Shown in pieces: positions 1-64,000 of a DNA stretch of 64,000 nucleotides. Below the pieces are notes generated by a model. The model made no database searches, was not told the DNA's origin, and saw nothing but the letters and a program-made list of their open reading frames with translations. The position numbers and the translations under genes were made by a program. Source of the DNA: Fragilaria crotonensis. Its lineage: Eukaryota; Bacillariophyta; Fragilariophyceae; Fragilariales; Fragilariaceae. Location of the stretch: positions 116,161 through 180,160 of the forward strand of contig JAKSYS010000038.1 in NCBI GenBank assembly GCA_022925895.1. The letters are read 5' to 3'. Positions within the stretch are counted from its first letter, which is position 1; every line of letters begins with the position of its first letter.

Positions 1-136
1 ACTTGGGTCTTCCATCGGCGAAGGCCGCCACTCTCTCCGGCGAACTACAACCAACACTCATTTTCCAAGTTCATTTAGAGGCAACGACAATATGAATTAT
101 CTACTTACTCCTAGCATGAATTACAAAAAAAGGCAT

Positions 137-925
137 TCAAGTTCCACCTAGTCGCTGTCCGCCGGAACCCCAATCATGGCCTCCACCACCCCGTGGTGCT
201 GTAGCACCACCAATACCAGCCACGCCAACGCGTGGTCCTGCATGCGCTGCTGGTGCTACCGGCGGCGCTGGTGGAGCATAGATACCCACACCCATTTGAT
301 CAATAAGAAATTGGGGCGTCGTCAAGACATCCTTGCCGTAGACGTGAGGGACCACATCGACCAAAAAGTAGTATATATGGCCCACAATAATTCCGTGAAT
401 GATATAGAGATAGGAATTCCCCATGAACAAGGCTATAACTACGTTCACAAATGGCACGAAGACGGCTTTGAAGGGAATACCCCAAATGTTGGCGATGGTG
501 GCGGGGTGACGCTTGGACCAAATGTACACGACATAGTGAATCAAATTACCGCACATGAGCATTCCTGAAATGGGGACAATCATATTCATCAACGGCTGGG
601 TCACCATCATGGTAACGGCGCCGAAAATCAACATGAAGAGGTAGTCCGCCGACCCACCACCCGCGCCGGTGTTGAAGGGACCGCTTGATTCGTATCTTTG
701 CGAAAAGGACATTAACAGGTAAAGAAGCATGAGAGTGGGGAACGAGAAAGGTCCAGCATAGCAGAAGCTCGTAAGAAGACGCCATATTTCAAACCTGTGC
801 TTGACGTTTCCCCAACTTAACACGAAGTTCATGGGAGATACAATGCCCATGTTACCGGCAAAAGTCAGGAGCAGCGTTAAACCGAACCAATATTGAGTCA
901 CAATGGGGAGAGATTGGAACCATTC
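137..925 (-). CDS. Derlin (Der1-like ER-associated degradation membrane protein)
   Basis: Derlins are rhomboid-like pseudoproteases of the ER membrane that help retrotranslocate misfolded proteins; diatoms also have a version in the plastid SELMA import system. The product shows the family pattern: an N-terminal LPIVTQYWFG stretch, WRLLTSF after the first membrane segment, several hydrophobic helices (about residues 5-20, 50-66, 85-110, 140-175) and a Gly/Pro-rich cytosolic tail ending GGQRLGGT. No clear bipartite plastid presequence is visible, so the ER form is more likely, but the 5' exon is missing. The longest simple ORF would begin with GTG at 901. In frame upstream the homology continues (EWFQSLPIV) to an acceptor, TCGTAG, preceded by a CTAAT branch-like site and a pyrimidine tract. 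The true start is therefore in an exon upstream of 928 that I could not place. Confidence 0.85.
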   Translation of the reverse strand, partial: EWFQSLPIVTQYWFGLTLLLTFAGNMGIVSPMNFVLSWGNVKHRFEIWRLLTSFCYAGPFSFPTLMLLYLLMSFSQRYESSGPFNTGAGGGSADYLFMLIFGAVTMMVTQPLMNMIVPISGMLMCGNLIHYVVYIWSKRHPATIANIWGIPFKAVFVPFVNVVIALFMGNSYLYIIHGIIVGHIYYFLVDVVPHVYGKDVLTTPQFLIDQMGVGIYAPPAPPVAPAAHAGPRVGVAGIGGATAPRGGGGHDWGSGGQRLGGT

Positions 926-1677
926 CTACGATCAGAGAGAAGAGATTAGCACAAGCGCAAGACGACGGGATACGTGTGAAGCCAGCAAGGATCCTGCACG
1001 CTTGTCACAACTACAATCACCTAGCTCTGCATTTTCCTTGAGGATTCCTGTAAGAGATTTTCTTGCAAAGATGTCGAAGTTTGCCACCCACCCACCTGTG
1101 GTCCACCCCCAGCGTTATCGAAGTTGTTTACACGTTCACGGACCATGGCTGATAGTCAAATGTTTCAACGATCGCTATAGGTATCTACAATCTGCAATGA
1201 GAAAGCTGATGACCTGGAATCTGGAGCGCTCCACTGCCCCCCTCCCCCCTTTTCAACAAACTCCTATTCTTGTACTGGAGTGTGTCTTACTTATACCTAT
1301 TAACTTGTGCATTGTACGGTAGAGAGTATTGTACCTGGTATCATACCTGGTACGAGTACCGTGGACACCAGCACCACCTCTCTGGGTCAACTCAGGTAGT
1401 AGTACTGGGTACTGGAGGACCGAGTAGGCTATCTCTATCATAGTAGAAAGTCTACTAGAGTCTACAGAAAAGTACGACCTACTCGAGTACCATCGATGAC
1501 GTGCTTCGTCATTCCCACAAACGGGTCTACGATAGTCTGCATACCGCGTTTCGAAGTTCCAAATCCGTTTTTGTCAAAACAGAGGACTAAAAACAATATC
1601 TCAACATCACATCATCGCCTTCAGTGTGTTTAGGATCTATGAAAGGCGTTTACGTTCATCATCATTTAAACACAATC
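926..1677. other. Intergenic region between divergent genes
   Basis: Presumed shared 5' region of the derlin gene (-) and the DUF1350 gene (+), also holding the unplaced first derlin exon. From about 1320 to 1500 it is packed with GTAC/GTACC motifs and partial palindromes such as GGTATCATACCTGGTACG. No convincing RNA gene or extra ORF was seen. Confidence 0.5.
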
Positions 1678-2934
1678 ATGCGTCCAGCGCCCTCACACAT
1701 CGCTCTCTTCCTCATGACCTTTGTGGTTGTTATGATTGAGGGCTCGGAGGCCTTTCTTCCTCACACCTCGCACAAAGTAAGAGCGTTGACATTGCTACGT
1801 GGAGGTTCTGAAAACCCCATTAATAGTGGCGAGTTGGTGTCTACGCTGGCGAAACTCGACCAGCAATGGAATATTCAACAATCTCAGCCTCGTTCTCCCA
1901 AGAGTCGTTGGACCAAGATCATGCTCGACGCTGAGGACGCCGATGTTGGCGCGGTGGATCCACAACAAGTTGCTGTGAATCAAGGACAACAAGATTTTGT
2001 ATACCTCCTCGAACCACCCAGTCTTCCTTCGTGTGTCATTGTTTTCTTAGGCGGTGCTGGATTGGGTCAATATCCTCACATCGCATACAATGAACTATTG
2101 TTGCGAGTTAGTGACAAACTCAATGCTGCTGTTATAGCAGCACCTTATACGGTGGGACTTGATCATTTTGGTATTGCCAAACAGGCTGGTGAGAAGCTTC
2201 GGAAGGGCATTGTTGCGTGCCAAGATGATAAGCAGTATTCTCAAACTCTTCCCATTTATTGCTTTGGTCATTCGCTGGGATGTAAACTGCAATCCATCTA
2301 CATGGCTGCGACATCGCAGGACTTCGACGGAGTTGGGTTTATTTCCTTCAACAACTTTTCATTCTCTCAAACTATTGGCATGGCTAGAGACTTTGCAGAC
2401 CAACTTCGACAGGCATCTAACAAGCAGAATGCCGGTATTCCTGGGTCTGCAGAAGGGGTATTAAATCAGCTCTTTGGTCTCGCAGAGACGGCAGTCAGTG
2501 CTATCGGTCTTGATTTTACGCCAACTCCGGAAGACATGCGCCGACTGCTGCAGCTCAAATATGCCGACGGGTGGAAACCCAAGACACGACTCTTTTGCTT
2601 CGATGACGATACCTTGGACAGCACCCCTGACTTTATCACCAGTTGCGGCAGTGCTGTTTCCGTGTCGTGTTTGCCGGGCAATCACTTGACTCCTGTCTAT
2701 TTGCAAATAAAGCTGGAGGACTACATGACGGAACTACCAGAGGAAGCACGAGCGATGGCTTCACAAGCTATGGACGGTTTTCAGGGCGTATCATTTGGCA
2801 ATGAAGAGGAGTTGAATGTACTGGTGGACGAGATGTGTAGCTTTGTCTTGGGAAAACCACCGTCGCGACGACCTGGGACGGTCGATAGCCCACTGATTGA
2901 AGGCAACATGGGAGAAGCAGCGAAGAATCGGTAG
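1678..2934 (+). CDS. DUF1350-family alpha/beta-hydrolase-like protein, probably plastid-targeted
   Basis: Resembles the DUF1350 family of cyanobacteria, algae and plants, which has an alpha/beta hydrolase-like fold and no firmly assigned reaction. The diagnostic core is present: VFLGGAGLGQYPHIAY, then AAPYTVGLDHFGIA and the nucleophile-elbow-like FGHSLGCKLQ, followed by a conserved hydrophobic region with FISFNNFSF. The frame is open from a GTG at 1624 and has ATGs at 1639 and 1678. I chose 1678 because it begins a clean signal peptide ending in GSEAFLPH. That Phe-containing site resembles the diatom ASAFAP plastid-import motif, so plastid targeting is inferred. The C-terminus is hydrophilic and basic. 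About 418 residues, single exon. Confidence 0.75.
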   Translation: MRPAPSHIALFLMTFVVVMIEGSEAFLPHTSHKVRALTLLRGGSENPINSGELVSTLAKLDQQWNIQQSQPRSPKSRWTKIMLDAEDADVGAVDPQQVAVNQGQQDFVYLLEPPSLPSCVIVFLGGAGLGQYPHIAYNELLLRVSDKLNAAVIAAPYTVGLDHFGIAKQAGEKLRKGIVACQDDKQYSQTLPIYCFGHSLGCKLQSIYMAATSQDFDGVGFISFNNFSFSQTIGMARDFADQLRQASNKQNAGIPGSAEGVLNQLFGLAETAVSAIGLDFTPTPEDMRRLLQLKYADGWKPKTRLFCFDDDTLDSTPDFITSCGSAVSVSCLPGNHLTPVYLQIKLEDYMTELPEEARAMASQAMDGFQGVSFGNEEELNVLVDEMCSFVLGKPPSRRPGTVDSPLIEGNMGEAAKNR

Positions 2935-3228
2935 TCCATGTTGACCGTCATGGATGGAGGATGATTATTCCTCGGTACTAATACTACGATAGCGCAATGT
3001 TGGTTTTGCAATACTACCAGTAGGTTTTCACCATTCAAATGAGACGAGGGACCAGTTCCGAAGAACCCGTGGTCGATGTCATTAGGGAAAGTGCCAGCGA
3101 TTACAGTTCTCTACTTCGAGCACCAGACTTCTATACTCGTGCCACTTGAAGAACAGAATATGAACAGGAAAGGAGAATTTCTAGACCAAATCGCAACTAA
3201 AAGTGAAAACAATTGCCGCCTTGACGTA

Positions 3229-5638
3229 CTAGGCTTCAGCTTGCTCGTCGTCGCCATACTCGCGCTCAAGTCGATCCTTCAGCAAAATTCCGTTTATGAG
3301 CTTCTTCCAGCGGCGGAGAATTCGTCTTTGCGATTCGTCGTGTTCCTGCTCCAATACATGACGTTCATATTCCCTGTATGCCTCCTTGAGAATTTCCACA
3401 CTGTGTTGATGCACAACAATTCCACGGATCGTTGGGGTTCGGTTGCCTCCGTGACCTTCGAAGCCCAGCAAACAAGGAGCATAGGGACTGTGGTTTGTCA
3501 GACTATGTCATAGAAACGAGACCGGCGAGATAGAGAGCATTGATGGCATACAGCACTTACATTTCCAACTTTTTGGCCACGAGGGCAATGCGAGGTCGAT
3601 CTACGTGGACTAGCCCTGGGTTCAGCAGAGCCAACTCGATATTTCGATATTCATTAACAGGAATCTTATCGTCAGGACCGACAAATGCCGGTGACCAAGG
3701 CTCGGTCTGCCAAAAAGCAAATAAATCATCCATTCCGTCATTTTCCGGAGCGGATCCCACCGCAATCTGCTTCTCGCGAAAGTCTTCGCTGCCGTCGTTG
3801 TGCGTACCCACTCCGTACGTTGCCAACGGCTGAAACCCAGTCGGCGTAACCTTCTTGCGCGCTTTGACTCGCTTGATTGGTTTCTCGCCATCCTTGACTT
3901 TGCGTCCTCATAAAGCCACTTCTGGCAACCTTAGCGGTACTTACATCACTGCGTCGATAAACGACCTCACCTTTGAACATTCCACAAATGCGAGTCGTAG
4001 CGTCAGGAGCCAACACCTCGTGCACACCCAATTGGGATGATAAGGCAAAAACAGAATGACTTGCAAAGCCTATCTTATTTGTAGGCATAACTTCCTGAAT
4101 ACCTGCGACCGTCAGGTCGAGCTTTCTTCGGCAGCAATCTCGTCGTCGATCATACTCCCGTTTGCGCAGACACCTACGTCGTGGTCAACGTCAATGGCTT
4201 CCGATGTATTGCGTCCTGACTTATCTCTCCATTTCCTCTGTTTCGAAGATGCACCACCGACGCTGTTGAGAGTATGAATGGTTTCCCCAAACCATATGTG
4301 GCAGTCTTCGCCCCGGGCTCTCTGAGATTCTGACCAACTATTTGCATATCTTGGCGTCACATCCGTCAATCGGCATGCCAGAGTGTCTTCGTCCAGCATC
4401 AAATGCTCCACGCCCAGGGTGTATACAACCGGCAAACGCCGTTTGAGATTTAGGGTTGCTGCTTTCTTGGTAGCATACCACCGAGCTTCAACAAAACGAG
4501 GCTCATCGATCCACTCCTGTTGGATGTCCACGTGTACCCACTTTCGTTTGTCCGAGGCTTGGCACAAAACTTCCACCCACGCCAGAGATGAATTGCCATC
4601 ATCGGATGATGCATCTTCCCTGGGAGCCTTTTCTGGCTTCCCGTCGCACGACTTGAATCGTTTGGACTTGCCCAGAAACGCTTGAAAAACGTTGACATCC
4701 AGCGCCAGAAGTGGGTGGTCCACGTCCAAGTCTTGACGAACGGGATCCAGAACTACCACAAAGCGCGCTCTCCACCCAAGTGATCGGATCATTGCCACCA
4801 AGAGTTGTACCTTGTCGGTGTATGTCATGACAGACTTGTCATTTACCAGCTGCGGGTCCTCGTCATGGCTGGTCGATAGATAGGAACAAAGCCTAGTCAG
4901 TTTGAGCGGCGTGCTGTCACCATGGCCGAGCGTCTTGGGAAAGGCCTTCGAGCCTGATGCGCATCGCCGTAGGGAGCCATTGCGCGGAGCGCCAGCAGCT
5001 GCGTTGGCCCGAAGCTTCGCTTGACGACGTACACTCACACGATTGACGAACTCAAAGAACCACAAACAGAGAGATCGTAACTGTTGAAAGCTTGGTACAA
5101 GCGTATCGGTTTCGAATCCAAGAGGAATTAAGCTGAGTGCAAGGTGCAAAATGTTGCGGTTGGAGGACGCCTTGGACAGTAGAACTGCGCGACTCGCTAG
5201 CGCCAGAAGGTGTGCTTTGTGAATATTCTTGAGAAGCTCACCCAAGTCAGAAGATAAAGCTGCATTGCGATAAGCCTTCCTGTTTCTCTTCCGACTTGTT
5301 TTTCCAGTTTTGTCCCCTTTCCTTCGACCTGGCTGGTCCATCGTGATTGTGACAGGTCTAAGTTCAAAGGCACCACCTTGCTTGGAATCACTTTCGCCGC
5401 TGTCGAGGTCATCAACGTCGTCTGCATCCTCCCAATCGATGCCTTCATCGTCCGAAAAGTTTTCTGTGGAGGGAGTTGCAAGAGCGGCAGCTACTGGTGT
5501 GCAATCCCTTTCTCGGAACTTGGAATCGTCTTGCAGTGGGGAACCAATGCTTGGAAAAGGCTCTATTAGATTGTGGTTCTCCTCGTCGTTCTCCTCCTCC
5601 AATTCGTCTTCCGACGATAAATTCCAGTGAAAACTCAT
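3229..5638 (-). CDS. XPC/Rad4 nucleotide-excision-repair damage sensor (frame disrupted)
   Basis: XPC/Rad4 recognises helix-distorting DNA lesions and starts global-genome excision repair. The N-terminal 500 residues (5638-4112) have an acidic start and the Rad4 transglutaminase-like region, with MIRSLGWRARFVVVLDPVRQ and later RRLPVVYTLGVEHLMLDEDT. BHD1 follows in another frame (4088 downward: MPTNKIGFASHSVFAL, then GEVVYRRSDV). BHD2 (GRKVKDGEKPIKRV, GFQPLATYGVGTHND) is in a third frame. After an intron at 3488-3560 (GTAAGT donor, CAG acceptor) BHD3 reads IPYAPCLLGFEGHGGNRTP and ends at 3229. The breaks near 4124 and 3905-3920 fit one-base losses: an added A at 4124 gives a seamless EEKLDL. 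An alternative 64-nt intron would restore BHD2 but delete the conserved VYRRSDV. Family identity is firm; the exact exon structure is not. Confidence 0.85.
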
Positions 5639-6254
5639 GGCTAGGGGTTGCTAGTAGCACGAGAAGGGAGGTATCTTTATCAACGTTCTAAACCACTTTG
5701 TACAGTGCTGTCAAAGTCGGGTTGAAGTACTTCATCTTGTGTTCAGGGACCGTCACCGTGAAGTTGTGGTGGGAGGTCGGAGGCAAGTTCTTTGCATAGT
5801 CTGCTCCGCTACAGTACCAGGTATCAGTAGGCAAGTACGGTAGGCAGCTACGCGGATCACTCATATCTCATATGTCATATGTATTACTCTCATACAGATC
5901 ATAGTGCACAACGAGCAGGATCCAGATGCTGGGCAACCCCAATGGAGCAAAGGTACCTGGTACTCGTAGCAGGTCCTCTCCATGGTGTTGGAGCAGGACA
6001 AACCCGCTCTCCACACCATGGGGGAAACAGCCCTCCCCAAGCTACGATAGGGCTTTGTTTCGATGACTTGTAGGAACCAATGCAAGAACAAGTCGTAACT
6101 GATCCGAAGTGCAAACATTATGACAGCTGCGACGTCGCAGAAAGCATCAAAAACTACTGATTACTGACCCCCGCCCCCTCTTATATCTAGATCAAGCCAC
6201 GTTCGTTCCCTGACCGTGTCTCCACACCCCTGATTATGGAAGTTTCCGTCTCTT
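5639..6254. other. Intergenic region upstream of the XPC gene
   Basis: Lies between two minus-strand genes and should contain the XPC promoter and the 3' end of the GPR89-like gene. It holds GTAC-type motifs (GGTACCTGGTACTCG near 5955), a short palindromic ATATCTCATATGTCATATG near 5864 and a CCCCCGCCCC tract near 6170. No further gene was seen. Confidence 0.5.
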
Positions 6255-8018
6255 TTAACAGACGTCCGCAATTCCAACGCTTGCGACGCCCTCATCGTCA
6301 CCGTATCGCTTCGTGTTTTGTCGCTGAATTCCGAAAAGGAGACTCAAAACCATCGCACTTATTCCCGCTGAACCACAAAAGACTAGATTGACCACTGGGG
6401 TGCGAATGGTGTATTCCATCCCTCCAAGGGCCCCTGCAAAACTGGTTCGGTATTGTAAAGGCAAATTCATTTTCGTCAACACCACGCACGATAAGAAATA
6501 GCATCCAGTCAGAGCTGCGAGAACCTGTGAATGGATTTTGTAGTGAGCCGAATCTCCTAAAAACCCGTCGGAGGTTCGGGGCCGTTGGATGCAACACCTG
6601 CGATAAATCAAAATGAATCGACGATTGACAGCTGATACCGTTCGCAGAAAGCTTCGAATTTGCGACGCGCTCAATATCGCCGTCAGCATTAAGGAGATTC
6701 CTTGTGACAGCGTGTTGTAGTCTTGGGTGCTCACGAAATTATGGCCCGTCAGCCAAAGTAGTGTTGAAGTAATTGGATCTTCTTGCTCTGGCTTTGGCCC
6801 AATGTTTTCTAGCAGAATGCTCCTGCTTGCCGTGTAAAGTCGGATCAGCAACACCACAGAAAAGAGACAACCGGCATACGAACGAACTTTCCCCCACATT
6901 GTTCGCGCACTACTTGCTTGTTCTTGAGCATGCTTCATTTCCAATATGTCTTCCTTGAGTTCCTCAATCAAGGTATCTAGGAATTCAATCTCGTCCTGCA
7001 GGGCTCGTTTCCGTCTCGATGACTCATCAGAGTTGAAGTCAGAAAAAGTAATCTTTCCACTGACTGCCCGTCGTCTGGAAACAGAGGAATCTCCAATTCC
7101 GGAAGAATTGTGAGAATCTGATTGTAGCTCAGCAATTTTGGACTCCATGCTTTTTGCGGAGTGGCGCAGTTCCATTTCAGCCTTCGCTATAATTTCGGGT
7201 CGAACAGACTCCAAGAATATGCCCGACAGACATGAATAAGGCAAAGAAACACTTCCAAAGCCATTGAGCGATGATGAAATGAGCAGTCCAATGGCACATA
7301 GCCATGATACGACGGATGCCAGAACATGAGTCTCCCGACTGTGCAAACGAATCACCAACGATCCAAGAGTTTGTAAGAAGAATAAGGTTGTCATGATTCC
7401 ACAGATTCCACCAAGAACAATACATCCAAAAGGAATTGAGGATGCTTGCAGTTTTGAATGAGGCAAAGTTTTGACACCATGCCGCGAACCATCGTGATGG
7501 CTGTTGTTGTTCGTCATGATCAAAACTGGTTCCTTGACAAACAGACGTTGAAAATGACGCTGTCCAATGCGAAGCAATGGAACCATCACGATTCGCGTGC
7601 ATATGGAGAGGATGAGGAGCGTGAATTGCCAAGTGTAACGAATCCACCACGGAGATTTCCATCGTTTCGAATACTTCTTATCATCGGCATCGTCCTTGCC
7701 ATGTTCCGCTGCAATCTGGAAAACTTGACCACCGACGCTGCCAGGCAAAATTATGACGATCCCCACTACAAAAATCCAGAGAACAATTGCATACGCTCCC
7801 ATCACTGTAAGGTTCCCACTCGAACTCAGGACATGTTCCAATTCGTCGCGACTTAGGAAGGCGAGCCAGTTCGATGGGGCGACTTCTATTATCGACAAAG
7901 AGAACAACGCCAGCGACAATCCCAATGCCAACCGAACGGACTTGGAAGACTGAACATTATCTTGAATGGGTAAGAAGGTGCCTAGTCCACCAGAGGCTAC
8001 TAGAAGGAATACATCCAT
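6255..8018 (-). CDS. GPR89/GTG-type Golgi pH regulator (multi-pass anion channel-like protein)
   Basis: The GPHR/GTG/COLD1 family comprises eight- to nine-helix membrane proteins described as Golgi acid-regulating anion channels in animals and G-protein-linked receptors in plants. The 587-residue product has the expected layout: about five hydrophobic segments in the first 260 residues, a conserved SLNGFGSVSLPYSCLSGIF at about residues 245-265, a central charged coiled region (about 280-375) with the acidic EIEFLDTLIEELKEDI stretch, then further membrane segments. The GFG-x-V-x-x-PY signature is the strongest family marker. Single exon, ATG at 8018. No presequence is visible, which fits Golgi or endomembrane location. 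The sequence shows nothing of its regulation. Confidence 0.8.
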   Translation of the reverse strand: MDVFLLVASGGLGTFLPIQDNVQSSKSVRLALGLSLALFSLSIIEVAPSNWLAFLSRDELEHVLSSSGNLTVMGAYAIVLWIFVVGIVIILPGSVGGQVFQIAAEHGKDDADDKKYSKRWKSPWWIRYTWQFTLLILSICTRIVMVPLLRIGQRHFQRLFVKEPVLIMTNNNSHHDGSRHGVKTLPHSKLQASSIPFGCIVLGGICGIMTTLFFLQTLGSLVIRLHSRETHVLASVVSWLCAIGLLISSSLNGFGSVSLPYSCLSGIFLESVRPEIIAKAEMELRHSAKSMESKIAELQSDSHNSSGIGDSSVSRRRAVSGKITFSDFNSDESSRRKRALQDEIEFLDTLIEELKEDILEMKHAQEQASSARTMWGKVRSYAGCLFSVVLLIRLYTASRSILLENIGPKPEQEDPITSTLLWLTGHNFVSTQDYNTLSQGISLMLTAILSASQIRSFLRTVSAVNRRFILIYRRCCIQRPRTSDGFLGDSAHYKIHSQVLAALTGCYFLSCVVLTKMNLPLQYRTSFAGALGGMEYTIRTPVVNLVFCGSAGISAMVLSLLFGIQRQNTKRYGDDEGVASVGIADVC

Positions 8019-9327
8019 GTTGACAACAACCTGAAGCTCCGAATGCAGGAATGTCGTGCTCGTTTGATGGGAATAAAAGCGCGCACTTTTCTAACCTCCT
8101 TCGACGAACAACGAACTTTTTTCCTGTCGCCGCGTTCAGTACTATTGCCTATTGCCCCCGGCCCCCAGCGGTATGCATATGATACCAAAACAATTTATAT
8201 GTGGCGTGTACTGTACACTATGCTGCAAGGACTACATTACGTTACTCCAGTATGCAAGTGAGTAATCTAACGGGAGTGCACGTACGTTGGAAAAGGGGCA
8301 ATCCACTGTGTCTTCTTACAAGTACGAGTACCGGTACAGTAGATAGATAAGCAACTATGAAAAACACTGAAACGTCCCTGTGCTTTATTTCCAATTTCTG
8401 GCTTTGTAATCGGAGTAAAAGTTGGTCATTTCATTTGCACATGATGTGTATATTGTGTGCATACATCACCATCGCACACTCTCTATTCACATAATTACTA
8501 CCGGTAGGATATACAGTAACGCCTTGAAAGGTGCATAATAATGTATTTCCAACGCAGTGATGATCGAATTTCGAGTGGTGCACAGAAAGTTCCCGTACCG
8601 TGCTGTTTCCCGAAATGATGGACCTCATGAAATGACGAAGAGTTATAGAGTTGCGGTCCTGCAAACGATGCACCGACCCCTTGTACTGGTAGAGCCCTGA
8701 CTCCTGACCTGTCTGACCATGATGGGCATTGGACGGTAGTTGAGGTCGAGGCCGCGGTTGTAACATGGTACGAAGTAAAAACCATCAACTCAGAATAGTT
8801 ATGAAGCTGTCAGTCCATGGCGAACAAGTATAATTCATAATTCCTATGCTCACTGTGTCATGGGGCGCCGTTAGCTAGAACAACCAACCCTGGTTCCAAA
8901 AGATTCGAACGAAGAGGGTTTCTCCTGTATCATCACCCTTGGTCCAAGGTGTCCACATCATGCTTGGCAACAGGAGCTGGAGTAAATGGGGTACATTAGA
9001 AGGGACTAGGTGGTGGTTTCCCATGGCTAAGAACTACCGTAACACGAACGGATGATAGGACTGACGATTCCTCCGTGCTCTGCCGATACGTATGGTACGC
9101 TAGTACTTACTATGACTCCATTGTTGCGGTCTGGTATGGACGGTACTGCAGTACACTTCAGTACACAGTTGCGATGCTTCTGATCACGGTGCACCCGGAT
9201 TTTTATATTGGGATATCAGGTGACGTGATACTGTACATGTGTGTATATATTGGTGAGGTTTTCGTCTCTCAACTCTCGACTACAGTACGACCCGCCTTCT
9301 TGCTACCTCGGTTTCAATTGCTGGATC
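8019..9327. other. Intergenic region between divergent genes
   Basis: About 1.3 kb between the GPR89-like gene (-) and the Dus gene (+). Open frames here (for example 8431-8788, -) are short, overlap each other and show no family resemblance. The sequence contains scattered TACCGGTA and GTAC motifs (near 8320-8340, 8497-8506 and 9090-9170). I see no RNA gene. Confidence 0.5.
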
Positions 9328-10845
9328 ATGAGGCTGTGGCTGACTGTCCTCGCCTTGATCACGATGCAGAGAAAGAAAGTACTTGGTCTCCAGAAACTGT
9401 TCAGCAATCAGCGATTAGTACGCACAGCACTTCATTCAACTCAAAACGACCGCAACGGTGCGATTCGACAATCCAAATATGAACAACTTATGGGAGCCAC
9501 CAAACTGTCGTTGGCGCCCATGATGGAATACACAGATAGGCACTTTAGACATGTGGTCCGTCTCATATCAAAGAGAACCCTACTGTATACAGAAATGGTG
9601 GCCGTCAATGCAATATCGCACGAACGTCGCAGCGTCCAGGAGGAATTTCGACGCGCCAACCCTCAGGCCGCTGACGAGGAAGTTCGGAAAGGCTACGATG
9701 ATTATTACCTGCGACGATACTTGGGTCAAGGTCGCATAGAACCTCTGGAGGGACCTTCGGTTTTGCAAGTGGGCGGGTCTGACCCCGAGCAGATGCGCGA
9801 CGCGGCTAGAACTGTCATGGACCTGACCGAACGTGGGATATGTGACTATACTGCTATAAATTTGAATTGCGGTTGCCCGTCACCGAAAGTGGCGGGGAAA
9901 GGATGCTTCGGAGCGGCATTGATGGAAGATGGTAAGCTCGTGTCGGAACTGACCCAAGCCCTTCACGATGGATGTGATGGTTCGCTGCCCATTACTGTGA
10001 AGTGCAGGATCGGCACCGACACAAACTCACCGTTTACGCAATTGGGCTACGCAGCGATAGATGAAAGAGACGAGTATTCCAATCTGTGTCGTTTCATTGA
10101 AGCAGTCGCATCCAATGGCATAGTAACGGATTTTTCAGTTCATGCACGACTTGCTGTGTTGACGAAGTCCTTCTCACCAGCCAACAATCGTAAGATACCT
10201 CCCCTCAAGTACCATTTGGTTCGAAGACTAGTGAAGGACTATCCAGAGCTTACATTTTCCTAAATGGTGGTCTGGAAAGCATTGCTCAAGCGCAAGTAGA
10301 GTTCGATGCATCCCCGGTTTGAAGGGTGTTATGATTGGTCGCTCGTGGGCAGCTGACCCATGGAGCTTTGCAATGGCCGATAAGCTGTTGTACGGCGAGA
10401 CGGCAAGCGCCGCGACTAATCGACTCAAGTATTGCAAGATTTTGTGAAGCACGCTGACGCTGAAGAAGAGGCTGGAGACCCAGTCAAGATTCGTCGCTTT
10501 TGATAAAGGCCATCACCCTCTATTTGCAGGTGAAGTGAATGGCAAACGCTACCGAATCGCCCTGGATGAAATTGCTGCTCTCCCAAGAAACTGCAATCAG
10601 AAGGCAAATCGTTGGTGGGATATCCTCCCCTTTCTGAGCTTATAATGAATGCGGCCATGGAAACGCTTAGCGAGGAAATTCTTTTGCGCAGCCCAGAAGA
10701 AAGTTATGAACGGTTGCTGGAGCAAGAGGAAACGAGCAGGGACGGGCGATCTCCCAATGTTGCGGAATGGCAAGAGCAAAGAAAACAACAAGACTCGTCT
10801 CGGTACGAACAGACCCTTAGCGGTGGGCTCTCTGATGCAGCATAG
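9328..10845 (+). CDS. tRNA-dihydrouridine synthase, DusA-like (six single-base frame breaks)
   Basis: Dus enzymes are flavoproteins that reduce uridines in tRNA. The intact N-terminal part shows the TIM-barrel start KLSLAPMMEYTDRHFR, TEMVAVNAI, VLQVGGSDPEQM, the catalytic-Cys region NLNCGCPSPKV and VKCRIGTD, as in DusA. The frame stops at 10261-10263, but the homology continues in shifted frames: LNGGLESIAQAQ, GLKGVMIGRSWAADPWSF, LQDFVKHADAEEEAG, LIKAITPLFAGEVNGKRYR and VGYPPLSELIMNA, to a stop at 10845. Each step is restored by one added base, at about 10260, 10312 (CCCC), 10428, 10499 (TTTT), 10517 (CCC) and 10585. ATG 9328 follows an in-frame GTG-initiated extension. The hydrophobic and then basic N-terminus suggests an organelle presequence, possibly mitochondrial. 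The cluster is more likely sequence error than a pseudogene, but this is not proven. Confidence 0.8.
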
Positions 10846-11095
10846 CTTACAGCTGATCGAATTCAGTAGTATGATACAATTATATCTTATGAACAAGATA
10901 AGAACTTAACTATCAAATTCACGATGTCGTCGTCATGATGCTGTCGGGCCCGTTGCACCTCGGATCTGCGATCCTGGCATATGAACGGAACTTTGAGTCA
11001 ATGTATGAATATGCAGGTAGTATGTACTAGACGTTAGAAATATACACAAGTCACAACAGCGGCGCTAGCGTGGTGGCCGCCATCACATGATTTGT

Positions 11096-11662
11096 CTATC
11101 CTCTGATCAACTCCAATTCCGTGTTGACTTGCAAGGCGGTAACGATGAAATTTTCCAACGCTTCCACGAAGGAGTCTCGGGTCAGACCAGACACAGGACA
11201 CGAGTAGCACAGATTCATTTCATCCCCATTCAAACCTAACGTTGAGCCTCGTGTCGCGTGCTTCATATAATTCAACTGCATGCACTTCTCTAGAATTGCT
11301 CCACGATCGTCCTTCCGTCTGAGACCAAAGACCATCGAGTAAAGAAACACAGAGTCGCTTTTGTCAGGAACTTCAATGACAATCATGAATTGATTGCATT
11401 GGAAGTAACATATGCCCTTGTCGCAGAGAGACAGCTCCTTGTTCACTTGTTGACCCACGTATTTGAGAACCGAATTCATGATTTTACGGTTCTTAATCGC
11501 ACAGGAACGCGGAGATTTTCGGGCTCGCTTTTGGCTCAGCTCCTGACTCGTCGTTTGTATTACTGGCCCTGGTGGAGCCATTTGCGTTAACAATTCTTGC
11601 GACGAGCTGCTTAATGTGTAAGCATAGTCATGAGCTTGTTGTTGGGGGCGAAAGACATTCAT
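11096..11662 (-). CDS. CesT/Tir type III secretion chaperone-like protein of eukaryotic type
   Basis: The last 125 residues match the alpha/beta pattern of the CesT chaperone fold: a helix (NSVLKYVGQQVNKELSL), strands CYFQCNQFMIVIEVPD and VFLYSMVFGLRR, the helix-turn ILEKCMQLNYMKHATRGSTL, strand LNGDEMNLCYSCPV, and a final long helix beginning TRDSFVEALENFIV. In bacteria such proteins dimerise and hold effectors for secretion; homologues occur in diatom and other stramenopile genomes with no known role. The first 60 residues are low-complexity and polar (Gln/Ser/Pro) without a signal peptide, so a cytosolic or nuclear protein is likely. Single exon with ATG at 11662. No secretion-system neighbour exists, so any chaperone role is inference from the fold. 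Confidence 0.6.
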   Translation of the reverse strand: MNVFRPQQQAHDYAYTLSSSSQELLTQMAPPGPVIQTTSQELSQKRARKSPRSCAIKNRKIMNSVLKYVGQQVNKELSLCDKGICYFQCNQFMIVIEVPDKSDSVFLYSMVFGLRRKDDRGAILEKCMQLNYMKHATRGSTLGLNGDEMNLCYSCPVSGLTRDSFVEALENFIVTALQVNTELELIRG

Positions 11663-13062
11663 TCCTGCCGTTAGACCTCAAGTTCGAAAATCTCCACGTT
11701 ATATGTTTGTGGTTGTTTTGTGAAAACACAACTCCTGAGACCTACATATTACACATACAACATATCCACGTACAATGTACGGTACATGTAGTAGGTTGCG
11801 GTAGGATTACGCCATGTACTTTGGAGTTGGAAGACGCGGTAATTTCCGCTAACGCACCTCTGCTTAGTAGTGATAGCATGTGAAAGCTACGAGACGAAAG
11901 CTATGTTTAGAGAGAATCACCGCACCTTGCTGAGCACAGAAGTAATAGCTGGTTTTGTAGTACTTTGTACGGAGTGTGTTACACCATTGAAAATCGCGAA
12001 ATGATGTCGTGACTCGTGACGATCCGAATTCATGTGCAGGAAGCGTCACGAACAAGACCGGATTCTCCGCGAAGTTGACTCACAAATCGGCATTCCAGAA
12101 CGTTCTGCATACGACAGCGAACAGCGACTGCACAAGTGCACAAGTACATATGTACTCCGAGTGCACTTCGACGAATCACGAATCACGAAGCACCCTGCAC
12201 GACTGGTGCCTCGGACTCCTCCGTCGTACTAGCCAGTACTGGTGTAGGTCTACCTGGTATGGTACATTGTACCATACGCCTCCGTACAAATGTACTGTAC
12301 GCCCCCACAACAAATTACGACTACCTGGTGCCAGTACCTGGAACCCTACCGGTAGTTGGTACAGTAGCGTACTCGTAGGTCATGAGCAGAAATTTTGTTT
12401 ACTTTGAGTACTGGCCAGTACTGGACTATGATAAAGCCACGGTACTATCGCTACATCCCTATGCAGTACTACAGTACCGGTAGTCGCGCGAGTGTCAGTC
12501 AGACAGGTGTCAGCCAAAACAACCCAACAAATCAGTTCTCAGAGCCACTCTGACACATCACCACATAGTAAAAAAACCGAAATTGAACACAACATGCATA
12601 CTTGTACCGGTTGTACGAATAGCTTATTTTATTCTTCCATATACCAGCCGTAGGTGTTGTTGTGTTGTTAACACTTATTATACCGTACCACTACGAGCAT
12701 ACTGGAGTACTGAGAGTACATGTCTGTTCAGTGTGGAGTACAAGTAATAAGGCAACGTCAATTGCTCGGTCCTTCGAAATACTGTATGATCTACTAGTTG
12801 TAGAGTACGTTCATACAGTAGCATTGTACCCATACTCCACTGGAGCACGGGAGGTGTCCAGATCTGCAATTCAACGGACGCTATTAATTGCTCCTACGTA
12901 ACTGTAGATGTAAGCAAGATACCTCCGTTGCCAGCATCTCTGGTACCGGTAGTTGTTGTCCCTGCCACCATTGTGACTTCAACATTCAACGGCTCTACGA
13001 CTGCCATTCCACCAAAGGCCTTTGGAACTAATCGATCCAAGCATCTCATCTAAGAAGTTATC
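11663..13062. other. Intergenic region rich in GTAC palindromes
   Basis: A 1.4-kb divergent interval between the CesT-like gene (-) and the EHD gene (+). It contains dense short palindromes: a perfect one at 12257-12277 (10-bp arms, 1-nt centre), ACTGGCCAGTACTGG near 12410, AGTACCGGTAGT near 12472, and GGTACCGGTAG near 12941. The short ORFs read through these motifs and have no family resemblance. No RNA gene was recognised. Confidence 0.5.
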
Positions 13063-15085
13063 ATGGCAGACCAAAGTTGGATGAATGCTCCTGAAGTAAG
13101 CAAGAGAAATGTTTCGATGGACGCTGGTTCTATTCCCGGTGACAGTGCTGACCGAACAGCCTTGATATCCGCCAAGCTCAAGGCGATCTACCGCAAGGCA
13201 GTTTTGCCGGTCGAAAAGCGTTACCGTTACGACTATTTCTTCGAAAGTCCGCTTCTGACTGATGTGGAGTTTGATGGTGAGTTAGTGAAGTGGGTACTTG
13301 TCGTATTTCGATCATTATGTTTTTGTTGTTTCTGACCGGAATCGTGTCCAATACTCTAAACTCTCCACACAGCTAAACCGCAGGTGCTTCTCGTGGGGCA
13401 ATACAGTGTCGGAAAGACTAGTTTTATTCGCTATCTCCTTGGACAAGACTTCCCCGGCCAAAGAATTGGACCCGAGCCCACCACAGATCGATTCACTGGT
13501 AGGTCTAGATTGGCGACAATTGCCCTTTTCTTGACATCACATGATGATTCGATTTTTCTCACCACCACACACATGCAGTGCTGATCAATGGGCCCGAGGA
13601 ACGCACCATTCCTGGAAACGCCCTTTCAGTACACCCAGATTTGCCCTTTCGCGGTCTTGAACGTTTTGGTGTTTCCTTCCTGAGTCGATTCGAGGGTTCC
13701 CAGCTGCCTTCCAGCGTCTTGCGCTCCATCACTCTCATTGACACACCTGGTATCTTATCGGGAGAAAAACAGCGAACTAATCGTGGCTATGACTTCACCA
13801 AGGTGGTGGCATGGTTCGCCGAGCGAGCCGATTTGATTATCTTGCTCTTCGACGCTCACAAACTTGATATTTCGGATGAGCTTAAGGGGGCGATTGATGT
13901 TCTCAAGGGGCACGAAGACAAGATCCGATGCATTTTGAACAAGGCAGATCAGATTGATCGCCAACAGCTCATGAGAGGTAAGTTGTGCATCATGACTCGA
14001 GAACCATGCTCTTGGTTCGGCCAATCACTGACATCGTTTTCTTTAAGTCTACGGCGCCCTCTTGTGGTCGCTCGGCAAGACAATGACATCTCCAGAGGTC
14101 GCTCGTGTCTACGTCGGCTCGTTCTGGCAGCAACCTCTTCAGAATATGGATAATGCAGCACTCTTCGAGGATGAAGAAAGAGACCTTATGAAGGACCTAG
14201 CGATCTTGCCTCGCCAATCGGCTGTCCGCAAGATCAACGAGTTAGTGAAGCGCATCCGCAAGGTCAAGACGCTTGCGTATATCATTGGACACCTCAAGGC
14301 ACAAATGCCATCTCTCATGGGTAAGGAAAAGAAACAGCAGAAACTCATTAGTGATCTCCCAGGCGTGTTCCGCGTCATTTTGAAGAAATACAATTTGGCT
14401 CCGGGAGACTTTCCCGATATCAAAATGTTTTCGGAAAAGCTGAAGGAGGTCAAATTCTCCGAGTTCTCGACGCTCTCTGCCAAACAAATAGAGGAATTGG
14501 ATGGTGTCTTGAACAATGAAATCCCTCAGCTTATGGAGTTGTTGCCCAGTGAAAAGGATTCGCCGGCGACTCTCAAAGCCAAGCTTGCTGCCAGCTCGAT
14601 TTCAGGAAGCAACGCAAACGTTCCTCTACCGACCCGAAATGACAAATTTGGCAAGAAAGCAGACAACGCCTCAAATCCATTCGGTTTTGACGAGGCCGAC
14701 ACTGATAACTATTGGTAAGTTGTTTGGACTGGGAAATACGTCGGAGTCACAAAACAAGAAACTAACTCACGTTGTTGTTCGACGCAGGGCGCTGCAAGAT
14801 TCTGCTGATCGCTTGTTGAGCACCTTTGAATCGTTGGGTCCTAAGGGAGGCTTCCTTGACACGGCTACGGCGCGTGAGGTGCTGGTCAAAACGGGTCTTG
14901 GGAAAGACCAGCTTCGTCAAATTTGGAACTTGAGTGATATTGATCGAGATGGATACTTTGATCATGAGGAGTACGTTGTGGCCATGTTTCTAGTGGATGC
15001 CGTGATTCAAAAAGGGAGACCCGTTCCAAGTGAGTTGCCCCCGTCGGTTATTCCTCCAAGCAAACGAGCCTTGCTGCAGACGTAG
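13063..15085 (+). CDS. EHD-family dynamin-like membrane-remodelling ATPase (five exons)
   Basis: EHD proteins tubulate endosomal and plasma membranes and act in endocytic recycling and, in many protists, cilia-related traffic. Exons are 13063-13276, 13373-13498, 13579-13977, 14048-14714 and 14788-15085. All have GT donors and AG acceptors with matching phases, and introns of 70-96 nt. The translation gives the P-loop [15 protein letters not shown], the switch region [29 protein letters not shown], the helical domain ([19 protein letters not shown]) and a Lys-rich tip (about KGKEKKQQK). At the C-terminus is one EH domain whose EF-hand loop is [12 protein letters not shown]. An NPF motif (SNPFGF) sits just before the EH domain, as in animal EHDs, where it engages the neighbouring subunit. 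ATG 13063 is the first in frame. The reading frame is undamaged. Confidence 0.93.
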
Positions 15086-15320
15086 GCGTTGTTGAAATGT
15101 CCCTCCATCACGATTTAGCGCCGAGTAAATTCACAATAGTAAAAGAATGGTTCATGAACAATTACATTTATAACTAATCAAGCGTCCGGGATTCCACAGC
15201 AGAATCGAACATAGATGTAGTAACCACGGAGTCCCCTCTTGACTGGCATTGGGGGTGTGGCACAATAATCACAGAAAAATACGCATGTAGCGGATTTCAC
15301 AGAAGGCCTGGTGATTAATT

Positions 15321-15889
15321 TCATCTTCTTTCTTGAAATATGGTTTGTAACAATTGGTACGACGCACCATCCATGTAGGGCGAATCACGATGACGAACAC
15401 GAGGAACAGTTATAAGTTTCGACCTCAATATCTGATGTTGCGAGCTCACAAAGGCTGGCAATCCACTCGTAGGAACGTTATCCTTCTGGGAATCTGAAGT
15501 CGCAACCTTTACGAAAGATGAGGATGCCCCATTCGAGGTTGCTACTGATCGTCGCAACGAGATATTGGACAACATACTGGAATGGCCATCGTCATCGTCA
15601 TCATCTTGGTCGTCATCTGATTCGTCGAACTTTGAATTAGGAGGCTGATGAATGTCTCCTCCACTTATCATCATGGCGGAATGAGGAATTCGCCATCGCA
15701 TATTAGTGCGCTGCACAACATGGGTGCCGAAGGCGGTGGCGGGGTCATGGGTGGCGGAACGTCATCATCCAGATCCAGTGACACATTTTGAGTGAATGTA
15801 TACTGGGACGAAGGATCATTATTGTAGTTGTGGGATGCCTGTGTCGCCACGGCAAGGGTGGTTAGCGCCAACAAACGTTTCGACAACAT
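15321..15889 (-). CDS. Hypothetical protein with signal peptide and Asp-rich tail (frame shift likely)
   Basis: No family was recognised. From ATG 15889 the product starts with a good signal peptide (MLSKRLLALTTLAVATQAS), then NYNNDPSSQYTF, a short Asp run and a Pro-rich stretch, and stops at 15671. A second minus-strand frame, overlapping from about 15716, continues with a polar sequence containing DESDDDQDDDDDD, Ser-rich patches and a stop at 15321. The two halves have similar composition and overlap without a gap, so one gene with a small indel near 15690-15710 (as seen in other genes here) is plausible. Two independent short ORFs, or chance ORFs, remain possible. If secreted, the acidic tail could bind cations or silica-associated polyamines, which is speculation. 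Confidence 0.4.
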
Positions 15890-16403
15890 GCTCAATTCAG
15901 CATTCAAAGCCGCGACGGGGAATCTTCGGGTGATGGTAACGTGGTGAGCACTTCGTCTAAGCAAGGAGCCAATTCACTGCAAGTCTTGTGTTGCGTTATA
16001 CTATACTCGAGTACACCGATACGGAGAGCGGGATATGTGTCATGTGTGTGTATGATATATATATGTTGTTGTTGAGGTTGAATAGCGTGTGTTGCCAGTA
16101 GCCAATGATACTGACGAGTTACACTGGTCGATGAATGGTTGACGTACGTGTTGATCACGTCCGTCGCCCGCTTAAGTTGGTTCCAATGTCTGAAAAGTTG
16201 TCAAGTTGGTTTCCTTCAAAACAGACCATTCAGTCAAGGCTGTGACAAAACCGAATTCAGAACACGGAAGATTCGCACACATCTACTAGATGCAAGTAAT
16301 ATATAATGTATGATACAGCCTGAGAGTAAATTCCGATGATGTCATTCACACAACTTCATCGTTATATTTCTGTTTGGTCCCACTTGCAGTGAATTTAATC
16401 ACC
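15890..16403. other. Intergenic region, divergent promoter interval
   Basis: About 510 bp between the small secreted-type gene (-) and the purine nucleoside phosphorylase gene (+). It contains an alternating GTGTGTGTATGATATATATATG stretch (in two parts, near 16042-16066). CCACTTGCAG at 16379-16388 could be an intron acceptor for an upstream untranslated exon of the phosphorylase gene. No additional gene was seen. Confidence 0.4.
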
Positions 16404-17416
16404 ATGCTCGTCATGGATCCTTCCTTCGTTCCTTATCGAGCTGCTGCCTCTTATCTGCATAATCGCCTCCGTGTTGCGGGGCTTCCGTTGCCTCAAGTTG
16501 GAATTATTTGTGGGTCGGGACTCTCAATTGTCCCAAGCCCTCGAGGGCTGACGATGAGTGTCGACTACGGTCCATTCCAGGCTTTCCGAATAAATGTACA
16601 GTCGCTGGTCACAAGGGCGAATTAGTTTTTGGACTGTTGAGTGGCGTGCCAACTATTTGCTTTCGGGGGCGCTTTCATTCCTATGAAGGTCACGATATGA
16701 AAACTGTGGTCTTGCCAGTCTACGTCATGCGATGTCTATCCGTAAGAATTCTTATCGTCACGAACGCCGCGGGTGGATTAAATCCGGAATACAACGTTGG
16801 TGATGTTTGCTGTGTAGATGATCATTTGGCGATACCTCAGTTGGCAGGAAAGAATCCTCTCATCGGCCCGAATGACGATGAATTGGGTCCGCGATTCCCC
16901 GCCACCAGCAATGCGTATTTTGAACCCTTACGCCTCGCGGCCGGACAAGCCAGTAAGGAGCTGGGATTCGATTTTGTTCGCCCTGAAGGATCGTGCTATT
17001 GCTTTGTCTCTGGACCCATGTACGAGAGTCGAGCCGAATGTCGTTTCTTAAGATCGCTCGGGGGAGACATGGTGGGCATGAGTACTATCCCAGAAGTCGT
17101 GGCGGCGCATCATTGCGATATGAAAGTTTTGTGTTTGTCACTCATTACAAACAAGGTTATCATGGAAGGACACGAAGGGCCCGTCGCGAGTCATCAAGAA
17201 GTCTTGGAAGCGGTCGAGAAGCGTTCCACGCAGATGCAAGCTTTGGTAAAGCAGATTGTGCTGGTGGTGAAAAGGGAGATACTCGTGGAGTTACCAGATC
17301 TCTTGACAGTGGACTTGAGTGTTCCTGTTCACCGTTATTCAGTTTCGTCGTCGTGGTTACCTTTGGGTGCTGTGGTTGCCGTGAGCAATGATAGCCACCA
17401 TGGTCGCAAAAAGTGA
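16404..17416 (+). CDS. Purine nucleoside phosphorylase, trimeric PNP/MTAP type (frame breaks near N-terminus)
   Basis: PNP cleaves purine (deoxy)ribonucleosides with phosphate in purine salvage. Family motifs seen: VGIICGSGLS (phosphate loop), GFPNKCTVAGHKGELVFG, GRFHSYEGHDM, VTNAAGGLN, the base/ribose site SGPMYESRAECRFLR, VGMSTIPEVVAAHHC and LITNKV with the base-binding Asn. The frame from ATG 16404 (context CACCATG, following an in-frame non-ATG extension) runs to a stop at 16625; the rest is in the frame ending at 17416. Between GSGLS and SIPGFP three small losses explain the shifts: a CT unit near 16521, a G in GGG at 16545-16547 and a G at 16569-16570. Restored length (about 335) is a little over the usual 290; the extra residues are a Ser/Val-rich C-terminal tail. 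Confidence 0.85.
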
Positions 17417-17506
17417 TCCTGCTAAAATTGAATATAATACAAACTTTGAAACAACTGTCGTCTGTTGCTTCTTCATGAGGCGCAACGTCGGAATACTGCT
17501 ATACCA

Positions 17507-20231
17507 CTATACCTGGACCTCCTGCTTTTTGCTGCCAGGGTCTTTCACCAGATCATTGTCAGTCTCATTGGAAAGCAGGAAACGTTCCTGAAACAGAGCC
17601 TCAATCTGATCCTTAAGTTCCGCTCGCAGAACATTTTGGGACCGTTCTAGATACTGCTTGACGATTAGCGACGTCCCAACCGTATCAAAATGTAATGCCA
17701 TATTGCCATTCTTGATGAGAAAGCCTACATCATCCATATTCCGAATGGCGATATGCAGCCACTCCTCGTCGGACGCAAAGGCGATTACCTTCCGAAGCGA
17801 CACACCACACACAATCGTCCCGCGATTGATATCGCGACGAGCACCCATTGGTTGTACGACGAAAATGTCGGTGGGGTCCAGTACCAAGACAAGCTGAGAT
17901 GTGGATCTTAGAATCAATTCCGAAGCCGATCCAATCTTTCCCGGAGATTTCTGAGGAGGAGCACGATTCTTGATGACAGAGTGGAAATTGAAGGTCATGC
18001 GACCTCGCAAGTCCAAATCAGTTCCAGTGACTGGTTTCTCATGCAGGTCGCCTATTGTGAGCAACAAATCATCGGCCCACTCAGTGGTTGGAAACGATGG
18101 CGTTCCGTCAGTACTTAACACCGTGATAGATTTGATTACACGACAGGTGGCACGGAATTGCAAAGCCATTTGAATTGCAAAGCGACAATCTTCAACATCA
18201 TTTGATCCAACAGTGCGGAATCTCCGAACGAGAATGGAAGGATTCATCATCAAAGCTTGGAAGCCGAATCTGTTCAAGACGCAGCCATACTGCAATCGGC
18301 TAGCTGGATCTCGCGACAGCTTTGGGTAGCGATTTCGAATGGCCAGCTGTGTAAAGTCGACGAAGAGGTCTGAAACACCGGTCTTCTTCCGCGCTTCTAG
18401 AGCTTGATCACAGAAGCGCCCATGAGCTGTGGCGATGGACTTGAAGAGTGGCGACGAAGGGAAGATTGCTGCAACAGTTGCACCGTGAAGGGCAAATAGC
18501 TGTGAAAATAAGCTGAGAGCAGTTGCGCTCGCTCGTTCGGTAGCCATCGTTGCAACGGCAGACTTGGTTATTTGCTTCCGTAGAATGAACGAAGCGAGAG
18601 CCTCTTCCAAAGGTGATGTTGGATATGTCGTTTTCTCGGAATCCATGGAAGCAGGAAGTAGGCCAAATGATGACAGAAGCTTCCCACCAAGCGCCGGCGA
18701 TAGTAAAGCTCCCTCCACGAGCATGCTGCCTGGAATGAATCTCCATTCCCCTCTTTCTCCAGTCAATATGTTCAAAATCTCTTGCCGGTATGGATTTGCA
18801 ATGTAACTCCCTTCAATGCTTTGAGCGATGGAGTTGAGCTCTCGGGTGAGAGCGTAGTCGAGCTGGATAGCGTTATACTTTGCCATCTTCCAAAGATTTG
18901 TGGAGTTTTTGTGAAAAAGCGCCACCGCTAACATGCGAGTGAAAGGTTGGTAGGATATTGACCACATGTGAACCAGAAACACAACTGCCAGTTGTGCAAG
19001 ACCCTCTGGTTCTGGAATCACATCTATGTCTGAAACTCCCACGGGAATAAACTGGCGACTTTTCTGGGGGACAATGCTCTCCAGCAGCACGGCCACCACA
19101 GATCTCAAGAACGCCTCACAAAAACAAACATTGAAGGCTTGGATGCCAGATCCTAGCAATTGGTTCATGAATTCAATTTGATTCCTGACGTCTGTCAAGT
19201 GTATCAACATAGTGTTGCACCGTATGTGATCTACGACAGGGCCAAGAAGAAGCTTCGCCATTTGACGGTAGCGGTCGATAAGTCGTGTGCAGATAAACGA
19301 CGAAATCATGTGCAATTCATTCTCGGAGTTGTTAATCCAGTTCCGTACTTGTGGATGCGGTATTTTTAGCAGAGTCACCAGCAGGTTTAAGCAAGCTGAT
19401 CTAGACGTAGCGTCGGTCTTGGGACAAGTAGCAACTTCGATTGTTGACGACAAGACAGGAAATGCTAGGTCCGTCTTCAGGAAAGTAAAGATGTCTGCCG
19501 GCGAAGCTGCCACTTGAAGGATTAGACTCTTTAGTAATCCGACGTAAAAGGGGGTCATGATCTCGAGAGCACTATCTGTCCACTGCCTTAGCGGCGTCAT
19601 GCATGTTGTCAACTCATTGACGAAGTTGTTAGAAAGAAGGTAGTACAGCGAAGGACCATCCTGAGCATTCGAAATGAGTACCGATACCACACGCAGTACT
19701 TCGGATTTCACAATAGGACTCCATACTATGGGATGAAGATCAGAGTTGGTGGATGGCTTGGCTTTCGCAATTGCCACCAGCAAGGAGAGCATGCTCTTCT
19801 CGCAAAAGTATTCGAAGACGGGATCCGATCGGAATGAGGTTCCTGGTTTATCGCCGTATGCAACCACTTCTCCTATGCATCGAATCAGCAGGACTAAATG
19901 CTCTTCCATTTTCTGGGCATGAGCCATGGTGGCAACACTTGAGTCGTAGCGCATAGCTTGCGCAGCACCATTGTCATTCCCAGCTGCTGGAGTCGCCGCA
20001 AGCAGCTTGAATGCAGTCACTAACTTCAACGCGTGTACATCGTCGCCCTCGTGCGTTGGGATGGCCGTGTGTCGCCGAAAGGGTGACTGTCCAGGTTGCG
20101 TGTCAGCTCGTTGTCGCCCTAGATTTGCGTTATCAGCAATGTTCACGGCCACAAGCAATTCTGCGTACAGTCCTCTTAGTCGCTCGATTGAATATTGGTC
20201 TGTTTCCCCGTTTTCGAACCCAATCCATCAT
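17507..20231 (-). CDS. CLEC16A/Ema/GOP-1 homologue (FPL domain, endosome and autophagy regulator)
   Basis: CLEC16A-type proteins are cytosolic endolysosomal regulators of mitophagy and vesicle maturation. The FPL-domain core is clear: LLIRCIGEVVAYGDK, FEYFCEKSMLSLLVAI, PSLYYLLSNNFVNEL and, further on, helical repeats with PHPQVRNWI. A long conserved middle follows, then a C-terminal PH-like region (TFNFHSVIKNR, GVSLRKVIAFASDEEW, FDTVGTSLIVKQYLER). The simple ORF starts with TTG at 20158. The family N-terminus, YSIERLRGLYAELL, continues in frame upstream to a TGA at 20228-20230. Paired ATGs at 20229-20231 and 20226-20228 would join this frame if the A run at 20210-20213 has lost two bases, so I place the start at 20231 with reserve. 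No introns seen. About 900 residues, close to the animal length. Confidence 0.8.
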
Positions 20232-20456
20232 TGTCAATGTCATCGTCGATAAATGTTCGTTATTGTCATACACACATCGACTCTGAGTACAAAAAATCCG
20301 ATTATGAGCTTAACGGTACGATCGTACTGGTACTGTTTGTCATTTGCTGTATTTAGACGTCTGTCCTAACGTCCGCGCATATGACTTTCCAGCACCTTAT
20401 TCTAATAAATTTCGTATATATCCTACTATATTATAAATTAATTGTGTGCGTGTGTG

Positions 20457-20656
20457 CGTGCGTGCGTCCGTCTGTTACGGAGTATGACCACTCTGGGGTA
20501 CTGGATCAAATGAATACTGTCTCATACTCGGAGTATGATATATGTCATACATGCATACTGGAGTACTCCGTAAGCGATGTCGGTAAGATTTGCATATACG
20601 TAGTTGCGTCAGTGCGTGCGTCTGTTACGGAGTATGACCACTCTGGGGTACTGCAC
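20457..20656. repeat. Pair of about 35-bp direct repeats
   Basis: The sequence TCTGTTACGGAGTATGACCA and its continuation ACTCTGGGGTACTG occurs at about 20470-20503 and again at about 20620-20653. Each copy is preceded by a GTGCGTGCGT-type stretch. The copies are roughly 150 bp apart and nearly identical, so the duplication is recent or maintained. The interval also contains several GGAGTATG and CATACTCC half-palindromes. No gene is involved. Confidence 0.8.
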
Positions 20657-20757
20657 TACTTGCGTATAGTACTGAACTGTACAAACAGTACACACAACCG
20701 TGCACAACCCATACCGTACACGTATTCCAAAAGTCCGACCAATTGGGAGGTACCCAC

Positions 20758-21079
20758 CAGAGACGGGAATTTCTGAAAATATCAAACCCATGGGTACCCA
20801 CGTAAAGCTACGCTCACGGAAGTACCAGCCCAAACCCACCCAGAACCCATACGATCTACCAAGACCTACCCAAACCCACCCAAACCCAGTAGTTAGTACT
20901 GGAGTAGATGGTTCTACTACTACCGGTAGCAAACATCTACTGTCATTTTTTGCAATGATTTGCCGGCCCACCCAGACCCACCCATGAAATCCTGAGCTCA
21001 CCCAAAACCCACCCTTAACCCAATGGGTTTGGGTGGGCCGTGGGTTTGGGTGGGCTGGGTTTGAAATTCCCCGTCTCTG
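20758..21079. mobile_element. Non-autonomous hAT-type MITE (322 bp)
   Basis: The element begins CAGAGACGGGAATTTC (20758-20773) and ends GAAATTCCCCGTCTCTG (21063-21079). These are inverted terminal repeats differing by one G. The flanks are an 8-bp direct repeat GTACCCAC (20750-20757 and 21080-21087). An 8-bp target duplication with a tip of the form CAGAG is characteristic of the hAT superfamily. The interior is full of CCCAAACCCACCC-type units on the left and GGGTTTGGGTGGG units on the right, probably subterminal transposase-binding repeats. It has no coding capacity. The family assignment follows from tip and duplication length; no autonomous partner is in the window. Confidence 0.85.
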
Positions 21080-21087
21080 GTACCCAC

Positions 21088-22727
21088 TAGTTCATATATA
21101 TATAAAACCTAATTATCCGGTTTTCACCGTCTTTGATCTTTTCATGTATGATGTAGACACAATTTCTAGCCACAACTTTTACAGATACATTTGTCTGTCC
21201 ATCCATTTTAAATACACTTGCTATGTGAGGTCGCTGTGGTGCTGTTTGGTCTTCCACCACGCTGGATCCTTTCATTCTGAGAGCAGCCAGCCAAGAAGGG
21301 GTTTTCCTTGCAACCTGCTCTTGTTGTTGCTCATGCGCTTTTGGTTGGTCGCCCTAATGGATAAAAGGCTTTCCCCTCTCCAATTGGCCACCAAATGGCC
21401 AATTTTCTCAGCTGAAGTTGAGGTTGCACTCTGTTCACAGCTGCAAGACGAAGTGGAAATCTCACTTCTCATTTTTGGTTCCAACTTTGTTGCTGCCTTG
21501 CTTCTAGCTACCAACACACCAACAACAAGAGGACTTAGCTGCTGTCCATCAGCTTCCTCAGTGTATTCAAGTATCATAGTATCATTCAAGGGCAAAACAA
21601 CTCCGCCAGTCATGATTCTTTGCAAGTCTGTCATTTGATGCATTTGGTATGTCTGCTGCTGGCTCGTCTCCATTGTTTGCCTTGCTTGGCAGCACGTTGG
21701 CACAGCCACGACGCCAATTCCCACTGCTGCAATCCAGCTTACTCGTTATTTGCAAAGTCGTCTCACTTCCATGCAAAGCAATCTTTCCAGTCTTGCGTCT
21801 TCTTGCTGCCTTTCTTGACAATCAATTTCTCAAAGCACTTTGATGTTCTGTTCTTTGAGCGCATACTTTGTTCTGGCACTGCTAGCTACTTTCCCGCCAC
21901 TGCATTGTCAGTCAACAATCATCTCTTTATTCTCAGGCAAAACAATGATGCCCAATCTGACTCTTCTGTCTTCAATGAAACTATGACCTCATGGTTTTTC
22001 TGTTGGCTTCCTGTCCTTCAGTTCCACTAGCGAGTGGTATCATCTGCCGTTTCTGGAATACCAAAAACAATTTGTTTTCCTGTTCGCGGATGATTATGAT
22101 TGTCAACAACCTATTCTGTATGCCTTGCCATGAGCAGAAAACAAAATCCTGCTTCAAGTAGTTTGAAGTTTCCAAGCTTGTTGCTTTCTTGCTCCGCTGA
22201 GGGTTTTGTCTCCACGAAGAAGAAGCTACTATGCTCATTCTCTGCGTAGCTTCTTTGCTTCATGTTGTTTGTGCCTCCTCTGAACAATAATTGCCCTCCC
22301 AAACGTGCCACCAGCAACATGAAATGCATTTGCCTTAAAGTAGATGTATGATAAACTTCTAGAGGTACTATCTTCATATCCTAGTGCTAAGGATGGTCTT
22401 ACCTCAGCCAGGGCATTCGAACCTATCCTGAGGACGCGAAACAAAAAAAACGTGGTGGTACAAGGTACAAGTACTGTACTGCCTACAAGTACATGTACCA
22501 GCTACCGGTAGTGCTCCGACCACAGAGCTAGATTTATTCCACGCGTCACGCATCGATGCGTCGGTGATTTTCGCATGCCAGCATGTCAAAATGTCAATCG
22601 TCGATATCTGGCCGCGGAGCAATCACCAATCGGAACACGAACACAAATTGAGATGAAACATTGATATGAAATTGAAACCGTCGCATCTCACGTCTGCCAA
22701 AACATCAACACCTGTATCTGAGACCAC
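21088..22727 (-). other. Gene-poor interval with decayed coding-like DNA of unknown origin (about 21272-22444)
   Basis: Between the hAT MITE and the dioxygenase gene the base composition changes to a TTG/CAA-rich style unlike neighbouring intergenic DNA. Minus-strand reading frames of coding-like composition occur in succession (22444-22235, 22377-22111, 22238-21981, 21821-21582, 21724-21272). The longest is 150 residues and contains GGVVLPLNDTMILEYTEEAD. They are interrupted by stops and frame changes and match no family I know. A relict transposon gene is the best guess. The last 280 bp before 22728 hold GTAC/TACCGGTA motifs and the presumed promoter of the dioxygenase gene. Confidence 0.35.
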
Positions 22728-24093
22728 ATGATGCTGTCTTTGTGCTCAAGGATGAGCTCTATGGCTTCAGTTCGTAGCTTCTCGACGCAGATAGAAAGGA
22801 CTCTCCCGCTTCAATTCCTTCGAGATAGCGACGAACGAAATTTCGACCAAGCGACTCGGCAACGAGCGGATATTGCTCATGACAAAGACACTGGAAAGCC
22901 AGTTCAGAATCATCAGGTACGACAGAGATATCAAGTGAAGTCTTCAAGACTAGATGGAAATAATTATGTCGTTGACTGGGCAGACGGTGTGTCAGCAACG
23001 TACTCCACAGTGTGGATGCATCAAACTGCAAAAAATTGGCAGAAACCAGTGATGTCCAGGGAACTGTGGACAGGATTAACCGAGTCGGATCTAAGAAACT
23101 CGGAGGCCTTATCAATGCCTTTTGACCGACTCATCCATGGACACGGCATACCCATGGCTCTGAAAGTTCTGCATTCGTACGGTATTCTCCTTATTACTGA
23201 TACGCCAATTGACGATGGCGGAGCGGGAATCGCTGCTTTGGCATCTGCTGTATCAGGATCATCCAAAAAGAATATCGCTTCCGCTTCGTTGCTAGAACGA
23301 TACAGACATGGGGGGACTGATATTGTGCTTCCTAATGGCACAGACGGTCCCCTTCGCACGCTTTACGGAAGTGTCTGGTTCACGAGTTCCGAAGTGCAGG
23401 GAGAAGGAACCAGCACAGCTGATTCAGCCTACGGGCAGGGCAGTTTGCCCCTTCACACAGATTTGACATACATGCTGTCCCCGCCAGGTTTACAAATTTT
23501 CACAATGATCACGCCGGCAGATATCGGAGGCGACAGTGTCTACGCCGATGGATTTGCTGCTGCAGAACAGCTCCGTACGGAAGATCCCCGCGCTTTCGAC
23601 ATGTTGGTCAATACTGTCAGAAAATACCAATGCATTGATGAGGAAATAGGGTGGTACCTAGAAGCATCAGGACCGGTGATTGAGACTCGGCGAGGTGTTG
23701 TCAGTGGAATACGACATAACGACTTGGATCGTCTTCCCGATCTCCCATCACGTAGTGACGCTCTTTTCGACAACGATTCGTTCTACGAAGAACTTGCGAG
23801 TGCGCATGCAACGTGGGACAATATCCTTGGAAGGGACAGCACACGGCTGGTCGTGAAGCTGCGCCCTGGCGATACAATAGTGCTTGCAAATCAGGTGAGT
23901 CGATTGGCATACATTAATTCTTACTTGTATGAGATCTCACACAGCAGTGTTCCGTGATCAACAGAGGTGCTTACATGGTCGATATAGTTTTCAAACCCTC
24001 AACGATTGTCCTCGAGCCGTTTCTGGATGTTATGTGAGCCAGGACGAGCTGAACTCCAGATATCGAATGGAAGGATTATCGGTATTGTATTAG
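22728..24093 (+). CDS. Gamma-butyrobetaine/trimethyllysine dioxygenase-like Fe(II)/2-oxoglutarate oxygenase (TauD family)
   Basis: These enzymes hydroxylate trimethyllysine or gamma-butyrobetaine in carnitine synthesis. Exon 1 is 22728-23894 and exon 2 is 23965-24093. The 70-nt intron has a GTGAGT donor and ACAG acceptor, and the join gives the conserved NQRCLHGRYSFQT. The N-terminal domain carries the gamma-butyrobetaine-hydroxylase-like pattern YVVDWADGVSATY. The catalytic domain has the metal motif LPLHTDLTYMLSPPGLQIF (His and Asp near residue 244), the distal His in LHGR, and the closing GCYVSQDELNSRYR typical of the family. The N-terminus (MMLSLCSRMSSMASVRSFST) looks like a mitochondrial presequence. 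Without intron removal the ORF would end in an unrelated tail at 23957. Choosing between the two carnitine-pathway enzymes is not possible from sequence alone. Confidence 0.85.
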
Positions 24094-24177
24094 TACCCAT
24101 ATTAGTTACACTGAGTTGATAGATGCTATCTTCATCTGTATGGAATACTTGTGCGGTTATGCTGTGTGACGCCTTTA

Positions 24178-25542
24178 CTAGTGCGGACTACGATCTCGCT
24201 TCTTTCCATCCTTTTTGCTGCTGCGCCTCCTCTTCCCACTTTTCCCCCTATCCCGACTGCGACTGCGACTACGACTACGGCTCCTCCTTCGACTTTCTCG
24301 GGCGCGTTTCCTCTCAGAACTACCGCCGAGTGGCGGTGGTGACACGCTTTCTGCGTCACTGATATCCTTGTTGTTAGATGCAGGTTCGGCAGATTTCATA
24401 CCGGCGATCCGACGTTCTTCGTCGCGATCTCTGTCTCGATCTCGCCTGGAAGACCGACCGAGTTCTGAAGGTTCACCGAGAGGACTCCGACTTCGGCTGC
24501 GACTGTAGCGCGATGATCGACGGTCGTCGAGGGGCCGCCTTCGCTCTCGCGACCTGTCTCGGCGATCCCTGTCTCTGTCTCGGCCGTGCTCTCTCTCTCC
24601 AGAACGTCGTCTACTTCTATCACGATCAGGGTCCATGTCACGGCTGTAGCTAGGAGAACGACTTCGACGAGATCGGTCGTAGGCGCGTCCATGCCAATCA
24701 TGGTCCCAGTCACGACCGCCTCTGCTGCCGCTGCCGTGACGTCCTGGACTCGGACTGTATGAATCCCTACCACGATCTCGCTCTCTACGATAACTGCCAC
24801 CGCCGTAGTTATCGAAATCGGGTCCACCCCTTCCCCGATGATCCAAGTCAGGCCCTCTTATGTTGTCTTGGTATGGAAAACGACTGGCTGCTCCATTGAA
24901 AGCCGGGATATCTGGCACGGAACAGACACAGTATCGTGGTCGGTAGCCGCATCGTGCACAACGATCATTGACGACGATCGTGTTAATACTAGGTCCCCTG
25001 TTTCTGTTAGCAGACCCAGAGGAGCTACTCTCGGCAATCTTGAGAATTCTCCCGTGGACTTCGTGCTTCGTTCCTGGTCGTAACGCTTGAAGCGACGAGG
25101 CTTCCGGCATCGTCACAAAACCGAATCCTCTTGAGCGGCCGCTTTCTCGTTCAGTTGGGATATGACATTCCAAGACACTCTCTCGGCCATAAATGGACGC
25201 AAAATAGTCGAACAAGTCAGAAGCTAGAGTGCAATATGCAAGATTGCCGATGTGGAGCTTGATAGCGGGACGTCCATCGCTACTTTCTGGGGGTCCACCC
25301 TTGCCCTCGCCTGCGTAAGTTCGTTGTTTGCGGTTACGACGACGACTTTTCGACTTGCTCTTCTCCTTGCTTGTACCATTTGGCTCATCTTCATTCTTGC
25401 CAATGCTGTCATTGTCTTCAGCCTTGCCAGCAGACGCTGTTGTAATAGCAGCCATTTCGGCCGCAGGGAGCGCGTCGTTGGGTAGGATCTCAAAGCCAAG
25501 GTCTTCCAATTGACGCAAGACCCCGGACCTGAATTTCTCCAT
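24178..25542 (-). CDS. RRM and RS-domain RNA-binding protein (splicing-factor type)
   Basis: One RNA-recognition motif (about residues 95-170) shows RNP2 KLHIGNLAY and RNP1 SRGFGFVTM. It is followed by a compact Cys cluster, CARCGYRPRYCVC (C-x2-C-x6-C-x-C), then about 230 residues rich in RS, RD and SR dipeptides ending KKRDRSPH. This layout suggests an SR-like splicing regulator of the nucleus. The simple ORF opens with TTG at 25572; the first ATG, in context AACCATGGAG, is 25542 and I use it. The N-terminal 90 residues begin MEKFRSGVLRQLEDLGFEIL and continue into a Lys/Arg/Ser stretch. The upstream gene on the same strand stops at 25599, only 56 bp away, so the 5' leader must overlap that gene's 3' region. 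The 3' end converges on the dioxygenase gene 84 bp away. Confidence 0.8.
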   Translation of the reverse strand: MEKFRSGVLRQLEDLGFEILPNDALPAAEMAAITTASAGKAEDNDSIGKNEDEPNGTSKEKSKSKSRRRNRKQRTYAGEGKGGPPESSDGRPAIKLHIGNLAYCTLASDLFDYFASIYGRESVLECHIPTERESGRSRGFGFVTMPEASSLQALRPGTKHEVHGRILKIAESSSSGSANRNRGPSINTIVVNDRCARCGYRPRYCVCSVPDIPAFNGAASRFPYQDNIRGPDLDHRGRGGPDFDNYGGGSYRRERDRGRDSYSPSPGRHGSGSRGGRDWDHDWHGRAYDRSRRSRSPSYSRDMDPDRDRSRRRSGEREHGRDRDRDRRDRSRERRRPLDDRRSSRYSRSRSRSPLGEPSELGRSSRRDRDRDRDEERRIAGMKSAEPASNNKDISDAESVSPPPLGGSSERKRARESRRRSRSRSRSRSRDRGKSGKRRRSSKKDGKKRDRSPH

Positions 25543-25598
25543 GGTTGCTAACCCGTCGATCGATGTTTGCAACGCGCGAATTTGACCATCATAGAAAG

Positions 25599-27863
25599 CT
25601 AAGACGCAGCTCTCGGAGAAACAGGGTAGAAGTGTTTTTCCACAGCTGCCGAAGTGAAGTAAGCCTTTGCTTCAAAGAATTTGTTCCAGCCTTCTGCTTT
25701 ATCCTCTGGGTTGGAATACGCAAGCCCCCCATTCGATAACTTGGTCCAAATATTGACATCCTCAAAATGACCTTTAAGCCCGCTGTTCAAGTTCTGCAGT
25801 AGTTTTTCCAACTTACTTTCAAAATGGAATGCAAGATAAGCGCGCAGCACATTTTGGTGAGTCTTCGTTATGGCAACGCTTGTCGACCTGTTTTCAGGAT
25901 CTGCGCTCCAGAGCGAATGAAGAGCCATCACTCGTGCATCATCCATGGTCGCGACCACCGACGCCGCAAGGAGGTGCGGGTGATACGAACCGTCGTTGAA
26001 TGCTGCAGTGAGCATTTTCTTACCAGAAGTGAGACTGTTCATGATACTCTCACCCAAAAGAGCCTGCCGGCTGAGAAACGAAAGGCGCTCTTCCGTCCAC
26101 CAGTCATTGATATCACTCGGCTCTGTAGAATCGAACACCAATTCACTTTCACCGAGTTTTGGGGTCTCAGGACTAGTTTGATCACCATCACCGCTTTCGT
26201 TAGCGGTGACACCTTTGTCCTCTGGGTCCTCGTCCCTAAATGGAAGCGAATAATTTTCAGGAGTTTTCACATTGCCAACAGAATCACCCAGGCTCCACCC
26301 CAATCTAACAACATCTGAGGAGTTATTGATAAGGCCGAATCCGTACTGAAGAATGAGGTGCTGATTGCTCAGATTTGGTCCATAGTTGCAATACAGCTCG
26401 GCCCCCTTCTTCACTCGCTTGTGAGACACAGCACGCGGGAGACTCAAGGTTCCATCTTCTCCCTTCGAGGCTGACGGCGGCTCCCACACCACTTGCGACG
26501 ACTCAGCTTCATGATTTAGCATGTCGAGAAAGGGGATCATAACGCCAAGTTCGGCCCATACGGCGGGATCTGACTGGAACCAAAGTGGATCGGGTGATGC
26601 ATTCGCAACAGCATTATTTTTATCGTCCAAATAAGTGGACGAGGGCAGTGCTCGAGATGTGTACACCGAAGCTGCCCACACCCACCGCTCCCAAGTAATA
26701 AGCCCCCTCGGAAAAACGCTCGGAAAACGATGCAGAATCCCAGCCTCAACAAGTGCGATGAACTCTGAAGCCAATAACAGTGTCATTCCCGCAACCTCCT
26801 GAAGTGGTACGACCCCAGGTACACACTGAGAAAAAAGCGCAAGCTCGTTACGTTTCCAGCAAAGGGGCAAAGGGACAGCCGACGGAAGAATGCGTGCGTA
26901 CGGGGCAAAGGTTGTCGGCGAGCCTGCAGGGACCTGTATTCTCTCTGCAGTTGATAGGACACTTCTGCAGTCTTCCAACTCCACAGTAATATCGGCGTCG
27001 GTACCAAAAACCTCTGGCCTCAAGCAGTCAGAGAACCGCTGGTGAATTAAGAACGCCAGGATCGGCGCTCGCGTCGAAATCTTACCCCAGGGCGCCAAAG
27101 TATATGGAAGCTGTATTTTGTTTCTTCCAGTGCCCAGAAGGCCACCGGATTGGCGAATGCCGTCATCCAACGCTTGCAGCGATTTCCCTTCAGCTGTCTC
27201 CGCTTTCTTACGTTCCTGCAAAATTTTGACCAAGAGCTGGGTGCCGTTGCTAAGACTTATCTTTTCCTGAATATTCGATTCTAGTGACGCTGTATTTTCG
27301 AATGCATCCCAATAATGAACGGGGGCGCCGTTCTGTGAGGGTTCGATACATGCTAGGACTGCCCTACCGGCATCACTTGAAGCCACTAAATCCGGAGTCA
27401 CCATTGCTGAACGAGGCATTGTAAGAAGGACATCGTCTTTCTTAATTTCTTTGGTAGCGCGAACTTGACAGCCCATGGATCGATCGTAAAGGGCTTGATC
27501 TGCCTCACCATCAATCACTCCGATGCGCCCCTCGGCAGGGTTGATGCTTCCCGTGTTGACACCAGGTGGCGGTCCGTACGACAGCATGGGAGCATTCTTT
27601 GTTCCATCCGTCGCCTCGCCATTCACCACGCAGAGGTACGGATGAATCGCCACCTCGGCTTCGAGATCTAACCACTCCCGAAAGGCAACTAGCCGATTCG
27701 AAAGTGCCCTATTCCCACCCTCACCTTCCCCGATCCCCATGATATCTTCGTACGCGTCCTTTCGTTTCACAACAGGAGCAGGCTCGTTGTGATCTAACCC
27801 GAAGTCAAATGCATCCGTCTCCATGATGGCGAGATCATCACCGTCGTGAAGATCCGATGCCAT
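25599..27863 (-). CDS. SET-domain protein methyltransferase of the Rubisco LSMT/SETD3-6 type
   Basis: Members methylate lysine or histidine of non-histone proteins. The product (754 residues) has a split SET domain: an N-terminal part with GCQVRATKEIKKDDVLLTMPRSA in two sections (about residues 130-165), a long insert, then VMIPFLDMLNHEAESS (about 470) and AELYCNYGPNLSNQHLILQYGF (in two parts, about 520-540). These carry the Asn-His and Tyr residues of the cofactor site. A C-terminal helical substrate-binding region follows (LTAAFNDGSYHP onward). ATG at 27863 in strong context (GGTAACCATGG) gives an acidic cytosol-like N-terminus without a presequence. That argues against the plastid Rubisco enzyme and for a cytosolic or nuclear target. 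Single exon. The target protein is unknown. Confidence 0.8.
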   Translation of the reverse strand: MASDLHDGDDLAIMETDAFDFGLDHNEPAPVVKRKDAYEDIMGIGEGEGGNRALSNRLVAFREWLDLEAEVAIHPYLCVVNGEATDGTKNAPMLSYGPPPGVNTGSINPAEGRIGVIDGEADQALYDRSMGCQVRATKEIKKDDVLLTMPRSAMVTPDLVASSDAGRAVLACIEPSQNGAPVHYWDAFENTASLESNIQEKISLSNGTQLLVKILQERKKAETAEGKSLQALDDGIRQSGGLLGTGRNKIQLPYTLAPWGKISTRAPILAFLIHQRFSDCLRPEVFGTDADITVELEDCRSVLSTAERIQVPAGSPTTFAPYARILPSAVPLPLCWKRNELALFSQCVPGVVPLQEVAGMTLLLASEFIALVEAGILHRFPSVFPRGLITWERWVWAASVYTSRALPSSTYLDDKNNAVANASPDPLWFQSDPAVWAELGVMIPFLDMLNHEAESSQVVWEPPSASKGEDGTLSLPRAVSHKRVKKGAELYCNYGPNLSNQHLILQYGFGLINNSSDVVRLGWSLGDSVGNVKTPENYSLPFRDEDPEDKGVTANESGDGDQTSPETPKLGESELVFDSTEPSDINDWWTEERLSFLSRQALLGESIMNSLTSGKKMLTAAFNDGSYHPHLLAASVVATMDDARVMALHSLWSADPENRSTSVAITKTHQNVLRAYLAFHFESKLEKLLQNLNSGLKGHFEDVNIWTKLSNGGLAYSNPEDKAEGWNKFFEAKAYFTSAAVEKHFYPVSPRAAS

Positions 27864-28639
27864 GGTTACCTGTTTCTAGTTTTTGGCACACTTGTGTGCA
27901 ACTACTACTAGGGGCTACTGCGACGAAGGACAGACACCCACACAACAAATGCGACCTCAAACAAACTATCAGACTGGGGTTGTGGGATGGTTTGGCGTTG
28001 CAATAGTTGGATTTGCCTTCCAATTGATCAAATCCTTGTGTTGAATCCAATTGGTACTCTTATGCATTCCCTTGACTGAAGGATTACTCGTCAACGCAAC
28101 GAACAGCGAAGGACAAACCCTTGACGTCCTTTCAGTTACAAAACTGAGGGCGATGAGTTTTTTTGTCGAAATTTGAGTTGGTTTATTTGGAGAGTTATGT
28201 ATTTAACTCAGAACTGCCGAATCGGCGTAAAGATACAGGATATGCCATATATTGTATTGCAGTGTACTCCGAATATTTGTACATCAGCATACAGTACCAG
28301 TACATGGAATGCGAGATGCACACATACTAACACATGTAGTACATGTAGAGAGAGTATTTTTACACGATGCTATACATAATACACACACATATATGGTAGT
28401 AAGTGTATGGAATAATGAAGGGCAGGCTGTTCAACTCCTCCAATTGTGAACATTCCTTGAAGGAGTTTAGGATAATTGATTATTGATGTGAGTGGAGGGC
28501 TCTTCATTGGCTGGTATACGATGCCACGCGGGCTATGACAAGTGGGTCACATAAATGAAATTCTGGGAAGGGGTGGGGCTTAGCTTGCTAGTTGGAAATT
28601 CCTCCAAAGTGCCGCACCAGGTTCCTTGTGGCCTGCTGC
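27864..28639. other. Intergenic region upstream of the SET gene
   Basis: Contains the presumed promoter of the SET methyltransferase gene and, at about 28250-28390, a stretch of GTACATGTAG, TGTACATCAG and AGTACCAGTACATGG motifs. Downstream sequence grades into the relict retroelement. No gene was recognised. Confidence 0.4.
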
Positions 28640-29530
28640 ACAGTTTTTGCCGCCACTGGCTACTGGCTATGGATGTACTCCATTAGGTGAACCATGGGCC
28701 TGCCATTTCTAGGCTTGGAGGAAAGCTTGAATGATCAGGAGGTCTTGATCACCAACAAAGGAAGAGGCAGGGGTTTTTGGAAAGTCCACAATCACAAGAA
28801 TCCAATACAATATGCCATGTCTGGCTGGTATATAGCTGGCACATTTGCGGCCGCTTTCTTGGCAGCCCATAGAGATGCCACTTCCGGGACTTGCAGCACG
28901 TCCAAGCAAGAGTCAGCAGATTATGTTGTCCGGTAGCTTAGGAATTTCGAAATCCATCAGATTCTTCTGTGCGGTGTAATGAAATTGAAACCGCATAGTG
29001 TGGATATTGATTGGTGGACAATCACCTGCTATCAGGTGAAGTTTTCCTCGGTTGGTTGCTGTAAAGCAAAGGAAATCTGCCACCACGTTGTCGACTCTCT
29101 TAATGTGCTGCGAGGCAGTAAAGGCAGCACTTTGCATTCGTGTAACCAGCATTCTTGCAAGAAAATGATGGGCGGTTGTGAGATGTCATTTGTCGATAAG
29201 GCTGCTTGTAGAGAAATGATCATAGATTTTGCAGCAGGGCACATATATCAGTAATAATTTTTTGTTCCCATTGCCATGTGCAAGAGCTATTTATGTTGGT
29301 GTTTGTCTGGCACACCTTGCTTGCCCTATAACCCATGGAGGAATGTATGGAATCTCTTTGTGGCACCTGGTTGTTCTATCAGAGTGTCGATGCATATTCA
29401 ACTGCTGTAGGAATACCAAAAGGCAGATCGCTTGGCGGCACCAATTCATAGGAATTCATCAGCTTCGGTGGTGTGTACTAGTAGTATTCTGCCGCAATAC
29501 GAGTCAATCTGATCAAATGCATAACCCATG
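28640..29530 (-). pseudogene. Relict retroelement, probably DIRS/tyrosine-recombinase type
   Basis: On the minus strand around 29150-28910 the translation reads ASQHIKRVDNVVADFLCF, then TNRGKLHLIAGDCPPI and FEIPKLPDNIIC. The first motif is the RNase H end of retroelement polyproteins (form HIKG-x-x-N-x-VADxLSR). The later LPDNI stretch resembles the linker before the recombinase in DIRS-like elements of algae and other protists. Around 28660-28690 KTVQQATRNLVRHFGG is compatible with the start of a recombinase. Frames are interrupted throughout and no terminal repeats were seen, so this is a dead fragment. Class assignment is tentative. Confidence 0.45.
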
Positions 29531-29917
29531 ACCATTGACCTCCAAATCATGCACGAGAATATCCTCTCCTCCTTCTTTATTTTCTATTAGGAGCTGGTCC
29601 TGCTGATTAGCAGCAAGATCAAGACCATCACGATTGCCAGCCACACCTGGACAGAAAGGAGTCTCAATTGGTGTTAATTCTGGAATTGTCAGCAACGTCC
29701 AAATACGGTGTTTTGCTGATCAAGGCATCCAAATAGTTGTACATCTATCACGCAGTCTGAGAGTCAATTCTGTGTGTGTTATTATCATACGTAATGATGT
29801 AAGCCTTGATGTCCGCTATTAGTGGTAGCAGACCTTCGACGATATCGGGTTACGAAAAAACCCTTAAAAATGCGTACTTCGCCGCGAAATTCACTACATT
29901 TAAAAGTTCGCTCTCAA
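29531..29917. other. Intergenic region downstream of the RING gene
   Basis: About 390 bp between the relict retroelement and the RING protein stop. Some minus-strand sequence (29513-29695) may be more of the relict. It also holds a run ACGAAAAAACCCTTAAAAATGC near 29852 (in two parts). Nothing else was recognised. Confidence 0.35.
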
Positions 29918-30862
29918 TCAATTATCGGGCTGCGACGATGAGGCAACGTTTGAATCCGCATTGGGTACCGACTCCAGATCGAGGTTGCATAGTGGACATT
30001 TGGAATGCTCAGCCGTCCAGGCTCCAATGCATTCATTGTGATACGTGTGACCACAAGGGAGCTTGACCAACTCCTCTCCGTCTTCATAGTCTCCAAGACA
30101 GATAGTACAACTTGGTGGTTCGCCGCTGTCGTGTTGACCGACGCTTCCGTACTCGCCCTTCTTGTCCGAAGCAGCGGGTACATCTTCGACCGTCTTATAG
30201 TTGAATCGCTCCCACATATTACGCACTTCATCGCTCACACCGCTTCGTTCGGCATGGCCGTCCGGGTGCCCAAAGCCACCCTGCATCATTTGACGTTGAG
30301 ATTCCATAATAGCCAAGGCAAGTTGAGCCTGGAACGAAAGCATACGAAAGTCAGGACGTCCTTCTCCATCCTCGTTGTTCTCCATGTAGGCATTGATGCG
30401 TCGATCGAGTTCTTCTTCCCGCTCACGATTGTAACGAATGAATCGAGCACACCAACTAGTGCCGACTAAGCACAGCATGAGCAAGCCAAAGTCAGCCTGG
30501 GTGAGTGCTTCAATCCACAGTCGAAATAGTAAAAAGACTCCGATTAGGAGACAAACGCTCGTACGACGTCGGGCCAACTCCCGTTCCTCCTCCAATTCGC
30601 GCAAGGTTGTGTTGATTAGGGGAAGGGGACGAAAGACAGGGGCAGCTTCTAGATCGCGCTCCTCGTCATCGACGTCTTGATGGGCGTCACCGTTTTGAAT
30701 TGCTTCGTCGAGAGGAGTCGCGCGAGTCGACTCGACACGACGAAGTTCAGCCGGTGCTTCTTCAACGTCGTTATCCTCAACGTCCTGATTTGCCACTGCG
30801 CTATGACGAGGGGAGATATTAGGTCTCCAGTGAAAGTTTGAAAATGCTGCAGCCATAGACAT
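29918..30862 (-). CDS. RING-H2 membrane-anchored E3 ubiquitin ligase
   Basis: RING-H2 proteins transfer ubiquitin from E2 enzymes to substrates. The 314-residue product has a C-terminal RING with the full ligand set: CTIC, then CGHTYHNEC and CPLC (order C-C-C-H-H-C-C-C, residues about 250-292). Two adjacent hydrophobic segments (SVCLLIGVFLLFRLWIEAL and FGLLMLCLVGTSWCARFI, about residues 102-140) should form a hairpin in a membrane, leaving both ends in the cytosol. The N-terminal 90 residues are acidic and polar with no signal peptide. A basic/acidic linker (YNREREEELDRRINAYM) separates membrane and RING parts. ATG 30862 is followed by a second in-frame ATG two codons later. Single exon. Substrate and membrane are not deducible. 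Confidence 0.85.
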   Translation of the reverse strand: MSMAAAFSNFHWRPNISPRHSAVANQDVEDNDVEEAPAELRRVESTRATPLDEAIQNGDAHQDVDDEERDLEAAPVFRPLPLINTTLRELEEERELARRRTSVCLLIGVFLLFRLWIEALTQADFGLLMLCLVGTSWCARFIRYNREREEELDRRINAYMENNEDGEGRPDFRMLSFQAQLALAIMESQRQMMQGGFGHPDGHAERSGVSDEVRNMWERFNYKTVEDVPAASDKKGEYGSVGQHDSGEPPSCTICLGDYEDGEELVKLPCGHTYHNECIGAWTAEHSKCPLCNLDLESVPNADSNVASSSQPDN

Positions 30863-32127
30863 GGTCGTCTTGTTGGTGTCGAACTTGCACTTTAATTGTG
30901 TCTATCGTGGCTTGCTGTTGAAATTCTTGTCTTCTTGGGTCAGTGAAAATAGGAGTCTTGCGTCTGTTGGAGTCACGAAGGCATCTCCTGGCTTCTATGT
31001 GTGTATGTCATACAACGAAGGACGGAGAATACTCTTTCCTGCTGTGCACAACAGTGTTGTTCAGAGTTTTACATGTTTGTACAGTACTAGTACCAAGTGC
31101 TCGTACCGGTGCTATTGTTTTATCTCTATTATTCCGACTCTATCATATGACTGGGGAGTTGGGAGTAGTGAGTAGTGAGTAGTAGTAGGAGTATGCTGTA
31201 TCGCTGTATGTGATATGCTGTATCTCAGTACTAACCCTTCCACGTACTACCTTCGGTGATACAGTACTCCAGTAAGACAGTAACATAGGGAGCGTGCATG
31301 CTGATTGGTACTGCTGATAGGTACGGCTTAACGTCATTTCCTTGCATTCTAAATTAATAGGAGGTGGCTTGACCGGACCTTCCGATGGCTGCATGGCCGT
31401 CTTTTCTATTGTGGCCTCGACGCTACTGTCACTATTCTGTTCAACGAGTACAGTAGCAAACTTCTGGTATGCAGCATACAGCATACAGCACATACCCCAA
31501 AGTATGGGCATATCTGAGTACTTGTAGTACGGAGTATGATACCAGTACTCCAGTACCAGGTAACATAACTGATAATCTGATCATCCTTGTATGACATGCG
31601 AACTGCGAACCACGGTACTTGTACCAGGTACAAGGTACAAGTACTGGAGTCCCACACAGTAACGTATACTGTACGCCCCTCCATACACATCCATATAACA
31701 CAATACTCCATACGCTTGGCGATACTGGTACTATGTATGACATATACTTCGAGTCTACTGGTAACTGGCACTCTATGATACTACTTAGTAGCATCAAGGT
31801 ACTCGTAGCTCGTAGCTATTATAGTGTATTAATATGCCGAAGGAATACAACTTGTATGCATAGTACAGTACCGGGGACAGGAAAAAGTACCAGGTATCAT
31901 ACATCATACTACGTATCCAACAGCGAAACCATAGGCCAAAAATCAACAACCTCGCTGTGTCTCACGTGTCACACGAAAACACGATCATATCTCACTCGTT
32001 TATCGACATCGAACTTCTTGTTTCCTCTTCATCGGGCATAACTCCGAGTACGTACCTTGTGCTTCCGGCTTCCGGCGACAGCACTTCAATTCATGTTATA
32101 GCTATTCAGCAAATCAAGGCCACTGGT
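30863..32127. other. Intergenic region packed with GTAC-type palindromes
   Basis: A divergent interval of more than 1 kb. From 31060 to 31900 it carries repeated short palindromic units: GTACTTGTACC opposite GGTACAAGTAC at about 31614-31645, CCAGTACTCCAGTACCAGG near 31541, CAGTACTAGTACC near 31082 and many others. The open frames here are composed of these motifs and are not genes. The reading frame of the MTHFR-like protein is open without ATG from about 31957, so a 5' exon may lie in the last 170 bp. Confidence 0.5.
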
Positions 32128-32904
32128 ATGATTGCTCCAGCTTGCGTTGGCAGAGGAACGAAATTTTGTACAGTGGAATGGAGTGCCAAAATCAGTGGAG
32201 TGCGATCTCAAATTGAGCCCTACACCACGCACTTCCTCTTGCCGAATCTTCCAAGCATCATAACCCGCGAGCAAGAGAATTTATACTTCAGTGAGATAAA
32301 ACCAGAAATGCGCATTTGCACAATCGCAGCATCACTACATGATAACAAATCCTTGCGACAGCGCGTAGCAGATTGCTCCCCCAAGGTGGACAAATATCTG
32401 ATTGTTGGTGGGAATTCCAAGGGTGAGAGTGCGGGGACCACGTCATTATCAACAGTCGAAGCAGCAAGAATTATCCAAGCTGAGACCAATACCGAGATTT
32501 GGGGGGTGGCAAATCCCAACGATCGAGCGAGCCCTACAAGCACTGCGGCCAAAATTGACGCCGGTATTCGAGGAATTATCACTCAACCGTGCTTCTCGTC
32601 GCATTCTTTGGAAGTATTAGAGAGCTATCCTCGGTATCTGGGGGTTTCTTACATTGCGGGGATGGCATTGCCAACCAGCACGAAAGACCTCATGTTCTGG
32701 CTGCAGCTCCTGGGCCAGCCAGATGTCCTGGATGATCCACTATCCCGCAATCACATCAAGTTCTTTAGTTCTTGCGAAAACGCTTCTTTGGTTTGGGCTG
32801 AAAATGAGCTGGAAAAATTGACTAAGGCAACGATCGATGGGGTCCATTACATGCCGATGAAAAACATTGACGACTTGATGGCACTTATCTCTAACCAGCA
32901 GTAG
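32128..32904 (+). CDS. Methylenetetrahydrofolate reductase-like TIM-barrel protein
   Basis: The product resembles the MTHFR-type flavin barrel. KYLIVGGNSKG and SLSTVEAARII precede EIWGVANPNDRASP (compare the family GVA-x-x-PEGHP-like strand). IDAGIRGIITQPCF (the AGA-x-FIITQ-like strand) and a helix-rich end follow. It is shorter (about 258 residues) and divergent, lacks an obvious NADPH module, and may be a paralogue with another folate- or flavin-linked role. The frame is open upstream to about 31957 but without ATG. I take ATG 32128 (MIAPACVGRG), though homology to the first strand may start earlier and a 5' exon is possible. Flanked by the RING gene (divergent) and the Obg gene (same strand, 480 bp downstream). 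Confidence 0.5.
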   Translation: MIAPACVGRGTKFCTVEWSAKISGVRSQIEPYTTHFLLPNLPSIITREQENLYFSEIKPEMRICTIAASLHDNKSLRQRVADCSPKVDKYLIVGGNSKGESAGTTSLSTVEAARIIQAETNTEIWGVANPNDRASPTSTAAKIDAGIRGIITQPCFSSHSLEVLESYPRYLGVSYIAGMALPTSTKDLMFWLQLLGQPDVLDDPLSRNHIKFFSSCENASLVWAENELEKLTKATIDGVHYMPMKNIDDLMALISNQQ

Positions 32905-33386
32905 TTTGCAGAGACTATGCTTATTTGCTTAGAACAACTATGGGCTTGCCTACCTTTGATGCTTTATGTTCTTCACGTTGGCTCACCCAATAACTCAGCC
33001 CCAACAAAACAGAAATTGTTGAGAGTTGACAGTAAGAGGTATGGAGTGTGGGTCAACTCTCTGTACGACTATGAATACTGGTAAGATCGAGTCCCTCCAA
33101 GAGCACTATGCATATTGCACACTGGGCGCACTGGACAACGATGCAGGAATTGTCGATGGTGTCCACCCGCCGCCCGCCGCGGCTTGGCTTCCTGAATACA
33201 AGCATCGACTCGACCACAGATTCCACATTCCAAATGCCCTGATTCAGTACAGTACAGTATAAATGTATAAATCCCTTTTTTCTATCCGCATTGCACATTG
33301 CGCCATCCATTGCACATATTCACTTCTGTCATGATTTTCAAAGCCTCGACACATCAGTCGACTACAAGTACCGGCAAACGTTCATC
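32905..33386. other. Intergenic region between two plus-strand genes
   Basis: About 480 bp containing the 3' end of the MTHFR-like gene and the promoter of the Obg gene. A CAGTACAGTACAGTATAAATG sequence lies near 33246 (two parts); its TATAAA at about 33258 could be a TATA element 130 bp before the Obg ATG. No additional gene was seen. Confidence 0.4.
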
Positions 33387-34919
33387 ATGATATCAACATC
33401 CTGCCTCGCCCGAACCCAAATACCCCGCGCAGTAACGTCAACAACAGTGCGATGGTGGCAGATGAACCTTCCTCAGAACTTTCCCGGTCAGGAAAAAATC
33501 AAAAAGAAACGACGAGGCCGAGCTTCGTACCGATTTGTGGATCAAATTCGACTTCGCGCTGTGGGAGGAAGAGGAGGAAAAGGAAGTCTATCGATGGAAA
33601 GCGTAACAGCACGGGGACACAAGAAACGTCCCGATGGAGGCCATGGTGGTCGAGGAGGTCATGTCATCTTGTTAGCCGACCCGGCTGTCCAGACTCTTAA
33701 GTTGTCGCATCCCGTGGCTGTGGCAGATTGGGGGACGAATGGAACCTCTCAAGACAGATCCGGAGGTGCAGGTAAGAATAAGATCATACGCGTTCCCTGC
33801 GGTGTAATCGTTAGGCGAGTATTGGATCACGATGAAGACTGGGACCCTGAAGAACGAAGGGTAATCAAAGCAGAGGACTACGCCATGCATGACAATCGAA
33901 TCGACGACGGGGATGATGATGCTCTACTTCAAAATGGCGAGTACCATATTGACGACGAAGGTGACGATGATGATGATGATGATGATGAGGACGACGACGA
34001 CGATGATGATGATGAAGATGAAGATGATGATGAATATGGCCATATACCAAGGGGACAGTTAAGCATTGTATGCGAAGGGTTGGGAGGGGCAGAGGATACT
34101 AGCGATGAGGATGACGATTTCTTTGAAGCTGGCGATACCAACGATACTCCCCGAGAACGAGTGACCTTGATTGATCTGGACAAGCCGGGCTCTTGGTGCC
34201 TTGTCGCTCGCGGGGGTCTTGGAGGGCGAGGGAACTGCGATTGGTTTTCGATCCACGGACCGCTACCGGAACCAAACGTTCTACTTGATCGCGCCAGGCC
34301 ACAAGATGGAGAGGTTGCCTACCTAGAACTTGAGCTGAAAATGATTGCTGATCTTGGTCTTGTTGGGTTTCCGAATGCTGGAAAATCATCTTTGTTGGCA
34401 GCCATGAGCCGTGCCACTCCGAAGATCGCTCCCTATCCGTTTACAACGTTACATCCGTTAGTTGGTGTTATCGAGTATCGTGATGGTTACAAGGTTGTTG
34501 TCGCTGATGTTCCAGGATTGGTTGATGGGGCAAGTGAAGGTCGCGGACGAGGTTATGACTTCCTGCGACACATCGAGAGAACAAAGGCTCTCATGTACAT
34601 TGTTGATAGCGCTGGAACTGATGGTCGCGATCCCGTTGATGACTTGAAGGTGCTAGTTAATGAGCTTGGATCTTATTCAAACGGAGATCTCATGAATCGG
34701 CCAGCGATTGTGGCCGCTAACAAAGTTGATTTGTTGTCTAAATCTGATTCCATTGAACTCTTCCATGAGCTTGGCAAAGTTGCCAGCGAAGCTGGCATTC
34801 TTTTCAATGGGGAAGTGATGGGCATTAGTGCAGGGGTCACCGGAGAAGGACTCTCTCCTCTCAGCCGAAAGATCAGGTCGTTGGTTCAACAACGAGAGTT
34901 GGAATTGGCTGTAGCCTAG
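33387..34919 (+). CDS. Obg/CgtA-family ribosome-assembly GTPase, probably mitochondrial, with large acidic insert
   Basis: Obg GTPases act late in assembly of the large ribosomal subunit of bacteria and organelles. From ATG 33387 the N-terminus MISTSCLARTQIPRAVTST is Arg/Ser/Thr-rich without a signal peptide, which suggests a mitochondrial presequence. The Obg fold follows (FVDQIRLRAVGGRGGKGSLS, GGHGGRGGHVILL and later VARGGLGGRGNCDWF). It is interrupted at about residues 150-255 by an acidic insert with a long Asp/Glu run encoded by GAT/GAC repeats (33955-34035). The G domain has G1 LVGFPNAGKSSLL (about residue 325), G2 TTLHP, G3 DVPGLVDGAS, G4 NKVD and G5 SAG-like sequence. The extra insert is absent from bacterial Obg. 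Its stop is 44 bp from the convergent DNA2 stop. Single exon, frame intact. Confidence 0.9.
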   Translation: MISTSCLARTQIPRAVTSTTVRWWQMNLPQNFPGQEKIKKKRRGRASYRFVDQIRLRAVGGRGGKGSLSMESVTARGHKKRPDGGHGGRGGHVILLADPAVQTLKLSHPVAVADWGTNGTSQDRSGGAGKNKIIRVPCGVIVRRVLDHDEDWDPEERRVIKAEDYAMHDNRIDDGDDDALLQNGEYHIDDEGDDDDDDDDEDDDDDDDDEDEDDDEYGHIPRGQLSIVCEGLGGAEDTSDEDDDFFEAGDTNDTPRERVTLIDLDKPGSWCLVARGGLGGRGNCDWFSIHGPLPEPNVLLDRARPQDGEVAYLELELKMIADLGLVGFPNAGKSSLLAAMSRATPKIAPYPFTTLHPLVGVIEYRDGYKVVVADVPGLVDGASEGRGRGYDFLRHIERTKALMYIVDSAGTDGRDPVDDLKVLVNELGSYSNGDLMNRPAIVAANKVDLLSKSDSIELFHELGKVASEAGILFNGEVMGISAGVTGEGLSPLSRKIRSLVQQRELELAVA

Positions 34920-34963
34920 GGGTCTAACAAATCTTGTCCTGTACTAGTAGTTGCGTTATCTCT

Positions 34964-37900
34964 CTATGTTATTAGCGACCGGAGGACATGTTCTGGGATC
35001 TTCTCAATCTGTTTCCTAGCTGTGAAGCCATCCAAGACGGGTCGAAGCACGTCACTACCGCAGTGCAACGTTCTGTACGATCCAACCAAAACGAGCTTGC
35101 ACATAGCTCGAGAAACAGCAACGTTTAAGCGACGAAAATCATTGAGCAGCCGTCCTGAATATCCATGGCTGTTGCTACGCACAAGCGAGATTATAATAAC
35201 TTGCTTGTCGCGTCCTTGAAACCTGTCAATCGTACTGACCTCTAATCCTCCCGTTTTCCATTTAGAAATCGCTGCAGACTCATTGAGTTGTCGAACCTGT
35301 GCCCTGAATGGCGAGATAACACCAATGCTTGACGCCGATAGCCCAGAGCCAATTAAAGCGTTTATTATCCTTCCCACGATTGCGACCTCGCGATCATTGA
35401 CCATGTTACCACTCTTCTCCGGACGACATTCGAGTGCAACAATTTGCTTTGTACCAATCTGGTTTATGTCGCGGTCATAGAAGTCCGTGTCGGCAAAGAC
35501 TACTGGTCTCGACGGGTCAATAATACGGGAAACCCAGTCATCAGAATCCTTAAACCGACTGAGGGCCAAAATTCGAGACTTGACATCTTCGTTCGCACAC
35601 CTGAGTTTTCCTTCGTAGACAATTTCATTGCAAATCCGACAGATATCTTCATGCATGCGATATTGTAGCGTAAGCTGGGCAACACAATCGCTGTGCTTGT
35701 CCGCAAGTCTGCTCAACATTGAAACACCGAACCCCGCTTTGTCGGCAAGTTCACTGGTCACTAGTGGTGGCAATTGTTTGTGGTCTCCAACAAGGACGAA
35801 ACTGTCAGCTGCCATTAACGCACCAATGATAACCGGCTGGCTGATTTGTCCTGCCTCGTCAACGATAACAACATCGAATTCCTGACCAACTAGCAAGGAC
35901 GAACGTGGGATCGAAAGTGCAGTGACACCAACGATTCGCGCTCCCGAGAGAACAGTTTGAAGTGCATCAGACGATGGCGCACTCGAAGTCTTATCCGTTT
36001 TTCGCTCACACGTTTTGTCAATTTTGTGTTGCAAGGCCAAGGCCGCTGCGGACAACAGGATGGGATGTACCGCAGGGTGACAAGTATCTTTTTTTCCGAG
36101 TCGTATGATTTTAGGGCCAGTGTCGGCTTTTGACGCTAACGACAGTCCTCGGTCGATAAGCTTCATCATGAGGTTGTCGACAGCTGTATGCGTGTAGCTA
36201 GTGATCAACACGCGCTTACCATGAGCTGCAAGAAGTCTCGCAACAAAAGCAATAGTTGATGACTTTCCTGTTCCCGGCAATCCTTGAATAAGAGAATAAT
36301 CGTTCGCAGAGAATACCTTCTTCGCGGCATTGCGTTGATCATCATTCAACCGATCGTAATCGCGCTTCAAGCTCGTCATATCGCAACCAGGAATGTTAAC
36401 GCCAGGTGCTCCGTTGAACATTGACTGGCTTCTCGTGAGGTCGTATTGGGGAGGATGCAATTTCACAACGGCGTTCCGCAACCATGCGTATCGATTCCGA
36501 ATCAAATGATTCTGTGACAGCTTGGGATCAGCCTTGCTGTTTTCAAACGGTTTCGTATCGCCCGAGAACAAATTGATAAGATTTTGTCTCGTAGTTCCCA
36601 AGCCAGTCTGCACATCATCTTTGTCGAGTCTGAGCAGGAGAGTTTCTCTGCGAGTCCTGGCTGACAGAACTTCCCTGCCTAGTTGACGACTCTCCTGCGC
36701 AGAAACTTTCACGACAATTCTGCTATCCTCCAGTGAGTCTATCATGCCCCTTGAAATATGCATCGTGTGCCGTCGTACGCGTGTATTTGTTTTTCGTTTC
36801 ATCTCTGAGGATGAGTCAAGCAAAGTCGCATCCACGCTGAGGACAACAAGACTCCCGGGTTCCACATGTAGAGTGGAGAAACCAGCCTTGGACGCTGCAT
36901 CAGGAGACCGGTGCATTGCGATTCTAACCCACTCGGAACCGTTGTTGTGACCAGGAGGAGGAAAGTGCTCGTCCAGAACAAGTGAAGAAACACTCTTTCC
37001 GGTCGAGAGTTCAAGCTCGAGCGACGGAGTGAGCCAAGAAGTTGAAACAGATCGAGCTGTTGCATCGGCTTCCAAGTCAATCAATCGATCCCAATCATTG
37101 AAGTATCGAAGATCATCGTCATCCAGATGCCCACAAAAGTGAGCAAGAAGTTTAGCGTGCGACTCCTTGACCATGCCATGACCTTGCGGTTTCGTTGATA
37201 GCGCAGCGGCTGCGTACAACATGCACTCACGGTTAGAGTAGCAGCGGTTGCACGGTTGCGGCCCCGACAGGACGTCGGGCAAGCATGCAGGCGGTGCTGG
37301 TTCAATTGTATAGTGGGCATCCTGATCCACGTCATTTTCGTCTTCGTATACAATCTGAACACCACGTGGAGCTGACACCTTTCGCATCTCACAAGCAAGG
37401 ACGTTGCGTTGCCCGATAAGACTCTTCAGTTCCTGAATCAACGGCGAAACCCTAATGGCACGAATTCCTTCATGGTTCAAGTATAAAAGCATGCCCGATT
37501 TTGACGCGCTTTGATCCAAGGATGATCTTCCGTATTGAAGAGTTAGCATTAGAGTATAGAGCGCCAGCTGAGCCATGTGAGTATTCTGTGGTGTTTGATT
37601 GTGGCCAGTCTTGAGCTCAATACCAACCAAGCCCGTTTCTGGGTCAGTCTGGTTTGGGATGAAGTGCGACGGGATGTCTTGTGTCGTTGCTTTTACAGTT
37701 ACGTCAACGTTTCCCTTCAGGCCAAATTCGGGCGACACAAGCACTTCCTCGGTGCCTTCCACGGAAAGAGCGATGAACTTTTGATCAGAATTGACTCCGT
37801 TCCCGTCAACTTTTGACGCCTTGTCGAGGCTGCGGTTGCAATCCATGAAATCGTTTCTGAACTGTTGTAGCTGCGGCAAGATGCGAATAACCTCTCTCTG

Positions 37901-39778
37901 AGCGTCAACTTCGTTGATCCCGAGAGCCACCAAGTTTTCGGCGGTTTCTCTTACGATGGCATGCACTGAGTCCCTCGCGAAGTTTATGGAGAAATCTTGA
38001 TTTCTCATACATTTCTCGAAGAGGAGATGCCTCATCGTTCCGTAGAGTGCTGCGCTGCTGCTTATCCCAGTAGAGCCAAGTCTAAATCGCAAGACTGCGC
38101 GACGAGAACAGCTGACAGTCTCGGACACCATCGTCGGTGGGACAAGCGTATCTGGATGAAGAACCAAGAAGAGGTCGTCGTGTTGGTCAGATCCTGCGGG
38201 TGCGCTGGTGTGAAGCACAACAGGGAACGCCTCCACGTTCGTTTCGTAGAGACCACTCAAAGAGCAAAGGTTAATTGCATCCCCAGATTGGACGGGCGTA
38301 TGATACCATTCTCCCCGGAGAAAAATCCAACCTTCTCCGACCGTCTCCTTCGCTTTTCTAGTTAGCCTCCTGCTTGAGCTGGATGATCGATGCGTGATCT
38401 TCTTGATTGCGTCGGAGTCGGACGCCTCGTTTCGCCATGACTTGACCAACACGGCCTTGGTGTAGCAGCTGTTGTCATCAATGACAGAAACAACATGGTA
38501 GCGGGAGAACATTGTGACAGGATGGTCGAGGTCATGACCGAGAACGCGCGGGTTCCAGACTTTGGCGTCGACGGGGGGAATCTGCAACGAAGCAGCCTCT
38601 ACTCGAAACGCAGGTACCTGTGGCTTCGAGATACTGCCGGATTTTCGGGCCGCGATAGACTTGTCCAGTTCTGAAAAATCGAACGTATCATCAAAGGGAT
38701 CTCCGAACGACTCACGCGGTTTGTATGTCGGCGTTTTAAGCTTTTGCTCGATCTGGCCATCCAACTCGTCAAAGTCAATGTTGAAGTCTCCAAATTCATC
38801 GTCATCTCCTACTTGGGAATGCGATGTGACTTGCTCCTGATGTACTTCTTCCGTCGGAACCTTACACGTACAAGGCGGCGCCACTGTCGCCCCGAGGGGA
38901 GTCAAGTTCTTGATCTTGGTCTGACTTAATACAACCGCGTCCAATGCCGCCAAATCGCCGTCGCTTAGATCAAAGTCGTCGTCAAACTCCGTGTGTGAGG
39001 TCGGTGTGAACCGTGGCATGGCGTCTGTTACATTGGCATTATCAGAAGTCCGAATTGATTTCAGCTGCAGATCATGGGCTGGCAGGTCGCGTGTTTTCAG
39101 GCGATCGGTCCATGTCGCAAGATCTTGAGCTTTCGCCAAAGGTTGAAAATGAGTTGATGGCTCAGCCACAGTCTCAGTTTGGATGCAGACCTTGTTCACG
39201 CCAAGATTGATATGCTTTGGAATAAAGGAAGATAAAGACTGAGTTGCTGGCATTCCGAGCTGAGGTGGTGGCATTATCTTGGTCGTATGCGCTGCAGGGA
39301 TGATATGTTTCGACTCCACAAGTTTTGGATCTTTCAATGGATGCAGTGATCTCAAAGGAGTGCGCTCTCGATTCGTCGTCGGTAACTTTAAGGGAGTATC
39401 GAGTTGCCGAAGCAACTCTTCAAAGCCATTGGAATCGGCATGACTCTGTCCTGAAACGTCTGGTCGTTGGTTGTCCTCAAGATTACAGCTATCAGCTGAT
39501 GACGGTCGTTTTCTCTTCCGATCACCAGGATTCTGACGTCGGGGTCGGTGCTGTCGCCGCGGCAGGGGAACAGAATTCGATCTTTGCAGCACCTGCGAAG
39601 CTTGTTGGGAGGGAGTTCCAAGAAGCCTCCATAACTCGTCAATTTCTTGATTTGGACTGTAGTCCTTCTTCGTCCCATGCTGTGCTGGCGTATGGTTGAG
39701 TTGATTTCGAAAATCTCCAGCATTCTCATCAATCCACTCGACGCAGTCCTGTGTCAAGCCAAACTCATCATCCATCAT
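34964..39778 (-). CDS. DNA2: DNA2 nuclease-helicase (Okazaki-fragment processing and DNA end resection)
   Basis: DNA2 is a nuclear and mitochondrial nuclease-helicase that trims long 5' flaps and resects double-strand breaks. The 1604-residue product has a long polar N-terminus (about 1-400). Next come the Dna2 N-terminal domain (KAVLVKSWRNEAS, GEGWIFLRGEWYHTPV) and a RecB-type nuclease with VGIELKTGHNQTPQ (about residue 718). Fe-S cluster cysteines are C in SCSRRAVLRF (about 559) and PCNRCYSNREC (about 841). The superfamily 1 helicase follows: QGLPGTGKSSTIAF (about 1165), TSYTHTAVDNL, VIVDEAGQISQP (about 1304), GDHKQLPPLV, QYRMHEDI, STIDRFQGRDKQ and DFRRLNVAVSRA. All catalytic motifs are intact and the single exon has no frame break, unlike several neighbours. 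ATG at 39778 is followed by a second Met codon. Confidence 0.95.
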   Translation of the reverse strand: MMDDEFGLTQDCVEWIDENAGDFRNQLNHTPAQHGTKKDYSPNQEIDELWRLLGTPSQQASQVLQRSNSVPLPRRQHRPRRQNPGDRKRKRPSSADSCNLEDNQRPDVSGQSHADSNGFEELLRQLDTPLKLPTTNRERTPLRSLHPLKDPKLVESKHIIPAAHTTKIMPPPQLGMPATQSLSSFIPKHINLGVNKVCIQTETVAEPSTHFQPLAKAQDLATWTDRLKTRDLPAHDLQLKSIRTSDNANVTDAMPRFTPTSHTEFDDDFDLSDGDLAALDAVVLSQTKIKNLTPLGATVAPPCTCKVPTEEVHQEQVTSHSQVGDDDEFGDFNIDFDELDGQIEQKLKTPTYKPRESFGDPFDDTFDFSELDKSIAARKSGSISKPQVPAFRVEAASLQIPPVDAKVWNPRVLGHDLDHPVTMFSRYHVVSVIDDNSCYTKAVLVKSWRNEASDSDAIKKITHRSSSSSRRLTRKAKETVGEGWIFLRGEWYHTPVQSGDAINLCSLSGLYETNVEAFPVVLHTSAPAGSDQHDDLFLVLHPDTLVPPTMVSETVSCSRRAVLRFRLGSTGISSSAALYGTMRHLLFEKCMRNQDFSINFARDSVHAIVRETAENLVALGINEVDAQREVIRILPQLQQFRNDFMDCNRSLDKASKVDGNGVNSDQKFIALSVEGTEEVLVSPEFGLKGNVDVTVKATTQDIPSHFIPNQTDPETGLVGIELKTGHNQTPQNTHMAQLALYTLMLTLQYGRSSLDQSASKSGMLLYLNHEGIRAIRVSPLIQELKSLIGQRNVLACEMRKVSAPRGVQIVYEDENDVDQDAHYTIEPAPPACLPDVLSGPQPCNRCYSNRECMLYAAAALSTKPQGHGMVKESHAKLLAHFCGHLDDDDLRYFNDWDRLIDLEADATARSVSTSWLTPSLELELSTGKSVSSLVLDEHFPPPGHNNGSEWVRIAMHRSPDAASKAGFSTLHVEPGSLVVLSVDATLLDSSSEMKRKTNTRVRRHTMHISRGMIDSLEDSRIVVKVSAQESRQLGREVLSARTRRETLLLRLDKDDVQTGLGTTRQNLINLFSGDTKPFENSKADPKLSQNHLIRNRYAWLRNAVVKLHPPQYDLTRSQSMFNGAPGVNIPGCDMTSLKRDYDRLNDDQRNAAKKVFSANDYSLIQGLPGTGKSSTIAFVARLLAAHGKRVLITSYTHTAVDNLMMKLIDRGLSLASKADTGPKIIRLGKKDTCHPAVHPILLSAAALALQHKIDKTCERKTDKTSSAPSSDALQTVLSGARIVGVTALSIPRSSLLVGQEFDVVIVDEAGQISQPVIIGALMAADSFVLVGDHKQLPPLVTSELADKAGFGVSMLSRLADKHSDCVAQLTLQYRMHEDICRICNEIVYEGKLRCANEDVKSRILALSRFKDSDDWVSRIIDPSRPVVFADTDFYDRDINQIGTKQIVALECRPEKSGNMVNDREVAIVGRIINALIGSGLSASSIGVISPFRAQVRQLNESAAISKWKTGGLEVSTIDRFQGRDKQVIIISLVRSNSHGYSGRLLNDFRRLNVAVSRAMCKLVLVGSYRTLHCGSDVLRPVLDGFTARKQIEKIPEHVLRSLIT

Positions 39779-40492
39779 AAATTCATCTCTCGACAGTCGT
39801 CGACACGATCTATTTCAGTACGACGTACAAATGGAGAAATCGAATGAAATTGCTGTTAATGTACGAGGAGTCGTCGAATCTGAGTTTGTCGGTTTCTTGC
39901 ACCCGATGCCGATTGCGGATGATCCAATAAAATGGCGCGATATTGCAGTTCAATACTCTGAGGAGAACTTGACAGTACTACAGTCAACAGTCTATCCTAC
40001 TACCGTAGTTCTGCAACGTACTCTGGAGTCGTGATTACTAACCACAAAACTACAGTATCAAACTCCAAGGACGTTCATACGAACGGGGCAAGTACCAGGT
40101 ACCAGGTGCCGTACTCGAGCATGTACTTTGTACTGTACCCTGTACCTGTACTCCGTATGTCCATGTATACATAAATGTAACACGGCGAACACTGACCCAC
40201 ACCTACGCACCCTGTTGTCGTCGATGACCACTTTCGCCATTCGCTCTAAAATCGAGTTACCTCACAAACCTGGAGATTTCATTGCCACCATAATAATGAT
40301 AAAAACAGCAGCTCATCCTACTGCACCTTACGCCATGCATACTCTCCCCTCTCGGCACTGGTACCTAGTACTACAGTACAACCTATCATCATCTACTGGT
40401 CGAGCACACTCCGAGTACAATACTCACGCCACCTCTAAGCTTTCTATGAATCAACTTTCTGCTTCAATACCATCACTGTACTAGCTCTTGCT
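39779..40492. other. Intergenic region upstream of DNA2
   Basis: About 700 bp that should hold the DNA2 promoter. Between 40080 and 40170 it has tightly packed GTACCAGGTACCAGG, GTACTTTGTACTGTACC and related palindromes. A short plus-strand frame at 39831-40034 (67 codons) has no family resemblance. It ends at the tip of the inverted-repeat element starting at 40493. Confidence 0.45.
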
Positions 40493-41010
40493 GGAAGGTC
40501 CGGCAATACACGCTTAGTCGTGAATCAAGGTCGAATTCACGCTGGCCGGAGGCGAAAATCATTTCCGTTCTGTGTCTGGCTGGTGCTAAACTGGTTATGC
40601 CAGCGTCATCGTCGTTTTGCTGACACTTGCTGACGAAAAGACAGATCTGCTGACATACGCTGACAAAAAACCAATCTGCTGACGTCTGCTGACGAAATTC
40701 GAATCTGCTGACATTTTCTGACATATGATGACGAAAACGAGTTTTTTCCAGTACAAAAGCTACGGTGATGCTGACATCTTCTGACGTTTGCTGACGAGAA
40801 TCAAGTTTGCTGACATTTGCTGACGAAAAGCAAATCTGCTGACATTTGCTGACGAAAAAGAAATCTGCTGACATTTGCTGAACCTTGCCAGCTCGAATGA
40901 TACGACAAAGATCCTAACAAGCTCTCATCACGCCGGCCGGTCATTGGCTGGCGCGCACATTCTTAAGGTACATCTTGTTAATCGCGAAACGTGCTTGGGC
41001 CGGACCTTCC
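40493..41010. mobile_element. Short inverted-repeat element A (518 bp), putative non-autonomous DNA transposon
   Basis: Starts GGAAGGTCCGGC (40493-40504) and ends with the exact reverse complement GCCGGACCTTCC (40999-41010). The same 12-bp tips bound the larger element at 50592-51938. It has no coding capacity. Its middle is an array of paired GCTGAC motifs. No target-site duplication could be identified at the ends, so a precise boundary a few bases outward, or loss of the duplication by later rearrangement, is possible. Classed as a MITE-like element by inference. Confidence 0.65.
40619..40882. repeat. Array of paired GCTGAC motifs inside element A
   Basis: GCTGAC (sometimes TCTGAC) occurs in pairs 10 bp apart, at 40619/40629, 40649/40659, 40678/40688, 40707/40717, 40780/40790, 40809/40819, 40838/40848 and 40867/40877. 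Pair-to-pair spacing is 29-30 bp, with one degenerate stretch around 40730-40770. Typical spacers are ATTT within a pair and GAAAAGCAAATCT between pairs. The 10- and 29-bp spacing suggests protein sites on one face of the helix. The minus-strand open frame through this array is a by-product of the repeat. Confidence 0.85.
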
Positions 41011-41049
41011 TGGCCCTAACCAGTTGCACCACTCGAAATTGAGTCTTGA

Positions 41050-41065
41050 GTCTTGCGTTTAACTA
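41050..41065. repeat. Target-site duplication, 3' side of the LINE
   Basis: GTCTTGCGTTTAACTA, identical in all 16 bases to 50357-50372. The two copies abut the retrotransposon tail and head respectively, so they mark its insertion site. Confidence 0.92.
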
Positions 41066-41196
41066 TAAATAAATAAATATAAACTAATTATTGGGTTAGC
41101 ACCGTCTCCAACCTTTGTCAAGATTGAAGTGTGTACCCCGGAGTGGCGTCACTGTACTAGTACAGTGTCGCGGCCCCTTACTAAAATGTTCCACGA

Positions 41197-44100
41197 TTAT
41201 AGTCTCTTGAAGAATTCCGTAATCGCAGTTTGGGTTTTACCGTCGTGTTCGTACCGTGCTCGAGCGTTTCGCATGTACAGTAACCACCTCCTCCTTACTG
41301 AATGACTTGCACGAAGTAAATCTCCCAGTGGACGTTCACAGAAATGTCGGTCGCCCGCGCTTACGAGTTCAGGATGGTTGTGAAGATGAGTGATCTCAAA
41401 TAATTCTGGACAACGCAATCCTCGCATACCCTGCGAGTCATGGCCATGTAGTTTTTGGTTCCGTGCTTTCCACATCGACATACTGAATTCGTGGGTTGCT
41501 CGAATGATTTTCCGCATAGTCTGGAGACCCTTTGCCTGGATTATTTCCTCCGTATCACCTGCTGGTAGGGATGCTAGGTATCGCCACTCGACTGTGAAGA
41601 ACCCTCGCATGGCTGCAGACCATCCAATCCGTGACTGTTGTGCCACCGCCTTCACGATCGAAGATTGATGGAGACTCGGATACTCCGTCATATCCAAATG
41701 CTGGTCCTTGTTTTCCAGCCAGTTTAACAACATATGCTTGAGCGCCTTGACGGGTGGGAGCAGACTCGCAGTGTCTATCGCTCGTCTAAACAGACCAAGG
41801 GCTGTCTCTCGTCCTGGATTTTCAATACATTGGAGAACGTGGTCGTCATCTTCCTCCACCCGAAAACAGCATGGACACAATCTCATGGTTGGGTCTTTTA
41901 TCTTCGCCACTTGGTACCTCCGTAGTCCAGTGTGTCTCTGGTTGTTCATGAACTTGACTTGTGCAGTGTGCTTAGATGGGGTCAGCGACCGGCAGAACTG
42001 GCTCAGTAGTTGAATATCAATCGTATTCCACTCGTCGTCGGTCCACTTGTGACGAGCTTGTAAATGTTGACGCAAATGATAGCCGTTGATGTGGAAGCGG
42101 ATACACTCCTCCACCTGTCCTACTTGCTGAATGCCTTGAATCCAAATGGAGACTCTCGACTCTGGAATATGGACCGTGATTTCTCTGGACTGTCGTCTTG
42201 TGGTACCATTGCGATATTCGGTAGCTAGTTCGTCCGCGCGGTTGTTTCGGATGACATCCTTGCTTGGATTTTTGTACTTTGATGACCTTTTACCCATGTT
42301 GGTAGAAGCTGAGAGCGTAGAGAAGTTCGATACGATCTTATCTGGGCAAGGAGATCTGAGTTTGTGGGTTGTTTCCACCTGGGCTTATGGGCTGAAGTAT
42401 GCTTCTCGACGTTCGAAATTGCTGCTTTACTGTCACACACCCACCGTAGCTTCCCTGAATCTTTGTGCCCCACTGGTGAACGAGCAACGACAGTAACAGG
42501 AGTGGAGCAGCCAATCCAGCAATCTCGCATCGAGTCGAATTAGCAACATCTCTGGGCCCGTCGACTGGTCCCGATCCTTCGTACAGGATGATATTCTCTG
42601 AAGTGCTCAGTGTCCACCCGAATGTACCCTAGCATCTTTCAAACCGCCGTCGCTAGCAATCGTGAGATTCTTTTTCGAGCGGCTGGCTTCCCATACTTCT
42701 GCTTCAGATACACATAGTCGGACTGAACTGAGTAACCGTCGTTGATAAGGGGGTAGCGTTTCCATTTGGATGCTGTCCGTACTATTAGTGAAAAGATCAG
42801 CGGGCTCTTCCCGCGGCCGGATATTCTGCTTGATTTCTTGCAGATTGTCTATCGGTCTCCTCTTCCATAAGTCTCCATATCGTAAATAATTTGACGAGAT
42901 ATAACGTCGCCATAGTCGTCGTTGGTGGGCGGACGGTCGCTCCTGGCGAGGCCACCCAGGTATGGTTTCGAAATGTGGAGGCCTGTCACCCCCTAGGAGA
43001 TGTTGGGAGATCTTTCTGTGGTCGTGGGAGCAACACAAGTCAGACAGCTTGAAACATTGCAGGTATAGGCGAACCAAATTTATATCCCTTTGTTGAACAC
43101 GAGAGTATCGGGATAGCCGATCAGGATCCATGATTGCCGTATCCTGCTTCCCTTTTAGATCAACTTGTAGTACATCCGTAACATGGATCGCCATGTTGTG
43201 ATTCGACAGAAATTGGCGGAGAGAAAGGATCCACGTTGGCGTCAGGTAATCCAAAACGATTGTTGGATGCTCCAGAAGATGGGACAAAATACCCGCTTCC
43301 AACTGAAGCGTCTTCAATTGTATGACCAAAAGTTCTCCCACTTCCGTACGACGGTAGATATGATGGCGAAAGTACTTCACCATCTCAATTCCACACTCGG
43401 TGCGAAGATCCATCAGTCCCAATCCTCCCATGGAAAGCGGCCCGTGGCGGACTGCTGTTGGTAGATTCCTATTCATCCCTAGCTTTTGTACAATTGCCGG
43501 CAATATCCTTGTTTGTATCTGTTCCAACTCCTCCTCATCGATCGCTAACGCTGGAAGCGAGTATCGCATTGCTGGCTCATAGGTTGTTCGTACGAAAACT
43601 CTTATGTCGCTCGACGTCAACCGTGGTGTCTGTATCCGGGATGCGTACTCGTCGGCCTTTTTCTTCAGTATGGAAACGTGGTGGGAAAAATCGCCGATCG
43701 GGTTTTGTAAACTCAAGTATTCGTGTTGCTTGATTGAGTGATTGTCGGCGAATTACAACTCGGTGCGGATCTTGTCCTTGGCTCAATCTGACTGTTGCGA
43801 GGGGATCTATCGTTTGCTCTCGAAGAATGGGACGTCCTGACCTCCAATCCCAATACATGACAAACCACGAGCATTTTGAAAGATTTAGAGAACCTCCGGA
43901 GTAGTGCAATAGTTTCTCCCATGTTTGTGCTAGATCTTCAAGGCTTGTTACGAGATCTTCAAAGGACATACTTCCGTTGTCCGTGAATCCGAGGGCAGTG
44001 TCGTCCACAAATGCATCCACCAATCTCGAATGCGTATTGACGCCGTCCGATGATCGGAAGCTCATTCGGAGGGGACTGACTCGCTCCAGCGTATTCAGAA

Positions 44101-46988
44101 GAATGACTACCAACGTGAGCCAAACAGCAGGGGATGCTCCGCTGCCTTGCCCCGTACCAAAAGAGGAGCAAATGGAGTACCTGTATAGGAATTCTCCGAC
44201 ACTCCATACACAGTTTTAACCATATAGCGCATAAGTTCCAACGATTGGGCGTGAGACCTTACAGCATTGATCGGCATGCCGCATCGTCGGGCGGCCAACA
44301 TTCCCAGGGCTACTATGATACGATCGAAACACGCAGACGCGTCATTATCGAATCGAGCGTAGTTGGTCTTCAAAAGTCTACTCATGTCGGCCGTTAGTTG
44401 GGTCAACATGATAGGTTCCATTGTCGTTTTCCCTGGAGTTGAACCGTGTTGGCCCGAGTTGAGTAGATTCATCTGCACTGCTCTCCGTACCAGTCGCGAT
44501 CCCCAAGTGAGTTTCAGGAACAAGTTATAGTCTGCCTCGAACAGATGAATGATACGTAGACGATTGATTTTGGGATCTCCCTTATCTTTTTCGATCATGA
44601 CGTTCACTGCTTTTTGCCATCTGGGAATAGATATCCCGCGTGTCACAACAATGTTCAAGAATTTGGCCATACTGTCGAGCAGGATCGGATCCTGTACCAA
44701 CGCTTTATAGTGACCGAGGTGTCGTCCAGATGGGGACGTAGTGGTAGATTCCTTCCAACTTAGGATTCCTTTCTTGAAATCCTCACTGGAGATGGTAATG
44801 GGGATTGGATCAGCGTCTTGTACCGAGTTGGGAATGGTGAACGACGCGAGAAACTCTTTCAATAGCATGTCGTCTCCATGCCATGAAGATGGTACTATCC
44901 CCCGTAGGAGATCCTCGGCTGCAGGAGACAAACTGGTGAATGTTAACGCGTCATGGATCGTGCCATTGCCGCAAGGTGAAGAAGCTGCAGCTCTGAATGC
45001 GTCTCTATTGAACTTGACAAGGTGGGCTTCGATTTCCTCGCGAGAGATGATGGTGTCCCACATTATGTCCGCAGGGAGGTCTCCTCAATACCGTGTGCAC
45101 ATCGCCGGGCTGAGTTACCTTGCTGGCTTCTTTCTCGCGAGGAATTTTCAACTTTGTGAGTGGAGAGTATTCCCCGGTTTAATCAAGTTTTTGATATGTG
45201 AAAACATATTTCGATTTGATTCACTCGAGTGTTCGTCGTACGATTTTGGCCTTTCGCATGGATTCATGTTTCGTGTGGTGATTAGTGTCAGCGTCGTATG
45301 TGTCTAACAGATCTTGAAAACTCTGTTGGCGGTGAGACAATGAATGTTTCTGAACGATGCGCAGTTGTTTAGATGCCTCGTTGAGACGCTTTCTGACCGT
45401 GTTCACATCCAATGCCTGACCAAACTCGGGAAGTCGAAAGGACGAGTCAAATTCTTGAATCTTCGTTTCCCATCTTTGAAAGGTTTCTTGGTAATCTGCC
45501 CCATGTAGGAGTTCGCGCAGTCGGAGTTTCCAGTATCGCATTATCACCCCCGTATTGCGTAGTTTCGGCGACCATTTATATGTTTTCGGTTGGATGTGGA
45601 GAACCTTTTCGGCATGCATCATCGCGCGGCCTTGGTCGTTGTCCCACGCACATAAGAGTTTGCGGAGTTGTGGCGTTGTCATTTCCTGATGACGTGCATG
45701 TAACTCTTGGATCCGAGATTCCATATTGTGAGTCTCGTAGTATTTCCGGACTCCCGATAGATACGTAGCAACCATTTCTGGATTTCCACTGTACAACGAT
45801 CTCATATTCGGTGTATCCATTGGACTATCAACCGTATCCCCTAGGATTTCTTCCAGTCTTAGATCGACATAGAGACCTCGGTGATCTGATTGTGGGCCCT
45901 CTATATAAGCAAGACTGCCTTGGCGCATTACAGAGGATACAACTTTTGGACACCCGAGTATATAATCGATCCGTCGATTCGCTGAACCAATAAATGTGGA
46001 TGGGGCAGGGTGAGTGCTGTGTAAGTCAGACAAATCGCAGGATCCAATAAATTCCTGCAAGTGCTTATCCTGATAGATGGTTCCGTTTGCGTCCATCATT
46101 ACCAAAATCGAGTGCCCTGCATTCTGGAGCTTCATGATTGTCTGTCGGAGATCTGATAGTATCCTCTGTCGGGGCTGGGGAGAAACTTCACCTTGTCTCC
46201 GGTAGTACTCATGTTCCTTACCAATGCACTCCCTAGTGGCGCCTGCCTTACTGATCCCTCGCATACTCTGTAGACAGTGAGTAACGAAAGAGTGGATCCG
46301 CCTTTACCTTCGATGGTGATTCCACTCCATCTGCCCAGTCCTGTAGGGTCGCAGATTCCTGGACCTTGAACTGTCGTTGTGTGTTTTCCTCGGATAGTGG
46401 TGAGACATCCCCCTGCCTGAAAAGATTCGCTACTCGAACATCGATCCACCTCCGTTATTGGGTACCCAAAGACTGTTTTCCCCAATCTAAACTGTCTCTT
46501 AACACTCGCTGTGTATTCCATTTGGAGATGGTATTGTTGCCACGCGGTGTTTGTCTCAGCCAATCCAAAACAGTCGACTCGAATGCCGCCATCTGGGACA
46601 TGTAGTATTTGTAGTCCTCCAATCCGGAGGAATACGTCAATCCCTTTACATTCTGAAAGAATATCCTTAACGAACGTGGGTCTTTATACACAACCGCATC
46701 ACCGAATGATTGTGTAGCCTGTGGGTCTGTTTGCTTTCTTGCTTTGATTCGTCCAGGGCGATGTCTCGGGAGCATTAAAACTGATGACAGATGTGGCAGT
46801 GGTGGATGCCTGTCTTGTCCTTGTGACATATAGCGGCCTCTTGTTCTGTTGGACATTCCGCCATTGCATGATTGACCAAATGGAATCGTGGTAGTATCTA
46901 GGCTGTTCATTTCCTCGTTCGCGGTAGTCTCTCCTCGTGTCCGCATCACCTCCTCTGTACGCTGCTGATTATGATGCTGTGTCGCCAT
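41197..46988 (-). CDS. LINE ORF2: APE endonuclease, reverse transcriptase, RNase H, Cys/His tail (frame breaks)
   Basis: Catalyses target-primed reverse transcription. From ATG 46988: endonuclease with RIFFQNVKGL, AETNTAW, VMMDANGTIY, RRIDYILGC and SDHRGLYVDL (46690-45850). Reverse transcriptase follows, with VMIEKDKGDPKINRLRIIHL, FDNDASACFDRI (motif A), GTGQGSGASPAVWLTL (motif B, around 44120) and the catalytic AFVDDTALGF (about 44010). RNase H starts at ASDGGLKD (about 42640), has WVCDSKAAI and WVKGHQ (42440-42290), and ends RNNRADELA. The tail has CPCC-x8-HVLQC (about 41870-41830). Frame changes occur at about 46560 (TTTT), 46250, 45070-45220, 44145 (TTTT), 43700, 42600 and 42400. The start codon overlaps the ORF1 stop in TAATG. 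Confidence 0.88.
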
Positions 46989-46990
46989 TA
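46986..46990 (-). promoter_or_regulatory. TAATG stop-start overlap of LINE ORF1 and ORF2
   Basis: Read on the minus strand, TAA at 46990-46988 ends ORF1 and ATG at 46988-46986 begins ORF2, sharing one A. The same UAAUG arrangement in the silkworm LINE SART1 is known to support termination-reinitiation translation of ORF2. The function here is inferred from that precedent. Confidence 0.85.
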
Positions 46991-49900
46991 ATCAGGTTTG
47001 CCACCGTCTGGATCGAGGGGTCTTGTGTATTGATCGTCCAGATCGGTTGGGGCTTCGCGGGATGCAAGGTTCCCAATATGATGTTGTCCGCTAGCCTGGT
47101 GTAGGGTATTAGCGTGTTGTAGTTCCTCGAAAGCATCTTCAAGGTTTAAGCAGACGTCCGACGACTCAGACATATCCTCAAGAAGGTCTTCACCACCGAT
47201 TCCATGAATTGCGAATCCTTCACCCTTCTCTTCTTGGTATGCAAGGCCCTCTATTGGTTTAATCTTGTCCTTATCTATCTTATCCGCAATTATGCAGTTG
47301 TTGTGTTCGTCATCGCCGATTCGGTGTTTGGATCTTGTATGCTGTTTCTTTTTCTCAGGAGATCTGTAAACGCTCGTGTCTTGGGATGAGTCCTGAGATG
47401 TCTTCGATTTCGTCGATCCAGAATGCACGCTCGACCCGCCACTATGTTGGCTTCTTTTGTTTGCCCTAGGATTTTCCAAATTTCCAGGGTTTGAATACTT
47501 CGTGCCGTCGATGTGTTGTCGTGTCATTGCTATTTCCATTTTGTCCGCCATGGCTGTCATAAACTGAGATAATTGTTCGAATTGTTTCCTCATGTCCAAC
47601 ATCGTGTATGACATGTCTTGTTGGCTTTCCATTGTGAGAAGTATCTTGTCGTTCATGTCTGAAAATTGGTGGGATGTTTCCTTGGAAAGTACCTCCAAAT
47701 TATCTGATAAGATCTTTTGCTCTTTTGCCGATTGTTCCAGCTTCACATTTGAATGTTCTAGTTGCGTCTGGACTGCCGACATTTTGGTATCCAACTCCTC
47801 TATTCTTGTGAATTGCCGTTCAAGATTGTTCAAGCGGTCCGATGATATCTTCCCCTGATGTTTTCGACTCCTGTTGTTGTCGTTTGATTAACTGTTCGAG
47901 TTCATGGAATCTAGAGTCCGTGCTATTCATTCGAGAGACAACTGTCATTGATCGTGTTGAGGTTGTGCTTCTTTCCTCTTCCATACTTGTGGCAGAACTT
48001 GCCTCCGACCCGAGGTACGGATTGTTTTGCTCATGGTTGTTGCGTTGGTTAGTTGTTCCAGTGGACTGATCGCTACGGTTGTTGGACGCCTCAGATGGAG
48101 TTGGCCATGCTTGTTTTGTGCGTTGGAGATGTGAGTTCAGACTGGTGTTCTGTGAGACTGTTTGGGGCTTGTTGTGATTGGAATTGTTGCTTGGCGACGT
48201 TGAATCTGACCTTGGTTGTCCTTCTGGTTCTCGGTGCCATGTTGTCGCCATCGACATTTGTTCCAGGAATTGCACATTTGCTTGGATCTCCGTCTGAATG
48301 ACTATTACGTCGGGAAGACCTGGTAAATTGTCTCTGAACCTTGCTTCTCGATGACTCGGAGGAAAAGCCTTGATTTGTATTGCTGCCATTGATATTGTGC
48401 GCGTTTAAAATAATGACTCGGAGTCACCAAATATGCCTTGTTGTCATTTGTCCCGTTAACTGCATCGCATAAAGCTGAAGTGGTTCCGTCCTTTTCTTTA
48501 AGAGATGCTATCCATTCTCGTGTAGATCGTTTTGTTGTTGATCCGTCTTCATGGTATTCAGTGCGAACTTGATCAAGATGAGTGACTTGTGGAGAAAGTG
48601 TGATCGCTTGCAATGACTTTGCCCACCTGTCATGGAACTGAAAATGTTTCCGAACCTGTTCGTTGCTCATTGTGCCTAGTGCGTATCTTGGTAAGAACAG
48701 AGCGATACCTCGTCCCGTCATGATCGGAAGAAGTGCTTGGCACAACGGTGTGACATGTTTCTCCCCGCATTGGATCGTGAGATGTGGAATTAGCTGATCC
48801 ATAGGGCACTTTTTCTGTCGAATGACGTCAAAAATGGAGCATGATCCGGCAGTAAACTCCTTAAATACTTGTTGTACCAGAGTTTATGAGTGGTGTTCGG
48901 AGCTTTGAGCAGGATATATCCCGCTGTAACCATTTTACCACTTGAGCTCGCAGAGTTTGAAATTGTGACATCAAGTTGTTTTGTTGTAAACTTTTCCTTC
49001 ATCATTTCAGAATTCTTCCACATGGACGGATTGTTCTTAAAGCCAAAGCGGACTCCAAATATCATCTGAGATCGCTCTGGTATCATTGTAACTTTCGGAG
49101 ATATATAGTCTCGTAACCCGATAGCTGTTAGATTTTGCACCGAATTTGACATCATCAAATCTTCGCTTTCCCACCGGTACAGCATTCCGTATTGTTCGGG
49201 AGAATATCACTCACTAAGTTGTAGATTGCTTCATTCATTTTATTTTGTCGCTTTCGTATACTGCCAAATCCTCCGGTGGGAACCATTTGATCGTGACTCG
49301 ATGGGTACCATCGTTTGTCGGAATGTTTGGATGTGGTGCTGTTTGGGTGGTTGTATTGTTCCATGGCGTCGTACTCTCCTTTTCATTTAGATCATGTCGG
49401 TTGTTACCAAATACGTGTTGGGTTTCCTGTTCAACTTCGTTATCCGTCACATTTCGACCAAGTGGAAGTTGCTGAGAATCCTGCTTCTTATTCTCTCTCA
49501 TCGTTTTGTTGAGCTGGTCAGCTTTTTCCCCTTTCCTTTCGATCACGTCTTTGTTCTTTTGGATCAATGGGAGTTGTCCTCGTTGTTCCGGCAGTTTGTT
49601 TTCCATGGGTCGATAGTTCCTTGGTAATTCTTCTGGGGGAAGATTAAAACCAGGAGCAAAGGCACCGACAACATTGCTCGTATTCACGTTAATAATGGAC
49701 TGCTGATTTGGTGGGCTCTTTGATCGACGGCGTCCTGAAACTGGGATCCAAGCTTGGGCATCGTCAATCTCCATTTCCTCTTGCTGTTTGAAAAATCGCA
49801 TCTCTTTCCAAGAGTAAGCAGTGGTATCGGTTTCGTGCAATGTCGTTGGGTCATGGACCGCTAGATACGGTTGAGAGATGTTGGTTGCCCAATCGTTTAA

Positions 49901-50263
49901 CTTGACTGGAACCTGGAGATCACGATCAACGTGACTCATGAAGTTATACCAGATTGCTCTATGGACCATGAGAGGATCCGTGTTAACAGCTGCCCAAACT
50001 TTGTCGCATTCGAAACAATCTTCGAACACAAACAATCCAAGATGAATGTATCGATTCCAGTTGGTTGGGTGTCCGTACTGCCGATAGGCCTGCGCGTTGG
50101 CGTTCCTACGATAACGTTCTTGGCGGGAAAACCAGTCGGGAGCTTCGGGAATGGGTTGATCTACCCAGGTGTCAGTCTCGAATCCATACATCGTGTGCGA
50201 TGGAGTCAAATCGACGGGGAGAGCCGAAGGAGGCGTGGGAGCCGTTCCTTCGGTCATGGTCAT
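46988..50263 (-). CDS. LINE ORF1: large nucleocapsid-type protein of unknown fold (frame breaks)
   Basis: ORF1 proteins of LINEs coat the element RNA. Here the reading runs in pieces, 50263-49235, 49185-48790, 48802-48305, 48389-47820 and 47833-46988, which together make about 1,090 residues. The first piece holds an Asn/Gln-rich domain (RYIHLGLFVFEDCFEC) and ends VTIKWFPPEDLAVYE. The second has AGYILLKAPNTTHKLWY. The third has PIMTGRGIALFLPRYALG. The fourth is Ser/Asn/Gln-rich. The fifth is a coiled coil (LERQFTRIEELDTKMSAVQ) with an acidic end. I see no CCHC knuckle or RRM. Pieces overlap end to end, which supports one ORF with small indels. The last codon is the TAA of the TAATG overlap. 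ATG 50263 was chosen because the longer frame opens with a non-ATG codon. Confidence 0.75.
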
Positions 50264-50356
50264 GATGCTTGGGGTACGCGACAACTTCCTATTTACTGTA
50301 CGCAATTACGGACTGCGGACAGACTGTACTTGCGAAACTCTAAACTAGAAAATTGT

Positions 50357-50372
50357 GTCTTGCGTTTAACTA
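50357..50372. repeat. Target-site duplication, 5' side of the LINE
   Basis: GTCTTGCGTTTAACTA, the 16-bp partner of 41050-41065. The 5' end of the element therefore begins at 50356 on the minus strand with ACAATTTTCTAGTTTAGAG. Confidence 0.92.
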
Positions 50373-50745
50373 CTCACAACTTGTGGCTCACAAATTGTGA
50401 TCCACAACTCACAGCACATAAAGCGTTGGTCTGCAGATGAGATTGTACTCCTGTAGAACATGAGTTGATGCAATTTGCCTTCTCCTAACAACAAGAGGAA
50501 TGAACAAGGTACTGTCATTGTCTGCCTATATGCAAGAACATCAGCATATCATACATATATCATCAAGTATCATGCGTTAATAAATACTCCAGGAAGGTCC
50601 GGCCCAAGCACGTTTCAGCCGTTAAGTTTGTGACCGTCGTCAGATATGCGTCAGAGATTTTCCAAAATATGTATTGCGAGATTTGTAGCTCGATTGGTCG
50701 ATGCAAACGAGCCGGCAAGGTTTTCTCCTCGTAAGTAAAAAATTG

Positions 50746-50840
50746 CTGACCGTCAGTAAAAAATTGCTGACCGACAGTAAATATTTACTGACCGTCAGCA
50801 AAAAATTGCTGACCGTCAGTAAATAATTGCTGACCGTCAG
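50746..50840. repeat. Left iteron array of element B, 5 x 21 bp
   Basis: CTGACCGTCAG begins at 50746, 50767 (variant CCGACAG), 50788, 50809 and 50830, exactly 21 bp apart. The 10-bp AT-rich spacers are of the form TAAAAAATTG. The motif is palindromic apart from its central base pair, so each copy is a dyad site, and 21 bp is two helical turns. Confidence 0.95.
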
Positions 50841-51671
50841 GAGGTTCCGGAATTTCTGCTTTTATCCTAGTATTTATTCTACAGGACTTTTTGTGTATCA
50901 GATTGATCGAATTGGTTTCATGATGTTGGTATTCGTAGGTACTCAAGTACAATGGACAATTATCATTTTCTGATTTGACGGATTTTATTATAAAAGAAGA
51001 AAGTCCGCAGATTTCTTTCTCCTAATTTCTTTCTTCTACTTAAGCAAATTGAAGCTTCTTCAATTTTCTTCTAGTTTCTCCCTTTTTCTCCTTTTTTCTA
51101 AACAGCTTCTCCTATTTTCTCCCTTTTGCTTCCTTTCGCTTACTACGTTGCAAGTCGTAGAATTTTAGTTTCGTTGATACGAACTCGAACATATAAAACG
51201 TGTCGTACATAAAATTCACCTTAGTGCTGCGAGGTATACACTGCTTTAAAAGCCTATTTTGGACCATGCCACACACGTTTCCAAATGAGCGAGTAGAGCT
51301 TCTCTCTTTTTCTTCCTTTTTCTCCTTTTTTCTTCACGGAATATTTTCTTTCTTCCTTTCTCTTCTTTTTTCTTCCAGATTTTTTCCTTTCTTCCTTTTG
51401 CTTGCTTTTTCTTCCGGGGTTTCTATGAATGTATATAGAACTTGCATATGAATCGATGGACTTGTTTTGCTCATCACGTTTTCAATTTCGGTTGATGTCC
51501 AAGGTTATCACGTCATGGCACGCAGAAAAAAAGAAACGGTTTTGAAAAAAGTCCTTAAACATGAAAGAAAAACTAGTCCGAAAGCAAATATTCCGGGACC
51601 TCCAGTAAATCTGATTTGTCTTTAAGAAGCTTTCGTGGACACATGGTATGTTCTTACGTCAGTAATTTCTT

Positions 51672-51787
51672 CTGACCGTCAGCAGTTTCTTTCTGACCGT
51701 CAGCAATTTTTTACTGACCGTCAGCAAATTTTTACTGACCGTAAGTAAATTTTTACTGACCGTCAGCAACTTTTCACTGACCGTCAG
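51672..51787. repeat. Right iteron array of element B, 6 x 21 bp
   Basis: CTGACCGTCAG begins at 51672, 51693, 51714, 51735 (variant CCGTAAG), 51756 and 51777, again exactly 21 bp apart with AT-rich spacers such as CAAATTTTTA. It mirrors the left array in motif, spacing and distance from the element tip. Confidence 0.95.
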
Positions 51788-51938
51788 TAATTTTGCACTT
51801 TGCACCATTCACATGATAATAGCGCCAGCCTATGCTTCACGTTGCGTCACCAAGACTCAGAATGGAAGCGATTTTCACCTCCAGGGTATCACGTGTTTTC
51901 GTCTTCTTCACGATTCCCTAGGTATGGCCGGACCTTCC

Positions 51939-52610
51939 AACACAAACAAAAACTCACTATGCATACCGGTAGCTGGGTAGAGTAGGGTAGGACGCTTCTA
52001 ATACGAGTATGTCATAGCTAATGGATACGCCTACTCTAGAGTAGTAGTAGTTGGAGTGTAGGAGACGATAAACTGTTGAGACTTCAGACTTCAGACGCCC
52101 ATTTGAACGGCGACTCCATAGTACAGTTGTGGTACATAGTATACGTACGATACTATGTACGAGGAAGAAATCACAATAGCACAATAGCCCTCCCCTACAT
52201 GAGTATCGGTAATTTGTGAACTGGAGTTGGAACAGCTGAGATATGACATACATAGTAGATCACTATACTATATATATATATATTCGACGCGCTTTACACC
52301 TGACACCAGACAAAATACAAAATAACAGTACTTGTAGCTGGTACCAAGAGAAGTTGTCTCCCGCCAATTTTTTGGAAAGGGAAGCGAGGAACAGGATACA
52401 CAGGATACAGGATCATCGAATGATGCATGTAATTCTTGATTTCCCATCAAACCTTGTTTCCAGACGAGTGCCATTTAGCAAACGAGGAGCGAAAGCAATC
52501 ACGTGGGCCATCTATACCCGAAGATCGGATAGGTTCATTGGGTCAGGAGACTCTGCTCGAATCCCAATCTCAGTGACGCGTTGCTTGATTCATCGAGAGT
52601 GGATTGTCCC
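51939..52610. other. Intergenic region upstream of the kinesin gene
   Basis: About 670 bp. It contains CATACCGGTAGCTGG at 51961, an AT repeat (ACTATATATATATATATTCG near 52264) and GTAC motifs. An open plus-strand frame at 52243-52683 overlaps the first kinesin exon in another frame and shows no family resemblance. Confidence 0.4.
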
Positions 52611-54579
52611 ATGGACGCTTCAACGTCCAAAGATAATCAATCATGTGTTCAGGGTACGCACACAATTCCCTTTTGTAGTGTAAATCTCCATATTCACCTC
52701 ACCTCCTCCGATATCGCATTCCTCCATAGTGGCAGTTCGACTGCGGCCCCTCAACGATGAGGAAGCTAGCCAAGTCAGCGTAACAACTCGACCTCGGTTT
52801 GGGCGACCCATCAAAACGGCTCATGATCGCGCTTGGACGTGCTCCTCAACCACCATACAGCAAACCGGCGTACGATGCGTCGAGGGAAAGTCTGCCTTTT
52901 CCTTTGATCACATGTTTGGCGAAGATTCCACAACGGAAGCCATATACGATGAAATGGTGAGGCCCATTGTTTGGGGCATTACGAATGGCAAACATGGGAC
53001 TGTCTTTTGTTATGGCCAAACGGGATCTGGGAAGACCTTTACGATGCAGGGGAACGATCTGGACGTCCATGAAGAGGATGGCCTCTTGCAGTTGGCGGTT
53101 AAAGACATCTTTCAATGGATACGAGAGTCCAACCGGGAGTCGATGGTTCGAATTTCTTATTTTGAGATTTACAATGAGCAAGTGCGAGACTTGCTTTCAG
53201 GGGTGGTGGATGAAGATCCCGCCAATCGGAGTCAAGATGTGTTTCAAGGGAAAGCAGTGGCAGTACGCCTTGATCCCAAAGAAGGTGTTAAAGTCAATTG
53301 CCGCGAAGTGGAGGTGAACTCTGTCCAAATACTTTTGGATCTGCTGCAATTTGGAAATCGTTATCGGCAAGTGGCTTCGACAAGCATGAACAATCGTTCC
53401 TCCCGTAGTCATGCCATCTTTCGGGTCACGGTCGAGTCAAGATCAACCGACAACACAGTTCGCCTCGCTACACTCAATCTCGTTGACTTGGCAGGGTCTG
53501 AGAATAGTCAAACGTCTGATACTACCAATCTGCAACAGCGAGAAGGAGGAACAATCAACAAGAGTCTTCTGTCGCTCTTCAAAGTAATTCATTCCTTGAG
53601 TTTGCCTGTTGCAACGCGACCAAAATTCATTGGATATCGTGATTCCAAGCTTACGTTCATCCTCCAGCCCCATTTGTCTGGCAATGCCTTGATGGCTGTT
53701 ATCTGCAACGCCAGTCCTGCCCATGCATTTGTTGAAGAAACGCGCTCGACGCTACGATTCGCATCACGTGCCAAACTCATCGAAACCAAGCCTCGAATCA
53801 ACGAAGTGGCGCCACAGGACAGTGCCTTGGCTCAGAAACTCCATCTTGAACTCGAAGAAACACGAAAGTCTCTCCTCGCCATGGAACAACGGAGTTCTGA
53901 ATCAGAAAATGCTTTGATCGAGGCTGCACACGAACTCAAGAAGATAAAGCAGCTCATGTTTGGCGACGAGGACTTCAGGCTAGAATCGTTGGCCAATGTC
54001 GGATTGCACGTTCGGAAGAACAGAGGAGCCGCTGGATCGATTCCAACTGTTGATGAGACCAGAAATTCTATGGAGACTACAGAGAATTATCTTCACGACC
54101 AAAACATAACACAATTATCCGGACTATCGATACCTCGAATCACGAGGCGCCGGGACCCTGTTGAAGTGGCCCGGACTCCACCGTCGGAAGTGTTAATCTT
54201 GACAGTGGGCTCTCAAGATATGAATCAGACACACAGCGAGATGTTTGCTTCGGACATGGAACAAAAGGCAAAGTTCTTGGAACATCGCCTTGAGTTTGCG
54301 GAGGACGCAATCGAAAAGCTCATGGAGGATTTGAAGGCCGCCCGAAACGCCCTCCATCACGTGGTGCACCGGAATGTGCGTCTAGCCAGCAAGGTGGAGC
54401 GCTATCGTCAAAAGCTGGAGAAAGTGGAGGAAGAGGAAGGCGGAAAGCTGAGGGCCCAGTACATTTTACTCAAGTGGAGCATGTATCTGTCATTGTTCTT
54501 CTTCTTTTTTCACCTTCACGATTTTTTTGCTGTCACTGTCATGTTTGTTTGGTTGTGCCTTGAAACTTATACTGCCTAG
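52611..54579 (+). CDS. Kinesin with N-terminal motor (kinesin-7-like) and hydrophobic C-terminal tail
   Basis: Exon 1 is 52611-52653 (MDASTSKDNQSCVQ) and exon 2 is 52730-54579. Splicing with GTACGC donor and CATAG acceptor joins them to give VAVRLRPLND, the canonical first strand of the motor. The motor (about residues 14-350) has GQTGSGKTFTM, the switch I NNRSSRSHAIFRV and switch II LVDLAGSE, followed by GTINKSLLSLFKVIHSL and RLSG-like HLSGNALMAVI. Two coiled-coil stretches follow (about 360-400 and 520-580). The last 37 residues, after a basic KLRAQ, are strongly hydrophobic: YLSLFFFFFHLH and FFAVTVMFVWLCLE. That looks like a membrane tail anchor, unusual for a kinesin. The group is suggested by the motor only and is not certain. 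Confidence 0.88.
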
Positions 54580-55313
54580 TTAAAGTGTTACCGAAGTCAA
54601 AAGGTACAAGTTATATTGTGTACTCTAAGTTCGTCATTACCGGTTTTTGTCAAGAAGCACTCCATCAGCCATCGACAACGGCAGGATAATGGCAACAATG
54701 AGCGCCCAAGGAGCCGACATCCTGTATCTAAGTCTTGGTAATTCGGTCTGAAGTCTGAAGTGCGTACCACTGTCATGGTGCAAGTACCTGGTATGCTACA
54801 AGTATCATACCTGATGGTGCTGTTCCAACCGGTAAGTCTGCCCTCTATGCATACAAGTTCTCGCACCCTGCCGTGTGACAATTGCCTTGACGGCATTGTA
54901 CTGTACCGGACTACTGTACTGTAAGGGCAGCGAGCAGTATACAGTACTACACTAAATACTGGTACGGAGTATGATACCAGTCAGATTGCGAATACAGTAC
55001 TATATAGCTACGGTAGTACTGGAAGTACTTGGTGCAGTATCCAACTTGGACTTTGGAGTACAGTACTGGTACCCAGTACAAGTACTACCGGTAGTAACAC
55101 GATTGGGAATTGGGAGGTTGACACAAGTTCCAGATGAGGTGGCCCTCAACAGAGCAGAACCATGTCACCTCAGATCTCATTCAAGGATAAAACCAACGAC
55201 TAAGTCACATTTAGTGAAACCATTGTATATCCTGCGTATCTCTATCGGCTTCACTCCTGCTTAGTGAAGATCGACGCATAGCTGGTGTCAAGTTCTCTAT
55301 ATCAATTCGGGGC
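54580..55313. other. Intergenic region between two plus-strand genes
   Basis: About 730 bp with a dense cluster of GTAC palindromes at 54900-55100, including TACTACCGGTAGTA near 55082 and GTACTGGTACCCAGTACAAG near 55061. No gene or RNA was recognised. Confidence 0.5.
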
Positions 55314-56378
55314 ATGTGGCCACGATCCCTGGTTATTCGAACATCACTGCAGTGGTGTCGGCGATCCGTCTCGTCCTTCGAGAGCAGCACTCATGCCTTT
55401 GATCGAGATGTGAAGCTGCTGCAACGTGATGGCGCGGCCAGGGCGCAGCACGCGTGGAAGGAAGACGAGAATGCTGTTGACTATGACTATTTTCGACAAG
55501 AGATTGGTCGACGGCTTGTAGATCGCTTGGATGATATCAAACGCGACGACGGATTTCCCTTGGCGTTGGAGGTTGGAGCTGGGCCAGGTATTCTGCATCG
55601 CCTGATATGCTCTGACGAAGCCTTTGATGGTGTGGGGGGCATTGGAGGTATTCGTAAGCTGGTGCAATTAGACTCGAGTTCCATTATGCTTCATCGTGAT
55701 GAAAACGTTCAAGTTGATGGAATCGAACGCTGTGGAACCTATCGCATGGCAAAAGATGAGGAAGAAAATATGCCTTTTCCAGATGGTACTTTTGATTTAG
55801 TGGTCAGTTCCGTCGCATTACATTGGATCAACGAGTTACCGAAGCTATTTTCAGAGATCAAACGTGTCCTCAAGCCAGATGGCTGTTTTATCTTCGCCAT
55901 GATAGGCGGCACTACGCTGCCAGAGCTGAGAACGTCCATGATGTTGGCTGAAATGGAAAGGGAAGGAGGATATAGCCCTCATGTTGGTCCATTTGTCGAA
56001 CTTTCCGACGTTGGGGGCCTCATATCGGGAGCGGGTTTCAATCTTCCCACCATTGATGTTGATACCATCAAACTTGCTTACCCTGATGCTATGGTATTGA
56101 TGGAGCACTTACAACGAATGGGAGAATCCAACGCTTGTATAAATCGTCGACCGCGAACTGCAGCGGAAACGTTTTTAGCGACAGCATGCCTCTACGATGA
56201 AATGTTCAAACTTGAGACGGACGATGGCTTCGATGATGGCAGCATAGAGGCCTCGGTGCAAGTAATTTATGCAATTGGTTGGTCACCACATGAGTCACAG
56301 CAACGACCCTCATCTAGAGGATCGGCGACTCACAAAGTTGGAGATATTGTGGAACGTACCAAGGCTGACAAAAGTTAA
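55314..56378 (+). CDS. NDUFAF5-like complex I assembly methyltransferase-fold protein (mitochondrial)
   Basis: NDUFAF5 hydroxylates an arginine of NDUFS7 during assembly of mitochondrial complex I and has a Class I methyltransferase fold. Family features: the start FDRDVKLLQRDGAARAQ, motif I LALEVGAGPGILHRL (about residue 85), MPFPDGTFDLVVSSVALHW, LKPDGCFIFAMIGGTTLPEL, AEMEREGGYSPHVGPFV, a central LMEHLQRMGESNA and the closing AAETFLATACLYDEMF. The first 20 residues (MWPRSLVIRTSLQWCRRSVS) form a clear mitochondrial presequence. ATG 55314, single exon of 354 residues, close to the usual length. The stop lies only 8 bp from the stop of the convergent NOL8-like gene, so the two 3' UTRs must overlap. 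Confidence 0.9.
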   Translation: MWPRSLVIRTSLQWCRRSVSSFESSTHAFDRDVKLLQRDGAARAQHAWKEDENAVDYDYFRQEIGRRLVDRLDDIKRDDGFPLALEVGAGPGILHRLICSDEAFDGVGGIGGIRKLVQLDSSSIMLHRDENVQVDGIERCGTYRMAKDEEENMPFPDGTFDLVVSSVALHWINELPKLFSEIKRVLKPDGCFIFAMIGGTTLPELRTSMMLAEMEREGGYSPHVGPFVELSDVGGLISGAGFNLPTIDVDTIKLAYPDAMVLMEHLQRMGESNACINRRPRTAAETFLATACLYDEMFKLETDDGFDDGSIEASVQVIYAIGWSPHESQQRPSSRGSATHKVGDIVERTKADKS

Positions 56379-56386
56379 AACCAAGA

Positions 56387-58506
56387 TTACTTTCGAAACT
56401 TATTGTTCTTTTGTAGCCTTGATAGAGCAAACTTACGTTTGCGCTTCCAATCTTGCGTCAAGGCATGTCTTTCCTTGTGCCAATCGGCCTTGACGGCTTC
56501 GTCGTTACGAAAGCCATCGGGATCTTGCTGAATCGCCAGACCATCGTTGAGTGCGAAGAATTTGTTGTAGTAGTGGTCGACTACACTCTCTGGTAGCAGC
56601 AGGCCTCGTCGACGAGGTCGTTCAAGAGCAGAAGCAGAGTCGGTTGCATCCTTGTTCGTATCAACCGCTACGTCGTGCATATCCTCGTCAAGCTCGCCAT
56701 CAACTGTTGCGTATCCTTTCGCATCCTGATCATTTAATTTGGTAGTGTCAGCATACATTTTCGTACCTTCATCAGCCGGAGAGGAATCTACCATGAAACC
56801 GAACGAAAACGTCCCAGTCGCTTCCTTCTTGAGCTTCTCCTTGTCCTTGAGTTCTTCCGGTTGTTCGCCAAACAGGGCCGAAACTTGAAAACCTCCACCC
56901 TCGCCGGAGTCTCTGGCATTGCGAAAGACTTCCTCAAGCTGTGACTCGCAATAAACGTTGCCTTCTGAAGTGCTTTTCTTGACCACAGGTGTCACCAAGG
57001 GTAATTCCGAAACCACTTCATCGCTTCCTCCCAATTTTTCGTCACCCTCGCTGCGGTCGGAATCGTCTTGATCGCGCTCGTTGGCGTCAGCATCGTCTTG
57101 GTCGCGCTCCCTTGCGTTGTCCATGTCGATCTCACTATCATCATTAATTGTAACCTTTTCGCCATTCTCTTCCTTCAGCTCGAACTGTTGAGAAGACTCC
57201 TTCGTCGGGTCATAGCGTTGCATGGACGATGCCTTCCAACCTATTACAGCGGACTCTTGTGTGTTGCCAACATGCTTCGGTGTTGCATCCTTGAGATCCG
57301 GGAACAATTGACTTAAAACATTTAGATTGTTTTCAACGTCTCGTTGGAGACCATCGTCGGTCGTTTCCGTTCGGTCAGTCTCATTGTAAGCACCGTCGGG
57401 TAATTCATTATCGTCGTCGTCATCATCATCATAGTCAATTGCTGATTCAAATTCAGAAATCGCAGGCTGTATTTTGGTCTGCAGTGGTGGAGCATATACA
57501 TCATCGTCACTTTCATCACTCGACCAACGATATTGTTGTTGTGCACCCTGAGGAATAGAAAGATTATGCACCTTGTTTTCCGTCTCCCCATGGATCGAAG
57601 TCAGCGCTGGGGTATCGTCATGGTCGTCGGAACTATCGTCTGTCGACCAATCATATGACTTGCCTCCACGCCTTTTTCCTCGTTGTCACATTCCAGTGGC
57701 GAGGATCCGCTTTCGTCACTGCTTCCTTCGCTGCCTACGCCGTTGCTGACCTCGTCCTCCGCCACCACCGATGCTCCGTGACACTCATTCCCATCATGCC
57801 GATTTCCAGAATCGCAGTCTACCAATAATGGCGAGTCCATATCATCCTCAACAAATCTAAAATGCACAGCGCGGCTGTAAAAGGCTTGCGTTTTGTTGAC
57901 TGTTGCCACTCCTTTCTTTTTCTTAACCACATTGGGGGTGCGGTCACGTCGGGTCCGCATCTGCCGAACAATCTTGCCAAAGCTATCCCAATCTGTCGTT
58001 TCGCATGGTTTCGTATCGACACGATGAGCCTCAGTGCCGTATTTCTGGCGAATTCGCAATCGACGACGTAATAAAACTGGCTCTGGTTCCTTTTTTTGGT
58101 CAGCTTCTTCTGCTGCTCTTATCAGTGATCGAGAATGAATGGTGGCCTCCCGTTCTCGTCGTTCGTTTTCCAAACGCTGCAACAAATGAGGCCGAGCTTC
58201 TTGTACTGTAATCCTGCAACCCTTCCATTTAACATTGTTATATGCTTTTGAGACCACCTCAAACGGTCGTGTATCGCCGATAGGAAGGGCGTTGATGTGA
58301 AAGTAGGACTTGCTGTCGTCCACCATTGGGTTGACAATGGTGATGGATGGGAGGGATTCTTCCAGCCGTCTGATCACATCCGACGGCTTCAAAAAGGGAG
58401 GGTCCAATCCACCTATATAGAGACGCTCCGGATGCACTTGATTCGGCTCGTCATGATGCGGTTTCTCTGTCATGACTGTTTCAGAGTTTTCGAGTGTCAT
58501 GTTCAT
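56387..58506 (-). CDS. NOL8-like nucleolar RRM protein (one frame break)
   Basis: The N-terminal half (58506-57601) has a divergent RRM: RLYIGGLDPPFLKPSDVIRR, then PFEVVSKAYNNVKWKGCRIT and VQEARPHLLQRLENERRERE. This combination of a weak RRM followed by a heptad-like basic helix is that of NOL8, a nucleolar protein needed for rRNA processing. The C-terminal half (57571-56387) is acidic, with DDDDDDD near its start, SALFGEQPEEL, and a conserved-looking basic end, HALTQDWKRKRKFALSRLQK. The halves lie in different frames. One added A in the run at 57673-57677 joins them smoothly as EEKRRGGKSYDWSTDD, so I treat the locus as one gene of about 700 residues. Divergent promoter with SmpB (181 bp apart). 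Confidence 0.65.
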
Positions 58507-58687
58507 GGTCGAGGAGGACGGTCGCGAAATGCAGAATAAGCGACTCCACTCTCACCCTTGACTCGACTCCGTTTTTAAGCTCATAACCTGTCTTATTTCA
58601 CGACGACGTCTTGCGTCTGTCCTAAATCGCAGATTTCACAACCCGCAGGCTTCATGATCAAATTGACACATCAGCCAGCAGACTACG

Positions 58688-59305
58688 ATGAGATTACTTC
58701 GTCAACTATCTAGCCTCATCCTCCTTCATGCAAATGTATCAATAGCCTTCATCATTCTACCCAGAATATCGCATGCGCCCTCTTTTTCGCATGCTTCATC
58801 GTTATCCGCCAAATCTGGAAAGAAAAAGAAAAAACCCAAGGATAGTACTATTGCTCTAAATCGGCAAGCTTATCGAAACTACGAAATCATTGATACACTC
58901 GAGGCCGGAATTTCCTTGTTGGGAACGGAAGTGAAGAGCATTCGTGATGGAAAAATGAATCTTCGCGACGGGTATGTGAAGGCCAGTAAGGATGGTCGTG
59001 GGTGCACCTTGTTCAACGTGCACATTTCCAAGCATCGGTTCTCGGGAGAATATTTTCAGCACGAGGAGAAGCGGCCACGTCCATTGTTGGTGCACAAAAG
59101 GGAGGCTCGGAAATTGAAGCAACAGACGGAAGCCGATGGTATGACGGTGGTGCCTCTCAAGGCATATTTCAATGATGACAATAGGATCAAGATACAGATT
59201 GCTCTGTGTCGGGGTAAGAATGTGAGAGACAAGCGACAAACCATAAAGGATCGTGAAGCAAAACGCGAGACGAGTCGAATGGTCAAGAATTTTAGGATTG
59301 ACTGA
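58688..59305 (+). CDS. smpB: SmpB, tmRNA-binding protein of trans-translation, probably plastid-targeted
   Basis: SmpB delivers tmRNA to stalled bacterial-type ribosomes. The mature part shows the whole family: IALNRQAYRNYEIIDTLEAG, ISLLGTEVKSIRDGKMNLRD (each conserved), NVHISKHRF, RKLKQQTEADGMTVVPLKAY and the C-terminal IALCRGKNVRDKRQTIKDRE ending in a basic tail. In front is a 50-residue extension with a hydrophobic signal peptide ending near NVSIAFIILPR. The Phe at the predicted cleavage site resembles the diatom ASAFAP import motif, so import into the secondary plastid is inferred. That fits the tmRNA gene known from red-lineage plastid genomes. ATG 58688, single exon of 205 residues, frame intact. 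Confidence 0.92.
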   Translation: MRLLRQLSSLILLHANVSIAFIILPRISHAPSFSHASSLSAKSGKKKKKPKDSTIALNRQAYRNYEIIDTLEAGISLLGTEVKSIRDGKMNLRDGYVKASKDGRGCTLFNVHISKHRFSGEYFQHEEKRPRPLLVHKREARKLKQQTEADGMTVVPLKAYFNDDNRIKIQIALCRGKNVRDKRQTIKDREAKRETSRMVKNFRID

Positions 59306-59560
59306 TTTCACGAATGATGGCGCCCTGTAATGGGTGATGGTGTCGTTTTCGTCCAAGTGTCCGAGCCGATCATCGACGTGCGCAACCTTCAATTTAGGAC
59401 TCGAATGGACAGTGCTGAGATGGTTGGATGATGCGTTACGCATAGTCCCAGTGCCTTTATGAGGTCGACGAGGAACTGATAAAATCAGCAGTGGGAACGC
59501 TAATTGGGACTTCCAACGAACTGAGTGAATCAAGTTTCTAGAATAAGCCTAATGTGACGA

Positions 59561-62500
59561 TCAATTCATCCTACCAATACAGTTGGGTGCTCCACACGTG
59601 CATCGAAGCGACCCATCTTCAACAGGAAATTTGTAGTCGTACGTTATTTCTTCCCCAGCTGAAATATCTCGGTTTGCGAAGACTACGATCTTCTTATCAA
59701 ATCCCTGTGTGTCCACGGCGATTACCTTGGCGTACGCGTTGGGTCTGCAGCAGTGATTCATGAAGCGAGCCTTCACGAGTTATACGGTTTGATGGGGGAT
59801 TAGAAATCGAACAATGTCGCTGAGCCGAACAAAACGCACGCGACTTACCATGCATCCAATTGTGGTCGCATCAACGATTCGCTGAAGATCCAAACGGAAC
59901 ATATAACAACTGCCAATACCCGATTGAACGTACGCGTTTTCCCGCTTGTCAGCAATACATTGCCGAACCACTTCCCCCATATACTCTACAATCATGGAGT
60001 TCTTCGGCAGGTCAATCTTACAAAACAATCCCCATCCATGGATATGAGACCGACGAGCAGCCAATCGTTCATCCAAAGGCATCGCCTTCATCGCTTTGTA
60101 TTTTTGTGCATTAGAATCACGATCTGCTTTTGCTTTTTTCTCGTCTGCATCTGTCCCAGACCGTCCCACAGGAGGTGCATCTTCTTGCTCGGCGATTCGA
60201 ACCAGAGCTCGCGTGATTCTTCCGCTACCGCCGGCTTGTGCCACAGCCTTCATGCCTTCCGTCCTGGCACATCCACTGGAATTCTCAAGAGCATTTTCGG
60301 CAGCGATCGCGGCCCGGGTGCGTTGCAGACCCATCACGGACTCGATATCCGGTTGAACGTATGCAAAGTGATACGACGGAGATGATTCTGAGAGTGGAGC
60401 AACAACAGCTTCGACACCAGGAGAACACTCCAAAGCCCTCCGAACCATGTGCAGGCCGAATCCGAAAAACTGAGGCCCATTCAGACCATATGCTTTCTTC
60501 GTGTGTTTGCGCTTTGCTGGAAGTTTGGAGAAGAGATCACCGGAGGAGAAGTAGTCGCGATTCGTCTCCTTGTAGCGTTGCGTCAATTCAGCATAGGCTT
60601 CCATAGCACTGCGTTCTCGAATTACCCCTTTCGGATTGTCGCCAGGGGTGATGGAAAAGATTGGAAGACCTTTTTCGTCCTTCTCAATCTTGAGTATGTA
60701 AACAGTACGCTTCTTGGGTTCGTGAAACGACCAGAATATTCTAGTGGCAATGTAGCCAGGAGGTGTGATATACTTTTCAGTGTGAAATCCGTCCATCGTT
60801 TGCTCAATATCTCCAAGCGAATGAATCGTCAAGCTACCTAGACGGAGACAAAACTTGCCGTCTGTGTCACTCCCATCTTTCTTTTCGTCGGCGATCATCA
60901 GCGACTTCATGTGTTCGATGCTTTCTGTCGGGAGTACTTCAGATGCACTGGATCTGTGAGCTTCACAAAACATTTGTTGATTTGTGGTGAAGACAGCGTC
61001 ACATGCCTTGGCACATGGAAAGTGATAATTTCGAGAACAGTTTGGTCTGCAACAACCCACACTCGCTCCAGGACGACCACATCCGAAGCATTTCAGCTGC
61101 GAACCTCGAGATCGAGCCTTCTCCATCGCGTAAACTAGGTTATCATTTGGTTCTTCGTAAACTTCTGAGCTCCACAGTGCGCAGGATGCATGAACCCAGT
61201 AACCATCCTTCATCGGTAGAAGGCGGCCGCATCTTGCCAACGTAATACCATCTGACACCTGCCGCTCATTGTCGCCGTCATCGTCGCCACAGGTGCGGCA
61301 GAGGCAGCAGATTCGAGGGTCTTTCCATTCATACTGTGCGTCCGATGGATCTAGATGCTGATTCCAACCGCAGATGGGAGCAGCAAGAATATACTCAACA
61401 GCATCAAACCGAGCAGACGATAGCGAGGTTGGTTCGTCTGTTCCAGCATGTAGAGCTGACCCTTGAGAACCTATACCTGGAATTTCCAACTCGACAGCGC
61501 CCAGGATCACGCTCGGGTCTTTGTCAACTCGGACTGGATCAGTAGGTACATCAACGATTCCACATAAGTTTGGTTCGTTCAACAGACATAGCATTCGTGA
61601 ATGAGCTCGAACTTCAATTGATTCCTGCAGGTGAAATGCTCTGCAGTTCACGCGCAGATAGGCAGCGGCCATCCTCGCGATGACCTGGGCAGAATAAATG
61701 TTCTTCACAGCTATATTCTTGGCGTTCCAACCCGATTTCTCTGCAAATACTAAGAATCGTGCAGCACGATGGCTTACCCAGTCAGGCAACACGAATACGC
61801 GGCAAAGACTTTGGTGAATCATGACCCTCGGATCAAGATCTCGTCGCTTGATGGCAGCCACCATGGTGAATCCATCTTCGATGACGCTCATGTATTCATC
61901 GGTCCACATAGCCCTGATCCTCCAATCAATCTCGTGGCAAAGCTGCGCATGAATCTCTTCGGGCGAAATCAGTTGTTCAGGAGCCGGAGTCAGGACACCA
62001 GTAGAGACCGCAGTCCAAGCCTGGCGGTGTAGTTGTCTCCTCAGCATGATTCCACTTTCTATATCAGGGCCCCGATGCTTCCGACAGTCAATGCATTCGT
62101 ATTGTTCCGATCCGGCGCTGGTTCCAAGGCGCTTCCTCAAGTGCGTTGCGGCGATCGGGTCACACCCTGAGTGAACAAAGCATTTGCACTGCACGCATGA
62201 TACGATGTCATTGTCATCATCTCTCCAGATGGCATCACAAACACGACATCGTCTTTTCTTGGTATACTCTTCTACGAGGCCCTTACACCCACCACACCGG
62301 TAGCATTTCTCAGGATCTCTAGACCAGTATTTCAAACTTACTCCTCTCTTTTCTGACGAGTTTCGACACGCGGTGCAGTCGACGCACTGCCCGCAGATCC
62401 ACAGTCCTTCGGGAGCGGCCGTAAGAGGAGGGTCGAGTAAATCAGTTGTGAACGCTCGATCACACATTTCACAATAAAGCATCTTGAGCTCGTCTTGTGG

Positions 62501-64000
62501 GACTTCACCAGATATTTCACATATTTTGCAATTAGGACACCGCCAGCCAGAAACACCAGCTCGATCCATGCTGTGGATGGGGCGTTGACACAGAATGCAT
62601 GGAACGCCTCGCCACAATCGACACAGAAGAGCATAGTATCAGGCGCTGCTGCCGCATGTGAAACAACTATCCATCCAAGAGCAAAATGTGCATCGACAGG
62701 TTTCATCCTGACTTCCTTGAAGGGAATGCACGACGACAAATCAGCAGGACTTCGCAGAGGTGGAAGCGTAATGTTTGTTACTTGCGCTCCAGCAACAAGA
62801 TCCTTCTTCTCGGTCGTCTCATCTTGCTGGGTTCTCTGCTCTTCTTTTTTCTTCTCTTTCTCCGCTTGGCGGAAGCATTCATCGACCAAACATTTGTACA
62901 TCCCAGGCGGAGCACCTTTACCTCTCGCATCAAATACGTGATCCATTGCTTGGTGATAGAAACGCTTCGCTTCATTCCAAAACTTGGAATGGAAGCTGTT
63001 AAAAGTCAACGCATTAAGCACCATCAGTTCGAAATCTTCTCGCACCCATGCGTAGTTCCAGTAGTGTCCTTCGCTCGCCTTCTTCGCAATAGTTTGCAAG
63101 TCCATTGGCTTCTTGATTATGTCATGGTACGTGGGAGCGACATCTTCTGTGACTGGTATGGCAAATAAGAGCATTCTATCGTCTTCCCGTAGCGCATCGA
63201 CTATCTCGTTGCATCGTTTTCGACAACACAGGCGGCAAAGAAATTCCTTGCTGTAAATTGGATGCTTGCCTGACGACGTGCGATCATAGTCTTCTCGAGA
63301 CAAGCCAGAGCAGCCTGCATGAACCCACAGACCACAATCATCACACCCCAGCATGTTCCCTGCCGTGTAACCCCACACGTTCGTATCCGGGTGGTACCAA
63401 TCGGCCTCAACAGGAACAGATGGATCCATTTCCAGCTCTTCGCCAATGTCATCGTCCGAGTTCTTGCGCTTACGACCCTCCCCTCCACCTTTAATGAACG
63501 GCGAATCATAAGATCGATTGTGAACGCGTTGGTATCGTTCATCGTCCCACGTATGACAGCAGTTTGGGCAGTACTGGTTCCTTTCGTAGAGGGAACTACC
63601 GGGAACAAAGCAAGAGGGCATCTCCGGGCAGTGTAAGGTTGCTACTGGAGGAAGAATAGATGTGTACGCCAAACGCTACGTCGTGTTGCCAACAGCCTTT
63701 GCAGGGAATGCACCGAGAGCAAATCCACTCGTCGCCTGTGTGCTTCCCAGGAGTGTTGTCAGATTCGATGCACCCGATGAAAGGCACCGCCACATTTTGA
63801 GCATGCGACAGCTTTGTGGTCATGCGACAAGAGGTCTACGCAAGCTCGGCATCGCTCCTTCATCAGCTTTGATATAAGCTCATCATCATGGGACATCTGA
63901 CTGTTTCGTACATCGACACATTCGAATCCGTAGAGGAAAGGCAACAAATCATATTCCGTGGGTTCGTGGACTTTTTTTCTTCCAAGAACTTGAGCGACGA
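59561..64000 (-). CDS. MLL/trithorax-type histone H3K4 methyltransferase (partial at window end, frame breaks)
   Basis: KMT2-type enzymes methylate H3 lysine 4 at active promoters. Reading from the window edge (open at 64000): [20 protein letters not shown]; a PHD finger ([26 protein letters not shown]; 63840-63730); another Cys-rich region ([23 protein letters not shown]); a bromodomain ([32 protein letters not shown]; 63170-62930); PHD fingers ([34 protein letters not shown]); and an extended PHD ([12 protein letters not shown], about 61310). FYRN/FYRC come next ([13 protein letters not shown]), then SET ([27 protein letters not shown]) with post-[11 protein letters not shown]. The last intron is 59771-59848 (GTAAGT/AAG). 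Breaks near 62580 (CCCC), 63670 and 63774 each fit one lost base. Confidence 0.9.

What the first reader, a model, noticed from the sequence alone, without database searches (positions are those of the whole stretch)
50592..51938. Putative new DNA transposon family with symmetrical 21-bp iteron arrays
Seen directly: 12-bp inverted tips (GGAAGGTCCGGC) enclose 1347 bp, with CTGACCGTCAG palindromes at exact 21-bp spacing, five copies on the left (50746-50840) and six on the right (51672-51787). The arrays sit 154 and 151 bp from the tips. Symmetry in position, motif and phase implies functional protein-binding ends, either transposase sites or replication-type iterons. I recognise no described eukaryotic family with this plan. 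That it is a transposon is inference.
Basis: partly seen in the sequence, partly recalled or inferred. Interest (0 to 1): 0.8.

Follow-up and report, generated by a model that had tools for sequence, protein, structure and literature searches.

The report
Iteron-bearing miniature transposon with nested insert
The stretch is a short, apparently gene-less jumping DNA element carrying two blocks of a repeated, probably protein-binding motif, split by a second jumping element that landed between the blocks; it belongs to a repeated family that seems to borrow another element's enzymes.

Summary
In detail: 13-bp inverted tips (GGAAGGTCCGGCC) and 5+6 CTGACCGTCAG units at 21-bp steps. But the 1347 bp are not one element: they are a 582-bp non-autonomous element (MITE) with a 762-bp second element inserted in the last left iteron. 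All 9 sister copies examined carry the uninterrupted site; the insertion duplicated CAG. In 14 of 16 complete elements the outer flanks are a matching CWG. Of 67 tip pairs whose ends were picked for CWG, 65 agree in the middle base. Three subfamilies share tips, one end, a two-array plan and a half-site, TGCTGAC or TGCTTAC, arranged as palindromes in one and mainly as direct repeats in the others. CWG duplication with GG tips is closest to NuwaI of the PIF/Harbinger (PHIS) superfamily, but no transposase-bearing copy was found, so membership is unproven. Best reading: a MITE moved in trans by a PHIS-type transposase, its arrays being binding sites for that enzyme or its Myb-like partner. Family, CWG target and nesting are shown; the mover and what binds the arrays are inferred.

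The parts
50592..51938 (+). outer MITE, subfamily 1 (582 bp without the nested insert), 13-bp inverted tips
   Evidence: left 149 bp: 29 other places at 86-98% identity over (nearly) the full stretch, one partial at 92%, nine at 75-77% (40 scored of 88 candidates, the window itself included)
50592..50604 (+). left tip GGAAGGTCCGGCC
51926..51938 (-). right tip GGAAGGTCCGGCC (reverse complement)
50590..50592 (.). left flank CAG of the target duplication; the right flank 51938-51940 reads CAA, so this copy's duplication is imperfect
50746..50840 (+). left iteron array, 5 units of CTGACCGTCAG at 21 bp (4 exact)
51672..51787 (+). right iteron array, 6 units at 21 bp (5 exact)
50841..51602 (.). nested 762-bp element (GAGGTTCCGGAA...TTCCGGGACCTC), no frame of 200 aa, with pyrimidine-rich degenerate repeats at 51016-51415
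   Evidence: 17 further copies of 750-803 bp in L002-L016, L019, L020
50838..50840 (.). left copy of the CAG duplication made by the nested insertion, inside the last left iteron
51603..51605 (.). right copy of the CAG duplication made by the nested insertion
40493..41010 (+). second MITE in the window, subfamily 2 (518 bp), same tips, flanked by CTG on both sides
40618..40881 (+). two arrays of TGCTGAC, 13 exact sites all in one direction, mainly in 29-bp units

Best explanation
The window holds a non-autonomous cut-and-paste transposon (MITE). Its 13-bp inverted tips mark where a transposase encoded elsewhere cuts; it inserts at CWG and duplicates those three bases. The two internal arrays are most likely multiple binding sites (half-site TTGCTGAC, here paired head to head into a 17-bp palindrome, repeated every 21 bp, about two helical turns) for the transposase or, as in Harbinger3_DR, for its Myb-like partner protein, which brings the transposase to the ends. 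A second MITE of another CWG family later landed in the CAG of the last left iteron and pushed the arrays apart. Shown: element boundaries, copy families, CWG duplication, nested insertion with its empty site, shared half-site and plan. Inferred: that a PHIS-type (PIF/Harbinger-related) transposase moves it and that the arrays are its or its partner's binding sites.
For: Window copy against 9 sister copies: 9 of 9 read GACCGTCAGTAAATCTG or a close variant without the insert, and the step between the arrays is 77 bp in 9 of 9 against 842 in the window. Flanks: 14 of 16 distinct complete elements (17 rows, the window copy listed twice) carry the same CWG on both sides, with no CWG required beforehand. 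Tip pairs: 65 of 67 pairs agree in the W; both patterns already demanded CWG, so only that agreement was tested (45 of 67 pairs are 517-520 or 591-599 bp long; rows left out are told under Tried and rejected). For the nested family's tips, 31 of 33 pairs within 3 kb agree, counted by eye in the first 100 of 279 places, again with CWG demanded. Half-site TGCTGAC or TGCTTAC: 6 to 15 per element in all 16, about 0.1-0.5 expected from shuffles within 30-base blocks. Arrays at similar distances from the ends in subfamilies 1, 2 and 3 (5 elements). The genome is rich in PHIS transposases: 150 matches to DDE_Tnp_4 and 152 to Plant_tran, lower bounds and partly the same places. CWG duplication with GG tips is described for NuwaI (PMC4482050, parts 1 and 2 of 4 read). 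The Harbinger3_DR Myb-like protein binds a 9-bp subterminal motif (PMC9710019, passage); another paper's passage says it binds the inverted repeats (PMC2836001).
Against: No copy with these tips and a transposase gene was found; the coding elements whose ends were read by eye look TWA- or TNA-flanked, not CWG. No binding experiment exists. The arrays begin about 125-160 bp inside the tips. The outer copy's own duplication is imperfect (CAG/CAA) and L024 has none; pairs at C131 and C184 and at C86 and C194 disagree. Iteron columns vary less (15 of 924 letters) than the outer flanks (34 of 1144, 38 of 1103) but hardly less than the stretch between the arrays (9 of 528), so special constraint on the iterons is not shown (8 copies).
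Confidence: 0.62

Rival explanations
1. It is a MITE as described, but the arrays are binding sites for a host regulator, or mere amplified minisatellites inside the element, and play no part in transposition.
For: Unit number varies between copies (left array 5 units in most, 4 in L030, 2 in L024). Internal tandem repeats occur in other transposons (the foldback element Tetris, search listing only). Iteron columns are hardly better kept than the stretch between the arrays.
Against: Three subfamilies with different array sequences keep the same half-site and the same two-array layout, which is more than one amplification event explains.
Confidence: 0.25
2. The mobilising enzyme belongs to another superfamily that makes 3-bp duplications (for example Zator), not to PHIS.
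For: No transposase gene was found between these tips. Zator is stated to make 3-bp duplications (PMC10045372, passage).
Against: CWG plus GG tips match a described PHIS group, and the genome holds many PHIS transposases. The search with PF07592 found nothing in this genome, but it rang in none of the 14 control genomes either, so it does not count.
Confidence: 0.15
3. The 1347 bp are one transposon with symmetrical terminal arrays, as first read.
For: Tips and arrays are real.
Against: The middle 762 bp is a separate element with its own tips and its own CAG duplication; 17 other copies were delimited, and at these places the match to the window element covers essentially the middle only.
Confidence: 0.01
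4. The arrays are replication-type iterons of a plasmid-like or viral replicon.
For: Spacing of about two helical turns and palindromic units.
Against: Dispersed copies on many contigs with target duplications; no frame of 200 aa inside the window element; no exact match to the double iteron or the shared end among viral contigs.
Confidence: 0.02

Closest known systems
NuwaI transposons (PHIS superfamily; PMC4482050)
   Same: 3-bp CWG target duplication; short inverted tips starting with GG; tip length (13 bp) within the reported 12-61 bp.
   Different: NuwaI tips usually start GGG and were reported from 16 animal genomes; most autonomous NuwaI candidates code for a DDE transposase and a Myb/SANT protein.
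Tourist-like MITEs and canonical PIF/Harbinger (for example mPing/Ping; PMC2836001, passages)
   Same: Short gene-less elements with short inverted tips and a 3-bp duplication, expected to be moved by a transposase plus a Myb-like partner.
   Different: Duplication is CWG, not TWA; long arrays of a repeated half-site.
Harbinger3_DR (zebrafish; PMC9710019, passage)
   Same: A short subterminal motif is bound by the Myb-like protein.
   Different: Here 8 to 15 exact half-sites in two arrays, in the five elements mapped, starting about 125-160 bp inside the tips, as palindromes or direct repeats.
CACTA and Ac/Ds-type elements with subterminal repeats (recalled, no call)
   Same: Clusters of short transposase-binding repeats inside the tips.
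   Different: Different tips and duplications.

Membership tests
MITE (non-autonomous class II element) | short, gene-less, inverted tips, many dispersed copies of uniform size | tested here: met
   582-bp unit; 8 of 9 sister copies 520-587 bp, the ninth (L028) 1916 bp; related pairs at 517-520 and 591-599 bp (45 of 67); no frame of 200 aa inside the window element, shorter frames not searched
MITE (non-autonomous class II element) | target-site duplication | tested here: met
   14 of 16 distinct elements with the same CWG on both sides; empty site for the nested relative in 9 of 9 sister copies
NuwaI | CWG target duplication | tested here: met
NuwaI | tips usually starting GGG | tested here: not met
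   tips read GGAAGG, or GAAGG if the duplication is CWG; the paper says 'usually'
NuwaI | DDE transposase plus Myb/SANT protein of the NuwaI clade in the autonomous copy | tested here: inconclusive
canonical PIF/Harbinger | TWA target duplication | tested here: not met
   CWG instead
Zator | Zator/ISAzo13-type transposase in the genome | tested here: inconclusive
   PF07592 rang neither here nor in any of 14 control genomes

The most novel reading that the evidence does not exclude
One DNA-binding protein of a PHIS-type transposition system reads a 7-9 base half-site (TTTGCTGAC or TTTGCTTAC). Several MITE families in this genome have multiplied that site into two 5- to 8-fold arrays, in different geometries (head-to-head palindromes, direct repeats), to capture the shared machinery. 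The same word (ATGCTTACG) stands inside the terminal repeats of coding TNA-type elements of the genome, which would link the MITE arrays to that transposase clade. Each iteron of subfamily 1 also contains a CWG target at each end, so the arrays double as landing sites for related elements.
Probability: 0.3. Interest if true: 0.6.

Novelty: new variant of a known kind. Interest (0 to 1): 0.42.

Why it matters
How MITEs outcompete the elements whose enzymes they borrow is an open question. Families that share tips but carry different geometries of one amplified half-site are a natural experiment: binding and transposition can be compared for palindromic, direct and absent arrays. The case would also extend CWG-duplicating PHIS-like elements to a genome that is probably not an animal's, and it warns that symmetrical 'transposon ends' in a single copy can be widened by a nested insertion.

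Tried and rejected
Coding partner: (1) L065 (C228), a DDE_Tnp_4 gene between GGAAGG tips, was read as a 4.1-kb TAA-duplicating element nested in a subfamily-3 MITE. (2) C5:83850-94112, a pair of GGAGGTTCCGG tips with matching CAG enclosing a Plant_tran gene, was set aside: about 40 bp inside the right end stands GGGCATGCTC|TAA, which resembles the starts (TAA|GAGCATG, TAA|GAGCAAG) of other Plant_tran elements (L078, L080); this is by eye, and its left mate was not found. (3) L066 (C142), 4.5 kb with 27-bp tips, has no stop-free frame over 114 aa. (4) L059, L060: MITEs beside separate TNA-type elements. (5) Right ends without a scored left end (C60, C78, C118, C811): C78 and C811 have a partner tip within 0.5 kb, and no transposase frame was recognised by eye in the four (no Pfam search was made). 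(6) About 1 kb upstream of 20 further DDE_Tnp_4 places showed no GGAAGG tip on the gene strand. Collection scans: 0 matches to the shared end and 0 to the double iteron in viral contigs, 0 to the shared end in genome contigs. Rfam (gathering thresholds) and tRNA scans of the window: nothing. Literature: searches showed, in the rows listed, no description of these tips or arrays; subscription papers and Repbase were not searched.

Read as: PMC4482050 parts 1-2 of 4; passages of PMC2836001, PMC9710019, PMC10045372, PMC12730594; finds in PMC12595863 (only an author's initials) and PMC9179366 (no occurrence); everything else from search listings only.

Rows left out: one search used 72 of the 100 listed shared-end rows (118 in the genome) and 98 of the 100 listed other-end rows (135 in the genome). 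Left out were 11 rows of known subfamily-1 copies, whose other end is of another type, 17 rows beyond C526, and 2 other-end rows (C535, C549). One subfamily-1 row (C13) was left in. 5 of the 72 stayed unpaired (C13, C130, C184:75792, C229, C256). The script took the nearest partner within 10 kb; the three longest pairs (C37, C228, C270) need not be single elements. One search skipped L036 (same element as L035) and pairs over 2.5 kb.

Full report
What is there. The tips are 13 bp (GGAAGGTCCGGCC). Of eleven iterons nine are exact CTGACCGTCAG and two differ at one base; the mean for the exact word in 100 shuffled windows is 0.02.

The 1347 bp are two elements. A search of the window's own genome (62.1 Mb, 881 contigs, unnamed) returned the ends and the middle as separate repeats (40 of 136 candidates scored). 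In each of 9 sister copies the step between the two arrays is 77 bp, against 842 bp in the window. The difference, 765 bp, is a 762-bp insert (50841-51602) plus a 3-bp duplication, CAG (50838-50840 and 51603-51605). All 9 carry the uninterrupted site, some with a point change. The insert has its own tips (GAGGTTCCGGAA...TTCCGGGACCTC); 17 further copies of 750-803 bp were delimited in L002-L016, L019 and L020. It landed in the CAG that ends the last left iteron.

Family. The left 149 bp of the outer element match 40 scored places of 88 candidates: the window itself, 29 others over (nearly) the full stretch at 86-98%, one over 98 bp at 92%, and nine at 75-77%. The right 149 bp match 37 places. 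The 13-bp tip occurs 319 times, its reversed control once. In 14 of 16 distinct complete elements found in the loci the flanking bases are the same CWG; the exceptions are the window's outer copy (CAG/CAA) and L024. For elements with one shared end and one GGCA-type end, 65 of 67 tip pairs agree in the W (P = 3e-17 against one half; the patterns demanded CWG beforehand), and 45 of 67 are 517-520 or 591-599 bp long. For the tips of the nested family, 31 of 33 pairs within 3 kb agree (counted by eye in the first 100 of 279 rows, CWG again demanded).

Plan and half-site. Subfamily 1 (window 50592), subfamily 2 (window 40493, L037) and subfamily 3 (L005, L016, L060) share the tips, one end (GGAAGGTCCGGCCCAnGCACGTT, 118 exact places behind CWG) and a layout of two arrays with a gap between (five elements mapped). 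The array sequences differ, but all are built from TGCTGAC or TGCTTAC: head to head around one base in subfamily 1 (TTGCTGAC-C-GTCAGCAA), in one direction in subfamily 2, and in one direction except a single site in subfamily 3. Over 106 iteron units from 10 copies, the flanking positions YAA on the right and TT on the left are also largely kept. In 8 aligned subfamily-1 copies, 15 of 924 iteron letters are in the minority, against 34 of 1144 and 38 of 1103 in the outer flanks, 19 of 674 in spacers and 9 of 528 between the arrays. So the iterons are hardly better kept than the stretch between the arrays, and this test does not prove constraint. Of 29 CWG triplets in one 584-bp copy (L025), 21 lie in the 211 bp of arrays, which may by itself explain why a CWG element landed there.

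Who moves it. The genome is full of PIF/Harbinger-related transposases: 150 matches to DDE_Tnp_4 and 152 to Plant_tran, both lower bounds and partly the same places. The coding elements whose ends were read by eye look TWA- or TNA-flanked, not CWG. Seven of 43 transposase loci (115 kb), including L053 and L059 which are the same place, have TNA|GG..TGCTKA; among 46 other loci (183 kb) there is one match, in L062. That pattern was written after the ends had been seen, and the seven share ancestry, so it is a lead, not an independent test. Two apparent coding copies between such tips were set aside as nestings or neighbours of other elements.

Comparison. CWG duplications define NuwaI, a PHIS group reported from animals, with GG-starting tips and usually a transposase plus a Myb/SANT protein (PMC4482050). 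The duplication fits, the third tip base does not, and the coding part is untested, so I say it behaves like a NuwaI-type MITE, not that it is NuwaI. That a Myb-like partner binds a 9-bp subterminal motif is reported for Harbinger3_DR (PMC9710019, passage; PMC2836001, passage, says the inverted repeats). This is the precedent for reading the arrays as binding sites.

Host. Not named. The window's genes include a kinesin and a Dna2-type helicase, a Rad4-like protein, an OBG GTPase and a DUF1350 protein and others. DUF1350 is, from memory, mainly of photosynthetic organisms, so an alga is my guess.

Noticed in passing
window 40493-41010: A second MITE with the same exact tips, flanked by CTG on both sides, with 13 exact TGCTGAC sites in one direction in two arrays.
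   Followed up: yes
L065 2357-6501 (G000:C228): A 4.1-kb DDE_Tnp_4 element with a 439-aa and a 662-aa frame, TAA duplication and TTTGTACTTT-like repeats near its ends, nested in a subfamily-3 MITE.
   Followed up: partly
L039, L056, L059, L060, L072: Other PIF/Harbinger-like coding elements of this genome carry their own repeated, often palindromic motifs just inside the ends (for example ACAAACGGGACAGTCCCGTTTGT, CTTGCTGCAAG, CAGCCGCA); seen by eye.
   Followed up: partly
L016 91-1280 (G000:C712): Two subfamily-3 MITEs in tandem separated by a single shared CAG, as if one inserted into the other's target duplication.
   Followed up: no
L059 102-183 and G000:C184:75627-75806: A very short (82 bp) tip pair with an imperfect second tip, and three tips in a row at 83-84 bp steps.
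   Followed up: no
L066 (G000:C142:93842-98390): A 4.5-kb CWG-flanked element with 27-bp perfect tips, AATTAAGAAG repeats at both ends and no stop-free frame over 114 aa.
   Followed up: partly
window 31372-31383: A lone tip with one mismatch (GGAAGGTCCGGT on the minus strand) without a partner seen nearby.
   Followed up: no
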